NCBI GenBank assembly: GCA_003054695.1
Contig: QAZA01000005.1
Span: 62,001-126,000, forward strand
DNA: 64,000 bases
From: Verrucomicrobia bacterium LW23
Lineage (GTDB): Bacteria > Verrucomicrobiota > Verrucomicrobiia > Methylacidiphilales > UBA1321
Reading direction: 5' to 3'
Below, one piece after another: positions 1-64,000 of this stretch. Position 1 is the first letter of the stretch, and every line of letters starts with the position of its first letter. The notes under the pieces are model-generated. The model did no database searches. It saw only the letters and a list, made by a program, of their open reading frames with translations, and was not told where the DNA came from. The position numbers were made by a program, and so were the translations under genes.

Positions 1-2407
1 CTCCCTGTTCCTTGGCAGCCTGCTTTTCCCACTCGCGAAGCTCCGCCTCTGCCCGAGCCAGAGCGGCACCACGCTGCTCCAGCAACTGCCAGGCGCCGGA
101 CGCGGACATCATTTCGCCGGCGGAAGCGGCCCAGGCTTCGGTGATTGCTGTGTTCTTGTAGTCAACACCGCGTTTCCTTTTGAGAACGGCCAGACGCTCG
201 TCCTGCTTCGCAAATTCAAGCTTCACGTAATCAATAACCGCTGGGCCGGAAAGCGCTTCGACGCGGCGCACACCCGCCTGGATAGCGCCCTCGCTCACCA
301 GCTTGAACCAGCCGATGCGGCCGGTTGTCTGCACGTGGGTTCCACCGCATAGCTCTTTGGAATAATCGCCAATGCTGACGACGCGAACGAACTCACCGTA
401 TTTATCGCCAAAGAACTGCAGGATGGAAGCATCGCCCTTCACTTCCGCGTAAGGGCGCTCTTCCCACGTCACCAGCATGTTATCCTTAATACGTTGGTTG
501 ACAAGAGCTTCCACCTCAGCAATCTGCTCAGGCTTCATGCCTTCCGGGTGCGAAAAGTCGAAGCGCAGGCGATCGGGGCCGACATAGGATCCCTTTTGAG
601 ATACGTGGTTCCCCAAAATCTTACGCAGCGCCCAGTGCATGATGTGAGTCGCCGAGTGGTGCCCTTCGATCCGCGAGCGCCGAGCCTTGTCCACACTCAG
701 CGAAACTTCCGCGCCTACAGTTAAGTTGCTGTTATCCGCCAGCTTATGGAGCCAGATGCCTTGCGGAGACTTGCGCGTGTCGGAAATCGCAATTGTAGTG
801 TTGTGATACGTCACCTTGCCGGTATCGCCCACCTGACCGCCCATTTCCGCGTAAAAGGGAGTCTTGTCGACGACGAGAAAGCCATCCTGCACGGCCACCA
901 CTTTGGCCGTTACCGGCGAATCCGTATCCTCAAAGCCCACAAACTCCGTCGCCGCCTCGCCAGGCGCAACTGCTTCCACGGTAATAACTTCCTTCACCTG
1001 AGACTCGCGTGAAAGGCGCTTGGCCTCCTCCATGCGCGCCTTAAAGCCGGCCTCGGAGACCGCCAGTCCACGCTCTTTTGCCATCAAAGCAGTAAGATCG
1101 AACGGAAACCCGTAAGTATCATAGAGCTTGAACGCCTCGTCCGACGAGAATTCTCCATTCGAGACAGCCTGGCCGCTGCTCAGCGCCTTTTCAAAAAGCG
1201 AGATACCACGATCGAGATTGACCCTGAAATCATCCTCCTCGCGACGAACGATCACTGTCACATCTGCTTGCCGCGCAACAATTTCCGGGAACACGTGGCC
1301 CATCGTCGACGCGAGAATGCCTACCAGCTTATAGAGAAAGGGTTCCGTAAGCCCAACGTTGCGACCGTATCGCGCGGCGCGACGCAGGATGCGACGCAGC
1401 ACATAGCCGCGGTCCGTATTGCTGGGGATAATTCCGTCTGCTATCGCGAAGCTAAGTGTGCGAATGTGATCTGCGATAACACGAAAGGCAACATCCGTTG
1501 TTTCCTGCGCCGTAAGCGATGTTGCGCCAGGCGCCGGTAAAGTAGAGCCATATTTCTTGCCGGTCAGCTTCTCGATTTCGTCGAAGATCGGATAGAAAAT
1601 ATCGGTCTCGTAGTTGGAAATACGTGCGTTGACAAAATCGCTGAACCCCTTGGTGCCCTGCATCATAGAGGCCACACGCTCGAAGCCCATACCGGTATCC
1701 ACATGCTTGGCGGGAAGCGGCGTGTAGGAGCCGTCGGCGCCTGCGTTAAACTGGATGAACACGTTGTTCCAGATCTCGATACAACGCGCATCGCCTTTGT
1801 TAACTAAAGAGCCCATGGTGTTGCCTTCAGGCGTCAGGTCGATGTGCAACTCCGAGCACGGGCCGCAGGGGCCCGTTTCGCCCATCATCCAAAAGTTGTC
1901 CTTTTTGTTTCCGTAAACAATATGGATTTTCGGGTCCAGCCCGGCTTTGGTAAAGATCTCGGCCCATACATCGTAAGCCTCCTGATCAAACGACGCGGGG
2001 TCGCCCGGCTCTGGATTATAAACCGTTGCGTAGACGCGATTTGCGGGAAATTTCCAGCGTTCGACGATGAGCTCCCACGCCCACGTCAGCGCTTCCTTCT
2101 TGAAGTAGTCGCCAAAGCTCCAGTTGCCCAGCATTTCGAAGAACGTGTGGTGGTAGGTGTCAAAGCCCACGTCCTCGAGGTCGTTATGCTTGCCGCCGGC
2201 GCGAATGCATTTTTGCGTATCTGCCGCTCTGCCAGGCACATACGGGCAGGCGCTCTGGCCCAGGAAGATGGGCACAAACTGGTTCATGCCCGCATTGGTG
2301 AACATGAGGTTGGGGGCGTCCGGGAGCAGGCTGGAGCTGGGCACGATGGTGTGCTGCTTTTCCTTGAAGAAATCCAGGAAGCTCTGGCGGAGTTGGGCGG
2401 AAGTCAT
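1..2407 (-). CDS. alaS: alanyl-tRNA synthetase (3' end outside window)
   Basis: Charges tRNA-Ala with alanine in the cytoplasm and edits mischarged Ser/Gly. About 802 residues are visible from the ATG at 2407; the C-terminal part (the family is usually near 880 residues) runs off the left edge. The N-terminus has the class II catalytic core (FFKEKQHTIVPSSSLLP, then TFFEMLGNWSFGDYF and GPCGPCSELH). The editing domain carries the zinc-type motifs HSATH near residue 584 and CGGTH near 686. The frame is open throughout. The gene is divergent from hpt. Identification is secure. Confidence 0.97.
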   Translation of the reverse strand, partial: MTSAQLRQSFLDFFKEKQHTIVPSSSLLPDAPNLMFTNAGMNQFVPIFLGQSACPYVPGRAADTQKCIRAGGKHNDLEDVGFDTYHHTFFEMLGNWSFGDYFKKEALTWAWELIVERWKFPANRVYATVYNPEPGDPASFDQEAYDVWAEIFTKAGLDPKIHIVYGNKKDNFWMMGETGPCGPCSELHIDLTPEGNTMGSLVNKGDARCIEIWNNVFIQFNAGADGSYTPLPAKHVDTGMGFERVASMMQGTKGFSDFVNARISNYETDIFYPIFDEIEKLTGKKYGSTLPAPGATSLTAQETTDVAFRVIADHIRTLSFAIADGIIPSNTDRGYVLRRILRRAARYGRNVGLTEPFLYKLVGILASTMGHVFPEIVARQADVTVIVRREEDDFRVNLDRGISLFEKALSSGQAVSNGEFSSDEAFKLYDTYGFPFDLTALMAKERGLAVSEAGFKARMEEAKRLSRESQVKEVITVEAVAPGEAATEFVGFEDTDSPVTAKVVAVQDGFLVVDKTPFYAEMGGQVGDTGKVTYHNTTIAISDTRKSPQGIWLHKLADNSNLTVGAEVSLSVDKARRSRIEGHHSATHIMHWALRKILGNHVSQKGSYVGPDRLRFDFSHPEGMKPEQIAEVEALVNQRIKDNMLVTWEERPYAEVKGDASILQFFGDKYGEFVRVVSIGDYSKELCGGTHVQTTGRIGWFKLVSEGAIQAGVRRVEALSGPAVIDYVKLEFAKQDERLAVLKRKRGVDYKNTAITEAWAASAGEMMSASGAWQLLEQRGAALARAEAELREWEKQAAKEQG

Positions 2408-2627
2408 AAGCGGGCCAGTATAAAAAAAGGCTGGCCTCTCGGCAAAATCATTTTTGGGGGAGTTGCGACAAGTTTCTTCACTGCGACGGCAAATGTGTTA
2501 CACTACCCGTAGTTCAGTGGTGTACGCGGTCTCATTAAACCAATTGCGACATATGAGCACGGAACCCGGCGTTGCAACGACAACTACTTCCGCACAGAAC
2601 GCATATTCGGCGCCCAGGCGACCTCAC

Positions 2628-3179
2628 ATGACTTCCCGTACTACTCCCGGCCGCATCCTCTATTCCAGCGAACAGATTGCCGCCCGGGTGCGGGAGCTTG
2701 CGGATGCCATCCACCAAAGCACGGAACATGTTGCCACCAAGGCAGATCCGGTGATTTTACTGGGCCTGATGAACGGTGCGCTGGTGTTTCTCTCCGACTT
2801 GCTGCGCGCCATGCCTGCCACGGCGCACATGGAGGTGCATTGCCAGAACCTGTCGTCCTATAAGGGCACGTCCAGCACCGGTACGATTCGCGGGCTGGAG
2901 TCGCTGCCCGACATTTTTGCGGGGCGACACGTGATTATTGTGGATGATATTCTCGACACAGGGTTTACGCTCCACAACATGCGCGACCGCCTGCTCAACG
3001 TCGGCGCGCGCCAGGTGGATGTGTGCGTGCTGCTGGACAAGAAAGTGCCGCGCACCTATGACATTGCGCCGCAATGGGTTGGGTTTGAGATTCCGAACCT
3101 GTTTGTGATTGGCTACGGGCTGGATCTGGACGGCGCTTTTCGCTCACTTCCGGATATCCGGGTCATTGAGGAGAATTAG
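2628..3179 (+). CDS. hpt: hypoxanthine-guanine phosphoribosyltransferase
   Basis: Purine salvage enzyme that transfers phosphoribose from PRPP to hypoxanthine or guanine. The PRPP-binding loop VIIVDDILDTGFT is clear, as is the upstream PVILLGLMNGALVFLSDL segment. Starting at ATG 2628 gives 183 residues, the usual family size. An in-frame ATG at 2553 would add a Ser/Thr/Ala-rich 25-residue leader, and neither start has a Shine-Dalgarno site. The stop codon TAG (3177-3179) is also the first three bases of the repeat element at 3177-3374, so the element joined the gene exactly at its end. Convergent with gyrA. Confidence 0.92.
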   Translation: MTSRTTPGRILYSSEQIAARVRELADAIHQSTEHVATKADPVILLGLMNGALVFLSDLLRAMPATAHMEVHCQNLSSYKGTSSTGTIRGLESLPDIFAGRHVIIVDDILDTGFTLHNMRDRLLNVGARQVDVCVLLDKKVPRTYDIAPQWVGFEIPNLFVIGYGLDLDGAFRSLPDIRVIEEN

Positions 3180-3374
3180 AGACTGTCGACATCTGGCCTC
3201 CTCCCCCTTTATCCTCTGCTTAGAGGCGATAAAGGGGAACGTAAGGAAGGTTGAACATCGTGGAAGCATCCCCTTGGCGATATTATCTGAAGGTCCGTAG
3301 ATCCAAGGCAGATAGTATCGCCAAGGACGGAAAGTTTCGCCAAGGGGATGCAGCGGAAATGTCTACAGCCTCTA
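3177..3374 (+). repeat. double-hairpin TIR element, copy A
   Basis: This 198-bp non-coding element has terminal inverted repeats TAGAGACTGTCGACATCT (3177-3194) and AAATGTCTACAGCCTCTA (3357-3374). The terminal TA on each side fits a TA target duplication. Inside are hairpin 1 (CCCCTTTATC 3204-3213 pairing with 3228-3237), a conserved spacer (3238-3268), and hairpin 2 (3272-3289 pairing with 3309-3326). It matches the reverse complement of 36232-36543 along its length, but lacks that copy's long hairpin extension and about 17 nt of the second stem. It has no coding capacity and resembles a MITE. Its first bases are the hpt stop codon. Confidence 0.85.
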
Positions 3375-3453
3375 AGAAGCTTTCTCGGGGCCACGGTCTT
3401 TGGTCGCCATGATGTTATGTTAACTTCTCTGCTACAATACGTTCTGTAACAAG

Positions 3454-3487
3454 AAAGGCGCAGAGAGAGGATTCTCCCTGCGCCTTT
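3454..3487. terminator. bidirectional intrinsic terminator between hpt and gyrA
   Basis: AAAGGCGCAG at 3454-3463 pairs with CTGCGCCTTT at 3478-3487, with AGAG/CTCT pairing continuing into the loop. It is followed by T-rich sequence rightward and TTTC leftward. It sits 26 bp beyond the gyrA stop, so it fits the end of the gyrA transcript and of rightward transcripts from hpt. A TACAAT preceded by TGC (3430-3438) lies just upstream and could be a small promoter. Confidence 0.7.
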
Positions 3488-3513
3488 TGAGTTTCGGGCT
3501 ATTCTGACAACGA

Positions 3514-6132
3514 CTAGCTGGGCAGCTCGCCGGTTGTTTCGCTGGTCGGTGGGCCTTCTTCGCTGGGTTCGGCTTTCGCGGGGGTGATCGCGCTTACAGT
3601 ATCGCCGTTATTAAGCTCTACGATCTTGACGCCCATCGTGTTACGGCCGGTTTCGCGGATATCTTTGACCGGCGTGCGCACCATCTGTCCTTGTGTGGTG
3701 ATCACCATGATCTCATCACTGTCCACAACGGTCAGCGCACCCACCACGTCGCCGGTCTTTTCGGTCGTCTTCATGGTAATAATGCCCTTGCCGCCGCGGG
3801 TTTGCTTGCGGTACTCGTCGAAGGGTGTCCGCTTTCCAATACCTTGCTCACCAACGACTAACAGCGTGGCATTGGTATCCACCAGTGCCAGGGCAACCAC
3901 CTTGTCGCCATCCTCCAGGCTGATGCCGCGCACGCCGGTGGTGGCGCGGCCCATGCTGCGCACGTCGCTTTCGTCAAAGCGGATGCTCATGCCTTTTTTG
4001 GTAATGAGCACAGGCTCGCTCTGCCCGGAGGTGAGGCGCACTTCAATGAGGCGGTCGTTCTCCTCTATGTTGATTGCGATGATGCCGCCGGTGCGCAGGT
4101 TGGAGAAGTCGGCGAGGGCGGTTTTCTTTACCGTACCGTTCTCTGTGGCGAAGAAGAGGAACTCGCCGGTTTGCCACGTTACGTCCTCATTGGCGACGTT
4201 GCGCCGGCTCTGGATCGGGATAAGGGCCGCTACTTTTTCGCCTTCGCGCAAGTTAGCAACATTGGCGATGCTGCGGCCCTTGCTGGCACGGCCCAGGTCG
4301 GGGATTTCATGCACGCGTTCCACGTAGGCACGGCCGGTGTTGGTAAAGAACATGAGGTAATCATGCGTTCCCGCCGTAAACATGTGCTCGATAAAGTCGG
4401 TGTCCTCCGGCTTATCGCCTTCCCGCGTCGTCATTCCTATAACTCCTTTACCACCACGACGTTGCGCCCGGTAGGCGGAGCTGTTGGTACGCTTGATGAG
4501 GCTGTTGTGAGTGATGGTAATAACCACCTGTTCATCTGCAATCAGGTCCTCAATATTCATCTCACCTTCGTCCGGAACGATGTCGGTGCGGCGCTTGGTT
4601 CCGTGCTTCTCCTTGATGGCGAGGAGCTCGTTCTTGATGATGGTGAGAACGCGATCCTCCCGTGCCAGGATGTCGTAGAGGTCATCAATGCGCACGTTAA
4701 GCTCGGTGTACTCGTTGAGGATCTTGTCGCGCTCCAGCCCAACCAGTTGATAGAGACGCATTTCCAGCACGGAATCGATCTGCCCGGGGGTGAGCAGATA
4801 AGCGCCGTTAATGAGGCGGGCTTCATCTCGCACGTTGATGCCCCAGGCGCGCACGCTTTGCTCGCTAAAGCGATAAGCCGCAAGGCCTTCGCGGGCTTCT
4901 TCGCGGCTGGATGACTCCCGGATAATGCGGATGAAGTCATCGAGGTTGGCCAGCGCGATAAGGAACGCTTCTAACGTTTCCGCACGGGCCAGGGCCTGCT
5001 TCAGCTCAAAGCGCGTGCGACGCAGCACCACGTCGCGGCGGTGCTCGACATAGCAGTTGATGCAGTCCTTGACGTTGAGGGTGCGGGGCAGGCCGTTGTC
5101 GATGGCCAGCATGTTGACGCTGAACGAGGACTCCAGCGCGGTAAGCTTGTAGAGGTTGTTGATGACGATCTTGGGGATAGCATCGCGCTTGATTTCCAGC
5201 ACCACGCGGGTCGATTTCGTCGACTCATTGCGGACGTTGGTAATCTCTGTAATCACCTTATCATTAACTAGATCCGCAATCTGCCGGATGAGGTCATCGC
5301 GGTTGACGTTGAACGGAATCTCCGTAATCACGATGTTTTCCTTGCCGCCGCGCACCTCCTCAATATGGATGCGTCCGCGCATTTTAACGGAGCCGCGCCC
5401 GGTACGCTGGTACTTGCGCACCCCCTCGTAGCCGAGGATGGTGCACCCGGTCGGAAAGTCCGGGCCCTTAATGATTTTGCCCAGGTCGTCGTGGGAGACA
5501 TCGGGCTCGTCGATAACGCGGCAGATGCCGTCCACCACCTCGCCCAGGTTGTGCGGCGGCAGGTTGGTGGCCATGCCGACGGCGATGCCGGTGCCGCCGT
5601 TGACGAGCAGGTTGGGGAAGGCCGCGGGGAAGACGACGGGCTCGTCGAGCTTTTCGTCGTAGCTCTTCTTCATGTCCACGGTTTCCTTCTCCATGTCCTG
5701 CATGAGAAGGCCGCCGAGGTGCGTCAGGCGCGCCTCCGTATAACGCATAGCGGCGGGCGGATCGCCTTCGACGGAGCCGAAATTGCCCTGGCCGTCGATG
5801 AGCGGGTCGCGCATCGCCCACGGCTGAGCCATATGCACCAGCGTGGGATACACAATGGCCTCACCGTGCGGGTGATAGTTACCGCTGGTATCACCGCATA
5901 TTTTGGCGCATTTACGGTAAGGGCGGCCGGGGTAGAGATTGAGATCGTGCATCGCAAGCAAAATGCGGCGCTGCGAGGGCTTGAGGCCGTCGCGGACGTC
6001 CGGCAACGCGCGGGACACGATGACCGACATGGAGTAATCAAGAAACGAATTCTTGATTTCATCGGCCACGTTAATGCCTTCGATCTTTTCGTTCGGGGCA
6101 AAGAGTGAATTGGGGGGATCCTGATCAGGCAT
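3514..6132 (-). CDS. gyrA: DNA gyrase subunit A
   Basis: Breakage-reunion subunit of gyrase, which introduces negative supercoils with GyrB. 872 residues from ATG 6132. The catalytic tyrosine is Y131 in AAMRYTEAR. The C-terminal wrapping domain starts with a GyrA box (QRRGGKGV), which separates it from ParC. The quinolone-determining segment reads [15 protein letters not shown]: the residues matching E. coli Ser83 and Asp87 are Ala92 and Pro96. The tail is acidic and low in complexity. It lies 69 bp downstream of gyrB on the same strand, so co-transcription is likely. The leader before the ATG is C/T-rich with no Shine-Dalgarno site. Confidence 0.97.
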
Positions 6133-6201
6133 ACGAAGGAGAAAATAGTCGCCGTAAACGGCTGGTTATCAAAAGGTTAAGGCGCAAGTGCCGGGGTTGG
6201 G

Positions 6202-9376
<3,175 letters not shown>

Positions 9377-9490
9377 GTCCTTGGCGATGCTCCCTGCAAT
9401 CTGTAGTTCCGCAGTTGCGAGGCAGATAATATCGCCAAGGACGGAAAGTTTCGCCAGGGGGCTGCAGAAAGCGGAAGTGTCGACAGCTTC
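9377..9490 (+). repeat. double-hairpin TIR element, degenerate copy B
   Basis: Partial copy in the same orientation as copy A. It retains hairpin 2: CCTTGGCGAT near 9380 pairs with ATCGCCAAGG near 9432. It also keeps the stretch GGACGGAAAGTTTCGCCA and the right-end remnant GTGTCGACAGCTT. The left half and hairpin 1 are missing and the right TIR has drifted. It ends about 7 bp from the stop codon of the guanylyltransferase gene, the same 3'-end placement as copy A. The left boundary is uncertain by tens of bases. Confidence 0.7.
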
Positions 9491-9496
9491 CTCCCC

Positions 9497-10579
9497 CTAC
9501 GTTAAATCCTTGGGTAGCAAGGGCATAAGGCTTTTGACATCCTGCGCGCGGTCGCGGGGGCAGATGAGGATGGCGTCGTCGGTCTCTACCACAACCAGGT
9601 CGTTGATGCCGCAGAGGGCGACCATGCGGTTGCGGGAGATGACGATGTTGTTGGAGCTTTCGTGCAAAGCGGCGGAGCCCTGGACGGTGTTGCCGTTTTC
9701 GTCGCTGCCCAGGTGGTCGGGAAGGGCGGTCCAGGCGCCGACGTCGTCCCAGTCGAACTCGGCGCGGCAGCAGATGACCGACTCGGCTTTCTCCATAATC
9801 GCGTAGTCCACGCTGATTTTGGGGAGCATGGGGAAGGTGCGGTCCAGGTACTCGGCCTGGGCGGCGCGGTCGGCGGGCATTTCGGCGATGAATTTTGCCA
9901 GGGCGGGGGCGTGGCGGCGGGCTTCTTTCTCGAAGGTTTCGGCCTTCCACACAAACATGCCGGCGTTCCAGAGGAAGTTGCCGGCGTCGACGTAGGATTG
10001 CGCTTTTTCCTGGTTCGGCTTCTCCACAAAGCGGCCGACGTGGCGGAAGTCGCTGGCGATTGGCCTCTCCGCGGTAAACGCCGTTACATCAACGGGTTGG
10101 CCCATCTCCAGGTAGCCGAAGCCTGTGGCGGGGTAGCGCGGGGGGATGCCGAAGGTGAGGAACGCGTCGCGCTCGCGGGCGATGCGGGCGGCTTCCTCAA
10201 ACTGGCGGCGAAAGGTGGCGGCGTCCTTCACCAGGGCGTCGGCGGGCAGCAGGGCCACGATGCCCTCGGGATCGATGCTGCGGATGAGGGCGGTGCCGAG
10301 GGCGCAGGCGGGAGCGGTGTCGCGCTTGGCGGGCTCGGCGATGATTTGCTCCTCCGGCACAAAGGGGAGGGCCGAGCGGGTGGCCTCCAGCTGCGCGGCG
10401 TTGGTGAGGATAAAGATATGATCCTGCGGCACAAGGCCTTCCAGCCGTTTGACGGTGAGCTCCACAAGGGTGGCCTCGGCCACGATGCGGAGCAGATGCT
10501 TGGGCAGGGATTTGCGGCTCATCGGCCAGAAGCGCTCGCCGCTGCCGCCGGCCAGGATGCAGACGTAAAGATGATTCAT
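9497..10579 (-). CDS. manC: mannose-1-phosphate guanylyltransferase
   Basis: Makes GDP-mannose from mannose-1-phosphate and GTP for polysaccharide and glycoconjugate synthesis. The nucleotidyltransferase signature LAGGSGERFWPMSR is at the N-terminus and FVEKPN follows in mid-protein. The ATG at 10579 gives 360 residues, the length of the short, non-fused type; an upstream in-frame start at 10696 adds 39 residues unlike the family. The leader before 10579 reads TTCCCTCC. There is no isomerase domain, unlike the bifunctional ManC/AlgA type. The 296 bp upstream (10580-10875) hold no gene; an A+T-rich TATTATAC on the minus strand near 10690 could be a -10. Confidence 0.9.
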   Translation of the reverse strand: MNHLYVCILAGGSGERFWPMSRKSLPKHLLRIVAEATLVELTVKRLEGLVPQDHIFILTNAAQLEATRSALPFVPEEQIIAEPAKRDTAPACALGTALIRSIDPEGIVALLPADALVKDAATFRRQFEEAARIARERDAFLTFGIPPRYPATGFGYLEMGQPVDVTAFTAERPIASDFRHVGRFVEKPNQEKAQSYVDAGNFLWNAGMFVWKAETFEKEARRHAPALAKFIAEMPADRAAQAEYLDRTFPMLPKISVDYAIMEKAESVICCRAEFDWDDVGAWTALPDHLGSDENGNTVQGSAALHESSNNIVISRNRMVALCGINDLVVVETDDAILICPRDRAQDVKSLMPLLPKDLT

Positions 10580-10875
10580 ATGGAGGGAACTTTTGTATGG
10601 ATGGATAACTATGGATGAGGAGGAGGATGCTGAATTAATCTGCGCAAATACTGAAGATGGTGTAGGATTCGCGGCGCTGCAAGTGTATAATAGCATTCAT
10701 CTTATCCATGCGGCGCATCGGGATGACCTTCCGCCATGCACGATGCAGCGTAAGCCTTGGCGCCGTAAGGGGATCCGCAGGAACGGCGCGGTACGGGCCG
10801 GAACGGCAACCCGCATGGTTACAATGGCGCGAAGCATCTTCGCTTCGCTTCGCGTCGTTTCGCCCGGCTCCGCCC

Positions 10876-12582
10876 CTAGGCCTGCGCGGCTGGGGAAACC
10901 GCGCCATCCCCTCCCCCGCGCGCCACGGCGGTGGCCGGGGCCTGGGCGGCAGCGGCGGCGGTTACCTCGGCGGAGCCGGCGCTGCCCGCGGCGATGCCGG
11001 CCGTCTCCAGGAGTGGGCGCGGGCGCAGGATGTAGTGGGCGGCCACCAGAGCGCCGGCGATGATGAGGTACGCCACAAAAAACTGGGGGGAGGCCAGGCC
11101 AAAGCCGCCGCCGGGCGAGCGCAGGCCAATGACGTTGACCAGCCCGTTGGGCGTAACTTCGTAGGCGTGCATAATGCCGATGGCCGCAAGCCCGGCGGCC
11201 GCGACGGCCCACGCTGCGGCGTGCAGGAATTTGCGGTCGATGATATGCACCAGCATGGCGGCAAATACCATGCTGGTGAGGATAAAGCCCTGGCTCAGCG
11301 CGATAAGTCCGTGAATATAAAGCGCTTGCCCAAACTTGCCGATGGTAGCGTACAGGTTGGTGCCAGCCGCCAGCAGGGTGCTGTCCACCAGCAAAAACGC
11401 CCAGCCGGCCAGGCAGGGGATCAAGCCGATGGCCACGGCGGGGGCATGGCGGCCGGGAACCTCCTGAAAGGCCTGGGCGGTGATGATGAGGCCGATCCAG
11501 AGGAGAATGCCGAGAGTAACCTCCAGGGGCACAAACATGCGGATCAGATCGACGGCGCCGACGAGGACCAGTACGGTAATGACGATACCGTTAAGCGCGC
11601 TGTAGCCGACGCGGGCGCCCATGGCCTTCCAGCCCGGGTGACCAATGTAAATCGTGGTGGGAAAGGGACTTCCAAAAAGCGCAGCCACCACGCTGCCCAG
11701 GCCGTTGGTCAGCAGGGAGGAGCGCGTGTCGTAGTGGTCGCCGGCCGCCTCGGCGGACTCCAGGTTCTGGAGGGAGCCGATGATGTTGAAGAGCGCCATG
11801 GGGATGATCACCGCCATGTACTCCCAGCCTTTGGACTGCAGCAGCATGGCAAAGGCGTCCTCGGGATACGGGAACGGGAGGTGGACGCCAGGGGCGTAGG
11901 TGAGCGCGGGTGGCGTCCACACCTCAGGCACAAAGGCACGCACCACCCAGGTAAGGCCGGCGCCCAGCACCACGGCCAGCAGGCCGGCGGGGATGCCGCC
12001 CGGGAATTTGAGGCCGCTGCCGTAGCCGATGAGGATGATGATCATCGGAAGCATGGCGATGGCAGGCGCCGCAAACATCTGGAAGATGAAGGGCATGGAG
12101 ATGAACGTGATGGCGATGCCCGAGAGGGCGGCCAGCAGCGCGGCTCGCGGCGTGTTTTTGCGCACCCAGTCGCCCACAAATGCGCCCCCAATTTCCATCA
12201 GCCCGCCCAGCAGCGTGGCCGCCAGACCGAGACGCCAGGCCACCATGGGGTCCTTCGTCTCCTGGTAGGCGGGCACCATGATAAAGAATACGTAGGCAAA
12301 CAGGCTGACGGTGTTAATGCCGTAGGGCAGCGCGGCCACGTCGTCGCGGTGGTGGCGCCGCGCGTAGTTATAGGCCTGCCACGTGTAAAACAGGTTGCCA
12401 AAGAGGATGGAGATGGCCGCGCCGGGCAGGATGGTGTGGGTGACAAAGCCGTCCGGAAACGCGATGAACGGCGCCGCGCACAGCACGGATATCAGCATCA
12501 GCTGCAACAGGTTATCGATAAACAGCGCAAAAAAACCGTCCAGGTCGCCTCGTACAAACCAGCGGGGATGGGCTTTGATCAT
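10876..12582 (-). CDS. NCS2/AzgA-type permease, probable purine or nucleobase transporter
   Basis: A polytopic inner-membrane protein with about 12-14 hydrophobic segments. GSPFPTTIYIGHPGWKAMGAR, LPYGINTVSLFAYVFF and ESAEAAGDHYDTRSS resemble the AzgA branch of the nucleobase-cation symporter-2 family. Substrate cannot be read from sequence. Start choice: ATG 12582 (MIKAHPRWFVRGDLDG) has the C/T-rich leader common here. ATG 12648 and a TTG at 12675 are alternatives that only add a polar leader. The C-terminus is an Ala-rich tail. It precedes manC on the same strand, with a 296-bp gap, so it is probably a separate unit. Confidence 0.75.
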   Translation of the reverse strand: MIKAHPRWFVRGDLDGFFALFIDNLLQLMLISVLCAAPFIAFPDGFVTHTILPGAAISILFGNLFYTWQAYNYARRHHRDDVAALPYGINTVSLFAYVFFIMVPAYQETKDPMVAWRLGLAATLLGGLMEIGGAFVGDWVRKNTPRAALLAALSGIAITFISMPFIFQMFAAPAIAMLPMIIILIGYGSGLKFPGGIPAGLLAVVLGAGLTWVVRAFVPEVWTPPALTYAPGVHLPFPYPEDAFAMLLQSKGWEYMAVIIPMALFNIIGSLQNLESAEAAGDHYDTRSSLLTNGLGSVVAALFGSPFPTTIYIGHPGWKAMGARVGYSALNGIVITVLVLVGAVDLIRMFVPLEVTLGILLWIGLIITAQAFQEVPGRHAPAVAIGLIPCLAGWAFLLVDSTLLAAGTNLYATIGKFGQALYIHGLIALSQGFILTSMVFAAMLVHIIDRKFLHAAAWAVAAAGLAAIGIMHAYEVTPNGLVNVIGLRSPGGGFGLASPQFFVAYLIIAGALVAAHYILRPRPLLETAGIAAGSAGSAEVTAAAAAQAPATAVARGGGDGAVSPAAQA

Positions 12583-13003
12583 GGCGACGACGGGGGGAAG
12601 AGCGGGAAGAGGAAAAGGATAAGGCCTGGTGAACTGCGTCTTATGCATCTGAACAGACGCGGCGGGGAATGTCAAAGGAGTAAATTGCGAGAGACATTGG
12701 GGGGAATGGCGGCAAGCGGAAGATTAACCACAAACCTGGCGAACGAATGACACGAATGCGGAGGGTCGGGGTCGGAATAAAGACTCCTTCGCTCTCTGCA
12801 GTCACTCCTTTAAAGTAGCAAAAGGATAATTTTTTGCAGACTTGTAGCTACTGCAAGCTTTTGATTTCATGCGGTAGTTTCGACATCATGGCTCCATCGT
12901 TCAGCCGGTATTGATTTCCCGATTTCCTCTCGCGCGGCCCGCTCCCCCCGCTCCAGTGCCCCTGCTTCCTCGCCGCGTCCATCCCCTCACCTTCCCCTTC
13001 GCC
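12583..13003. other. divergent intergenic region with inverted repeat
   Basis: Separates the leftward permease from the rightward pseudopilin-like operon. The clearest structure is TTGCAG (12834-12839) and CTGCAA (12851-12856) as an 11-bp-spaced inverted repeat, which could be an operator or a small hairpin. No confident promoter or small gene was seen. A TTG-initiated extension of the 13004 gene back to 12911 is possible but is Pro-rich and unlikely. Confidence 0.35.
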
Positions 13004-16000
13004 ATGATCTCCACCCGTGTTTCATCCGCGGCCGCCCGGTTTCGGGCGGAGCGCATGCGCCTTCAGCGGCGCACCGGTTTCCTCGGGCTCAGGTCACGCC
13101 GCGGCGCGGCGTTGTTGATCAGCCTGTGCGCGGTCGTGCTGCTCACCGGCGTCATCATGGCCTTTTTCTCGCAGGCCAACCTCAACCGGCAGATCACCGG
13201 CTCCTCCACGCAATACTCTCGTGCCGAGATGTTTGCGCGCAGCGCGATGGAGGACATTGTGGGCGATATGCGGCGCGAGATCGTGGAGACATCCACCGAG
13301 TTGCGCGGCGATCCCTCCGCCCCCAACCCGGCCTTCCCGGCCGTCTACGTGCCCAGGCCGGGCGCCTCGGCCGCGCCTGCCAAGGTCGGCGTGGTTGGCG
13401 CGGATGCGATCGGCTCGCGCACCATCTGCAAGGTTTCGACGGAGGGCAAGGGCATCCACACCAACAGTACGGCGCTCGGGTCGCCGGTGGCGATTGACAC
13501 GCCCAGCTTCAACGGCCGCAAGGTTTCGGCCTCGGCATGGTTTAACTCAGGCGGGCCGCGGCTGGGCTCGCAAAGCAATCTGCCCACGTGGGTATACATC
13601 ACCCGGTCCGGCCCCGGCACGCCGGCGGTGGCGGACGCCAAGGCGAAGAACGGGCCGGACTACGTGCTTGGCCGCTACGCCTACACGGTGTACGATACGT
13701 CTGGCCTGCTGGACGCCAACTGCGTGGGGTATCCGTCGGTCGCCACCAACCTGGGCTCCGGCAAAAGCAGCATGGCGTATGCGGAACTTACCGCCGTGGA
13801 CGCCTCCGTAACCACCGCCAGGGTTAACGATTTTGTGAAGTGGCGCAACCCATCGGCCATTGGCAGCACCAACCTGTGGGCCTCGTATTTGTCGGACTTT
13901 GCGGAGCCCAACGGTTTTCTCTACGCCAAAAGCGGGCACCAGGGCTTTCTCTCCCGGCGCGACGTAATCCGCTCCTCCACGCAGGGCATCCTCCCCGGCG
14001 GCGCAAATCTCTACACCCACTTTGCACGCTTTGCCAACTCGCCGTCCTGGGCGCCCCCGGCCGACGCGCCGGCGATGGGCGGCATCGGTGGGTCGGGCGG
14101 CGAGTTCAACTACCAGGCCAATGCGGACAAATCCCTGGACGGCGCGGGCAACCCGGTCGCCAACCGCAACGTACTGAATGTGCGCCACCCCTCCGCCGCC
14201 ACCATCCGCTACTACACGGACAAGGGCGTGCAGGATACGTACGACGTAATTGCGGGCGATCCCCTGGTGCGCACGCGCTTCTCCCTGGCCAAACTGGCGT
14301 GGCTGAAGTACAACGGCATCAACGACTCTGCGTTTGCCAGCAGCGTTACGGCCGCCCAGCGCGAGGAGGCGATTAAGGATTGCTTTGGTCTGACGTGGAA
14401 CAGCGTCAAAAGCCGCTGGGATTACGAGCACGGCAGCAACCACCGCGTCCTGGCGCTGGGCGAGATCTCCGGTCGCGAGCCCGACTTCTTTGAGCTGCTG
14501 AAAGCCGGCATCCTCACGGGCTCGCTGGGCAACCACCCGGGCGCCATCGCACCCACCACCACGTCTACCACCGCCGGCCCGGCCGGGCTTTACTTCGAGT
14601 ACCTCTCCAGCAACAAGGATCGGCAGATCCTGCAGATCGGCGCCAACATTATCGATCAGGCCGACGCCGACAACTACCCCATCGCCATCTACCAGGAGAA
14701 CGTGCCGATGCCCGCCTATGGCGCCGCGGAGCTCTACAACACCGTGTTTGGCCAGGAGAACCTGCCCATGCTGCAACGCATGGTGCAAGTCAGCTGCAAA
14801 ACGGATGAGGACTCCGAAACGGAAGGCGAGATCGACATCTGGATGCAGCCGGAAGTGTGGAACCCGCACGAGCCCTCCACGGCCGACCCCGCCCGCTATC
14901 CGGACACGCCGCTCCACCTGCGCGTCGTCACCTACGGGGGCGCCATGCTCAAGATCTCCGAGAACAACGCGGACAGCACCGTGGGAATCCCCAAGTCCAA
15001 GGAGCGCTTTAATCAGGACGTCGTCGACTTTGGCACCGACGTGACCGCGCCCAAGCTGCAGGGCATCGTGGCGTTCGTCAACCCCAAGCCCGGCACTACC
15101 AAGCCGCAGGCGTTCTTTGAGAGCCCGGCCGTTATCGCCGGCTACGGCAACAGCCTGTACAGCAACTATCAGGACCTCTCGCAAGTCTCCGGGCCCAAAA
15201 ACCACTTCTTTTACCGCGACATGACAAACGCCCACAAAGGCAAAACGCGCCCCATCGGCGTGTGGCTGGGCAAACTGCCGCGCGATCCCCGCAAGAACCC
15301 GCTCGGCTACCCTACCCACTGGGTCGAGATCCTCCCCATCTCCAGCCCCACGGAGCCCCAGCTTACCTTTGTGCTGGAGTACCTGGAGGAAGGCACCACC
15401 CGCTGGCGCCCTTACTGCGTGCTGGCCCGCGTGCAGGAGATGTACGGCCCCACCTTCGGGCCCAAGGAGCCATGCGGCTTTGTAAGCTGGTTCCGCGACT
15501 TTAACCTGGCCCGGCCCGATCCGCGCACCGACCGCTTCTCGGCCTCCGCCGGCCGCCTCAACAGCTCCGGCACCACCTACAACCGCATGTGGTCCAGCGG
15601 CTCCACTATCCAGGGCGGGCCGATTGTGGGCAACGCCCAGGCGGAAGGACATGGCTCCACCAGCTACCTGATGCCCTCCACGGCGGCCGGCTTCGTCTAC
15701 CAGGCGCCGATCAAGACAAGCTTTTCCACAGCCTATTTGCTCAGCGACTGGTCGCGCAACATCGCCCTGGTCAACACCGATCCCCGCTTCTGGTACGCCG
15801 ACCCGGACGGTATTGTGCGCCCCGCCGACGGCTGGCGCGGCGATCAGCCCACCGCGGCCGAACCTGGCACCGGCGACGGTATGATGCTCTTCAACAACGA
15901 TCTGAATGCCGCCAAGTACCCCACGCTTGTCGCCAGCAAGGAGCGCCGCCGCCCCGTCATCCTCAACCGGCCGTTCCGCTCCGTGGGCGAGCTTGGCGTG

Positions 16001-16600
16001 GTTTTCCGCGACCAGCCGTTCCGTTCGCTCGACTTCTGGTCCGAGAAAAGCGGCGACAGCGGGCTGCTCGATCTGTTTTCGGTAACCGACGCCGGCTTTG
16101 GCGGCATCACCGGCGGGCGCTACAACATCAACGCGGCCCAGGAGGGCGTGCTGAAGGCGCTGCTGCGCGGCACCGCCCGTCAGCCCAGCGGTTCCACCAC
16201 CTCGCCCCTCTCGCAGGCGGAGGCCGACGCCGTGGCCGCGGCGATTACACAGAACCTTAGCACGGCCGGCCCCATCGCCAACCGCGGGGAGCTGGGCCGT
16301 CGCCTCACCACGCCCATCTTTACCAGCTACGCCGCAGCCGCCAACACAGCTACATCCAAGCCGGTGCTCAACAAGACATACGGCGAGGCGCCGATGCGCG
16401 CGCTCGTCAGCCAGATGGACACGCGCACCTGGGTGCTGCTCATCGACGTTGTGGCGCAATGCGGCCGCTTAAGCCCCAACGCAGCCGGGCTTGAGGACTT
16501 TATTGTGGAGGGGGAACGCCGATACTGGTTGCATGTGGCCATCGATCGCCACACCGGGCGCATTATCGACCGCCAGCTTGAGGTTGCCACGAATGAGTAG
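13004..16600 (+). CDS. giant PilX/GspK-like membrane-anchored protein (Verru_Chthon cassette A-like)
   Basis: About 1198 residues from ATG 13004. An N-terminal basic segment (RSRRGAALLISLCAVVLLTGVIM) precedes FFSQANLNRQITGSSTQYSRAEMFARSAMEDIV, the layout of PilX/GspK minor pseudopilins: one hydrophobic helix with a small-residue processing site and a long extracytoplasmic body. The rest is Gly/Ser/Thr/Asn-rich without a domain I recognise. Length and layout resemble proteins annotated Verru_Chthon cassette protein A in Verrucomicrobia; this is from memory. The usual partners B, C and D are not adjacent. It is translationally coupled to the next gene by an 8-bp ATGAGTAG overlap. Confidence 0.7.
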   Translation: MISTRVSSAAARFRAERMRLQRRTGFLGLRSRRGAALLISLCAVVLLTGVIMAFFSQANLNRQITGSSTQYSRAEMFARSAMEDIVGDMRREIVETSTELRGDPSAPNPAFPAVYVPRPGASAAPAKVGVVGADAIGSRTICKVSTEGKGIHTNSTALGSPVAIDTPSFNGRKVSASAWFNSGGPRLGSQSNLPTWVYITRSGPGTPAVADAKAKNGPDYVLGRYAYTVYDTSGLLDANCVGYPSVATNLGSGKSSMAYAELTAVDASVTTARVNDFVKWRNPSAIGSTNLWASYLSDFAEPNGFLYAKSGHQGFLSRRDVIRSSTQGILPGGANLYTHFARFANSPSWAPPADAPAMGGIGGSGGEFNYQANADKSLDGAGNPVANRNVLNVRHPSAATIRYYTDKGVQDTYDVIAGDPLVRTRFSLAKLAWLKYNGINDSAFASSVTAAQREEAIKDCFGLTWNSVKSRWDYEHGSNHRVLALGEISGREPDFFELLKAGILTGSLGNHPGAIAPTTTSTTAGPAGLYFEYLSSNKDRQILQIGANIIDQADADNYPIAIYQENVPMPAYGAAELYNTVFGQENLPMLQRMVQVSCKTDEDSETEGEIDIWMQPEVWNPHEPSTADPARYPDTPLHLRVVTYGGAMLKISENNADSTVGIPKSKERFNQDVVDFGTDVTAPKLQGIVAFVNPKPGTTKPQAFFESPAVIAGYGNSLYSNYQDLSQVSGPKNHFFYRDMTNAHKGKTRPIGVWLGKLPRDPRKNPLGYPTHWVEILPISSPTEPQLTFVLEYLEEGTTRWRPYCVLARVQEMYGPTFGPKEPCGFVSWFRDFNLARPDPRTDRFSASAGRLNSSGTTYNRMWSSGSTIQGGPIVGNAQAEGHGSTSYLMPSTAAGFVYQAPIKTSFSTAYLLSDWSRNIALVNTDPRFWYADPDGIVRPADGWRGDQPTAAEPGTGDGMMLFNNDLNAAKYPTLVASKERRRPVILNRPFRSVGELGVVFRDQPFRSLDFWSEKSGDSGLLDLFSVTDAGFGGITGGRYNINAAQEGVLKALLRGTARQPSGSTTSPLSQAEADAVAAAITQNLSTAGPIANRGELGRRLTTPIFTSYAAAANTATSKPVLNKTYGEAPMRALVSQMDTRTWVLLIDVVAQCGRLSPNAAGLEDFIVEGERRYWLHVAIDRHTGRIIDRQLEVATNE

Positions 16601-17492
16601 AACCACACCCCCGCGCCGCCTGGCCCCGGCCGCCGTCGCCCTTGCCATGCTGATGGCCGCCGCCACCAGTCTGGCCGCCCAGCCCGCCTCTGCGCCCGCC
16701 GCCGCCGTTACCAACGCGCCGCTGCTTCCCCGCGACCGCAAAGCGATGCGCGATGCCCAGCAGGAGGCACGCCGCGAGGCCCGCGAGGAGAAGCGGGAGC
16801 TGAAGGAAGCCCGCATGGAGGCCCGGCAACAGGAAAAGGAAAAGGCGACACATCAAGCCCCCGCCCCCCTCACCCATCGCGTCAGCTTCCCCACAGGCGA
16901 CCTGGCGTGGACAGTCGACATCGAGGCGCTTGACCCCAAACTGGCAAACGAGCAGGCCAAAGCCCTTACGCCGGAGCAAAAGGCTGCCGTCGACGCCCAG
17001 GCCGCCACCGTCCCCCAGCTGCGCCGCGTGCAGATCGTCCGCAAATCCACCCTGCGCCGAGACATCCGCCAGTACAACTTCGGCCCCGCCAACGAGTTCT
17101 GGTGGACAGACACCGGCCTCGTCGCCCAGCTGGACAAACCGGGCGGCCGCGTGATCGTGATGAAAGCCGGCAACATGGGCAACGAGCGCTACGACGCCTC
17201 CCTCTTTGCCTGGGTAACCGCCGCCACCTTCAAGGGCGAGGAAGTCTTTCGCGAGAAGAAATGCCGCCGCTACGAGACGGTGATTATGCAGCGCAACGAC
17301 GAAAAACTCACCCTCACCGCGTGGATCAACTCCGAAACCAACCGCCCCATTGCCTGGAGCGACGGCGGCAACGTCTCCCTGTTTACCTACGACACCGAGC
17401 CCCTCCCCGTTGCGCTGACGATGCCCGACGACTACCAGCGGGAAGTCAACCGCATCCGCGCCTTTTACGCCCCGCCACCGCGCGTACGTTAG
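16593..17492 (+). CDS. secreted protein with charged coiled-coil, partner of the pseudopilin-like protein
   Basis: 299 residues. The ATG overlaps the stop of the preceding gene, so the two are very likely co-translated. It has a signal peptide (ending near SLAAQPASA) and then a highly charged Arg/Glu/Lys stretch (about residues 45-85) with coiled-coil character. A mixed domain follows with RRVQIVRKSTLRRDIRQYNF and WINSETNRPIAWSDGG. The second half resembles lipoprotein-localisation-type folds only in loose composition, so I do not assign a function. Its tight coupling suggests an accessory factor of the large protein. Confidence 0.75.
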   Translation: MSRTTPPRRLAPAAVALAMLMAAATSLAAQPASAPAAAVTNAPLLPRDRKAMRDAQQEARREAREEKRELKEARMEARQQEKEKATHQAPAPLTHRVSFPTGDLAWTVDIEALDPKLANEQAKALTPEQKAAVDAQAATVPQLRRVQIVRKSTLRRDIRQYNFGPANEFWWTDTGLVAQLDKPGGRVIVMKAGNMGNERYDASLFAWVTAATFKGEEVFREKKCRRYETVIMQRNDEKLTLTAWINSETNRPIAWSDGGNVSLFTYDTEPLPVALTMPDDYQREVNRIRAFYAPPPRVR

Positions 17493-17665
17493 AGGCGGTT
17501 TTCCCTTGCCATCCGCCCCCTGCCCTGCCATAACTGGAATCGCGCGCAGGGCGCATCCAGATCCGCGGAAAGGGTTGAACCCACCTGCCTCATCGTCAGC
17601 TATTACCGCAGCACCACCTTTATGCTGCCTGCAGGCGGATCTCAGGCACACGCATGGAGGATGGA

Positions 17666-18943
17666 ATGAGCAGCGATGCGCACTTGCCCAACCGGCAGTT
17701 GCCGGAGCGCGCCAACCTGGCGCACGTAAAGGATCAGGCCCGCGATTTGATGCAGGCCTTTGCCGCCGCAGACCCCGAGGCCGCCGCGCTTGTCCGCCGG
17801 CGCCTGCCGCAGCGCAAGGGGAAAGCTCCCCACGCCCCACTGGCCCTGCACGAGGCGCAGCTGGCCATCGCGCGCGACTATGGCTTCCCTAGCTGGCCGC
17901 GACTGAAAGCCGCCGTGGAGGTGAAGACCGACACCCTGGTCGCCCTGCGCCAGGCCATTGATGTGGAGGACCTTGCGCAGATGCGCCGCATCATCCGCGC
18001 CAACCCGGCGGTGATCGACTGCTACATTGCGCGCGAAAGCTACTACTACGGCAACCATCGCCCGCTGGCCTACGCCTCGCAGCGCATCAAAATCAATGCC
18101 GCACGCGTGCTGCTGGAGGCCGGCGCGTCGATCCACGACGACGGCAACCTGGCCGTCGCGCGCGGCTCCATGAGCGACCGGCAGTTGCCGCTGATGGAGA
18201 TGTTTCTCCAGCACGGCCTCGACGTGAACTGCAACGTGTACGGCTGGGGCCCGCTCCTCACCTACCCGGCCGAGACGCAAGCGCCCGGTATGCTCCGCCT
18301 CCTCACCGCACATGGGGCCGACCCGAACCTGCGGATGCCGGAGACCGAGGCCCGCTGCCGCGACTCCGCCTGGCAGGCGGTCATCTCCGGCTACGACCGC
18401 TCGCCACGCTTTACGGAGTGCGTGAACGTGTTGCTGGCAGCTGGTGCGCGCCATCAGGACGGCCCCGGCTACGTGCCGCCGCCGGCGCTCGATCTGCACC
18501 GCGGCGACCTCCCCGCCTTCCTTGCGCGCCTTCGCGACGACCCGGACATTGCGCACCAGCGCTACCCGCTGCGCGGCGCCAACCTGGCTCTGGAGGACAC
18601 CACTTTGCTGCACCTGTGCGCCGACTGGAACCATGTGGAAGCCGCGCGCGCTCTCATTGCCGCGGGCGCAGATATCAACAGCCCGGCGCCCGTCAACGCG
18701 GAGGGCATCGGCGGCCACACGCCCATCTTCCACGCCGTCAACTCCATCTTCGCCTGGGCCTTCCCCATGCTGGAGTTTCTGCTGGAGCAAGGCGCGGACC
18801 TCACCGTGCGCTGCTCGGTTATACACATAGAGAAAATCTACCGCAACGTAACCCCGCTCAGCTACGCGCTGCAGGCCGCCCGCGCCCCCGCCGAGCGCGA
18901 CCGAGCCGCCGCGCTGCTGCGGCGATACGGCGCGATGGAATAA
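17666..18943 (+). CDS. ankyrin-repeat protein
   Basis: 425 residues. ATG 17666 is chosen over 17654 because GGAGGA lies just before it, one of the rare Shine-Dalgarno sites in this window. The N-terminal ANLAHVKDQARDLMQAF followed by ALHEAQLAIARDYGFPSWPRLKAAV is a conserved leader of a family of bacterial ankyrin proteins. Ankyrin repeats follow, for example PLAYASQRIKINAARVLLEA, LLRLLTAHGADPNLR and TTLLHLCADWNHVEAARALI. There is no signal peptide, so it is probably cytoplasmic and mediates protein contacts; partner unknown. The preceding 170 bp are non-coding. Confidence 0.8.
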   Translation: MSSDAHLPNRQLPERANLAHVKDQARDLMQAFAAADPEAAALVRRRLPQRKGKAPHAPLALHEAQLAIARDYGFPSWPRLKAAVEVKTDTLVALRQAIDVEDLAQMRRIIRANPAVIDCYIARESYYYGNHRPLAYASQRIKINAARVLLEAGASIHDDGNLAVARGSMSDRQLPLMEMFLQHGLDVNCNVYGWGPLLTYPAETQAPGMLRLLTAHGADPNLRMPETEARCRDSAWQAVISGYDRSPRFTECVNVLLAAGARHQDGPGYVPPPALDLHRGDLPAFLARLRDDPDIAHQRYPLRGANLALEDTTLLHLCADWNHVEAARALIAAGADINSPAPVNAEGIGGHTPIFHAVNSIFAWAFPMLEFLLEQGADLTVRCSVIHIEKIYRNVTPLSYALQAARAPAERDRAAALLRRYGAME

Positions 18944-18953
18944 ATCCCCAGCT

Positions 18954-18979
18954 GTCCAGGGTTCTCCAGAGCCCTGGAC
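18954..18979. terminator. hairpin between convergent genes
   Basis: GTCCAGGG and CCCTGGAC form a perfect 8-bp stem around a 10-nt loop. It lies 10 bp after the ankyrin gene stop and 18 bp before the end of the opposing gene. There is no U-tract, so it may be a weak or factor-assisted terminator, or a transcript-stabilising hairpin. Confidence 0.5.
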
Positions 18980-18997
18980 GCGACCGTGCAGGCAAGT

Positions 18998-19543
18998 CTA
19001 TTTAGCCACCACAATGTTGTGGGATTTCACCAGCTCGTTCATCATGTCGGGCGGGCCGCTCATGGCGTAGTAGCCGACAAGGGTGCCGTTGCGGTACACC
19101 GCGTACTTGGCGCACGAGTAGCAGATGACGAAGTCGTACGAGTTATCGCAAGTGCGGATGCTGACGCCGTGGCGGGGGTAAAAGCAGCCGTCCACCTTGG
19201 CGCCGAGGGACTCGCGGGTGACCGCGTTGATTTCCTCCACCGTCGCGGTTACCTCTTTCGCGTTCAAGGCCACTTTGCCTAACACGTTGAACTTGTGGAA
19301 CCTGGGCGGTTCGCCGTCGTTCCATTCCTGGTACGCGGTCTTGTCCATCTGCTTGCCGGGGTCCAGAGAGTAGAGCGTTACGGTGCCATCTTCCGGCTTC
19401 TCCATGGCCTTTACAAAATCCTCCGGCAGCGCGGAGCTTTGCGCGGATGCACTGAGCGGCGACAGGGCCAACAGGGCGGCGGCGACAGCGACCGCGAGGG
19501 TCAGGACAAAGTCCCGGCATTTCCGACGTAACATGGTCGTCAT
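18998..19543 (-). CDS. secreted protein of unknown function
   Basis: 181 residues from ATG 19543 with a strong signal peptide (LTLAVAVAAALLALSPLSASAQ). The mature part contains a Cys-bearing segment around CFYPRHGVSIRTC, NSYDFVICYSC and KYAVYRNGTLVGYYAMSG, with four cysteines that could form disulfides or bind a ligand. I do not recognise the family. It is convergent with the ankyrin gene. An earlier in-frame ATG at 19588 would add 15 residues ahead of the signal peptide. Confidence 0.7.
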   Translation of the reverse strand: MTTMLRRKCRDFVLTLAVAVAAALLALSPLSASAQSSALPEDFVKAMEKPEDGTVTLYSLDPGKQMDKTAYQEWNDGEPPRFHKFNVLGKVALNAKEVTATVEEINAVTRESLGAKVDGCFYPRHGVSIRTCDNSYDFVICYSCAKYAVYRNGTLVGYYAMSGPPDMMNELVKSHNIVVAK

Positions 19544-19758
19544 AAATGGATTGCGTGGCGTGGATGGTTGAACCTGGGAGGAAGGCAAGGATTACAAAGG
19601 ATACTCCTTGCACTACCTCCTCGTAAGAACTCGCAAAACCAGCGACGCTCTTACAACATATTCAGAGCGCCTTACCTGTCGCGAGTATACAAACCCATCG
19701 CACCGATTGCAATTGGAATCCGTTGCGATCGCCCGCAGTCACCACCACCGGCACGCGG

Positions 19759-20472
19759 CTACGTGGATGGGGCCGCGGGAGCCGAGGCGGCAGCGGCGGC
19801 CGGTGTCCCCGCGGGCGCGGCGCGCACCACCGAGACAGGCGTGCCGATCGGCGCCAGGGCAAACAGGCGGCGCGCGGCCTCATTCGGCAGGCGGATGCAG
19901 CCGTGCGACGCGGGGTAGCCGGGCAGCATACCGGTGTGCAGGCCAATGCCGCCGACAAACTTCATAAAATAAGGCATCGGCGCGCGCAGGTAGGCGCAAC
20001 CCCTTGGCACGTAGCTGCGCGGTGTGGCGTCGGCGTTGACGACCTGGCCGCGCGCGTTGACCACGGCGCCGTAGCTGCCGCTAAAGTGGTTGGCATTCTT
20101 GAAGAAGATGCGCCACGTGCCTACCGGGGTGGAGTGCCCGGGGCGCCCCGTGCTGCACGGTGTATCCAACACAATCCGGCCGCCCTGATACGCATAAACC
20201 CTCTGGGCAGAGAGGCTTATGACAATGCGATCCACCCGGCGCGACTCATCCGCGCTCCACGAAAATGGCCAGTTTTGCGTGCGCACGGGATCCCGCGAGC
20301 GGGCGGTAGCCGTGACATTGCCGTTGCCGCCGCCGGGCGCGCCGTTGCTGGTGCGCTTGCTGTTTATCGACGACTGCGCGTGCGTGTCGAGGGGCGCCAG
20401 CGTCACAAGCGCGGCCGCCGCCGCCAGAGCGGCGCCGCGAAGCAGGGTAAACGGAGAGAAAAACGAAGCCAT
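19759..20472 (-). CDS. periplasmic L,D-transpeptidase (YkuD domain)
   Basis: 237 residues. Cleavable signal peptide (FTLLRGAALAAAAALVTLAPLDTHAQ), then a catalytic domain with HTGMLPGYPASHGCIRLP. The Cys in SHGC is the nucleophile of the YkuD fold, and the upstream His and the Gly-Cys-Ile-Arg context are intact. Such enzymes make 3-3 peptidoglycan crosslinks or attach proteins to the wall. The Ala/Pro-rich tail after SVVRA is probably flexible. ATG at 20472. It is divergent from the SGNH hydrolase, another extracytoplasmic enzyme. Confidence 0.9.
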   Translation of the reverse strand: MASFFSPFTLLRGAALAAAAALVTLAPLDTHAQSSINSKRTSNGAPGGGNGNVTATARSRDPVRTQNWPFSWSADESRRVDRIVISLSAQRVYAYQGGRIVLDTPCSTGRPGHSTPVGTWRIFFKNANHFSGSYGAVVNARGQVVNADATPRSYVPRGCAYLRAPMPYFMKFVGGIGLHTGMLPGYPASHGCIRLPNEAARRLFALAPIGTPVSVVRAAPAGTPAAAAASAPAAPST

Positions 20473-20627
20473 GATAGTAAGTCGTTAGCAGTTGATAAGG
20501 ATAGCTTTATACGAATTGAGTTTGGCAGCGCCCCGCGTCGTCGCCCGAGTGTGGATAATCCTGAACGGATCTACTCTATTTCACATCTTTCACTGAATCG
20601 CGGCGCCTGTCCAGTGGATCACGCATT

Positions 20628-20719
20628 GACTTGAAGATTTTGCAATCCGTAAACCTGTGCAGGTCAACGCCCGGCCGGCGGGAAACGCGATTGTGTCGAA
20701 ACATGGACTTGAAGATTTT
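20628..20719 (+). repeat. 14-bp direct repeat in divergent promoter region
   Basis: GACTTGAAGATTTT occurs at 20628-20641 and again at 20706-20719, 78 bp apart, between the L,D-transpeptidase and the SGNH hydrolase gene. The first copy overlaps a -35-like TTGACT. The second is followed by TATGTA close to the ATG at 20744. It may be a regulator site pair or a promoter duplication. A perfect DnaA-box 9-mer (TGTGGATAA complement) at about 20550 is isolated. Confidence 0.4.
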
Positions 20720-20743
20720 TTATGTTTCGCTATGTAAAAACGC

Positions 20744-21952
20744 ATGGATTCCGGAACGCTCATCCCCTTCCCCTCCCGCCGCCGCCGTAGCGCCATGCGG
20801 CACCTGGGTGAGCTGCTACTGGCCATGCTGTTGCTGGCCGTGGCCCTGCTGCCCCAGCGCGTCCGCGGCGCGGAGGGGGAGTCCGCCCCGCGCAGCAAAA
20901 AGGCGCCCGCCACCGCCACGATGCCGGCCCCGGAGAAGAAGAAGGGCTTCTCCCTCTTTGGCGCCTTTGAGCGCAAGGAGACCCGCAGGGCTACCCCGGT
21001 TACACCCGCACCCACGCAAACCCGCACCACGCGGCGGATGCTTCCTTCCGGCGAGATGGTGACCGTCAGCCCGGGCTCGGCCACTGCAGGCCATGCCAGT
21101 GCAAAGCGTTCCCGCACAAGCACTTCTCATCCCGCCAGCACATCCGCCCCGTCTTCCGACGCTTCCGCACAGCACCGACGCTCCGCCGCGCCGGCGCCGG
21201 AGAAGAAGCGTGCCGCAAGCACAGCCACGGCATCGGCCGCCGAGAAGCCCGAGCCGGCCGGCGCTTCGGCGGCAACGGCGGCTTCCAGCGTGGACGAACT
21301 GCGCATCGCGGTTTACGGGGACTCCATGGCCAACGGCCTGGGCTGGGCGCTGGAGCAGGTGACGGCCCGGCGCGCAGGCGTGCGCGTCATCAATCGGGGC
21401 AAAAGCAGCAGTGGGCTGGCGCGGCCGGACTTTTATGACTGGCCCGCGTCGTTCCGCGGCTTTCTGGCCACAGACAAGCCCGACGTCGCCGTTATCTTCC
21501 TGGGGCTCAACGACAACCAGACGATCTGGAACGACGGCAAGTTTACTTTCAACTTTGGCACCACCGGCTGGGAGGAGCTCTACGCGCAACGCGTGCGCGA
21601 CATGATCGCCATCGCCCGCGCCCATAACGTGCGCCTTATCTGGGTGGGCCTGCCGCAAGTTAACCCGCCGGTGTACAGCAAAAAAGTGGTGCTGATGAAC
21701 GGCATTTTCTCTCAGGCCACCGGCTCCACCGGCAGCGGCTTCATTCCCACGTGGGATTTCAGCGCGCCCGCCGGCGCTTACACGGCGTACCTGCCGGATG
21801 ACTCCGGCACCATGAAGCTGGCCCGCACCTCCGACGGCAGCCACTTTACCATGCGCGGCAACTACATGCTGGGCCGCTACGTGCTTCAGCAGCTGGACCG
21901 CCTGGTGCCCGAACTGGCCTCCCGCGCAAGCGCCACGGCGGCGGCGAAGTAG
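20744..21952 (+). CDS. SGNH/GDSL-type hydrolase, DUF459-like
   Basis: 402 residues. An N-terminal signal/anchor helix (LGELLLAMLLLAVALLPQ) is followed by about 140 residues of Ala/Ser/Thr/Lys-rich linker. The SGNH domain then has block I YGDSMANGL, block III GLNDNQ and block V DGSHFT, so the Ser-Asp-His set is present. DUF459-type proteins are extracytoplasmic esterase-like enzymes, some linked to cell-envelope polysaccharide O-acetylation. The adjacent divergent L,D-transpeptidase supports a wall-related role, which is inference. It ends 12 bp from cinA, which converges. Confidence 0.85.
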   Translation: MDSGTLIPFPSRRRRSAMRHLGELLLAMLLLAVALLPQRVRGAEGESAPRSKKAPATATMPAPEKKKGFSLFGAFERKETRRATPVTPAPTQTRTTRRMLPSGEMVTVSPGSATAGHASAKRSRTSTSHPASTSAPSSDASAQHRRSAAPAPEKKRAASTATASAAEKPEPAGASAATAASSVDELRIAVYGDSMANGLGWALEQVTARRAGVRVINRGKSSSGLARPDFYDWPASFRGFLATDKPDVAVIFLGLNDNQTIWNDGKFTFNFGTTGWEELYAQRVRDMIAIARAHNVRLIWVGLPQVNPPVYSKKVVLMNGIFSQATGSTGSGFIPTWDFSAPAGAYTAYLPDDSGTMKLARTSDGSHFTMRGNYMLGRYVLQQLDRLVPELASRASATAAAK

Positions 21953-21964
21953 ACGGGGACCGCT

Positions 21965-23272
21965 CTACGGCCGCCCGGCCACCGCCGCCGTGGGCGCCGC
22001 GCCATGGCCGTCCACCAGGCGGGCGGCGCCGTACTTGAGCGAAAGGCGCAAGAGATCCAGGGCCACCTGGCTGGCCATCAGCTTAAAGGTTTCGCGGTCC
22101 GTGGAGAGCTTGCGGCGCACAGAGTGGGTGCCGGTTTCGTCAGCCACGGCCAGCCACACGGTCCCCACAGGCTTTTCGGCGGAGCCCCCGTCGGGCCCGG
22201 CGATGCCGGTGGCGGCGACGGCCAGGCTGGTGCCCGCGAGGCGTCGCGCCCCCTCGGCCATGGCCCGCGCCACGGGCTCGCTCACAGCGCCGTGGGTAGT
22301 CAGCAGCGCCGGGTTGACGCCAAGCTCGCGCGTTTTGCTGGTATTGCTGTAGGTGACGTAGCCGGCCTGAAGCACGGCGGAGCTTCCCGGCACGTTGGTC
22401 AGCCGGTTGGAGATGAGGCCGCCCGTGCAGCTCTCCGCCGTGGCGATGGTTTTGCCGGCGGCAACCGACTGGCGCACAACCACTTGCTCCATGCTTTCCT
22501 CATCCTCGGCGTAAATCGCGTCGGCCAGGATGCCACGCACCACGGCGTCGGCGCGGGTCAGCGCGGCCTGGTCGGGGGAGATGAGGCGGAAATCCACCTC
22601 GCCCGGGCGGGCGCAGTAGCCAAACTCAAAGTCGTGAAGCTCGCGCAGCGCCTGCTCCAGCAGCTCCTGTACGCGGCTCTCGCCCACGCCCTGCACGCGC
22701 CATGTACGCTGATGCATCACCTGCATCTCCAGGTGGGTGCGCAGCCAGGGCATCACGTAGGTGGTCCACATCGGCTTCAGCTCGCGCGGGGGGCCGGGCA
22801 GCAGGATGAGGACGTGATCCGGCATGTGGGGCGGGTCCCCCACGTTGCGGTGGGTCATCACCAGGCCGGGCGCGGTGCCATAGTCGTTGGGGAGGACTTC
22901 GCCGCCCTCGGGGACCATCGCCTGGCGTTTGGTCAGCTCGCTGACGCCGTAGCCGCGCCGGCCCAGGTAATCGGTCAGTTTTGTCAGCACGGCCTGGTTC
23001 AGGCGAAGCGGGCGCTCCAGCAGCTCGGCCGCAAAGTCGCGCGTGAGGTCGTCGGACGTAGGCCCAAGGCCGCCGGTGACGATGACCAGCGACGACCGCG
23101 CCAGCCCCTCGCTCATCGCGCCGCGAATGGCTGCACCGTCCGGCACCGTCACCTGCCGGTCCACGCGCAGGCCCAGCTTAAAAAGCTCGCGCGCGATGAA
23201 GCCGAGGTGGGTGTTGGTAACCTGCCCGAGCAACAGCTCGGAGCCCGTGTTGATGACTTCGACGGTAATCAT
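21965..23272 (-). CDS. cinA: CinA family protein (nicotinamide mononucleotide deamidase / ADP-ribose pyrophosphatase type)
   Basis: 435 residues from ATG 23272 (MITVEVINTGSELLLG); a longer frame to 23371 adds 33 non-homologous residues. The N-terminal MoCF-like domain has the typical VTGGLGPTSDDLT. The C-terminal deamidase domain has AESCTGGLISNRLTN and the SYSNTSK-type loop (TYSNTSKTRELGV). It recycles NMN and damaged pyridine nucleotides. The length fits the two-domain form. Its leader is C-rich (GGCACCTCC). Confidence 0.95.
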   Translation of the reverse strand: MITVEVINTGSELLLGQVTNTHLGFIARELFKLGLRVDRQVTVPDGAAIRGAMSEGLARSSLVIVTGGLGPTSDDLTRDFAAELLERPLRLNQAVLTKLTDYLGRRGYGVSELTKRQAMVPEGGEVLPNDYGTAPGLVMTHRNVGDPPHMPDHVLILLPGPPRELKPMWTTYVMPWLRTHLEMQVMHQRTWRVQGVGESRVQELLEQALRELHDFEFGYCARPGEVDFRLISPDQAALTRADAVVRGILADAIYAEDEESMEQVVVRQSVAAGKTIATAESCTGGLISNRLTNVPGSSAVLQAGYVTYSNTSKTRELGVNPALLTTHGAVSEPVARAMAEGARRLAGTSLAVAATGIAGPDGGSAEKPVGTVWLAVADETGTHSVRRKLSTDRETFKLMASQVALDLLRLSLKYGAARLVDGHGAAPTAAVAGRP

Positions 23273-23410
23273 GGAGGTGCCGGCGCGCGAGGGGATGGAT
23301 CGGGCCAATGGAGACAACACATGGCCCGGGAATGCCCCGCAACATCCCGAAAGCATGGCAACTATTGACATGCAGTCAAGACGCGCTTCCGTCCACGTTT
23401 TCCCTTCCGC

Positions 23411-23515
23411 CCTTCGTGTCTTCGTGCCTTTGTGGTTAAATTCTCTGTCCCCGGTTTCCGGCTCCGCAGCGTCTCAGAAGGAGATATTAACCACCAAGGC
23501 ACGAAGACGCCAAGG
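23411..23515. repeat. 105-bp inverted-repeat element
   Basis: Two 29-nt arms (23411-23439 and 23487-23515) match as inverted repeats at 26 of 29 positions. The arm core is TCTTCGTGCCTT plus GTGGTTAA, flanking a 47-nt spacer. Similar arm sequences are common as dispersed repeats in environmental bacterial genomes, as I remember them. It lies 49 bp past the end of the 23565 gene and upstream of cinA. It does not match the other repeat families in this window. Confidence 0.65.
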
Positions 23516-23564
23516 GAGGAGTTTCGGCTAGATTAAATGATGAGAGAGTACGAATGCACTCCGC

Positions 23565-24068
23565 TCAATTCATATACCACTTGCCGCGAATCTTCGTGAA
23601 CCCCATCTTCTCCTCCATATTATCCGGCCGGGGCTGATCCTTCACGTCGTAAGCCACTTCCGTATCTGTCTTGCTTACAGGCTTTTGCGTGCGAATATGC
23701 TTGAGCAGATCCAGCGTCGTCTTCGCAACGCGCCTGCGGAACATCTCCGCCGCCTGGTCCAGATCGCCCGCCGCCTCCGCGTCGCTGACGATGTCGGGCG
23801 GGCCGTATTCCTTCAGGAACTTCCGGTAGTCCGGCTGCGGCGCCTCCAGGTCGCGAATCATCATCGCAATCGTATCGTCCAAAATCCCCCGAGAAAGCGA
23901 GCGTGTGGGGTCTGTCTCCGAGGCGGAGGACGCGGCGTGGGCTCCGGCGGGTGGTGTGGCAAGAGGTGTCGCTGCCCAGCAGATAAGCAGTACCGCGCTC
24001 AGCAGAAGTCCCCGCTGAAACCGAATCTGACAGGCATCGCCCGAAGCAAATGAGAGCGCAAAGGTCAT
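23565..24068 (-). CDS. secreted small protein of unknown function
   Basis: 167 residues from ATG 24068. The hydrophobic signal segment is GLLLSAVLLICWAATPLATPPAGAHA. The mature region is charged and alpha-helical, with YRKFLKEYGPPDIVSDAEAAGDLDQAAEMFRRR and ending in FTKIRGKWYMN. The ending GKWYM resembles the terminal strand of small periplasmic or lumazine-type folds. No family is recognised. Confidence 0.65.
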   Translation of the reverse strand: MTFALSFASGDACQIRFQRGLLLSAVLLICWAATPLATPPAGAHAASSASETDPTRSLSRGILDDTIAMMIRDLEAPQPDYRKFLKEYGPPDIVSDAEAAGDLDQAAEMFRRRVAKTTLDLLKHIRTQKPVSKTDTEVAYDVKDQPRPDNMEEKMGFTKIRGKWYMN

Positions 24069-24163
24069 GGTTTAGTTAACGCGTTTGCGTGCGCGTTCTT
24101 AATGTACAGAGTACAGCTTCTTAGCGAGGACGCAATCCGCGATCCGTACTCAGCCGAAACGAT

Positions 24164-24568
24164 TCAGCTATCGAGCCACACTTCAAAAACGGGCACGCCC
24201 GCCCCTTCCCCTTCAGCGAGGCGAAAGTGCTGGAGAACCACGTGGTCGGAACCCCGCACGACAGGAACAAGCGCATTGTGAGTCTGGTACATCAACTCTA
24301 AATGCGTAAAGTTTGCACGATTCTCACTTGCCAACTGGAGCAATGCGGGGCCGGACCTCGCGGGCAAATCGGCTCGCAGCACAAGGGTGGAGCAGGTAAG
24401 TACTACCTCGTCCAGAGGTGGAATCCACGGAAAGGGAGCCTTTGATCTCCGCATGAGGCGAGCGCGGATTCTCACCTCAAGTGCTTGCCGAAACTCGTCC
24501 CTCTGCGCATACACGGGATCGAGCAGCAGCCACGAGTAGCCCAGGTTGATTTGCGTAGGGAAGGGCAC
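24164..24568 (-). CDS. hypothetical protein
   Basis: 134 residues from a GTG at 24568; an in-frame TGA lies 18 bp further upstream, so the start is confined. No signal peptide or membrane segment. The reading frame has sensible amino-acid composition (PFPWIPPLDEVVLTCSTLVLRADL, FTHLELMYQTHNALVPVV), which favours a real gene, but third positions are less GC-biased than in its neighbours. Function unknown. Confidence 0.45.
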   Translation of the reverse strand: MPFPTQINLGYSWLLLDPVYAQRDEFRQALEVRIRARLMRRSKAPFPWIPPLDEVVLTCSTLVLRADLPARSGPALLQLASENRANFTHLELMYQTHNALVPVVRGSDHVVLQHFRLAEGEGAGVPVFEVWLDS

Positions 24569-24669
24569 GGGCTGGGAGTAGTATCAGCAGAAATGCATGA
24601 GACTGCCCGGAATCTCATCGAAACTCCGGGCTGTTGTACGTCAGGCTTGAGCTGCAACCAACGGCGCGC

Positions 24670-26151
24670 TTACACGCCCGCCAGCTTCTTCACTTCCTTC
24701 AGCTTCGGCGCGTCCTCAAACTTCTTGTAGTAGTCGTCGAGGGGGTAGCAGCCGGAGCGAAGGCCGTTGCGGGGGGCGGTGGTGCAGTCGCTGAAGGTGC
24801 GGCAGATGAAGCGGCCCTCCAGCTTGCCCTGGGTGGAGGCTTCCGTCGCGGCGTGCAGGATGTCGGGGTAGCTGAGCACCACGCGGCCCAGGCCGATGCT
24901 GTCCACGGCGCCGGTGCGCACGTAGTACTGCGCCACGTTGGGCAGCAGCTCCTGCAGGTAGGAGTAGGCGCTGCCGACCATGATCATCTCCGGCACGGCG
25001 GCTTTCAGCTGCTTCACCACGTTGATCTGGCGCGTCACGCTGATCAGCGGGTCCTCGTGCGGCTGGTAGCCGTCCGAGGGCGGGTAGGCGGCGGGGCGCT
25101 GAATATGCGGGTTGTAGTACGGGCTGCCGGCGGAGAGGTTGAGCAGCTTGACGCCCAGCGAGCTGAGCATCTTCACAAACTCGATCGTCTCGGTCAGATC
25201 GTACTCCAGCGGGTTCTCGCGGTTGATGCCAAACTGGTAGTTGTAAGGCAGCATTCCGGCGAATTCCTCCGGCATGCCGGGCCCGAGCTTGCCGGCGTCC
25301 GCCAGCGCGGGATTGGGCTTGAATGGCACGAAGTCAAACGCCGAGAGGCGCACGCCAATGCCCAGGCCGGGCGCCGCCGCCTGGATGCCCTGGATGATGT
25401 CGCGCGTCAGTCGCGTGCGGTTCTCGAAGGAGCCGCCGTAGATGCCGGGGCGGGTGATCGCGCCCAGGAACTCGTGCAGCAGGTAACCGTGGCAATGCTT
25501 CACGTCGACGAAATCCGCGCCGATTTCCTTGGCGATGACGGCCGCCGCGATGTACTGGTCGGTCAGCCGCTTCAGCTCGTCGTCGGAGAGCACCTGCTCG
25601 TCGCTCTGCACGTTAAACTTCTTGTCCAGGATGGGGTGGCGATAGGCGATGAGGGACTCCCAGCGCTTCTTGTCATTGGGCCGGCAAAAGCGGCCGGAGT
25701 GGGTGAGCTGGAAGCCGATGACCAGGTCGTCCGTCCTGCCATAGCGCTCGGCGTGCGCCGCAATCAGAGTCTCGCGCAGCTGGGCAATGCCCGCCTTGTT
25801 CGTCTCGTTCACGATCAGCTGGTTCATGTTGGCGCGGCCGTCCGGGCGCACCGCCATGGCTTCGCCGCCCCAGATCAGCTTGGCGCCGCTCTCGCCAAAG
25901 CGCTGCCAACGGCGGATCATCGGCTCCGTTACGCCGCCGGACGTGGTGCCGTCCCAGCCTTCCATGGGGTGGATGGCCCAGCGGTTGCCGATAATGCGAT
26001 CGCCCCACTGCAGGGGCGCGCGCAGCGGCGAGGCGTCGCCGAGGGTGATTTCGTCGTCAAGCTGGAGGTCCAGCCCCAGGCTGGCCAGGTGCGCACGGAA
26101 CTGCTCCGGCTTCTTGATCGTGGGGATACGAGTAAGCTTAAAAGGATTCAT
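24670..26151 (-). CDS. NADH:flavin oxidoreductase, Old Yellow Enzyme family
   Basis: 493 residues. An FMN-binding TIM barrel with WAIHPMEGWDGTTSGG at the N-terminus, FQLTHSGRF, then DFVDVKHCHGYLLHEFLGAITR and GGSFENRTR. The C-terminal ICRTFSDCTTAPRNG..SGCY has three cysteines where longer 2,4-dienoyl-CoA-reductase-type relatives bind a [4Fe-4S] cluster. The second flavin/NAD domain of those enzymes is absent. It starts 51 bp after the GH88 gene, so the two are probably one operon. Substrate unknown. Confidence 0.85.
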   Translation of the reverse strand: MNPFKLTRIPTIKKPEQFRAHLASLGLDLQLDDEITLGDASPLRAPLQWGDRIIGNRWAIHPMEGWDGTTSGGVTEPMIRRWQRFGESGAKLIWGGEAMAVRPDGRANMNQLIVNETNKAGIAQLRETLIAAHAERYGRTDDLVIGFQLTHSGRFCRPNDKKRWESLIAYRHPILDKKFNVQSDEQVLSDDELKRLTDQYIAAAVIAKEIGADFVDVKHCHGYLLHEFLGAITRPGIYGGSFENRTRLTRDIIQGIQAAAPGLGIGVRLSAFDFVPFKPNPALADAGKLGPGMPEEFAGMLPYNYQFGINRENPLEYDLTETIEFVKMLSSLGVKLLNLSAGSPYYNPHIQRPAAYPPSDGYQPHEDPLISVTRQINVVKQLKAAVPEMIMVGSAYSYLQELLPNVAQYYVRTGAVDSIGLGRVVLSYPDILHAATEASTQGKLEGRFICRTFSDCTTAPRNGLRSGCYPLDDYYKKFEDAPKLKEVKKLAGV

Positions 26152-26202
26152 GGGAGGGGGAATGGTTTCTGCAACTGCAAGGGCTGTCGAAGAGGGACGA
26201 AC

Positions 26203-27615
26203 TTACGCGGCGGCACCAGCGGCGGCGGGGGCAAAGTCGATATCGAAGAAAGTGGAGGCGGGCTTGCCTTTGGCCTCGCGCCACAGCAGGGCGGCAAGCT
26301 CGGCGGCATGGTAATCGCCCCACATGCTGCTTTCGCCGCACGGGATTGTCTGGCCGGCGGGGATGTAATCCCAGCCATTGGGGCGATGGTACACGGAGTG
26401 AAGGACCAGGCCCTCGTGCTTTGTGTCGGTGGAGAGGTACGGCTCCGCAAACACGGTGCGCGCGATGGTGAGCGCGGCTTGCGCGTAGCGGGTGCCCTTC
26501 TCCGTCTGGCCCTTGCTTTTGAGGTAGCGGCCCAGGATGGCCAGGCCCTGCGCGGCGATGACAGCGGCGGAGCTGTCGGCCGGCTCGTGCGCGTTGTAGG
26601 GATCGGCCGGGCGGTTAAGGTAGTCGCCCAGCTTGTGCAGGTTGGGCGCGCCGGTATCCCAGTAGGGGACGCCGCACGTGGGGGTGAACTCCAGGTAAAA
26701 GTCCGCCACGGCCTCCGCGGTGGCCAAAAAGCGGGCGAGGACGTCCGCCTTGCCGCCGTGCGCCGTAAACTCGGACTCGGGGCGCGTCTCGAGGAACTCC
26801 AGCTCCTCCGGGTAGCCGCAGAGGATCCACGCCAGGCCGCGCGTCCACGTGGTAAACGGCGCAAAGCCCTGCTGAGAGGACGGGCAGCGGTAGGAGCCAT
26901 CGTTGAGATTAAATACGGACTCGTGCGCCACGCGGCCACGGATGTCGTAGCTGTCGCGGCCGCGGCCGAAGTAGACGTTGTACTTGGCAGTCGTATCCGC
27001 ATGCAGCACAAGGCGATCCACCAGCGAGATGACGCGGTCGCGCTCGCCCATCAGGCGGTGGCCCAGCTGGTGGGAGACGGCCAGGGCGCGCAGGGAGCGC
27101 ACGGTATCCGCAAACAGGGAGTGCGGGCCGTTGAAGCTGGCGATATAGCCCTGGCCCGCGGGCAGGTCCGTCCAGCGCGCGGCCTGTACGGCGCCGGTGG
27201 ATTTAAGGGCGAGCTCATAGTAAGCGCGCTCCCACTCAGAGTAGGGCAGCACGCCTAACTTCATCAGGCGCAACAGGTTGCCGTAGGTGCTGACGTTGTT
27301 GAAGCCGTGATCGTGCACGCCGATGTGCGTGATGTGCGGCGCCATGTACTTCACCGTCGACTCGCGCCCGATCTTCAGAAAGGCTTCATCGCCAGTCACT
27401 TCGAACTGCAGGATGGAGAGGCCGTACTGGAAGCCCTGGGTCCATTCGGTCCACCCGCGCGCGGTGTATTTGCCGGCCTCCGTAAAAACCGGGGTGCCCT
27501 GGCCGTGCGGCCAGCGGTTGTGCAGGGCGTGAATCTTCTCGCCGGAGAGGGCAAAGACGCGTTCGATGGCAGGCAGGAGCTGGGCTGCCGTGAGGGCGGA
27601 ATCGATATGGACCAT
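26203..27615 (-). CDS. glycoside hydrolase family 88-like (unsaturated glucuronyl hydrolase)
   Basis: 470 residues, an (alpha/alpha)6-barrel type enzyme. Recognisable GH88 features: HIGVHDHGFNNVSTYGN near residue 100, the Asp-containing FNGPHSLFADTVRSL, PTCGVPYWDTGAP, DSSAAVIAAQGLAILGRYL and SSMWGDYHAAELAALL. This class hydrolyses unsaturated uronic-acid termini left by polysaccharide lyases. No signal peptide is seen, so it probably acts in the cytoplasm on imported oligosaccharides. First gene of a likely two-gene operon with the OYE-type gene. ATG at 27615. Confidence 0.85.
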   Translation of the reverse strand: MVHIDSALTAAQLLPAIERVFALSGEKIHALHNRWPHGQGTPVFTEAGKYTARGWTEWTQGFQYGLSILQFEVTGDEAFLKIGRESTVKYMAPHITHIGVHDHGFNNVSTYGNLLRLMKLGVLPYSEWERAYYELALKSTGAVQAARWTDLPAGQGYIASFNGPHSLFADTVRSLRALAVSHQLGHRLMGERDRVISLVDRLVLHADTTAKYNVYFGRGRDSYDIRGRVAHESVFNLNDGSYRCPSSQQGFAPFTTWTRGLAWILCGYPEELEFLETRPESEFTAHGGKADVLARFLATAEAVADFYLEFTPTCGVPYWDTGAPNLHKLGDYLNRPADPYNAHEPADSSAAVIAAQGLAILGRYLKSKGQTEKGTRYAQAALTIARTVFAEPYLSTDTKHEGLVLHSVYHRPNGWDYIPAGQTIPCGESSMWGDYHAAELAALLWREAKGKPASTFFDIDFAPAAAGAAA

Positions 27616-28103
27616 AAAAGTTGAAATCGCAATCCCTTACGCTTAGGCGCGACGAGGTGTGTGGAGTCGCGGCGATGAACCGGGTCAGTTCGGGGAAGTT
27701 TCATCATGCAACGAAGGGAATATCTTGAGAAGTGAAATTTGCGATATTGCGTGCGGAAAATGAAGGAAAGCACCGATTTCGCGCGCAAAAAAAGGCAAGA
27801 AAAGTGCGCCCTCGTTGATGATCAGGCACTTGCAATTCAACAGTGTGAGTGAAATTGCGGTTGATCAATCGACTGCATCACATCGCCCGACACCACAATG
27901 GCCCAGCCGTATGTTTTATGTGTAAACCAGCAACGCTCCCGGCAGCAGCTTAACGAACCGCCGTGCAGCCTTTATAAAAAGTCAATCCTGTGCGATAGTA
28001 CGGGGATTCATTTGCCGGTGGCGGCCGGGCTTACCCCTTGCTTGCTATTGTCCCTCCGTTGCCGGCGTTTTCTTCATCCAACATCTCTACATAGGTACCT
28101 ACA
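27616..28103. other. 488-bp divergent intergenic region
   Basis: Lies between the leftward GH88 gene and the rightward small membrane protein. A+T-rich for this genome in its middle third. Near-repeats GTGAAATTTGCG (about 27733) and GTGAAATTGCGG (about 27849) might be operator half-sites. No credible gene, tRNA or riboswitch was identified. Confidence 0.4.
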
Positions 28104-28325
28104 ATGTCATCACAAATTCCTGTCATCAGCCAGTCGGAAAAACCCTCAACTTCCTCCGTTAACCGGGTCGGGCTGTGGGCGGTTATCTTTATCCTTATCG
28201 CCGTGGTCTCCATGACGCTCATCTATATGTTTGGCCAGGTGGAGGATAGCCCGTTGCTCAAAACGACGCCCGTTGCTCCCGCGCAGGGGGCTGAGCCCTC
28301 GCCATTGCCGGCCACCAATATGTAG
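28104..28325 (+). CDS. small single-pass membrane protein
   Basis: 73 residues. Polar N-terminus, one transmembrane helix (VGLWAVIFILIAVVSMTLIYMF, about 23-44) and a Pro/Ala-rich tail. Codon use matches neighbouring genes. It is followed by an 8-bp-stem hairpin at 28347-28387. Possibly part of the TonB/ExbB-type cluster to its right, but the link is only positional. Confidence 0.6.
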   Translation: MSSQIPVISQSEKPSTSSVNRVGLWAVIFILIAVVSMTLIYMFGQVEDSPLLKTTPVAPAQGAEPSPLPATNM

Positions 28326-28346
28326 AGCAACGCATCCCGTCTGGAC

Positions 28347-28387
28347 AGCCGCCTTGCTTTGCCCTAGCGTGGCAGGATGAGGCGGCT
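28347..28387 (+). terminator. hairpin after small membrane protein gene
   Basis: AGCCGCCT at 28347-28354 and AGGCGGCT at 28380-28387 form a perfect 8-bp stem with a 25-nt loop. A second stem GTAAGGC/GCCTTAC follows at about 28397-28426. No U-tract, so termination strength is doubtful. Confidence 0.4.
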
Positions 28388-28471
28388 TGCGCGTGTAAGG
28401 CAACCGCTTTGCACGCAACGCCTTACGCTCTACGCTTCACGCCTTACGTCCCCGCCCTCAGCACCTCCCGC

Positions 28472-29512
28472 ATGCCTCGCACCAAAACCACCCTCCGCAT
28501 TGGGCCGCCGATGCCTGTCCCCAGAGACAGCGGCGGCGGCGCGGAGGCGTGGATCAGCCGGATTCCGCGGGAGACGCGCATGCTGTTACCCTTTGTGGTG
28601 CTGGCACTTATCCTGCACATTAGCGCGTTTTACGTGATTGAAATCCGCTACCCGGCCACCCAACGGGAGATCCCCGTGCGCACCGATTTGATGCTGCTGA
28701 GCGAGTCCTCGCTGAGCGACCGCGAACGTGCCGCGCTGGAGTTCTGGACCGAGATGAACGATCCGAGCCGCATGATCGTGCCGGCCGGCCCCCTCCTTAC
28801 CCGCGCCGAGATGACGCTGAAGTGGAATGCGCGCGAGAACTTTCCCACCGCACCGCAGCGCCCAGAAGGCAGCCTGGCCACGGCGTCGGGCAGTGGAGGC
28901 GACACGTCCGTTCGCGACCTTCTCGCGTCGATTCCCCGGCCTGCGGGCGCCGCGAGATCTCCCGGCATGTTTTCCACGCAAGTAGCTGCCAGCCAGCGGG
29001 ATACCCCTGACGCCGGCGGCCCGGTGCCGCGCGTTTACCCGCCCAGCATGGTTCCCCTCTTCTCCGAGGGCTGGCCGACACTGCAGGAGCGCGTGACGCA
29101 GGGCATGACGCCGCCGCGGCAGGACTTCCCCTACCCGGCTCCCGCTCAACGCCCGGCCGCCGCCGCCTCCTCATTTGCCGTGCTGGACGCCGAGGGCGAC
29201 GCCCGGCTGGTGGCGAATACCATCCCCGCGCTGCCCAACCCGCCGTACGATCCGCTGGCGGCGCTCGGCACCACCGTTTTGTCGCTCGGCGTGGATGAAT
29301 CCGGCCGTGTACGCAGCGTAATCGTCGCGGAATCGTGCGGCCGCCCGGCCATCGACCAACAAGCCGTCGCCGCCCTCCGACGCGCCCAATTCCGCGCCGC
29401 CGCGGCAGCTGAGCCCGGCATTGCGTGGATCCAATGCCACGTCTACTGGCGCTTTACTCCAGCCTCCGCCGACACCAGGCCCGCCCAGCCGCGGCCCGAA
29501 GCCGCGCGCTAA
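28472..29512 (+). CDS. TonB-like energy-transducing protein
   Basis: 346 residues from ATG 28472, with C-rich leader CACCTCCCGC. Layout: short cytoplasmic part, one N-terminal TM helix (LLPFVVLALILHISAFYVI), a Pro/Ala-rich periplasmic linker, and a C-terminal TonB-type domain (LGVDESGRVRSVIVAESCGRPAIDQQAVAALRRAQF). Such proteins pass proton-motive-force energy to outer-membrane proteins with ExbB/ExbD. An ExbB/TolQ gene lies 1.1 kb away on the same strand, but no ExbD was seen. The TM helix lacks the classic SHLC-type motif, so this is TonB-like, not canonical TonB. Confidence 0.75.
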   Translation: MPRTKTTLRIGPPMPVPRDSGGGAEAWISRIPRETRMLLPFVVLALILHISAFYVIEIRYPATQREIPVRTDLMLLSESSLSDRERAALEFWTEMNDPSRMIVPAGPLLTRAEMTLKWNARENFPTAPQRPEGSLATASGSGGDTSVRDLLASIPRPAGAARSPGMFSTQVAASQRDTPDAGGPVPRVYPPSMVPLFSEGWPTLQERVTQGMTPPRQDFPYPAPAQRPAAAASSFAVLDAEGDARLVANTIPALPNPPYDPLAALGTTVLSLGVDESGRVRSVIVAESCGRPAIDQQAVAALRRAQFRAAAAAEPGIAWIQCHVYWRFTPASADTRPAQPRPEAAR

Positions 29513-29540
29513 ATCCGAGCATATACATATCTTCTCAGAC

Positions 29541-29621
29541 GCGCCACCGGCGCGAAAGCCTATAGCCCAGGGCGTAAGCCCTGGGCATGAGTTCGAAAGG
29601 AATCGCGTCCTGTAGGGACGC
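29541..29621. terminator. triple-hairpin convergent terminator/repeat
   Basis: Three consecutive hairpins in 81 bp: CGCGCC/GGCGCG near 29540-29554, GCCCAGGGC-gtaa-GCCCTGGGC (29565-29586) and GCGTCC-tgtag-GGACGC (29605-29621). It lies between the convergent TonB-like and TPR genes, 28 bp and 6 bp from their stops. The second and third hairpins resemble palindromes dispersed in many PVC-type genomes, from memory. Confidence 0.6.
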
Positions 29622-29627
29622 AACAGC

Positions 29628-30482
29628 TTACTTGCCGGCCGGTGCGTTGGTCGCTGCGGGCGCGTTCGTCATCGGGGCGGGAGCGGGAGCTGGCGCCGCA
29701 TTCGTCGCGGCCGGGGCGAGTGCCGCAGGGGCGTTGGTGCCGGGCGTGACGGGGATGACGGTGGGCTCCAGCGGGGCGGCGTTGGTGGCGCCGGGGGCGG
29801 GCGCGTTGGTGGCGGCCTGTGCGTTGGTGGCGGCCAGGGAGTCGAGCAGCTTCTGGTCGACCTTGGCGGCGGGGGTGATTTGGGCCAGGCGATCGGTGGC
29901 GATGGAGCGCAGTTCGCTGTCGGGGGCGGCGACGTTCAGGCAATCACCCAGGGCTTTGCGGGCTTCGTCCAGCTTGCCGGCGGTGGTGTAGAGGCGGCCC
30001 AGCTCCAGGAGGGCGAGGCCCGAGTAGGTGTCGGGCGGGCGGGTTTCGCCGAGCTTCTTCAGCTTGTCGGTACCGGCGGCGCTCAGGCCGCGCGCCAGAT
30101 CCACATAGGCCAGGCCCAGGCCGGCGCCGTTTACGAGCGGGTGTTTGGGGTAAGTCTGGACAAACGTGCTGTAGAGCAGGGCGGCCTCGTCGACTTTACC
30201 GGCGCGCATAAACTCCTCGGCCAGCACCAGCATCTCCGGCGCTATTTGCCTGGAGCCCAGGAACTTACGCACCAGCTCCAGCTTCTCCTCCGGCGTCTTG
30301 GCCAGGGTGTACTCCAGGCGCGCCTGGGTCTCCCACATTTCGGCGCGAAGGAACCAGTAGCCCACCGCACCCGCAAAAAGCAACAGCGCCACAAAGCCGA
30401 TGATGATCGGCCGCTTGTAGTTCTCCCACAGTTGATTATCCTCATCAATGAGGTTGGAATCCAGCTTATCTAACAAAGACAT
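29628..30482 (-). CDS. membrane-anchored TPR protein with ATNAP-rich tail
   Basis: 284 residues from ATG 30482 (MSLLDKLDSNLIDEDNQLWENYKRP); the longer frame to 30683 is not homologous-looking. One N-terminal TM helix (IIIGFVALLLFAGAVGYWFL) precedes TPR-like helical pairs (TYPKHPLVNGAGLGLAYVDLA, YSGLALLELGRLYTTAGKLDEARKAL). The layout is like the YfgM/TPR_21 group of periplasmic chaperone-type proteins. About 60 C-terminal residues are repeats of ATNAP with Ala/Pro, a tail style seen in Verrucomicrobia. Divergent from the ExbB/TolQ gene, sharing a 116-bp promoter region. Confidence 0.75.
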   Translation of the reverse strand: MSLLDKLDSNLIDEDNQLWENYKRPIIIGFVALLLFAGAVGYWFLRAEMWETQARLEYTLAKTPEEKLELVRKFLGSRQIAPEMLVLAEEFMRAGKVDEAALLYSTFVQTYPKHPLVNGAGLGLAYVDLARGLSAAGTDKLKKLGETRPPDTYSGLALLELGRLYTTAGKLDEARKALGDCLNVAAPDSELRSIATDRLAQITPAAKVDQKLLDSLAATNAQAATNAPAPGATNAAPLEPTVIPVTPGTNAPAALAPAATNAAPAPAPAPMTNAPAATNAPAGK

Positions 30483-30598
30483 TCTGCCACTATGTGCAAA
30501 AACAGCCACGGTGGCAAAGCACAATTTTGGGAAGATGCTGCCCGGTGCGCATTTTAGTTCCGCAACCGGGGCAAGTGGCGCTATGTTATGCGCCATCC

Positions 30599-31507
30599 AT
30601 GGGCTCAACTTTGCTGATTTTTCCCGCCGCCGCGCCGGGGCTGGTACCCACACCCGTGCTGGCGGACGGCATTCTGTTTGCACTGCAGCACGCCAACTGG
30701 GCGGGCCATCTGGTGCTGCTTTTGCTGGCGCTGGGCTCCATCTTTTCCTGGTCGGTCATGATCAGCAAGTTCCTGCAGATTCGCACCGTGCGGCGTCAAA
30801 ACGCGGCGTTCCTCAAGCGCTTTCGCGCGAGCCGCACCCCCATGGCGCTGGCCATGAGCGGCGAGACGTTCCCCGGCAGCACCTACTTTGAGGTATACGA
30901 GGCGGGCGCCCGGGAGATGATTTTTCAGATGACAGGCACCACCACGTGGGACGAGCGCACCATGGCCATCCTGGCCCGACCGCCGCGCATCTCCAGCGTG
31001 GCCATGTCCAGCGTGCGCAGCGCCATGGAGCGCACGGTAAGCGAGCAGGCGCTGCGGCTGGAGGACAGGATGATTTTGCTGGCCACCGCCGTCAGCGGCG
31101 CGCCGTTTCTGGGCCTGCTGGGCACGGTGTGGGGCGTTATGGATACGTTTAGCGACATCGCGCAGAAGGGCAACGCCTCCCTGGCCACGATGGCGCCGGG
31201 CGTCTCCGGCGCGCTGATAACGACGGTGACCGGTCTGCTGGTCGCCATCCCGGCGATGTTTGGCTACAACTTCCTGGTGGTTACCGTGCGGCGCCTCACT
31301 GTCGAGATGGACAACTTTGCCGCCGAGCTGGCCAGCAGTTTTGACCACCGCCACCTGCGCAGCGACGCCCAGGCCGCCGCCCCCGCAGCGCAGCAACATC
31401 CCCAGCACGCGGCACCACAAGCCCATCCGCAGGCCCACCCCCAGCAACATCCCGCCGAGCACCACCGCCACCCCGCCGCCCCGCCGGCGCGGGAGCGGCA
31501 GGGTTAG
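30599..31507 (+). CDS. ExbB/TolQ/MotA-family proton channel protein with His-rich tail
   Basis: 302 residues from ATG 30599. Three TM segments, including HLVLLLLALGSIFSWSVMI near the N-terminus. The conserved channel region reads APFLGLLGTVWGVMDTFSDI and PGVSGALITTVTGLLVAIPAM, as in ExbB/TolQ. These proteins form the proton-driven motor that powers TonB or TolA. The last about 45 residues are rich in His, Pro, Ala and Gln (QQHPQHAAPQAHPQ type), unusual for the family. The next gene is not an ExbD/TolR; a repeat element follows. It probably works with the TonB-like gene at 28472. Confidence 0.85.
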   Translation: MGSTLLIFPAAAPGLVPTPVLADGILFALQHANWAGHLVLLLLALGSIFSWSVMISKFLQIRTVRRQNAAFLKRFRASRTPMALAMSGETFPGSTYFEVYEAGAREMIFQMTGTTTWDERTMAILARPPRISSVAMSSVRSAMERTVSEQALRLEDRMILLATAVSGAPFLGLLGTVWGVMDTFSDIAQKGNASLATMAPGVSGALITTVTGLLVAIPAMFGYNFLVVTVRRLTVEMDNFAAELASSFDHRHLRSDAQAAAPAAQQHPQHAAPQAHPQAHPQQHPAEHHRHPAAPPARERQG

Positions 31508-31527
31508 CGGTTTGTGGTTAGCAAGCC

Positions 31528-31695
31528 TTAGACCAAGTCGCACAGTTATTTGCTCTTTTTGCGGGCCGCCTTCGGGCTACGGCCGCACTGAAACTCCGGT
31601 CGAGCATTATTTTAATGCACTCCCTCCGTTTCAGCGCACCCATAGCCCAAAATCAGCTCCGCATAAAGAGCAAATAACTTTGCGAGTTGGTCTTA
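31528..31695. repeat. 168-bp palindromic element with 37-bp terminal inverted repeats
   Basis: The left arm (31528-31564, starting TTAGACCAAGTCGC) and the right arm (31659-31695, ending in the complement of TAAGACCAACTCGC) match in inverted orientation with four mismatches, including ends. Internal nested pairs are CTGAAAC/GTTTCAG and GGGCTA/TAGCCC. No coding capacity. Unrelated in sequence to the 3177 element family. Its right end provides the TAA stop of the HD-GYP gene (31693-31695). Confidence 0.8.
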
Positions 31696-33312
31696 CACCG
31701 GCTCCGTGGCCGTGGTTGCGGCGGCTTTGGCGGCGGCGGCCATTTCGGGGTCGTCGATAAAGGACTGGGAGATGTGGAAGATGTCGGCCTCAATGGCCAG
31801 GAAGGCGTCGACGATGTCCGGGTCAAACTGTCGGCCGCGTTCGGCGGCGATGATCTGGATGACTTCCTCGTGCGGGATGGCCGCCTTGTAGCAGCGCTTG
31901 GAGAGGAGCGCGTCGTAGACGTCGGCCAGCGCCATAATGCGGCCGCACAAGGGGATGTTCTCGCCCTCAAGCCTCTGCGGGTAGCCTTTGCCGTCCCAAC
32001 GCTCGTGGTGGGTCAGCGCGATTTCGGCTGCCAGCCTGAGGAAGGCCGACTCCCCGTGGGCCGTCTTGCTGGCGCGATGAAGCGCCCGGTGCCCCAGAGT
32101 GGTGTGGGTTTGCATCACCTCAAATTCCTCCTTTGTCAGCTTGCCGGGTTTGCGCAGAATGCTGTCGGGGATGCCGACTTTGCCGACGTCGTGCAGCGGG
32201 GCGGTGGTGCGCAGCAGCTCGATGTACTCGTCGGTAAGGACGCCCTTGTGCTTGCCGCGGCGGCGAAGCTCCACGGCCAGGGCTTTGACGTACTCCTGCG
32301 TGCGCTGAAGGTGAGCGCCGGTGTCGGAGTCGTGCGTTTCGGCAAGCGCGGCCAGCGCTACAATGGCCGCGTTGCGCGTGTCGATCACCTCCTGCTGGGC
32401 GGCGACGCGCAGCCTAATCTCGCGCCTCAGAGACGCGACGTAGAAGATCAGCCCCACAAAGACGATGATGCCCGCAATGCGCAGCACATCCATCAGCTCC
32501 ACGCCCACCTCGTGTATCACCATCCAGCGCTGGCGTATGGCGTCGTGCTCCTCTTCGGCAATTGCCGCGATGGCTTTGTTGAGAATCGGGACGAAGGGCG
32601 CCCAGTCCTTGCGCACCCCAATGGCCAGAGGCAACGTGTATGGCAGCCGAAACGCCACGCGCAGGTTGGCGATGCCCACTTCGTCCAACGCAAAGGTAGT
32701 GGACGCGATGTCGCCCGCGTAGGCGTCCACCTGCCCGGTGGAGACGGCCAGCAGGGCGTCCTCCAGGCTGTCGAACGTGCGGACCTGGGCGTGCGACATG
32801 TTGCGCCGCACGTAGTCCTCAATAATCCACGCCCTGGGCACGGCAATGGTTTTGCCGCGCAGGTCGTCGTTGGAGTTGATGGTGCGGTCCTGCTTGCGCA
32901 CCAGCACGGCGGTGGGCAGCTCCGTAACGGTGTTGGTGAAAGTGAGGTAGGTGCCGCGCTCGGCTGTCGGCGCCAGCAGGGTGCACAGGTCCACCTCCCC
33001 TTTCTTGAGCTGATCGATGCTGGCTGGCCAGGACTCCGCGTAGACGGCGCGGACTCTCAGCCCCAGCTTTTTGGCTATGAGGTAGTCGTAATCGGCGGCG
33101 AGGCCGCGGTACTCGCCATTCTTGTCAATCCACTGCTGGGGCTTGGAGGTGGAGCCAACCGCGCGCCACTCGGGATGAGCTTCCAGCCACGCTTTCTCCT
33201 CCGGCGTCAAATCCACTGCCTGGCACAGGGTGGCGAACGCGACGCCTCCCAGCAGCACACATGCAACTATACGTGTGATCCGGCCGAGACTACAGCGCAG
33301 GCAAAAAGTCAT
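31693..33312 (-). CDS. periplasmic solute-binding domain fused to HD-GYP (c-di-GMP phosphodiesterase)
   Basis: 539 residues. Signal peptide, then a type 3 solute-binding-protein domain (about 35-270: WRAVGSTSKPQQWIDKNGEYRGLAADY, VDLCTLLAPTAERGTYL, DAYAGDIASTTFAL). TM helix at about 277-294 (VLRIAGIIVFVGLIFYVASL), a short coiled linker, and an HD-GYP domain (about 325-510) with HDVGKVGIPDSIL (HD at 374-375), HHERWDGKGYP (GYP at 442-444) and ADVYDAL. It senses a small periplasmic ligand and probably hydrolyses c-di-GMP inside. The last codon merges with the repeat element. Divergent from the cheA-like gene with a 145-bp gap. Confidence 0.9.
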   Translation of the reverse strand: MTFCLRCSLGRITRIVACVLLGGVAFATLCQAVDLTPEEKAWLEAHPEWRAVGSTSKPQQWIDKNGEYRGLAADYDYLIAKKLGLRVRAVYAESWPASIDQLKKGEVDLCTLLAPTAERGTYLTFTNTVTELPTAVLVRKQDRTINSNDDLRGKTIAVPRAWIIEDYVRRNMSHAQVRTFDSLEDALLAVSTGQVDAYAGDIASTTFALDEVGIANLRVAFRLPYTLPLAIGVRKDWAPFVPILNKAIAAIAEEEHDAIRQRWMVIHEVGVELMDVLRIAGIIVFVGLIFYVASLRREIRLRVAAQQEVIDTRNAAIVALAALAETHDSDTGAHLQRTQEYVKALAVELRRRGKHKGVLTDEYIELLRTTAPLHDVGKVGIPDSILRKPGKLTKEEFEVMQTHTTLGHRALHRASKTAHGESAFLRLAAEIALTHHERWDGKGYPQRLEGENIPLCGRIMALADVYDALLSKRCYKAAIPHEEVIQIIAAERGRQFDPDIVDAFLAIEADIFHISQSFIDDPEMAAAAKAAATTATEPV

Positions 33313-33457
33313 GCGTACAGAAAGCTATCTTAAATACCTTATCAATCAAAGAAAATTGGGCCTCTGATGCTCAGTTACGGGCGAAAAGATTCTTGCCCGG
33401 GCAGAGGCGGGAGCGATACGCTGGCGGGGAGCGGAAGCCCCAATTGCCGCAAATGAT

Positions 33458-36148
33458 ATGGATGCCGACGACTTTCCCCCTCCCCCCGTGCCGCCCCCGC
33501 AGCAGCAGCACCACCCCATGACGGGCGATGAAGACATGGCGGTGCACGAGGAGGTGCGGCTGGATATTGAATCCGACGGCGACCTGCTGAGCGAGTTTAT
33601 CTCCGAGGCGCGCGAGCACCTGGCTGAGGTGGAACAAGGCGTGCTTGCGCTGGAGTCCGCCGCGCCCTCCTCCCAGCGCGGGGAGGAGGCGATGCGCACG
33701 ATTTTTCGCGCCTTCCACAGCTTTAAAGGCGTCGCGGGATATCTGAATCTGGCCCCCATCCACAACCTGGCGCACGAGGTGGAGAGCGTGCTGGACGCCG
33801 TGCGCCACGGAGCAATGGCGGTGGACGCCCCCATCACCCAGCTGGTGCTGGAGAGCAAGGATGTGCTGGAGCGCTTTGTGCGCGACATGGAGATGCGCCT
33901 GCAGAATCCCGCCGAAAGCGCCGTGCCTATCCGCGTGGCGACCTCTCACCTGGAGCTGCGCGCCCGTGCGATTCTCACCACGCCGGCCTCCGCGATGGCA
34001 GAGCCGGAACCGGGCGCGGCCTCGGGCGCAAACCCAGGCAAGACCTTGAGCATGAGCGTAAGCGCGAGCACGAGCGTGAGCACAGGCCTGAGCACGGGGG
34101 GAACCGAAAGCCCTGGCAATTCCGCACAGCCGGCCCCGTCCGCAAGCCCTGCCGCGCCGGATGCATCCCCGTCTGCGCCTGCTTCGGCCGCCTCGCCGAC
34201 ACCGCGCCCGCTCCCCCCCCTTTTTGCGAGCACGCAGGCGGCCCGCCCTCCACAGCCTGGCCCAGGACCACAGGCCCCGGGCATCCCCACGGCGGCCGAT
34301 CCCACGACGATCCGCCCCGCCGCCGCTGCCGCTGCCGAGCCGGACGCCACGCGCCACCCGCTGCCGCCCGGGCCCGCCCAGGGCCCCAGCGCGCCGATAA
34401 CCCCGGCCACCGCGCTGCCCGGCGCGCCGGAAGACGCCCAGGTGCCTGCATCCGCGCCCGAGGCTAAGGATCAGCCCCAGGCCGCGCCTTCGCCCGCCCC
34501 CGTGCCCGCGCCCGAGGCGGAAGAGCCGCCGGTGCCTTTCGCCTATTCCTTCTCCTCCGCACGCCCGGCCGGGGGATCTCCCTCCGCGCCCGGCCCTGTC
34601 CGCGCCACATCGGGCGGGGGAAGCGGCCTGCAGCTTCCCCTCAACCCCGGCGAGTTGCACGGGCAGGCGCCCGCGCCAACCCCTGCTGGTGCTTCTGCGC
34701 CCTCACCCGCGCCGGCAGCAGCCCCGGCCTCCGCCGCGGACGTTGCCTCCGACGCCAACCAGGGCACTACGCGCGTGGACGTGGCCCGGCTGGATATGCT
34801 GGTGGAGTACGTGCGTGAGCTCTCCGTCGTCCACTCGCTGGTCGGCCAAAGCATCCGCGAGCTGGGCGTCAAAAACAATCGCCTGACCCGCCAACTGGCC
34901 CAGATGCAACGTCTCAGCCGCGAGCTGCAGCGCACCAGCATGGCCATGCGCCTGGTGCCCATGAGCGGCCTCTTCCGCCGCATGCAACGCGTCGTGCGCG
35001 ACCTGGCCCGGCGGGAAAACAAGCAGATCAACCTCATCCTTTCCGGCGACGACACCGAGCTGGACCGCACTCTCGTCGAGCAACTCGCCGATCCCCTCAC
35101 CCACATGGTCCGCAACGCCGTGGACCACGGCATTGAAGCGCCCGAACGCCGCATGGCCGCCGGCAAATCGCCCGCCGGCACGCTGCGCATTGAGGCGCGC
35201 CACGCGGGCAGCCAGGTGGTGGTACGCATTGCCGACGATGGCGCGGGACTCGATCGTAACCGCATCCTCATCAAGGGGATAGAACGCGGACTTGTACCCC
35301 CCACCGCCGTGCTGGAGGCCGAGGAGATCGACCAGCTCATCTTCGCCCCCGGCTTCAGCACCGCCGACGTCATCACCGATATCTCCGGCCGCGGCGTGGG
35401 CCTGGACGTGGTGCGCCAGCATATCGATAACCTGCGCGGCCAGATCGATATTGAGACAGAGGCCGGCAAAGGCACCGCCTTCATCATCACCCTGCCGCTG
35501 ACAACCTCCATCCTGGACGGCATGATCGTCACGATCGGCGCCCAGCGCTTCATCATCCCCAGCCCCAGCGTGCTGCGCACCTTCCGCCCCACCCCGCCCA
35601 AAGCCGCCGCCGAGCCGCGCGGGGACACCGCCGGCAGTGACGCGGCCGCCGCACCGGTCGCCCTGCCATCCCTCGCCTCCCCCCAATCCCTGCTGGGCGA
35701 GGGCCCGGACGACACCTCCGCCGCCGGCGTCAGCATCCACACCGACGGTACCGTGTACGAGATGGAAGGCAGCCGCATTGCCGTTATCGACGTGCGCGGC
35801 AAACTCATCCCCCTGGTGCGCGTGGCTGAGGTCCTCGGCATCGAGCCGCTCTTCCGCGACGCCACCCAGGGCCTCGTCGTCCTGGTAGAGGCCGAAGGCC
35901 GCGAAGTCGCCCTGCTCGTCGATCGCGTCATCGGCAAGCAGGAAGTCGTCATCAAACCGCTGGGCGAAACCTTCCGCCGCAACGAGTTCTTCGCCGGCGC
36001 CTCCCTCCTCAGCGACGGCATCCTCAGCCTCGTTCTCAACATCCTCGCCATCGCCCGCCACACCAGCCGCCTGCACGAAATCACCGAACGCCGCGCCCAG
36101 GAACAACGCTGGCAAACCGCCACCGAAGGCGGGGATGTGGTGATTTGA
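33458..36148 (+). CDS. CheA-type hybrid chemotaxis histidine kinase with very long Pro/Ala linker
   Basis: 896 residues. HPt domain with phospho-acceptor H87 in RAFHSFKGVAGYLNLAP. About residues 175-435 are Pro/Ala/Ser-rich low complexity in place of the CheA P2 domain. Then a dimerisation/catalytic kinase core (N box HMVRNAVDHGIE, G1 IADDGAGLD, G2 DISGRGVGLDVV, GKGTAFIITLPL) and a C-terminal CheW-like domain (RIAVIDVRGKLIPLVRVAEVLGI). It has all CheA parts except a recognisable P2. No CheW, CheY, CheR, CheB or receptor gene is in the window. It may signal to the divergent HD-GYP protein or to a distant cluster. Confidence 0.9.
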   Translation: MDADDFPPPPVPPPQQQHHPMTGDEDMAVHEEVRLDIESDGDLLSEFISEAREHLAEVEQGVLALESAAPSSQRGEEAMRTIFRAFHSFKGVAGYLNLAPIHNLAHEVESVLDAVRHGAMAVDAPITQLVLESKDVLERFVRDMEMRLQNPAESAVPIRVATSHLELRARAILTTPASAMAEPEPGAASGANPGKTLSMSVSASTSVSTGLSTGGTESPGNSAQPAPSASPAAPDASPSAPASAASPTPRPLPPLFASTQAARPPQPGPGPQAPGIPTAADPTTIRPAAAAAAEPDATRHPLPPGPAQGPSAPITPATALPGAPEDAQVPASAPEAKDQPQAAPSPAPVPAPEAEEPPVPFAYSFSSARPAGGSPSAPGPVRATSGGGSGLQLPLNPGELHGQAPAPTPAGASAPSPAPAAAPASAADVASDANQGTTRVDVARLDMLVEYVRELSVVHSLVGQSIRELGVKNNRLTRQLAQMQRLSRELQRTSMAMRLVPMSGLFRRMQRVVRDLARRENKQINLILSGDDTELDRTLVEQLADPLTHMVRNAVDHGIEAPERRMAAGKSPAGTLRIEARHAGSQVVVRIADDGAGLDRNRILIKGIERGLVPPTAVLEAEEIDQLIFAPGFSTADVITDISGRGVGLDVVRQHIDNLRGQIDIETEAGKGTAFIITLPLTTSILDGMIVTIGAQRFIIPSPSVLRTFRPTPPKAAAEPRGDTAGSDAAAAPVALPSLASPQSLLGEGPDDTSAAGVSIHTDGTVYEMEGSRIAVIDVRGKLIPLVRVAEVLGIEPLFRDATQGLVVLVEAEGREVALLVDRVIGKQEVVIKPLGETFRRNEFFAGASLLSDGILSLVLNILAIARHTSRLHEITERRAQEQRWQTATEGGDVVI

Positions 36149-36231
36149 GAGCCTCCCTGAGCGACGCTTGACTGCGGCAACCACCACAGGAAATCCGTAC
36201 TACCCATACAAAGTATTTTTTTTATTAAATC

Positions 36232-36543
36232 TAGAGGCTGTCGACATTTCCGCTGCATCCCCTTGGCGAAACTTTCCGTCCTTGGCGATATTATCTGCCT
36301 TGGATCTACGGACCTTCAGATAACATCGCCAAGGGCGGAAAGTTTCGCCAAGAGGGTTGCTTCCATGATGTTCAACCTTCCTTACGTTCCCCCTTTATCC
36401 CCAGCTTAGAGGCTTGTATCCCCCTTAGAGCGAGACATTCTCCTCCGTATTGCAGTACGGCTTCACAGATGTCTCGCTCTAAAGGGGATACAAGCCTCTA
36501 AGCTGGGGATAAAGGGGAGGAGGCCAAATGTCGACAGCCTCTA
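36232..36543 (-). repeat. double-hairpin TIR element, full-length copy C
   Basis: This 312-bp element has perfect 18-bp terminal inverted repeats TAGAGGCTGTCGACATTT, with TA at both ends. Hairpin 2: 36259-36297 pairs with 36317-36355 (36 of 39). Hairpin 1: 36390-36438 pairs with 36469-36517 (48 of 49), with a 30-nt loop that carries CCGTAttgcaGTACGG. Between them is the spacer conserved in copy A (36357-36388). On the plus strand hairpin 2 comes first, so orientation is opposite to copies A and B. No transposase or ORF. It begins 84 bp beyond the cheA-like stop. Confidence 0.9.
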
Positions 36544-36551
36544 AATGAATA

Positions 36552-36662
36552 ATGAATTACCTAGTAAAGAAAGCTATCAGATCGCTTGAAGATACAGGCG
36601 AAAAACTAAAGAAGGCTCAAGATACACACCGCAATACATTAACAACCGCGATGGGTAGTTAA
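36552..36662 (+). CDS. 36-residue ORF, possible gene fragment
   Basis: MNYLVKKAIRSLEDTGEKLK, then KAQDTHRNTLTTAMGS; 36 residues, basic and amphipathic. It begins 9 bp after the element at 36232-36543, in sequence much richer in A+T than its neighbours. The pattern loosely recalls the C-terminal helix of RmuC-family proteins, which I cannot confirm. It may be a relict of a gene disrupted when the element inserted, or noise. Confidence 0.25.
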   Translation: MNYLVKKAIRSLEDTGEKLKKAQDTHRNTLTTAMGS

Positions 36663-36671
36663 TTGCTGGAC

Positions 36672-36692
36672 GCATCCATTGTCATTGGATGC
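36672..36692. terminator. small hairpin in 36.1-36.8 kb intergenic
   Basis: GCATCCA (36672-36678) and TGGATGC (36686-36692) form a 7-bp stem with a 7-nt loop. No U-tract. The rest of 36693-36802 shows nothing beyond A+T-rich sequence leading to the end of the kinase gene. Confidence 0.35.
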
Positions 36693-36802
36693 CGGATTAA
36701 TCAAGGCCTCAGATTCCGCTGCGAATACGGGTAAAAGTTAAGCAGATTCCTACCATCGCTTTAACCCTCCACATGTGCATGCCCTAAGATAACACCCGCC
36801 CT

Positions 36803-38071
36803 CTACAACATCAGCTTCAGCTTCCCCACACCCGTCTTCAGCTGATCCGCCAGCTTTTGCAGCCTGGGCAGGGAGGTCTTCTCCGCCAGCACCACCACCG
36901 TACCGCCGGCGCCGCCGGAGGAGATGCGGGCGCCGTAGATGCCTTTTTCCGGGCCAAGCTGCATCGCCGCGTCCACCATTTTGTCGCACTCCGCGGAGCC
37001 CAGGCCGATGTGCGTGTAGCCCACGTGCGATTGCAGCATCAGCTCGCCCACCAGGGTGAGCGTTTTGCGCCCGCTGGGGCTGGCGAAATTGCGCAGCAGG
37101 CTCGCCGCCAGCTGACAACGAAAGTTCTCCGCGATCGGAAAGTGCAAACACGAGCGCACGCGGTAGGTCGTCTCCGGGTCCACCGTCGTGCACGGATCGT
37201 CCGTCTTGCCAAACTTCTCCTCAAACTCTCGGCCCGTCATCCTGTCCGGCACAAATTCGTCGCCGTGCAGCACAAAGGTGGAGGGGGCAATCTCGCTACT
37301 GTGCTCAAACGTTTGACCACCGCGCGTTTCAAAAATCTTCTTGCCCATAAAGGCCGCCGTGCGCGCCTGCACAAAAGGCGCCGACGCTTCATCGGAGCGC
37401 ACACTACCCGCCCAGCCCACCACGGCAATATTTTCCGGCAAGCGAATCGCCTCCAGCAAAATGTCCGGCCGGCACACAATGGGCAGCAAGTGCCCGGGGC
37501 GGCCAAACGCGCTGGCAAGCTGATCCTCCACGCCACACGGGTTACCCACAATCTTGTTCTCCGCCTCGCGCCCCATGCGCGCAATCTCGGTGCCGGAGAA
37601 AATCGTGTCGCTGAAATGCCCCAGCGCGCGCAGCGTGGCTACCTCCAGCGCGGCACTGCTGCTTACGCCAAGTGCCTGCGGCACATCGCTTTCGATAAAA
37701 AACTCCAGCCCGCCGTCCGGCACCCAGTCCTTGGCGCGGGAGAAGACCCACAGGCAGCCCAGCGGGTAAAACGCCCAGCCCGGTGCCTCCACGGCGATGA
37801 GCAGCGCGCGCCAGTTCGCGGCGTCGCACCGCTTGTGCAGGGCGGCCAGCAGCGGCGCAAAATCGCAGGAAAACTCGGCCAGCGGCGTCGTGCTCGTCAC
37901 CACAAGCTGCGAGTCCGGCCGGCTGGTAATGGCCACGCGCGTGGTCGCCGCAATGGGGCTTTGCAGCACCAGCGATCCGCTGTAATCCGCCACGCCACCC
38001 ATAAAATCGAGGCGGCCGGGGGCAACACCCTGGCTGGTGACCGGAGAGAACGCGCGCGCTTTGGTAGGCAT
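36803..38071 (-). CDS. GHMP-family sugar kinase, L-arabinokinase-like
   Basis: 422 residues from ATG 38071, with C-rich leader. The signature VAPGRLDFMGGVADYSGSLVLQ replaces the galactokinase GRVNLIGEHTDY and closely resembles plant L-arabinokinase (ARA1). The ATP loop is LGVSSSAALEVAT, the catalytic-Asp segment is GVEDQLASAFG, and motif 3 is GARISSGGAGGTVVV. It should phosphorylate an aldose at C1; L-arabinose or galactose are the leading candidates. No nucleotidyltransferase is adjacent. Confidence 0.75.
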   Translation of the reverse strand: MPTKARAFSPVTSQGVAPGRLDFMGGVADYSGSLVLQSPIAATTRVAITSRPDSQLVVTSTTPLAEFSCDFAPLLAALHKRCDAANWRALLIAVEAPGWAFYPLGCLWVFSRAKDWVPDGGLEFFIESDVPQALGVSSSAALEVATLRALGHFSDTIFSGTEIARMGREAENKIVGNPCGVEDQLASAFGRPGHLLPIVCRPDILLEAIRLPENIAVVGWAGSVRSDEASAPFVQARTAAFMGKKIFETRGGQTFEHSSEIAPSTFVLHGDEFVPDRMTGREFEEKFGKTDDPCTTVDPETTYRVRSCLHFPIAENFRCQLAASLLRNFASPSGRKTLTLVGELMLQSHVGYTHIGLGSAECDKMVDAAMQLGPEKGIYGARISSGGAGGTVVVLAEKTSLPRLQKLADQLKTGVGKLKLML

Positions 38072-38488
38072 GGGGGGAGAACCGCCGCGGGTACGGCGGA
38101 AATCGTAGGGTACAATCGACAATATATCCGTTCCTGGGGATTTGTCTTGCCGGAGCCTGAGGTTAACGTGCGATTGACGATCGCCTGAGCCGCCCATCCA
38201 AGGCGGATGAGAAGCTTCCTGCTTCGATTGGTTTGATGGGATCGCCTGCCTGCCTGATTTACCCGGAGCGCTTGCGCAGCACAAGAAGATCTCACGCGTT
38301 TAGCCCCCGCCGACGGCCCAAATCGGCCCCTCGGAGGTCGAGTTTAAGAAAAGCAGCGCTATAACTCTTTGATAACAAGCAGCTTATTGCTTAAACATTT
38401 AATCAGAGAAAATTTTACTTTATCTACAGCATTGTTTCATGTACAATACATACACATTGCTTTCCATCCGCACGACGTTGTACCCCAC
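38072..38488. other. intergenic between GHMP kinase and AraC regulator
   Basis: 417 bp. The kinase end is GC-rich. From 38340 on it is A+T-rich, with AAGCAgcttatTGCTT near 38380 as a small inverted repeat. No gene or RNA is recognised. It probably includes the leftward promoter of the kinase. Confidence 0.35.
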
Positions 38489-39367
38489 CTATACCCCATC
38501 ACCATGCGCTTTGTTAGTGCTATGCCTCAGTGAACCCGGCGTGACCCCGCGCACCTGCCGAAACTGGCGGTAGAAGAAATAGACGTCCGAATAACCCAAA
38601 GCCTCCGCAATCTGCGCAATCGTAAGATCCGTTTCTACAAGCAGTTGCGCCGCACGCTCAACGCGCTGCATTATCACAAAACGCGCGGGCGACAGCCCGG
38701 TTGCGGAGTGGAAATGCCGGTTGAACTGCGGAACCGAAAAGCCGGACATCCGCGCCATTTCCGCCGGAGTCCACCGCCGCCCCGGCTCGCGGCGTACCGC
38801 CTCCACGCACGTCTCCACCCGCGCCTGCCCGGGCGGGATGATTCGCCTGTGCGATTCCGCAAGTATATGCAGCACAAGTGATTGCACCAGCACAGCCGAG
38901 TAGCTGACGCTCAGGTTCTGATCCATGGACGCAAGCCCCGCCTGAAACGCCTGCCCCGCACAGGCCTCCGCCACCGCCGTAACCAGTTGTAGCGACGACA
39001 GTTGCACATGCACGCACCCACGCTTGCCGTCGGCGCACTCCGGAAGCGACGGCACATCGCCGGGCCTACAACTGAAATGAGCTGCAAACACATGCAACGG
39101 GCGATCCGGCCTGTGCCGCGCCACAACGCGGGCGCCCGGCAGCAGAATAAAGGCACTGCCCGGCCGCAGGGAGAAGTCATGCCCGTGGCAGCTGAGCGCA
39201 CCCTCTCCACGGAGCACAACCCAAACGTCGTGATCCACAAAGGGCAGAGGCGACCAGCGCCAGTCGGCCTCGCAATGGTAAGTGCGCGGTGGGGAGTTGA
39301 GGTGGATCACAGGGGGTGGAGATGCCAGGATGATCGGATAATGCAATAAAAGCAGCGTACTGTCCAT
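38489..39367 (-). CDS. AraC-family transcriptional regulator
   Basis: 292 residues. N-terminal cupin-type effector domain (WVVLRGEGALSCHGHDFSLRPGSAFILLPGARV) and a C-terminal pair of HTH motifs (WTPAEMARMSGFSVPQFNRHFHSATGLSPARFVIMQRVERAAQLL and LTIAQIAEALGYSDVYFFYRQFRQVRGVTPG). It probably senses a sugar-like ligand. It is divergent from the dioxygenase-like gene with only 34 bp between start codons, so it probably controls that gene and itself. Confidence 0.9.
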   Translation of the reverse strand: MDSTLLLLHYPIILASPPPVIHLNSPPRTYHCEADWRWSPLPFVDHDVWVVLRGEGALSCHGHDFSLRPGSAFILLPGARVVARHRPDRPLHVFAAHFSCRPGDVPSLPECADGKRGCVHVQLSSLQLVTAVAEACAGQAFQAGLASMDQNLSVSYSAVLVQSLVLHILAESHRRIIPPGQARVETCVEAVRREPGRRWTPAEMARMSGFSVPQFNRHFHSATGLSPARFVIMQRVERAAQLLVETDLTIAQIAEALGYSDVYFFYRQFRQVRGVTPGSLRHSTNKAHGDGV

Positions 39368-39401
39368 TGAATCCCTGCCATCGCTTTGCGACGCTTATGC
39401 C

Positions 39402-40298
39402 ATGCACTCCCCCTCTCTTTACGATGCGCCGCGCGCTCTTTCTGACGCCGCGCCGCTCTCCGGCGACCAGCTGCAATCCTTTCGCGACCGCGGCTACATC
39501 GCCCTGGCTAACGTGCTTAGCCCGAGTGAATTACAGGAAAGCCGCGATGCGCTGACCTCCATCGCCCGCGATGCGGTAGGCAACCCCGACGCGTTTGAGC
39601 GCAAAGGCCAGGGCAACGGCACCTGGTTCCAGCACCGCACCAGTCCCCTTTTCGTGCAGATCGAGCCCGGGCAGGACGCCTCCACCCTGCAACCTGCTGA
39701 TATGGAAGCAGTTGTGCGCAAATACATGTGGTTCTCCAAGGCGGCGCCGGTGTTCACCCGAATCCTGGGCGAGGGCGGCATGATTCAGCGGATCGTCACG
39801 AGCCTGATTGGCGCTAACCCGTTGCTGTTTCAGGAGATGGCGCTGGTCAAGCCCCCCTACATCGGCAGCGAGAAGCCCTGGCACCAGGACAACGCCTACT
39901 TCTCGGTCGCCCCTCTGGACGCCGTGATTGGCGTGTGGATTGCCCTCGACGACGCCGAGCCCGAAAACGGCTGCATGCATGTGCTGCCCGGCGGCCATAA
40001 GCTTGGCCCGCGCAGGCACTTCCACGGCATGGACTGCGAAATTGAGCACGACCGCCTGGACCCCGCCGGCGCCCTCGCTGTTCCCGTTCCGGCCGGCGGC
40101 GCCATGTTCTTCTACGGCCTGCTACCGCACCAGACGCCGCCCAACCGCTCGCCGCTGCGCCGTCGCGCCCTGCAGTTTCACTACCGGGCCGCCACCAGCA
40201 CCATTGTGGATGAAGCGCTTTACAACACGCTTTTTGCGGAGGCCGACGGCACCCCCGCATCCTGCCGCGCCGCTACCGTGCGCAAGCAGGTGAGATGA
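39402..40298 (+). CDS. phytanoyl-CoA dioxygenase (PhyH) family protein
   Basis: 298 residues. Fe(II)/2-oxoglutarate-dependent oxygenase fold: iron ligands HxD in EKPWHQDNAYF and the distal His in GLLPHQTPPNRSP, with Arg for 2-oxoglutarate just downstream (RRRALQFHY). The N-terminal FRDRGYIALANVLSPSEL is typical of PhyH proteins. The natural substrate cannot be deduced; Verrucomicrobia carry many such genes near sugar-related regulators. It shares a 34-bp divergent start region with the AraC gene. Confidence 0.88.
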   Translation: MHSPSLYDAPRALSDAAPLSGDQLQSFRDRGYIALANVLSPSELQESRDALTSIARDAVGNPDAFERKGQGNGTWFQHRTSPLFVQIEPGQDASTLQPADMEAVVRKYMWFSKAAPVFTRILGEGGMIQRIVTSLIGANPLLFQEMALVKPPYIGSEKPWHQDNAYFSVAPLDAVIGVWIALDDAEPENGCMHVLPGGHKLGPRRHFHGMDCEIEHDRLDPAGALAVPVPAGGAMFFYGLLPHQTPPNRSPLRRRALQFHYRAATSTIVDEALYNTLFAEADGTPASCRAATVRKQVR

Positions 40299-40345
40299 GC
40301 GGATAATCCATCCGTCCTGGTCGACTTCGCCGGAGGACGCCCGGC

Positions 40346-41332
40346 TCAGGTCTCCTCCACAAACTCCACTTCGTCAGGGTTGTCAAAGCCGGCCGTCCAG
40401 GCCATCGCCTGGCGGCACGTACGCATGGCAGGCGGCACGCGCACCAGGTACTGGCGGCCGGTGGAGGGGCACCGCACGTCGACGACCGCCAACGGCTCGT
40501 CGCCCCGCAGGGGAATTTGCAGCAGACGCCGCGTGCCGCCCCGGTCGCTGTCGGTATCCAGCACGCGTATGCCGGGGTGGGAAAGGAACCTTGCCGGGCC
40601 CATGCGCTCCACGCACACGCGCCGCCGCTCGATGTTCCTGTCCTGCAACACTTTATCTACCTCCAGCGTCTCGGGCCTAAAGACGATTTGCTCCGTAACC
40701 AGCACCCCGCCCCAGCGCAGCGGCGCGCCCTCCAGGCTGGGGGGCAGCACGCGGATGCCCGAGCGCGAGATATCCAGCCACGACGACACCGTCGTGCCGT
40801 CCGCAAGTTCCGTCAGGCGCTCGCACCCGGCCAGGTTAAGGAAGCTGACGTTGCCAATCGCCGGCAGACGTGTCACGCGCACGCACCCGGTGAGGTCCAC
40901 GCCGCCCGACCTCACCTGCGCGCTCTCCGGCCACTCCTCCAGCGCCGTGCATTGCGAGGCGTTGAGGTAGTTCACACTCATTGCCTGCGGAAGTTGCTTA
41001 AGCGCAACGCATTGGCTGATATTCAACGTTGCCGTGCTTAACCCTTGCGGCAACCGGATGAGACTGGCGCACCCCTCCAGCGACAGCAGGGAACTGGCCC
41101 TCCAACCCGGCAGCACCTCGTCAATCGGAAGTTTGGCCAGCAGAAGCTCGCGGCAAGTGATATCCCTCGGCAGTTGACTGGCGCTGAGGCGAAACCCTGT
41201 GAAGTCAAGGCGGCACGCTTCCACCGGCAACGCCGGGTCATGCCGGCCGCTCGCAATTGCGTCGACGACGGCCTTGTCAGCCTTCGCCTGCTCAGCCTTT
41301 GTGGGAAACGGCGCCTTCCTGGATTTAAACAT
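40346..41332 (-). CDS. leucine-rich-like protein with C-terminal DUF6745-type domain
   Basis: 328 residues. The N-terminal half has irregular leucine-rich-type units (LSLEGCASLIRLPQGLSTATLNISQCVALKQLPQ, LNLAGCERLTELADG). The C-terminal region reads RRRVCVERMGPARFLSHPGIRVLDTDSD, RRLLQIPLRGDEPLAVVDVRCPSTGRQYLVRVPPAMRTCRQAMAWTAGF. This matches my memory of the DUF6745 domain. No signal peptide or TM. It follows the GEVTGHSHR protein gene on the same strand (167-bp gap), a pairing I associate with these proteins. Function unknown. Confidence 0.7.
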   Translation of the reverse strand: MFKSRKAPFPTKAEQAKADKAVVDAIASGRHDPALPVEACRLDFTGFRLSASQLPRDITCRELLLAKLPIDEVLPGWRASSLLSLEGCASLIRLPQGLSTATLNISQCVALKQLPQAMSVNYLNASQCTALEEWPESAQVRSGGVDLTGCVRVTRLPAIGNVSFLNLAGCERLTELADGTTVSSWLDISRSGIRVLPPSLEGAPLRWGGVLVTEQIVFRPETLEVDKVLQDRNIERRRVCVERMGPARFLSHPGIRVLDTDSDRGGTRRLLQIPLRGDEPLAVVDVRCPSTGRQYLVRVPPAMRTCRQAMAWTAGFDNPDEVEFVEET

Positions 41333-41476
41333 GTGAGGCGAGGAGTAATAGTCAGGCTAAGTCAGCCCAATGAAAAGGCAGGCCGCGTTCTTCGCCACCT
41401 CATTTACAAGGCAGCGATCCGGTCTTCTATCCGATCCCAGGCATCGCGGCCCAATCAACCGGCCAGGGCTGGCTTG

Positions 41477-41499
41477 AGCCGGGATGGGACTTCCCGGCT
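41477..41499 (-). terminator. hairpin at end of GEVTGHSHR gene
   Basis: AGCCGGGA (41477-41484) and TCCCGGCT (41492-41499) form an 8-bp stem with a 7-nt loop, directly after the TGA of the 41500 gene (reading leftward). It may attenuate transcription into the DUF6745-type gene. Confidence 0.45.
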
Positions 41500-41904
41500 T
41501 CAGTCCGCGACGCGGACGATACGCTCAGGTGTATACTCCCGCTGAATGCGCACAACGTATTCCCCACGAGGAATGCACACCGGCTGATGCTCCTCATGCA
41601 CAATGGTGGCGGTTGCCGCCGTAACGCTGAGCGTCATGTCCTCGCCGGAGCCCGCCCGGAACAGGCGCGCCGTCGCGGGATCCTCCACACGATGGGAGTG
41701 CCCCGTAACTTCTCCCCGAGCAAGAATGGGCGGTACTTCCGTCCCCGCCGCCTTTGCCGTGCCTCCAGGACTGCCGGAGCCCGGCGTGCCAATAATATAC
41801 ACGTCGCCCTGGCGCCACACTTTCTTGCGGCCTCCCGGCAACAGCTTCTTCGCCAACGGGATACCCGTCACCTTACCCAACCAGGACAAGACACTGGAGT
41901 GCAT
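41500..41904 (-). CDS. conserved GEVTGHSHR protein, DUF6745 partner
   Basis: 134 residues from ATG 41904 (a GTG at 41910 is also in frame). The mid-protein ILARGEVTGHSHRVEDPATARLFRAG and the C-terminal TIVHEEHQPVCIPRGEYVVRIQREYTPERIVRV are strongly patterned, with conserved His/Glu residues (GHSHR, HEEH) that could bind metal. The N-terminal VWRQGDVYII begins the conserved part. No TM or signal. It and the LRR/DUF6745 gene form a two-gene cassette whose job is not known to me. Confidence 0.7.
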   Translation of the reverse strand: MHSSVLSWLGKVTGIPLAKKLLPGGRKKVWRQGDVYIIGTPGSGSPGGTAKAAGTEVPPILARGEVTGHSHRVEDPATARLFRAGSGEDMTLSVTAATATIVHEEHQPVCIPRGEYVVRIQREYTPERIVRVAD

Positions 41905-41997
41905 GCACACAATTACACTGCATTCCTTTCAAACGGTCAAGCCCATAGTAGTCATTTTATGAGATTCTTCCCGACAAATTCCAGGCTTCGGCACCGC

Positions 41998-43332
41998 TCA
42001 GTTGACCGCTGTGGTGTATCGCTGTCTGCTCTCCGCACTTCGGGCAACTTCCCCTGCTCGCGCCGGGGATGCGGACGCTTTACCCGCAGCCATGTACCTC
42101 TCATAGGCCCTCGCGACCGCAAAAAGGCAGATGACGCCCAGGGCCATCAGGCCCACCGACGTCCACGCGGACACCTTCGTCGCGTGCGGCTCCGTCTGAA
42201 AGCCCAGTCCTACCCAGTACGTAAAGCAGTACAGGTAAACGATATGCGCCGAAAAGGCCGGCAGACTGTTACGGCCCAGGCATTCCAGAGGCTCCCACGT
42301 AAACCATTGCGGCCGTGCGCGATATATCGCCGCAAACACCAGCACAAACGCCAGAAAGCTCAGAATCCGCCCTGGGGGAAGCAGGCGGCGGTCCACCCAC
42401 TCAAATGGCGGCGCCCAGGCCGCGTGCATGCCCATCGCTTCCCACGGCAAACGCAAATACATACAGCCCAGCACGATAAGGGCGGCCATGACGGTTGTCC
42501 ACGGGCTCAAAACCCACGCCGGCAGCTCGCGCCGTGCCGCAAGGTGGCCGACGATCAAGCCCACCACAAACAGCAATTGCCACGCAAACGGATCAAACAC
42601 GTGAAAACCCGCGCGCCATTCGCTCGGCATCCACCCGGTAAGGGCCGCGCCTAGACCCATATGGGATGCCACCCACACGGCGGCGCTGATTGCCAGCACG
42701 GTGCGCCAGCGTCCGGCATGGCACGCGATAAAAGCAAAGGGCGCTGCCAACAGAAAGAGGCAGTACATCGGCAGGACGTCCAGCAGGCTGGGCAGCAAAA
42801 CCAGCGCGCCCGCCAGCGTCCAGGATATCGCGGGACGCTCCGAAAAAGGCGCAAGATTATGGCTAAACCACTCGCCATAAGGCTGATGCGCGGAACCTGC
42901 AGTTGCGGCGCGGATGACAATACCCAGCAGCACAACCACCGCCAGCGTAGCCATATGCCACACGTAAATCTCCCAGGCCCGCCCCCATACGCGGTTGCGA
43001 AACTCGACCGGCCCGGATCTGGCCAAACCGCGCCCCCAGAACAGCCCGCCGGTTAGCCCCGCAAGAAATACGAAGCCCTCCGCCCACGTAAAAAAGCCCA
43101 GGCGCTCGTAAGTAAACGCGGTGTGTGGCCCGGGGAAGTGGTTGACAGTAATGAGGACCAGCAAAAGTCCCCGCACAAAATCAAGCACCCCCATCCGCCC
43201 CGGCGTTGCCAGGCGCACCGTTTTTGCCTGCGGCACAAATGGATTATGCTCCGCCCGACGCACCCGCGCCCCCCCCGATGGGGCGGCGATGGCAACAGGT
43301 TCTGGAGAAGCGGATGGGCACAGCTCTTGCAT
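41998..43332 (-). CDS. OpgC-like membrane acyltransferase
   Basis: 444 residues, about 10 TM helices. RMGVLDFVRGLLLVLITVNHFPGP with the Arg and His of the acyltransferase motif, TWAEGFVFLAGLTGG, and NSLPAFSAHIVYLYCF near the end, match the OpgC group of the acyltransferase-3 superfamily. OpgC succinylates osmoregulated periplasmic glucans. No opgG/H genes are nearby, so the substrate is open. The first 45 residues are polar and may not be conserved. Confidence 0.8.
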   Translation of the reverse strand: MQELCPSASPEPVAIAAPSGGARVRRAEHNPFVPQAKTVRLATPGRMGVLDFVRGLLLVLITVNHFPGPHTAFTYERLGFFTWAEGFVFLAGLTGGLFWGRGLARSGPVEFRNRVWGRAWEIYVWHMATLAVVVLLGIVIRAATAGSAHQPYGEWFSHNLAPFSERPAISWTLAGALVLLPSLLDVLPMYCLFLLAAPFAFIACHAGRWRTVLAISAAVWVASHMGLGAALTGWMPSEWRAGFHVFDPFAWQLLFVVGLIVGHLAARRELPAWVLSPWTTVMAALIVLGCMYLRLPWEAMGMHAAWAPPFEWVDRRLLPPGRILSFLAFVLVFAAIYRARPQWFTWEPLECLGRNSLPAFSAHIVYLYCFTYWVGLGFQTEPHATKVSAWTSVGLMALGVICLFAVARAYERYMAAGKASASPARAGEVARSAESRQRYTTAVN

Positions 43333-43503
43333 TGAATACAGGTGTACGCAAGATGAATGCCAACAATTTACATTTCCTGTAACAAGCTTATCTACAAGAT
43401 CTTATACATATTCTAACGCAAACTAACAACAGGACATTCACGAATTTTCGTGCAATTTGTGAGCACCAACTGCGCAATCATTGATCACTCAACCTCCCTT
43501 CTT

Positions 43504-43986
43504 TCAGGAGGATTTGGACCAGTGCAAGTAGGCCACGCACACCAGCGCAACCATGCCAAAGAAGGTGAGCGATCCTCCCAATGCAAAATGCAAGTACGGA
43601 AAGCTCGGCGGTACAAGCGCCATTCGTGAACGGGCCGGGCGGGCGGGATCGTAGAGGACGGCTACCCGCGCGCCCGGCACCAGCTCCCCTCCCTGCGGCC
43701 CGCTCAGCACCACCGGCAGGGTGTCCTTGGCGCGGTACCGCGATTGCTGCGTAAACTTCTGCCCTGCAATAATATAGCCACACATTACAGATACCGCTCC
43801 GTCCGGCATTCGCTCCACGGCCTCCAGAATTCCGTCCGTGCGCGTCCAGTCGGCAACGCCCCACGCCACAAACCAGCGCCACCAGGCCACGCTCAGGAAA
43901 ACGAGGCCGGGCGGAAGTGTCAGTACGGCGATCCACCAGAAGAAGGGAAAAATCGAGGCCTCGGTAAAGTCAAAGAATATAGTCAT
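43504..43986 (-). CDS. DUF3592-like membrane protein
   Basis: 160 residues with TM segments at both ends (FPFFWWIAVLTLPPGLVFLSVAWW and FALGGSLTFFGMVALVCVAYL) around an extracytoplasmic or cytosolic domain. VPGARVAVLYDPARPARSRM is typical of DUF3592 proteins. Divergent from the Clp ATPase gene with a 106-bp gap. Function unknown. The 43333-43503 interval to the next gene holds nothing recognisable. Confidence 0.65.
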   Translation of the reverse strand: MTIFFDFTEASIFPFFWWIAVLTLPPGLVFLSVAWWRWFVAWGVADWTRTDGILEAVERMPDGAVSVMCGYIIAGQKFTQQSRYRAKDTLPVVLSGPQGGELVPGARVAVLYDPARPARSRMALVPPSFPYLHFALGGSLTFFGMVALVCVAYLHWSKSS

Positions 43987-44092
43987 GCCGGCATCTGTGG
44001 CCGCAGGGGCATTGATTTCCCCGGGGCTTGCGCTAAATTATCGACAAATCGCCGCGGGCACAACCCGCATATGCGTCTCCCGCAGGCCGCCC

Positions 44093-46582
<2,490 letters not shown>

Positions 46583-46659
46583 TCGCGACCTCCCCCGCTT
46601 TTTGCTCGCCACCACGCAATCGGCGTTGAATAGTGGGATTGAGTCGTTGGACTTCGCTA

Positions 46660-47532
46660 ATGCGCATTCTTATTACAACAGGCCCAAGCTACGCGCCCAT
46701 AGATCAAGTGCGGCGAATTACCAATGTTGCAACAGGCCACATAGGCACGCTCCTCGCAACCCGTTTTCTTCAAGGGGGTTGTGATGTATTTCTTGCCCGG
46801 GGAGAAGGCTGCACTTCGCCCGCCCCCGCCTGGCAGGAGGCTTCCGGCCCGACCGGCGCTCGCCTTGTTTCTGAAACGTTTGGCACCAACGAGGACCTTG
46901 ACGAGATACTGAAAGACTGGGCCGGCCGCCACGCTTTCCACGCAGTCTTCCATGCCGCCGCTTTGGGCGACTTTCGCGTAAAGGAGATCCATTACCCGCA
47001 GGAAGTGGAAAGCTTTAAGGATAAAGCACTCCATTCCGCCGAGGTTTATGATGACGTAGATTCTGCTCTTCATAATATCGACGAATCTGTCTTCGCCCGC
47101 GACGAGGAAAAGACTGAGTTTTCCGAAATCTCATCGGCTCCACCTATTAAGTTTAACGATAAAGCACAACCAGATTCTTCCCCCGTCCCGAAGATGCCGG
47201 CCAAGATCGGCAGCGAGATCAAGACGCTCCATGTCGTTTTGACAGCCGCTCGCAAGCTCCTCCCCCGCTTCAGGCAGCGCTTTGGGCCGGATACCCGAAT
47301 TGTTGGATGGAAATATGAGCTGGATGGATCTCGCGAAGTCGCTGTCGCCCAGGCACATCAGCAGATCGAGAAATGCCAGTCCAACGCCTCCGTCATCAAC
47401 GGCCGAGCGTACGGTCCGGGCTATGGCATCTGCCTGCCTGGCGGCGATTTGCACCACTGTGCAGACCGGGAGGCACTGGTGGAATGGCTTTTCGCATGGA
47501 TTACCTCACGCCCCTCTTTATCGATAAAGTAA
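46660..47532 (+). CDS. standalone CoaB-like phosphopantothenoylcysteine-synthetase-domain protein with A+T-rich insertion
   Basis: 290 residues from ATG 46660. Rossmann-type nucleotide-binding start (RILITTGPSYAPIDQVRRITNVATGHIG), FHAAALGDFRV, AKIGSE and IVGWKYELDGS, as in the CoaB half of Dfp, but without the CoaC flavoprotein half. Residues about 108-178 are an acidic, Ser/Asp/Lys-rich insertion, encoded by DNA clearly richer in A+T than its flanks and carrying two 14-bp palindromes (47013-47026, 47151-47164). It lies 77 bp after the Clp gene and 47 bp before lnt. It may be a CoA-biosynthesis enzyme or a paralogue with another role. Confidence 0.75.
   Translation: MRILITTGPSYAPIDQVRRITNVATGHIGTLLATRFLQGGCDVFLARGEGCTSPAPAWQEASGPTGARLVSETFGTNEDLDEILKDWAGRHAFHAVFHAAALGDFRVKEIHYPQEVESFKDKALHSAEVYDDVDSALHNIDESVFARDEEKTEFSEISSAPPIKFNDKAQPDSSPVPKMPAKIGSEIKTLHVVLTAARKLLPRFRQRFGPDTRIVGWKYELDGSREVAVAQAHQQIEKCQSNASVINGRAYGPGYGICLPGGDLHHCADREALVEWLFAWITSRPSLSIK
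47013..47164. repeat. pair of 14-bp palindromes inside coaB insertion
   Basis: CTTTAAGGATAAAG at 47013-47026 and GTTTAACGATAAAG at 47151-47164, both followed by CAC. They lie inside the part of the CoaB-like gene that has no counterpart in the family. A third, CTTTATCGATAAAG at 47516-47529, forms the last codons of the same gene. The shared core is TTTAWSGATAAAG. Confidence 0.55.
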
Positions 47533-47579
47533 GAAGCCCACGCCCCGATCTTCCAGCTTTCCCCCCATCTTCCCCATAA

Positions 47580-49259
47580 ATGCTCACCAACGTCTTCCCC
47601 ACCCCCAGCACGCGAAAGAGCCGGCCCGACCCGTTCTACTTCCGCTGGGGCTTTACCGGCGTCGCACTGTGCATCATCAGCGGGTTTCTCCTCGCCGCCA
47701 CATTCCCCCCGTTTAACCAGACGTGGCTTGCCTGGTTCGCGTTAGTTCCCCTCTTGCTCGCACTGCGCTGGAGCGAAGACGTCCGCGACTGGCCCCACTT
47801 CAGCGGCTGGCTCACCGGCATGGTTTTCTTCACTTCCACTCTGTGGTGGATAGGCAACGTCACCATTCCAGGCATGCTTGTCCTGATGGTGTACCTCTCC
47901 CTGTACCCGGCCGCGTGGGCGTTTTGCGTGCGTCACTGCGCCCTGCAGGGCCCCGCCTGGGAGAGCCAGTGGGCGATCCTCAAGAATGCCGCTGGAGCCG
48001 CCTGCGTTTGGGTGACGCTGGAGTGGCTGCGCGGCTGGCTGCTAACCGGTTTTGGCTGGAACAACATTGGCCTGGCCGGGCGCGGCAACTGGCTCGTCAT
48101 GCAACTGGCGGCCCTGGGCGGCGTCAACCTCATTGCGTGGCTTATTGTTTTTGTCAATTGCCTTATTGCTCAGGGTATCGAGCAGCTTCGCGCCGTGTTG
48201 TTTAGGGAAGAAAAGCTTCGCTTTTTTTACGAATTTTCATTCGCCCTCCTTACCGTGGTCCTCGCGTTTGTCGGCGGCCACTTTACTGTCCAGTACTACT
48301 CTCCCAAGGGCGAGGGTCGTCCGCTCATTTTTGCATGTCTGCAAGGCAACGTTCCGCGCGACAACGGCACTGGCGAGACGGTAATGCCAGCCATAAAACC
48401 GGGCGAGCCCGTCACTACGCCGCAACCGCTAAATCTCTCGGAGACAGATATTTACCAACGCTACATGGGCATGGCGGCAGAGGCCGGCACCTATGGTCCG
48501 GACATCATCATCTGGCCGGAGTGCACCAGCAATATGGACCTTTCACTTGCCGCCGCGGCCATCACCGCCCGCTCGCGTGCCTGGCAAATCGTCGGCACCA
48601 TGGTCATGCGCCCCAAACTGCACAATGCGGCCATGTGGCTTAACCCACACGACACCTCCTTCCAGCTCTACTACAAGGCCAACCTCGTCCCGTTTGGCGA
48701 GTTTGTGCCCTTTGGCGACTGGCTGCCGGCCCTTCGCGACTTCATCCCCATCAACACCGATTTCGTCGCCGGCACCGGCCCGGCCTTGTTTGAGCTCGTC
48801 CGCCCCAACCGAGCGGGCAACGGCATTGAAAAGATCCGCCTCACCCCGCTGATTTGCTTCGAGGACACCCTGCCCGAATTCGTCAACAAGGCCGCCAGAC
48901 TCAACCCGGATTTGCTCGTAAACATTACCAACGACAACTGGTTTGATGGCACGCCAGGCTCCGAAATGCACCTCGTTAACAGCATCTTCCGCACGGTGGA
49001 GAACAACATGCCGATGATCCGCTGCGCCAATTCCGGCATCAGCGCCTTTATCGACCGCAAAGGCAAAGTCGTGTTTCCTGCGGACTCCAAGGGCCGGCTG
49101 GCGGCGCCGCTGACGCAGGGCGTCTTTGGCGGCACCGCGCATCTACATCCGCCGCAAATCACGCTCTATCGTAGGTTTGGTGAATGGATCGTCTTGATCT
49201 CTGCCGTTGTCGCCTTCATGCTGATGTTTCACGCGCGGCTGTACCCTTATAAGCAATAG
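47580..49259 (+). CDS. lnt: apolipoprotein N-acyltransferase
   Basis: 559 residues. Seven or eight TM helices in the first 240 residues, then a nitrilase-like domain with the catalytic triad Glu314 (IIIWPECTSN), Lys366 (YYKANLVPFGEFVP) and Cys426 (LICFEDTLPE). It adds the third acyl chain to outer-membrane lipoproteins on the periplasmic side. Length is slightly above the usual 510-ish. C-rich leader (TTCCCCATAA). It sits with lipid A genes 1-4 kb downstream, consistent with outer-membrane biogenesis. Confidence 0.95.
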   Translation: MLTNVFPTPSTRKSRPDPFYFRWGFTGVALCIISGFLLAATFPPFNQTWLAWFALVPLLLALRWSEDVRDWPHFSGWLTGMVFFTSTLWWIGNVTIPGMLVLMVYLSLYPAAWAFCVRHCALQGPAWESQWAILKNAAGAACVWVTLEWLRGWLLTGFGWNNIGLAGRGNWLVMQLAALGGVNLIAWLIVFVNCLIAQGIEQLRAVLFREEKLRFFYEFSFALLTVVLAFVGGHFTVQYYSPKGEGRPLIFACLQGNVPRDNGTGETVMPAIKPGEPVTTPQPLNLSETDIYQRYMGMAAEAGTYGPDIIIWPECTSNMDLSLAAAAITARSRAWQIVGTMVMRPKLHNAAMWLNPHDTSFQLYYKANLVPFGEFVPFGDWLPALRDFIPINTDFVAGTGPALFELVRPNRAGNGIEKIRLTPLICFEDTLPEFVNKAARLNPDLLVNITNDNWFDGTPGSEMHLVNSIFRTVENNMPMIRCANSGISAFIDRKGKVVFPADSKGRLAAPLTQGVFGGTAHLHPPQITLYRRFGEWIVLISAVVAFMLMFHARLYPYKQ

Positions 49260-49282
49260 CGCGCATCGCCCTCCCATCTCCG

Positions 49283-50143
49283 GTGAACTCCCCTATTCGA
49301 TATTCCGTCGTCATCCCCTACTTTAATGAAGGGGAGAACCTGCCTGACCTGATTGCCGAGCTCGACTCCGCGCTGAGCGCGATGGGGGCCGCCGCCGAGG
49401 TAATTCTGGTGGACGACGGCAGCACTGACGGCTTTGTACCGCCTTCGTCAACGCCCCGCTTTCCGATCCGCCGCCTGGCACTGGATCGTAACTCCGGCCA
49501 AAGTGCGGCAATGTACTACGGCATGCAGTCCGCCCGCGGCGAGTTTGTGCTCTTGATGGACGCCGATTTGCAGAACGATCCGGCCGACATGCAAAAGCTT
49601 ATGACCAAGCTGGTTACGGATAATCTGGACTTCGTTACCGGTGTGCGCGCCAAGCGCCTGGACAACTGGTACCGGGTGGCCAGCTCACGCATCGCCAACG
49701 GCGTGCGCAGTTTCCTGCTTCGCGACAAGACGAGCGACACCGGTTGCACTCTCAAGGCCCTGCGCGTGGAAGTGGCGAAGCGGATGCCGGCGTGGAACGG
49801 CATGCATCGCTTTATGCCGGCGCTGGCCCTGTCGTGTGGCTTCAAGACGGGGGAAGTGCCGGTCAATCATCGCCCCCGGCATGCGGGAGTGAGCAAGGTG
49901 AACAGTGCCCGACGCGCCATCCGCGCCACGCAGGATTTGCTGGGGATGATGTGGTTTACCAGCCGGCAGATCAAAGGGCGGCTGAAGCCGGAAGTCGTGG
50001 AAACTATTGAAACCAAAGAGGTTAGCGAAAGTAGAATGGAGGAAGGAGGATCGAGCCTGAACGGCGCGTTCCCTTCAATCTCCGGGAATGTCGCAAGAGA
50101 ACCGCACTTTAACGATAAAGAGATGGCAAACGGGCACCCTTAA
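49283..50143 (+). CDS. family 2 glycosyltransferase, dolichol/polyprenyl-phosphate sugar synthase-like
   Basis: 286 residues from a GTG at 49283, 24 bp after lnt. GT2 signatures: YSVVIPYFNEGENLPDLIAEL, VDDGSTDG, DRNSGQSAAMYYGMQSARGEFVLLMDADLQNDP. TDNLDFVTGVRAKR and SDTGCTLKALR follow, as in polyprenyl-phosphate mannose/glucose or undecaprenyl-phosphate aminoarabinose transferases. No C-terminal TM pair is seen. The last 45 residues are a low-complexity, A+T-rich tail ending at a 14-bp palindrome (50107-50120). Sugar and lipid acceptor unknown; context suggests envelope glycolipid. Confidence 0.85.
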   Translation: MNSPIRYSVVIPYFNEGENLPDLIAELDSALSAMGAAAEVILVDDGSTDGFVPPSSTPRFPIRRLALDRNSGQSAAMYYGMQSARGEFVLLMDADLQNDPADMQKLMTKLVTDNLDFVTGVRAKRLDNWYRVASSRIANGVRSFLLRDKTSDTGCTLKALRVEVAKRMPAWNGMHRFMPALALSCGFKTGEVPVNHRPRHAGVSKVNSARRAIRATQDLLGMMWFTSRQIKGRLKPEVVETIETKEVSESRMEEGGSSLNGAFPSISGNVAREPHFNDKEMANGHP

Positions 50144-50263
50144 GGCCATAAGACGCCCACTTTTCGGACAAGGATACAACAGTTGTTACTTCGACGAGGG
50201 CAGTGATCCTCACGTTTAGCTTAACGATGGGAATCCAGGTAAAGCTAAGCTTTATCGATAAAG
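50107..50263. repeat. pair of 14-bp palindromes around GT2 3' end
   Basis: CTTTAACGATAAAG (50107-50120) lies in the end of the glycosyltransferase gene and CTTTATCGATAAAG (50250-50263) in the intergenic region before lpxI, 143 bp apart. TTAGCTT/AAGCTAA forms a second inverted pair just inside the latter. Same motif type as in the coaB insertion (138 bp apart there). Confidence 0.55.
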
Positions 50264-50325
50264 TTTTTGGTTGAAGGGGTTGATTGGGCGGATTCTGAAT
50301 CATTATTTCTTTCAGGCTACTTCGC

Positions 50326-51243
50326 ATGAGCTTTTTTTCTTTTACACGGCATGAGGCGTCGAAGCCGGCGGAGTTTGGGCGGGTGGCGTCGGCGGAGGAG
50401 CGGGGGATTCTGGATTTGGGGATTATTGCGGGAAGCGGACGTTATCCCCTTTTGCTGGCCCAGGCGGCGCGCAAGGCAGGGGTAAAACGGATTGTCGTGG
50501 CAGCATTTACGGGGGAAACCGACCCGGCGATGGAAGAGCTGGCCGACATTTGTATGTGGATGCGGGTGGGGCAGTTAGGCAAGATGATCACCTTCTTTAA
50601 GCAGTGTGGAGCAAAGGGGGCGATTATGGCGGGGCAGATTGCACCGTCGAACCTGTTTAACCTGCGCCCGGACATGAAGGCGCTGTTGTTGCTGGCCAAA
50701 CTTAAGGAGCGCAACGCGGAAAGTATATTTGGCGCCATTGGCAACGAGCTTGCGGCTGCTGGCACGCAACTGCTTGATGCCACCTCTTTTATGGAGGACT
50801 CCATGCCCGGACCGGGGCTGATCGCAGGGCCGGGCTTGCCGCGTCGCAGCCGGATGGACGTAGATTACGGCTACCGCATTGCGAAGGAGGTGAGCCGCCT
50901 CGATATCGGGCAAACAGTGGTGGTGAAGAAAGGCACTGTTTTGGCGGTGGAAGGCTTTGAGGGCACGGACGCGACGATTGCGCGCGGGGGCAAACTGGGG
51001 CGCGATGAGGGTTCCGTTATCGTTAAAGTAAGCAAACCGAAGCAGGATATGCGCTTTGATGTGCCCGTTATTGGCCCGCGAACGATGGAAAGTGCGAGGG
51101 CGGCGGGTATTTCCGTAGTGGCGTGCGAGGCTCGCAAGACGCTTTTGCTGGATAAGGATGAGATTGCGCGCCTGGCCGCGCAGCATTCCATTACCGTGTA
51201 TGCCGTTGGTGATGAGGCGCTTACGGAGCCGGCATCAAACTGA
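50326..51243 (+). CDS. lpxI: UDP-2,3-diacylglucosamine pyrophosphatase LpxI
   Basis: 305 residues. LDLGIIAGSGRYPLLLAQAARKAG at the N-terminus, GQLGKMITFFKQCGAKGAIMAGQI, and the catalytic Asp245 in KQDMRFDVPVIGPRT; these mark LpxI, which replaces LpxH in lipid A synthesis in many bacteria. Produces lipid X from UDP-2,3-diacylglucosamine, the step directly before LpxB. About 25 extra residues at the N-terminus. Followed after 105 bp by an oxidoreductase and then lpxB. Confidence 0.93.
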   Translation: MSFFSFTRHEASKPAEFGRVASAEERGILDLGIIAGSGRYPLLLAQAARKAGVKRIVVAAFTGETDPAMEELADICMWMRVGQLGKMITFFKQCGAKGAIMAGQIAPSNLFNLRPDMKALLLLAKLKERNAESIFGAIGNELAAAGTQLLDATSFMEDSMPGPGLIAGPGLPRRSRMDVDYGYRIAKEVSRLDIGQTVVVKKGTVLAVEGFEGTDATIARGGKLGRDEGSVIVKVSKPKQDMRFDVPVIGPRTMESARAAGISVVACEARKTLLLDKDEIARLAAQHSITVYAVGDEALTEPASN

Positions 51244-51348
51244 TCGCATTCGCGGCTGCCGGATCGCCCGCATTTCTCCATTGCCATAGCGGGGCGTCCC
51301 CGTTATGACGAACAGACGCAACGCAGCGACTGACCCTTACTTTTCCCT

Positions 51349-52347
51349 ATGATTACCAAGATCAAAGCGGGTGTGATCGGCACCGGCCACATTGGCCGGG
51401 AGCACGCCCGCATTTACTCGCAGCTTCCTAACGTTGATTTTGTAGGCATTTACGACGCGGATGCGGGGGTGGCGCAGCGTATTGCCCAGCAGTATAACAT
51501 CAAGCGCTTTGCCAGCGCGGACGACCTGGTGGCAGCGGTGGACGCGGCGACCCTTTCGACACCGACGAGCACGCACTTCAGTATTGGTAAACTGTTGCTG
51601 GAGAACAATAAGCACGTGCTGATCGAAAAGCCGATCACGGACGATCCACAGCAGGCGCGCGAGTTGGTGCAGATTGCGCAGAGCCGCAACCTCGTTCTGC
51701 AAGTCGGTCATATCGAACGCTTTAACCCGGCTCTGCGCGCGTTGGAAGCCAAGCTGACACGCCCGAAGTTCATTGAGGCGCACCGCCTCTCCCCCTACCC
51801 AGGCCGCAGCACGGACATCGGCGTGGTGCTGGACCTGATGATTCACGACCTGGACGTGGTGCTGCACCTGGTGCGCTCGCCCATCATCCATGTGGATAGC
51901 GTTGGCGTTGCGGTACTTAGCAAGGGCGAGGACATTGCGAACGCGCGCATTCGCTTTGCGAACGGCTGCGTGGCCAACCTCACGACCAGCCGGATTAGCC
52001 CCGAAAAGATGCGCAAGATTCGCGTGTTTCAGGACGATGCCTACCTCTCGCTGGATTACCAGAACCAGAGCGGCGAGATTTATCGCGAGGTGCAGCGCCA
52101 GATTACCCGCGAGGCGATCCCGATCGAAAAGGACGAGCCGCTGAAACTGGAAATCGCCAGCTTTGTGGACTGCGTGCGCGCGCGCCGCGAGCCTGTTGTG
52201 GGCGGCGTTCAGGCCACGGAGGCGCTGATTGTGGCCATGCAGATTACCGACCAGATTGCCGCCGCTAACGCCGGCCAGCCCGGCGGCGCTGCGCAATCCC
52301 CTGCGTTGCAGCAGGTTGCGTCCGCCACAGCAATTGCCGGGGTGTAA
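51349..52347 (+). CDS. Gfo/Idh/MocA oxidoreductase between lpxI and lpxB, GnnA-like
   Basis: 332 residues. Rossmann start KAGVIGTGHIGREHARIYSQLPNVDFVGIYD, HVLIEKPITDDP, VGHIERFNPALRALEAKL and LDLMIHDLDVVLHLV. This is close to the pattern of GnnA, the UDP-GlcNAc 3-dehydrogenase used to make 3-amino lipid A precursors. The partner transaminase GnnB is not nearby. Position between lpxI and lpxB supports a lipid A role. It could instead be a general sugar-nucleotide dehydrogenase. The Ala/Gln-rich end has low complexity. Confidence 0.75.
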   Translation: MITKIKAGVIGTGHIGREHARIYSQLPNVDFVGIYDADAGVAQRIAQQYNIKRFASADDLVAAVDAATLSTPTSTHFSIGKLLLENNKHVLIEKPITDDPQQARELVQIAQSRNLVLQVGHIERFNPALRALEAKLTRPKFIEAHRLSPYPGRSTDIGVVLDLMIHDLDVVLHLVRSPIIHVDSVGVAVLSKGEDIANARIRFANGCVANLTTSRISPEKMRKIRVFQDDAYLSLDYQNQSGEIYREVQRQITREAIPIEKDEPLKLEIASFVDCVRARREPVVGGVQATEALIVAMQITDQIAAANAGQPGGAAQSPALQQVASATAIAGV

Positions 52348-52519
52348 CGTTTACGTAAAGTATCAGCAAACCGCGACTTGCCGATGCGCCCATACCTTGC
52401 GTGCGAAGCGCGGCGCATGGGCATTTGCTCTTGCAGCGCAGCGGCTTATGGCTAGAATACGGCTTCCGGCGAAGGGAGCACCCTTGCGTTAAATCCGCCC
52501 GTCCGGACCGCTTTTACCC

Positions 52520-53845
52520 ATGGAGAACCGCACTCAGGCACCGCAACGCACGGGGGGGGCAACTCCCCCGGCAATGCCTGTGGCCACGCCGCCGCGCATG
52601 CCGGCCGCTGCATCCGCACCGCCTGCCCTGCCGCCGCAGCAGTCGCAACCACCTTTGGTGCAACAGGCTACGCCAATAGCCGCGACGGTGGAGGTGGAGC
52701 CCTACGCCACCATTATGCTGGTAGCCGGCGAGGCGAGCGGCGACGCCCATGCGGCCGCGCTGATTCATGCCCTGCGCCGGTACGAGCCCACGTTGCGATT
52801 TATCGGCGCCGGCGGCCCTCAGATGGCTGCCGCCGGCCAGGATCAACTGTTTGACCTCGCCGCTTACGCCGTGGTGGGGCTGTGGGAGGTTCTGCCGCAT
52901 TATTTCACTTTCCGCCGGTTCCAGAGCCAGCTCCTGGCTTTGGCCCGCAAGGAGAAGCCGGCGGTGGTCATTCTCGTCGACTACCCGGGGTTTAATCTCC
53001 GCATGTTGCCTGGGCTACGCGCCGCGCTGCCCCACTCGCGCCTTGTCTACTATATTGCGCCGCAAACCTGGGCGTGGAAGCCGGGCCGTGCGCAGCAGAT
53101 GGCACAACATCTTAATCTGCTGCTCACACTGTTTCCCTTTGAGGTGGAATGGTTTAACCGAAATGCGCGGCGCCTGCCCGTGCAATGCGTCGGCCATCCC
53201 ACGCTCGATCGCCTGGACTTCAGCACGCTCGGCCCGCGCGTTCCCGGCCGCGTCGCGCTACTGCCGGGAAGCCGCGCTGCGGAGGTGAAAAGCTTTCTGC
53301 CGATTATGTGGGAAGCCGCGCATATGCTTGCAGCCAAAAGGGTTGGCATCCATTTTGTGCTGATTACCCCGAACGAGGAGATGCGGCGCACCTGCATGGA
53401 AATTCTCGATAAGCTGGACGCCCCCAGCTTTCCGTTCGAAGTCTTTAGCAGCTACCAACTTACGCATTTAGCGCGGTGCGAGATGGCGATGGTGAAATCC
53501 GGCACATCGTCGCTGGAATGCGCCTTTGTGGGTGTCGTGCCTGTTATCGTGTATAGGCTACATCCTGTCACTGCCGTATTTGCGCGCTGGTGGATCAAAC
53601 TCAAGCACGTTGGCATGATCAATCTCCTTGCGGGAGAAGAGATTGTGCCGGAACTGCTGCAGGAGCAGTTTACCAGCCGCAACCTGGCGCAGACCACCTG
53701 GCGCATCATCCGCAAGCCCCGCATTATGCAGGAGACCCGCCAGGCCATGGCCGAGGTGATTGCCGGCACCCTGGGCGGCCCCGGCGCCAGCGAGCGCGCC
53801 GCCGAGGCGGTGCTGCGCGAGGTGGAAACGGCGTTGCACGGGTAG
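52520..53845 (+). CDS. lpxB: lipid-A-disaccharide synthase
   Basis: 441 residues; joins lipid X and UDP-diacylglucosamine into the lipid A disaccharide at the inner membrane. Motifs: MLVAGEASGDAHAA (about 66-79), VILVDYPGFNLRM, YYIAPQTWAWKPGR, VALLPGSRAAEVKSFLP, KSGTSSLECAF and NLLAGEEIVPELLQEQFT. The first 60 residues are a Pro/Gln/Ala-rich extension not typical of LpxB. C/T-rich leader (CTTTTACCC). Confidence 0.95.
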   Translation: MENRTQAPQRTGGATPPAMPVATPPRMPAAASAPPALPPQQSQPPLVQQATPIAATVEVEPYATIMLVAGEASGDAHAAALIHALRRYEPTLRFIGAGGPQMAAAGQDQLFDLAAYAVVGLWEVLPHYFTFRRFQSQLLALARKEKPAVVILVDYPGFNLRMLPGLRAALPHSRLVYYIAPQTWAWKPGRAQQMAQHLNLLLTLFPFEVEWFNRNARRLPVQCVGHPTLDRLDFSTLGPRVPGRVALLPGSRAAEVKSFLPIMWEAAHMLAAKRVGIHFVLITPNEEMRRTCMEILDKLDAPSFPFEVFSSYQLTHLARCEMAMVKSGTSSLECAFVGVVPVIVYRLHPVTAVFARWWIKLKHVGMINLLAGEEIVPELLQEQFTSRNLAQTTWRIIRKPRIMQETRQAMAEVIAGTLGGPGASERAAEAVLREVETALHG

Positions 53846-54021
53846 CCCCCGCACCCAGTTTTGGGAGTGAGTTTGCGCAAGATTTCTTGCCACGAAACTC
53901 CGCAGTTGTGATAAGTTGCCTGCTTCAGTATAAGCGTCTTGCGGCGCGCCGCATTCCCTTTCGCATCCGTCCCCTTACACACTACCTATCCCCTTAAGCG
54001 ACACATACTTAGCACACACAT

Positions 54022-55416
54022 ATGGAATATGATCTTATTGTAATCGGCGGCGGACCTGCAGGCTATGTAGGAGCCATTCGCGCCGCGCAGCTCGGCAAAA
54101 AGGTAGCTTGTGTTGACAAGGAACGCGCCGGCGGCACGTGCCTGAACTGGGGTTGCATCCCCACCAAAGCGCTGCTGAAAAACGCGGCGTACCAGAATTT
54201 TCTGAAGCACGCCGACAACTACGGCTTTGAGATTGGCGAAGTTAAGTACGATTTTACCAAAATAATGAAGCGCAGCCGGTCCGTCTCCGATCAGATGGCC
54301 AAGGGCATCGTGTCGCTCTTTAAAGGTAAAAAGGTGGACTACTTTGTGGGCAGCGGCATGGTGCACAAGGACAAGAGTGTGACCGTGACCGACAGCGAGG
54401 GCAAAACGCAGAAACTCGTGGGCCGCAACGTGTTAATCGCAACGGGCTGCGTGCCCAAGCAACTGCCCGGCCTCAAGCCCGACGGCAAGAAAGTGCTCAG
54501 CAGCCGCGAAGCGCTGGCGATTACCGAGAAGCCGAAGTCGATCATTATCGTCGGCGCCGGCGCCATTGGCGTGGAGTTTGCCTACTTCTTCAACGCGTTC
54601 GACACGAAAGTGACGCTCATCGAGTTCATGCCGAGCATCCTGCCCGTGGAAGACGTGGAGTCCTCCAACATGGTGCGCAAGTCCTTCGAGAAGAGCGGGA
54701 TAAAGGTGCTGACCGAGACCAAGGTTACCGCCAGCGAAGTGACCGAAACCGGCGTCAAAATCACCGTGGCCGGCGCCAGGGATGACAGCAAGACTGAGGT
54801 GTTGGAAGCCGAGTCCGTTCTGGTGGCCGTGGGCGTGCAGGCGAATCTGGAAGGCGCTCTGGCAGAGGATGTTAAGCCCGAGCTGGATCGCGGCTACATT
54901 AAGGTGAACGACCGTTACGAATCGTCTGTCCGCGGCATCTTTGCAGCCGGCGACATTATTGGGCCGCCCTGGCTGGCGCACGTGGCCAGCCACCGCGCCA
55001 CCGAGGCCGTGGAAGGCATGTTTGTGCCCGGCAAGCAGCCGCACCAGGTCAACCTCTACCCCGGCTGCACGTACTGCGACCCGCAGGTGGCCAGCATTGG
55101 CGTTACGGAGGCGAAAGCGCGCGAGCAGGGGCTGAAGTTTACGGTCGGCAAGTTCCCCTACGCGGCAAGCGGCAAGGCCGTGGCGGCCGGTGCGCCGGAA
55201 GGCTTTGTGAAGCTTATTATTGGCGAGCACGGGGAAATTCTCGGCGCCCATATAGTAGGCAGCGAGGCGACGGAGATGATCGCGGAAATCGGACTGGCGA
55301 TGAATCTGGAAGCGACGACCGATGAGCTGATTAGCACTATCCACGCTCACCCGACCCTGAGCGAGATGGTGCACGAAGCGAGCCTGGCGTCGGACAAGCG
55401 CTCGATTCACTTTTAA
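54022..55416 (+). CDS. lpdA: dihydrolipoyl dehydrogenase (E3)
   Basis: 464 residues. FAD site IVIGGGPAGYVGAIRAAQLGKK, redox disulfide C40/C45 in GGTCLNWGCIPTKALL, NAD site IIIVGAGAIGVEFAYFF, second FAD motif RGIFAAGDIIG, and the catalytic HAHPTLSEMVHEA at the C-terminus. It reoxidises lipoamide in 2-oxoacid dehydrogenase complexes or glycine cleavage. No E1/E2 genes adjoin it, so it probably serves several complexes. Confidence 0.96.
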   Translation: MEYDLIVIGGGPAGYVGAIRAAQLGKKVACVDKERAGGTCLNWGCIPTKALLKNAAYQNFLKHADNYGFEIGEVKYDFTKIMKRSRSVSDQMAKGIVSLFKGKKVDYFVGSGMVHKDKSVTVTDSEGKTQKLVGRNVLIATGCVPKQLPGLKPDGKKVLSSREALAITEKPKSIIIVGAGAIGVEFAYFFNAFDTKVTLIEFMPSILPVEDVESSNMVRKSFEKSGIKVLTETKVTASEVTETGVKITVAGARDDSKTEVLEAESVLVAVGVQANLEGALAEDVKPELDRGYIKVNDRYESSVRGIFAAGDIIGPPWLAHVASHRATEAVEGMFVPGKQPHQVNLYPGCTYCDPQVASIGVTEAKAREQGLKFTVGKFPYAASGKAVAAGAPEGFVKLIIGEHGEILGAHIVGSEATEMIAEIGLAMNLEATTDELISTIHAHPTLSEMVHEASLASDKRSIHF

Positions 55417-55558
55417 TTCTGACGCAAGGTTTTATGGAGATTTAGCTCTCGCGCTTCCTGCTTTGTGCTTGAAGCTGGGCCTCGAAGCGCGGGAGAAAAG
55501 TGGAAATTTGACTACTATTTTTCTGGACGCTGCCTAGAAATTTTGATCTCATGCCCAC

Positions 55559-56701
55559 ATGACATCCCGGACCGATCCGCACAAGAAAGCGCGACGCACT
55601 GCCGGTGTGGCGGTGCATCTGGAGACGGAAGACTTCGAGGATGATAACCGCTCCTCCAGGGGAAGGATGCCCGCGGGTTCGGGATCAGAAGAGGCAATCC
55701 ACCTCGCTGAGAAGCCTGATCCGGCGTTTGAGCACTCACTGCGTCCGGTTCAGCTGGACGAGTTTGTGGGCCAGCCGAAGATTAAGGAGCGCCTGGAAGT
55801 AGTGATCGGCGCAGCACGCACCCGTGGCGAGGCGCTGGAGCATATGTTGTTTTGCGGACCGCCCGGCCTGGGCAAGACGTCGCTGGCGCATATTGTTGCG
55901 CGCGCGATGGATGCGCAGATTAAGTGCACCAGCGGCCCCGTGCTTGAAAAGGCGGGCGACCTCGCCGGGCTTCTCACCAGCCTGGGAGCCGGCGACGTGC
56001 TGTTCATCGACGAGATCCACCGCCTCAACAAAGTGATCGAAGAGTATCTCTACCCCGCGATGGAGGACTACAAACTCGACATTATCATCGACCAGGGCCC
56101 CAACGCGCGCTCGATTCGGCTGCCACTGCCCAAGTTCACCCTCATCGGCGCCACCACGCGTGCGGGCATGCTCAGCTCCCCCATGCGCTCCCGCTTTGGC
56201 ATGCTAAACCGGCTGGACTATTACCGGCCCGAGGACCTGCAACGCGTTATCCTGCGCTCCGCCGGGCTGATGGGCCTGGAAATGGACGCCGAGGCCGCCC
56301 TGGAAATTGGCCGGCGCGCCCGAGGCACCCCGCGCATCGCCAACAACCTGGTACGCTTTGTGCGCGACTACGCCCTGATGCGCGCCCCCGGGGAGCGCAT
56401 CTCTCAGCCCATTGCAGACGCCGCGCTGCGGATGTTTGAGATCGACGAAGACGGCCTGGACGAGATGGATATGAGCCTGCTTCGCGCGCTCATTCTCAAG
56501 TTTAATGGCGGCCCGGTCGGCCTCAACAGCCTGGCCGTGGCCATTGGTGAGGAGCCGGGCACCCTGGAGGAGGTGCATGAGCCGTTTCTCATTATGGGCG
56601 GCTACGTCAAGCGAACGGCGCAAGGCCGTGTGGCGATGCAACTTGCGTACGATAAGCTCGGTCTCCAGCCTAAACCGAGGCAGATCGAACTTTTTGAGTA
56701 A
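55559..56701 (+). CDS. ruvB: Holliday junction branch-migration helicase subunit RuvB
   Basis: 380 residues. Walker [13 protein letters not shown] (about 100), Walker [13 protein letters not shown], sensor [19 protein letters not shown], and C-terminal winged helix ending [13 protein letters not shown]. The N-terminal about 45 residues (charged, Asp/Arg-rich) extend beyond the usual 340-residue protein. ATG 55559. Works with RuvA and RuvC, which are not in the window. Confidence 0.96.
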
Positions 56702-56740
56702 GCATATGCAAAACACACGTACCCTGGCCCCCACTTTCCC

Positions 56741-56833
56741 ATGAATAGCTGGATCCCCGCAGTCGCCGGCATCGCCCTTATCCTGGCGCGTGTTGTTGCG
56801 ATGGGTGTATTTGCGCGATCTGTCTCCCACTAA
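56741..56833 (+). CDS. 30-residue hydrophobic ORF
   Basis: MNSWIPAVAGIALILARVVAMG plus VFARSVSH; one possible TM helix. ATG preceded by ACTTTCCC, which fits the C/T-rich leaders of this genome. It is short enough to arise by chance, so only a weak call. Confidence 0.25.
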   Translation: MNSWIPAVAGIALILARVVAMGVFARSVSH

Positions 56834-56912
56834 AAGACAGAACCGTCAGCCCTCTGTAAACAATTCTTAACAATTCTCGCAAGCGCCGCTAACTTCGATC
56901 GTCCACCCCCCC

Positions 56913-57635
56913 ATGAGCACCTCCCCTACTCCCAGCCACCCTACACCTGCGAGTGGCGGTGGCGTGGCGCAACGTGACACTCTGATCATCCTCGGCGCAG
57001 CCCTAATCATCGCATTCACCTCGACGGTAGTCGCGTTCCGCCTTGACTACCAGCTGCAGCTCCACGGCATCCGCACCGAACTGAAGCGCCTGGCCCAGGT
57101 GGGTGCCGGGCAGATGGAAGGCGATCTCCATCAACAGATTACATCGCCGGAGCAAAAAGGGAGCGAGACCTACAAGCGCGCCATTCGCCCTCTGGTTAAC
57201 CTTCACCGGTCGGCTCCGGATATTTACTACCTTTATACGGCAATTGCCCCCGACAAGGGCTCCGACTACCACATAATTCTGGATACAAGCAATTACGCCG
57301 ATGAACTCAAGCTCGCCCACAAAGTGGAGCCATCGCCGATTATGGAGGTTTACAAGAACCCCCAGCCGGCCATGATCGATTCTCTCAAAACTGGAACCAC
57401 CTCGGCCACTGAGCTTTACACCGATCGCTTCGGCACATTTATCAGCGCATTCTCGCCTATCCGTTCCAGTGACGGACGCATTGTGGCCGTCGTCGGCGTC
57501 GATATGGATGTGGCAACGGTGCGGGACCGCCTTGCCACCTCTCCCGCGGTCTGGGTTGTCAGCGTGGCCATGCTGGTGCTGGTAACGGTGCTGGCCGGCG
57601 CAATGTGGCGTGCCTCGGTACGACGGACGACCTGA
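56913..57635 (+). CDS. Cache-type sensor membrane protein without output domain
   Basis: 240 residues. TM1 (TLIILGAALIIAFTSTVVAF, about 22-41), an extracytoplasmic Cache-like domain (APDIYYLYTAIAPDKGSDYHIILDTS; YTDRFGTFISAFSPIRSSDGRIVAVVGVDMD) and TM2 (VWVVSVAMLVLVTVLAGAMW) near the C-terminus. It ends nine residues after TM2: no HAMP, GGDEF, kinase or methyl-accepting domain, and none in another frame downstream. The Cache part resembles sensor halves of kinases and diguanylate cyclases. It may sense and signal through a partner, or be a truncated relic. ATG preceded by eight C's. Confidence 0.7.
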   Translation: MSTSPTPSHPTPASGGGVAQRDTLIILGAALIIAFTSTVVAFRLDYQLQLHGIRTELKRLAQVGAGQMEGDLHQQITSPEQKGSETYKRAIRPLVNLHRSAPDIYYLYTAIAPDKGSDYHIILDTSNYADELKLAHKVEPSPIMEVYKNPQPAMIDSLKTGTTSATELYTDRFGTFISAFSPIRSSDGRIVAVVGVDMDVATVRDRLATSPAVWVVSVAMLVLVTVLAGAMWRASVRRTT

Positions 57636-57767
57636 GCGTGCCCGGGTCCATCATCCGCCAGAATTGCATCGGCATGATGCGCGCGAATTACTGCATGGGT
57701 GCATATGTGCAGCAAGCGCCCCATTATGCTGAGCAAATTCTGAACACAGCTTACCGCCTACCATTCC

Positions 57768-58580
57768 ATGGCTGCGGCCGCTCCCCTTAACTTCCCGATT
57801 CAGTCGGTGCATTTTGGCGGGCGGTATATTGGTGCCGACTACAGTTTCCCCCGGCACGCACACTCCTGGCACCAGCTCTATGCGGTGCTTCAGGGCCGCA
57901 TCCGCGTTTGGGTGGAAGGGCGCGTGGTTATGCTCCGCGGCGGCGAGGCCTTGTGGCTGGCGCCCTCGCACTTGCGCGAGCCTCGTTCCGCCTGCGAGCA
58001 AGGCCGCTACCTCACTGTCATGTTTCGCTCCCCCTGGCCGCAGCTGGGGGTGGAACCCGGACGAAAAGTGCGGCTGGGGCGCGAAGGCCTGGCTCGTGCT
58101 ACGGAGTGCGCGGACATTGCAGCGCGCTGGTCGACCTCGACAGCGGGGACCGTAGCCTTTCACGCGCTTTGCCTCCATCTGCTTGGGCCTGAAGCTTTTA
58201 ACGATCTGGACCCAGGCAAAGCGGCCGCTCCGGGAGAGGATGACCACGGGCGGTGGATGGTAACGCGGCTGGAGGAACTGATGCTGGCCAATGTTGGCAC
58301 GCAGCTTGGACTTGAGGACATGGCGGCGCTCGTTCATGTATCCCGGGCAACACTGGGGCGCCTTTTTCGGATCCATCGGCGCGTGTCGCCGGCGGCCCGG
58401 TTCAGAGAGATACGCCTTGAGCGAGCCATGCAAATGCTTCGCACCACGCGCCTTACAATTACGGAGATTGCGCTTGAGACTGGCTTTTCATCGTCGCAGC
58501 ACTTTGCGACAGCGTTCCGTCGTCATTTTGGCCCGGTGCCTACCGCGGTGCCGCGTGAGCAAATTATGTACAGTGCGTGA
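57768..58580 (+). CDS. AraC-family transcriptional regulator
   Basis: 270 residues. Cupin-type N-terminus (GADYSFPRHAHSWHQLYAVLQGRIRVWVEG) and C-terminal double HTH (LGLEDMAALVHVSRATLGRLFRIHRRVSPAARFREIRLERAMQML and LTITEIALETGFSSSQHFATAFRRHFGPVPTAV). It lies 48 bp before the oxidoreductase gene on the same strand, so it probably controls the AraC-oxidoreductase-isomerase operon in response to a sugar. Confidence 0.9.
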   Translation: MAAAAPLNFPIQSVHFGGRYIGADYSFPRHAHSWHQLYAVLQGRIRVWVEGRVVMLRGGEALWLAPSHLREPRSACEQGRYLTVMFRSPWPQLGVEPGRKVRLGREGLARATECADIAARWSTSTAGTVAFHALCLHLLGPEAFNDLDPGKAAAPGEDDHGRWMVTRLEELMLANVGTQLGLEDMAALVHVSRATLGRLFRIHRRVSPAARFREIRLERAMQMLRTTRLTITEIALETGFSSSQHFATAFRRHFGPVPTAVPREQIMYSA

Positions 58581-58628
58581 GCTGCAATTGAACGCGGCGC
58601 CGTTTATGCCGTTGTAGGATGAAGACTC

Positions 58629-59804
58629 ATGACCCCCATTCGTGTCGGTATCATTGGTTTTGGCCGGAGCGGTTTCGGCATCCACGCCAACGCCATCGCT
58701 TCGCTTCGCGATCGCTTTACAGTAACGGCGGTTTACGATCCCCTGCCCGAGCGCCGATCGCACGAGGACTTTCCGGATCTGAAAGCGTGCGACTCGGTGG
58801 AAGAGCTTCTGCGGCAGGAGGATGTGGAGCTGGTGATTGTCGCGTCCCCCAACAAGTTTCATGCTCGGCATGCCCTGGCCGCCCTTCGCGGGGGGAAGCA
58901 CGTGCTTTGCGAAAAGCCCTTCGGCTTTACGACGGCCGATGTGGACGCGCTGATTGCGGCGTCGAAGGCCTCCGGCAAGGTGTTGCAGGCGTTTCAACAA
59001 CGTCGCTATGAGTCTGATTTCCAGAAAGTTAAGGAGATTTGCGAGAGCGGCGTGCTCGGTCGCATTACGTTTATCCGCACCTCCTGGGGCGGCTTCGGCA
59101 GGCGGTGGGACTGGCAGACGGCGCGCTCCTTTGGCGGCGGCCAGCTTTACAATAACGGGCCGCATCCCCTGGACCATATGCTGGAGCTTTTTGGCGACGC
59201 GGAGCCGGAAGTATGGTGCGATTTGCGCCGCTCTCTGTGCAGCGGGGACGCCGAGGATGAAGTTCAGATTTTGCTCAAAGCGCCGAATTCGCCAACGATT
59301 CAGATTGACCTGCTGGCCACGGCGGCGTTTCCGCAGGAGCGTTGGTACATTTGCGGAACGCGTGGCGGCCTGACGGGCGGTACCGACAAGTTGCGGTGGA
59401 AGTTTGTGGACTGGAGCACGATGCCGGCCCGCGAACTCGACACAAACCCCACAGAGGGACGGAGTTACAACGGCGAGAAATTGACATGGACCGAAGGCGA
59501 ATGGACCTCCGCCGGAGCGGCCGACGCCGGGGCCGGAGCTACTCCCGCCTCAATGCCCACGTTTTCGCTGTACCAGTCGCTCTGGGCAACGATTCGCGAA
59601 GGCGCACCGCAAGTCATTACGCCGGAATCGGTTAGACGCCGCGTTGCTGTGCTGCAAAAGTGCTACGAGCTCACAGGCATTCCTTTCCCGGAGGGCACTT
59701 TGACCGGAGACGCGGACGCAACCACAACCGTCCCCGTGCCAACTTCGGCGATCAGAAGCGCGGCGACCGGGGCTCCGGAGCCTTCGCTGGCGGGCCAGAT
59801 CTGA
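58629..59804 (+). CDS. Gfo/Idh/MocA-family sugar oxidoreductase
   Basis: 391 residues. NAD(P)-binding start RVGIIGFGRSGFGIHANAI, CEKPFGFT with the conserved Lys-Pro, and YNNGPHPLDHMLELFGDAEPEV near the active site. Family members oxidise or epimerise sugars and sugar acids. It is followed after 74 bp by a xylose-isomerase-like TIM barrel, a common pair for catabolism of an unusual sugar. The last 30 residues are Ala/Thr-rich. TAGGATGAAG upstream is a weak Shine-Dalgarno site. Confidence 0.85.
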   Translation: MTPIRVGIIGFGRSGFGIHANAIASLRDRFTVTAVYDPLPERRSHEDFPDLKACDSVEELLRQEDVELVIVASPNKFHARHALAALRGGKHVLCEKPFGFTTADVDALIAASKASGKVLQAFQQRRYESDFQKVKEICESGVLGRITFIRTSWGGFGRRWDWQTARSFGGGQLYNNGPHPLDHMLELFGDAEPEVWCDLRRSLCSGDAEDEVQILLKAPNSPTIQIDLLATAAFPQERWYICGTRGGLTGGTDKLRWKFVDWSTMPARELDTNPTEGRSYNGEKLTWTEGEWTSAGAADAGAGATPASMPTFSLYQSLWATIREGAPQVITPESVRRRVAVLQKCYELTGIPFPEGTLTGDADATTTVPVPTSAIRSAATGAPEPSLAGQI

Positions 59805-59878
59805 CTTCCTGGGCTCAGCCTTATCTGAAAGCTTACTTTTTCCCGTTTTACACCCCATTACAACTACCCTCCCCACTT

Positions 59879-60640
59879 ATGTTTGATCTCTCTAACCAGC
59901 TCGGCATCAAGACCTTCTCGTTTCGCCACATTACGGACAACGCCGAAGTTGCTGCTGCTGTCAAACGATGCGGCGTTTCGTCGATTGACATCTCCGGCAC
60001 ACACATTAATTACGACGACGTTGATCAGCAGGAGAAGGCGATTGCGACGTACCGCAATGCGGGTGTGGCCATTACCGGCAACGGTGTTGTTTATGTGAAG
60101 AACGACGAAGCGTTTGCGCGTCGCTTTTTTGAATTTGCAAAGCGCGCCGGCTCGGACTGCGACGTGGTCAGCTGCTCGTTTGAGCCGCAGGACCACCTGC
60201 AAGTTCTGGCGATGCTGGACCGCCTGGCTGAGGAATACGGCAAGCGCGTGGCCATCCATAACCACGGTGGTTACAACTGGTTAGGAAGCTCTGCCGCGCT
60301 TAAGTACGTGCTGGCCAACAGCAGCGAGCGCGTCGGCATTTGCATCGATACGGCATGGTGCCTTCAGGCCGGCGAGGACCCGCTGAAGTGGCTGGAACTG
60401 TTTGGCCAGCGTTTGTATGGCATTCACTTTAAGGACTTTACGTTTACCCCCAAGGGCAAATGGCAGGACACGATTATCGGCGAGGGATCGCTGGATCTGC
60501 CCGTGTTTCTGGAGAAGTTCCTGGCGCTGCCGTTCAACGGCTCCGCCGTGGTGGAGTTTGAGGGGCCGGACGCGGTGGAGCAGACGGCGAAGTGCATCGC
60601 GGCGCTGCGGGCCAAACTTCCGGTCGCGGCCGCCGTCTAG
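59879..60640 (+). CDS. sugar phosphate isomerase/epimerase (xylose-isomerase-like TIM barrel)
   Basis: 253 residues from ATG 59879; a longer frame back to 59660 overlaps the preceding gene and is unlikely. The TIM barrel has FRHITDNAEVAAAVKRCGVSSIDISG, CSFEPQDHLQVLAMLDRLAEEYGKRVAIHNHGG, VGICIDTAW and YGIHFKDFTFTPKG, with metal-binding Glu/Asp/His as in AP-endonuclease-2-type isomerases. Operon partner of the preceding oxidoreductase. Its stop TAG shares the CTAG at 60637-60640 with the ancestral stop of the opposing GH43 gene. Confidence 0.85.
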   Translation: MFDLSNQLGIKTFSFRHITDNAEVAAAVKRCGVSSIDISGTHINYDDVDQQEKAIATYRNAGVAITGNGVVYVKNDEAFARRFFEFAKRAGSDCDVVSCSFEPQDHLQVLAMLDRLAEEYGKRVAIHNHGGYNWLGSSAALKYVLANSSERVGICIDTAWCLQAGEDPLKWLELFGQRLYGIHFKDFTFTPKGKWQDTIIGEGSLDLPVFLEKFLALPFNGSAVVEFEGPDAVEQTAKCIAALRAKLPVAAAV

Positions 60641-60643
60641 CGC

Positions 60644-61867
60644 TCATTCGCCGGCGATGTCCTGGCCGCCAGTTGCAGCGAGGCGTCCGCCGTCTCCTCC
60701 ACGGGGAGGATGACGGCGCGCTCCCGCGTGGTGTTGGGCTGGTGCAGGGTAACGGTGGCCGGTGAAGTCGCGGAAGAGCATGCCGTGGCCGCCGTTGTTG
60801 GGCCAGAGGGGCTCGGGCAGGTGCGTCCACGGGCCGGCGATTGTACCGGACTCCGAACGGCTTACGCCCATCGCATAGCCCGTCTCGCCCAGGCTGCTCC
60901 AGAGGCAGAGCAGGGCGCCGGCGGCGGTGCGGTGCAGCCAGGGGCCGTCACTGACGTAGCAGCGAAGTACCTCGTGCGGAAGGGGTTCCGTCGATTTTCC
61001 AGCAAGCGGGCCGTCGGAGGTCATGTCCGAACTGGCCGCATCGGCCAGAGGCGCGGAGGAGCGCGCATCTGCTGCGGGAAGCGGTCGCGTCCAGGCGGCA
61101 TCCGAAGCGCGCCACAGGGTGACGGGCGGGCCGTCGGCGCAGCGCAGGTCGGGCGTCAGCGGGATGGCCTCGAAAGTGCCGTCGTGGATCTGCAGCCACT
61201 CATGGCAGTACACCATCCAAGGGCGGCCGTCTGCATCCATGTGCAGCGTGCCGTCGAGGCACTCGTGATCGGGCGGGGTGACGGGCCCCTCGCTCCACGG
61301 CAGGTATGGGCCCTCAGGCCGTTGAGCGGCAAGGATTTGCGTGCCGCGGAAGCGGTCCTCGGCCTTGAAGGTGGCGAGCATGAAGTAGAGCGAAGGATAG
61401 CCGGGAATCGCGTATCGGTGCACTTCCGGCGCCCAAAAGTTGCACGTGGCCCAGAATGCCTGCGGCGGGCGGAACGCGGCGATCGGCCCCTTCCAGTCGT
61501 GCAGATTGGTACTGTAATAGCAGTCAAAGCCCTCGCCGACCCCGGCCCAGGCGGTAACATCGGTCGTGCCAAAGAGGTAGTAGCGGCCTTCGTTGGCCAC
61601 GGGGAGGATGAAGGGATCGCGGATGCGGATGTCCGAAAGGGCTTTGAGGTATGGGGCTTTACGCTCATCCATAAACGCGTCCCAGTCGCCGAAGAATGCG
61701 TCGAAGGCGGCTCGCTGATCTCCTTTGTGTTCTCTCAGTAAATTCTGTGCGAACCCCGTGGTGAAGAGCGGGTTATGGAACCGTTTCGTGTACTCAAACA
61801 ACAGGTATGTTCGGCGTTCCAAGAAAATATCCCCGCACTGATCCCCCAACGATAGTGCACTGGGCAC
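60644..61867 (-). CDS. family 43-like glycoside hydrolase with C-terminal frameshift
   Basis: Five-bladed propeller-type GH43: catalytic Asp in SDIRIRDPFILP, FWAPEVHRYAIPGYPSLYFML, and CLDGTLHMDADGRPWMVYCHEW. The start is uncertain: GTG 61867 gives 407 residues, ATG 61672 gives 342 and drops a region unlike the family. After LFRDFTGH the protein turns into Arg/His/Pro-rich text. Removing one base near 60755 restores a typical ending (VTLHQPNTTRERAVILPVEE, then TADASLQLAARTSPANER) that stops at CTAG 60637-60640. So the gene has a real frameshift or the sequence one error. It lies beside sugar-catabolism genes, suggesting arabinose- or xylose-type substrates. Confidence 0.75.
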   Translation of the reverse strand: MPSALSLGDQCGDIFLERRTYLLFEYTKRFHNPLFTTGFAQNLLREHKGDQRAAFDAFFGDWDAFMDERKAPYLKALSDIRIRDPFILPVANEGRYYLFGTTDVTAWAGVGEGFDCYYSTNLHDWKGPIAAFRPPQAFWATCNFWAPEVHRYAIPGYPSLYFMLATFKAEDRFRGTQILAAQRPEGPYLPWSEGPVTPPDHECLDGTLHMDADGRPWMVYCHEWLQIHDGTFEAIPLTPDLRCADGPPVTLWRASDAAWTRPLPAADARSSAPLADAASSDMTSDGPLAGKSTEPLPHEVLRCYVSDGPWLHRTAAGALLCLWSSLGETGYAMGVSRSESGTIAGPWTHLPEPLWPNNGGHGMLFRDFTGHRYPAPAQHHAGARRHPPRGGDGGRLAATGGQDIAGE

Positions 61868-61890
61868 CCGGGCACCTGCGGAAAATCTCC

Positions 61891-62226
61891 CTAACTCATG
61901 CCGGCCACGGCGGCGTCGGAGGTGTCATACACCTTAAAGATCGCCTCGAAGCCGCTGAGCTCGAAGACTTCGCGCACCTGGTCCTGAAAGCTGCTGAGGC
62001 AGATGGTGCCGCCGACGGCTTTGAGGCGTTTGGCGGCCTGGAGCAGGACGCGCAGGCCGGCGCTGCTGACGTAGGTGAGGCGGGAGCAATCGACGACGAT
62101 GGAGCGGACTTTTCGGTCCATTAGCTCCAGAATCTTGGCATCCAGCCGGGGGCACGTGTTTCCATCAAGCTTGCCGTCAATAGAGAGGACAAGCACTTTG
62201 CCGGAGAGTGATTCGCTAAGTTCCAT
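61891..62226 (-). CDS. STAS-domain anti-sigma factor antagonist
   Basis: 111 residues. Typical STAS fold: VLVLSIDGKLDGNTCPRLDAKIL, then VVDCSRLTYVSSAGLRVLLQAAKRL with the phosphorylatable Ser in SSAGLR, and ICLSSFQDQVREVFELSGFEAIF. It should be switched by a serine kinase (RsbW/SpoIIAB type), which is not nearby. It is 23 bp upstream of the longest GH43 frame on the same strand, but a functional link is doubtful. Confidence 0.9.
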   Translation of the reverse strand: MELSESLSGKVLVLSIDGKLDGNTCPRLDAKILELMDRKVRSIVVDCSRLTYVSSAGLRVLLQAAKRLKAVGGTICLSSFQDQVREVFELSGFEAIFKVYDTSDAAVAGMS

Positions 62227-62569
62227 GGAGCGGAATACAGGTGTATTTCAGCACAGGGTCGGGCTGGGGGCAACGTTAAAAGCGGGGGTGACGGTAATTG
62301 TTGGTTCTTACACTTACACTACAGGTTGCCGAGAGCGCCAGCGCGACCGCCGGGTTTTGCCGGTTGTCGACGCAACCACCATCATCGCCGCCATATGCGG
62401 CTACCTGGTGCGGGGCGTGCGTTGCCTGCCAGAAGCTGTTGAGGTACATCGCTGCCTTCCTTTTATCTCGACCCGGAAACGCGGAACCTGACAGGAGCGC
62501 GCCGTATTTTCCGAGGGTACGACTTTCGCCCGCCAGGGGCATGCCCCGGGTAGAAGTGGCAAGACTAAT
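62227..62569. other. intergenic between STAS gene and ABC transporter
   Basis: 343 bp of moderately GC-rich sequence. Short frames in it have atypical composition. No terminator, RNA or clear promoter is recognised. Confidence 0.4.
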
Positions 62570-63409
62570 CTAGATGTAGGTTTCCTGCAACATTTCGGAC
62601 GCACTTTCATCAAGTTGTTCCATGCGGCGGATGTCCTCAAACTGGTCGAGCAAATCTTCAACGCGCAGCCGGCGCTTTTCCGCGCCCTGGAAGTCCCTGA
62701 CTATGTTGCCTTTATGCATCATGATGATGCGGTCGCCCAGGTTGACGGCCTGCTGCATGGAGTGGGTCACCATCAGCGCGGTCAGCTTGCCCTGGCTGAT
62801 GACCTGCTCGGTAAGGTGGATGACTTTGTCGGCGGTTTTGGGGTCGAGCGCCGCTGTATGTTCGTCCAGCAGAAGGAGTTTGGGTTTGACCCAGGTGGCC
62901 ATCAGGAGGGTGAGGGCCTGGCGCTGGCCGCCGCTGAGGCTGCCAATCATGTTGTCCAGGCGATCTTCCAGCCCCATGTTAAGGCCTCGCACGCGAGCGC
63001 GAATCTCCTCGCGCATGGTGCGGTTGAGGGCGAAACCGAAGCCGCGGGGCTGGCCGCGCAGGGCGGCAAGCGCCACGTTCTCAGCAATCGACATGTTGGG
63101 CGCGGTGCCGGAGAACGGATTCTGGAAGACGCGGCCGATGAGGCTGGCGCGCTGGTCCTCCCGCCAGCGGGTCACGTCCTTCCCGTCGATGTGGATGGAG
63201 CCGTCGTCAACGAAAAAGCTGCCGGCTACGGCGTTAAGCGTGGTGGATTTGCCGGAGCCGTTGCCGCCCAGCACAATCAGGAATTTGCCCGGCCCAAGCT
63301 CCAGATTTACGCCTTGGAGGGCGCGTACCTCGTTGGGGGTGTGCGGGTTAAAGGTTTTGCGCGCGTTGCGCACCTTCAGCATCGGCTGCCAGTTCTGGAT
63401 CGCTTTCAT
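62570..63409 (-). CDS. ABC transporter ATP-binding protein
   Basis: 279 residues from ATG 63409 (MKAIQNWQPMLKVRNARKTF); the longer frame to 63493 runs into the permease gene and is Arg/Pro-rich. Walker A VLGGNGSGKSTT, Q-loop VFQNPFSGTAPNMSIAEN, signature LSGGQRQALTLLMA, Walker B LLLLDEHTAALDP, and H-loop VTHSMQ. It pairs with the permease 24 bp upstream. This ATPase class (with BRAT/TrpX-type permeases) imports amino acids or related solutes; the substrate-binding protein would lie further right, outside the window. Confidence 0.9.
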   Translation of the reverse strand: MKAIQNWQPMLKVRNARKTFNPHTPNEVRALQGVNLELGPGKFLIVLGGNGSGKSTTLNAVAGSFFVDDGSIHIDGKDVTRWREDQRASLIGRVFQNPFSGTAPNMSIAENVALAALRGQPRGFGFALNRTMREEIRARVRGLNMGLEDRLDNMIGSLSGGQRQALTLLMATWVKPKLLLLDEHTAALDPKTADKVIHLTEQVISQGKLTALMVTHSMQQAVNLGDRIIMMHKGNIVRDFQGAEKRRLRVEDLLDQFEDIRRMEQLDESASEMLQETYI

Positions 63410-63432
63410 CGGTGGGGATGCGGGCGGACGCG

Positions 63433-64000
63433 TTAAGCGCGGGCGGGGGCGGCGCCGGGGGTGGGGGCGGAGGCGGTGCGGCCTCGGCGCCATTTGGTGA
63501 TGAAGCCGGGGAGCACCAGCGCGGTAAAGACGAAGACGGCTGAGACCAGCTTTAAGTCGTTGGGCGGCATGCCCATACTCAGCACCAGACTCACCACAAG
63601 CTTGTAAAGCACGGAGCCCATGATGGCGCCGACGAGCGTGAGGCCGAGGCTGCGCGAGCCCACAAGCGCCTCGCCAACAATGACGCTGGCCAGGCCGCTG
63701 ACGACCATGCCCATGCCCATCTGTACATCCGCAAAGCCGCTGTGCTGCACAAACAGGGATCCACTCAGCCCGATAAAGCCGTTGCTAAGCGCTGTGCCAA
63801 AGATAATCATGTTGCCGGTGTTGACGCCGAGCGCACGGATCATCTGATCATTATCGCCTGTGGCCCGCATCGCGGTGCCCATGTTGGTGCGAAAGAACCA
63901 ATAGGTTACCGCCGTAAGCGCGGCCACCAGGGCAAAGATGGCGGCCAGGTGGATAAGGTCGTTCTTTTTGGGGCGCCAGCCCAGCACGTCTACAAAGTCG
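63433..64000 (-). CDS. ABC transporter permease, branched-chain-amino-acid-type (5' end outside window)
   Basis: About 189 codons visible; the start lies beyond the right edge. TM helices include LIHLAAIFALVAALTAVTYWFF, the conserved TGDNDQMIRALGVNTG loop and LVSAVFVFTALVLPGFI. The loop matches permeases of the LivH/LivM superfamily as found in TrpXYZ-type systems. It stops at TAA 63433-63435, 24 bp before the ATPase gene, so the pair is co-transcribed. Ala/Pro-rich end. Confidence 0.85.
   Translation of the reverse strand, partial: DFVDVLGWRPKKNDLIHLAAIFALVAALTAVTYWFFRTNMGTAMRATGDNDQMIRALGVNTGNMIIFGTALSNGFIGLSGSLFVQHSGFADVQMGMGMVVSGLASVIVGEALVGSRSLGLTLVGAIMGSVLYKLVVSLVLSMGMPPNDLKLVSAVFVFTALVLPGFITKWRRGRTASAPTPGAAPARA

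Follow-up and report, generated by a model that had tools for sequence, protein, structure and literature searches.

Several groups of short bacterial repeats and small insertion sequences bear comparison with the element described here. The IS5-family MITEs of P. gingivalis (MITEPgRS/MITE464, BrickBuilt and MITE239) are likewise non-coding, and their ends match resident insertion sequences of the IS5 family (PMC4596501). Insertion sequences of the IS427 group of that family, such as those of Paracoccus, have ends of 13-21 bp and generate mostly 2-bp duplications (PMC3281130). The REP and the GTAG- and CGTC-tagged palindromic repeats are, like our element, high-copy, palindromic and mostly extragenic (PMC3733652).

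The window analysed here is a stretch of 64,000 nucleotides from the genome of Verrucomicrobia bacterium LW23, and at 36232-36543 it holds an element that we interpret, with a probability of roughly 0.92, as a bacterial MITE: non-coding, with ends that would serve as transposition signals, and mobilised in trans by a resident IS5-family (IS427-like) transposase, which we infer to be the enzyme that moves it. Less certainly, its long hairpins would have been inherited as palindromic cargo; template switching between their arms during replication would keep them near-perfect and invert their spacers, and slippage on short direct repeats would remove parts of the element and give rise to the shorter classes. 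The characters by which MITEs are recognised were found together, namely a length below 1000 bp without a transposase ORF, terminal inverted repeats, dispersed copies, a target duplication (at two sister copies) and an autonomous element with the same ends.

Anatomy and setting of the window copy

The window copy is 312 bp long and carries no transposase ORF, which places it within the 50-1000 bp, ORF-less range of MITEs; the frames that overlap it in the ORF list are spurious frames of the adjoining genes. An earlier, sequence-only reading had described perfect 18-bp inverted repeats with TA at each end (36232-36249 and 36526-36543, TA counted in), and these were recovered by an end-sequence search of the window, which at up to three mismatches gave 4 matches against 0.02 expected by chance. 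The terminal repeat proper is the 16-bp GAGGCTGTCGACATTT, the TA being assigned to the target duplication (Table 1). That reading was also correct in its account of two hairpins with arms of 49 nt and 39 nt (98% and 92% matched), and of a short palindrome, CCGTA...TACGG, within the 30-nt spacer of the larger. The predicted RNA fold of the element has an energy of -214 kcal/mol, compared with -95 in shuffles (z = -22), an extreme value that is to be expected from inverted repeats of such length.

The element lies between convergent genes, a CheA-like kinase gene upstream (+ strand, ending at 36148) and a GHMP-kinase gene downstream (- strand, 3' end at 36803), the nearest homologues of the latter being 45-49% identical and mostly from Opitutaceae and other Opitutae; by this single gene the host would probably be placed in the Opitutales. 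The window copy probably does little in this position, or acts as an incidental bidirectional terminator.

Table 1. Features of the MITE family in the window
Feature	Position	Strand	Basis
Second family copy, internally deleted, 198 bp, TA-flanked	3177..3374	-	End search and inverted-repeat search
Third, decayed copy: hairpin-1 half with degenerate end TGTCGACAGCTTCC	about 9399..9491	-	Inverted-repeat search
Left target-site duplication, TA	36232..36233	.	2-bp duplication deduced by comparing sister-copy sites with uninterrupted relatives
Left terminal inverted repeat, GAGGCTGTCGACATTT	36234..36249	+	First 15 bp agree exactly with either end of the IS5-family IS at G000:C10:283199-283887
Hairpin 1	36259..36355	+	Arms 36259-36297 / 36317-36355, 39 nt at 92%, 19-nt spacer
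Hairpin 2	36390..36517	+	Arms 36390-36438 / 36469-36517, 49 nt at 98%, 30-nt spacer
Right terminal inverted repeat	36526..36541	-	End-sequence search
Right target-site duplication, TA	36542..36543	.	Read from sequence

Copies, insertion sites and partner insertion sequence

That the element might have no further copies, an outcome which the sequence-only reading had named as telling against it, is excluded by a genome-wide search (56 contigs, 6.6 Mb in all), which returned 110 matches, full-length copies at 94-95% identity among them. A related short class of about 162 bp with a single hairpin gave 88 matches in its own genome; such counts overstate the number of copies, since a palindromic copy is matched on both strands. 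About 40 elements could be delimited with both ends among the loci examined, and the copies in this one genome number in the dozens and fall into several length classes. The end 14-mer has 152 matches in it (at most one mismatch) as compared to none for the reversed control, and the 15-bp end sequence occurs 138 times, whereas 61 other genomes of the order have 0-2 occurrences apiece. The element itself was not found in 59 other genomes of the order, in an exact-pattern search of named genomes and viral contigs, or in a search of phages; among the genomes searched, the family is confined to its own.

One 173-bp derivative is identical at two sites (L100_689 and L101_385), whose flanks have in common only a stretch of 99 bp at 71%, and is 99% identical at two further sites. 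As the identical derivative stands at different sites, it has moved as a unit, and to judge by this identity the movement would be fairly recent. A shared repeat family adjoins three of these copies (the latter two and one of the identical pair), which suggests that its ends are a preferred landing site. Several deletion copies are without the outer arm of hairpin 2, with a junction (read by eye) at the repeated motif CTTACGT(T)CCCCC, and deletions that join in this manner suggest slippage. As a separate observation, about 1.5 kb of flank together with 191 bp of the element recurs at 99.8% identity in mid-contig C9 and at the start of contig C10 (L006 1-1691 and L080 1-1691), which represents either a segmental duplication or an artefact of assembly or strain.

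The bases just outside the MITE ends are TA in 84 of 119 distinct ends, and the base preceding this outer dinucleotide is C or T in 108; the target preference is YTAR-like, YTAR being the target associated with IS5. At the site occupied by copy L019 the uninterrupted relatives L140 and L139 have a single TT, so that the insertion produced a 2-bp TT duplication, and at that of L115 the relative L076 has a single TA, now likewise duplicated. Both sites lie inside other repeats, and the insertions are precise. Target duplication is shown directly for these two sister copies; in the partner insertion sequence, TA at all 12 ends is in keeping with a short (2-4 bp) duplication at a TA-centred target.

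Other repeats were encountered in the course of this analysis. In the window, a separate foldback element with 35-nt arms (31528-31695; AGACCAA...TTGGTCT) has an end motif that, in the form AATTGGTCT, adjoins several MITE copies elsewhere, and it looks like a second repeat family serving as a landing site. MITE copies L004, L006 and L115 are inserted beside a further palindromic repeat (TAGAGCATTTTCCAGATAGCTTGTCGCGAA...; L076 100-225). An Acido-Lenti-1 RNA (Rfam RF01687) lies at 29540-29585; the flanks of MITE copy L116, once joined, align to this RNA at 78%, and a MITE may thus have inserted into or next to a further copy of the RNA. The imperfect inverted repeat at 23406-23520 is of the CTTCGTGTCTTCGTGCCTTTGTGGTTAAAT type, a motif known from many unrelated bacterial genomes.

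An autonomous transposase with the same ends, which the sequence-only reading had proposed looking for, is found in an IS5-family insertion sequence at G000:C10:283199-283887, bounded by TA and GAGGCTGTCGACATT and having the same 15-bp ends as the MITE. Within it, an assembly gap separates the start of the N-terminal part from an ORF for the C-terminal part of a transposase. The 89 aa at the C-terminus match PF01609 (DDE_Tnp_1) at 7.8e-10 and, over the C-terminal third, NF033580 (IS5 family transposase) at 4.5e-25; the latter score, 88.7, falls short of the full-length cut-off of 110, the assembled part being only about a third of the protein. Counted by outer flank, the partner has 8 distinct right ends (a lower bound, at least 8 being assembled) and 4 left ends, and TA borders all 12. 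Several contigs begin or end inside it, as expected of a multi-copy repeat, which breaks assembly; the sole copy with both ends is the one interrupted by the gap, the others run off contig ends, and the transposase gene is read in part. A diverged copy on contig C41 has 88% identity in its 3' portion, and overlapping frames occur in a related (55%) IS5 copy of the same genome, L163. From these sequences we take the partner to be an IS5-family, IS427-like insertion sequence and the probable source of transposase for the MITE.

The interior of the long class is without similarity to the insertion sequence, and since the ends alone match, we reject a plain internal-deletion derivative as the origin of this class; in the short class, one end matches the left end of the insertion sequence at 90% over 29 nt. 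Pairs of terminal repeats 2.6-5.5 kb apart on contigs C55, C39 and C1 were considered as possible larger autonomous units, and those on C55 and C39 enclose ordinary genes and separate copies. The many copies, the uninterrupted related sites and the autonomous partner with the same ends together support the earlier proposal of a non-autonomous, TA-target transposable unit.

Hairpin evolution and competing explanations

Across 16 long copies, 62 of the 124 hairpin pairs vary, of which 32 are broken only, 21 are changed on one side only and 9 are changed on both sides. Shuffles gave 5.1 both-side changes, and 1 of 500 reached the observed number. Most of the observed both-side changes fall within a single 3-nt block or the inverted spacer of copy L097. 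Two independent loci, L006 and L011, have an inverted hairpin-2 spacer; L043 was left out of this count because it has 1.5 kb of flank in common with L006, and L015 because its element lies on the other strand and its spacer is not inverted. The hairpin-2 spacer of L022 is a perfect palindrome, and one copy, L018, has an inverted hairpin-1 spacer. Template switching between the arms of an inverted repeat homogenises the arms and inverts the spacer, and spacer inversion with completion of a palindrome is its published signature (PMC8604942); homologous recombination between the arms would invert a spacer too, without completing a palindrome. In view of the inverted spacers in some copies, the perfect palindrome in one and the mostly uncompensated arm changes, we lean towards reading the hairpins as passengers shaped by replication template switching, and not as a selected RNA.

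A variant of the MITE reading would give the hairpins a role in transposition itself; they might, for instance, form cruciforms or serve as host-factor sites and so raise mobility. Hairpin 1 is indeed kept, in related forms, in long and short classes that differ elsewhere; common descent explains this equally well, however, and the autonomous insertion sequence has multiplied without hairpins at the ends that were read, such that we regard this variant as unlikely. We give rather less credence to the hairpins as selected cargo, in which case they would work as cruciform or dsRNA modules, either assisting transposition or insulating convergent genes, and spacer inversion would be a by-product.

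It is more improbable again that the element is a selected structured RNA, an alternative raised by the sequence-only reading, or is retained for its RNA fold as a bidirectional terminator or a substrate of RNase III. The extreme fold, the excess of both-side changes over shuffles and the position of the window copy between convergent genes are all in keeping with such a role, as are the 11 convergent copies among 25 that could be scored (the others being 11 tandem and 3 divergent, by a rough GC3-based ORF heuristic on which we do not rely). Against it, the variable pairs are for the most part broken or changed on one side only, the 9 of 62 with changes on both sides are concentrated as described above, many copies have lost hairpin 2, spacers differ between copies by inversion or deletion, and none of the families of Rfam matches the element; given the lack of an Rfam match and the mostly uncompensated changes, we reject this explanation.

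The remaining candidate, a MITE of a strict-TA, IS630/Tc1-like transposon, has in its favour the TA outside most ends and the form of a short unit with terminal inverted repeats, but is scarcely credible and is rejected, since the partner that shares these ends codes for a DDE transposase of the IS5 family and TT is duplicated in one clean insertion; the 2-bp duplication at a YTAR-like target fits IS5/IS427, and of the two affiliations first suggested, IS630/Tc1-like or IS5-like, only the latter stands.

Comparison with known systems

A literature search for such a MITE in Opitutaceae or Verrucomicrobia, of incomplete coverage, returned no matching description. REPs depend on a different enzyme, Y1/RAYT. 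They are 20-40 bp in length and are without the long terminal inverted repeats and target duplications of the MITE described here (PMC3733652). With the IS427 group our findings have in common the end length, the 2-bp duplication and the IS5-family transposase of the partner, although insertion sequences of that group are coding and about 830-865 bp long, whereas the MITE is non-coding (PMC3281130).

The closest described case is that of the P. gingivalis MITEs that share their ends with resident IS5-family elements (PMC4596501). The end of ISPg4 in that organism is GAGACTGTTGCA, compared with GAGGCTGTCGACATT in our MITE, and the interior of BrickBuilt is, like that of our element, without a transposase remnant (PMC4596501). 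Tandem direct repeats of 23 or 41 nt are present in BrickBuilt and MITE464 (PMC4596501), whereas the MITE here carries two long inverted-repeat hairpins, and the two groups are unrelated in sequence and host. The present work adds a well-supported MITE family together with its likely helper insertion sequence, and the sister copies constitute a natural data set on the evolution of long DNA hairpins, in which arm homogenisation, spacer inversion and slippage-type deletions are visible. Set beside the known systems, the family is new and ordinary in kind, and what is unusual in it is the anatomy and the visible evolution of its hairpins, not the mechanism.
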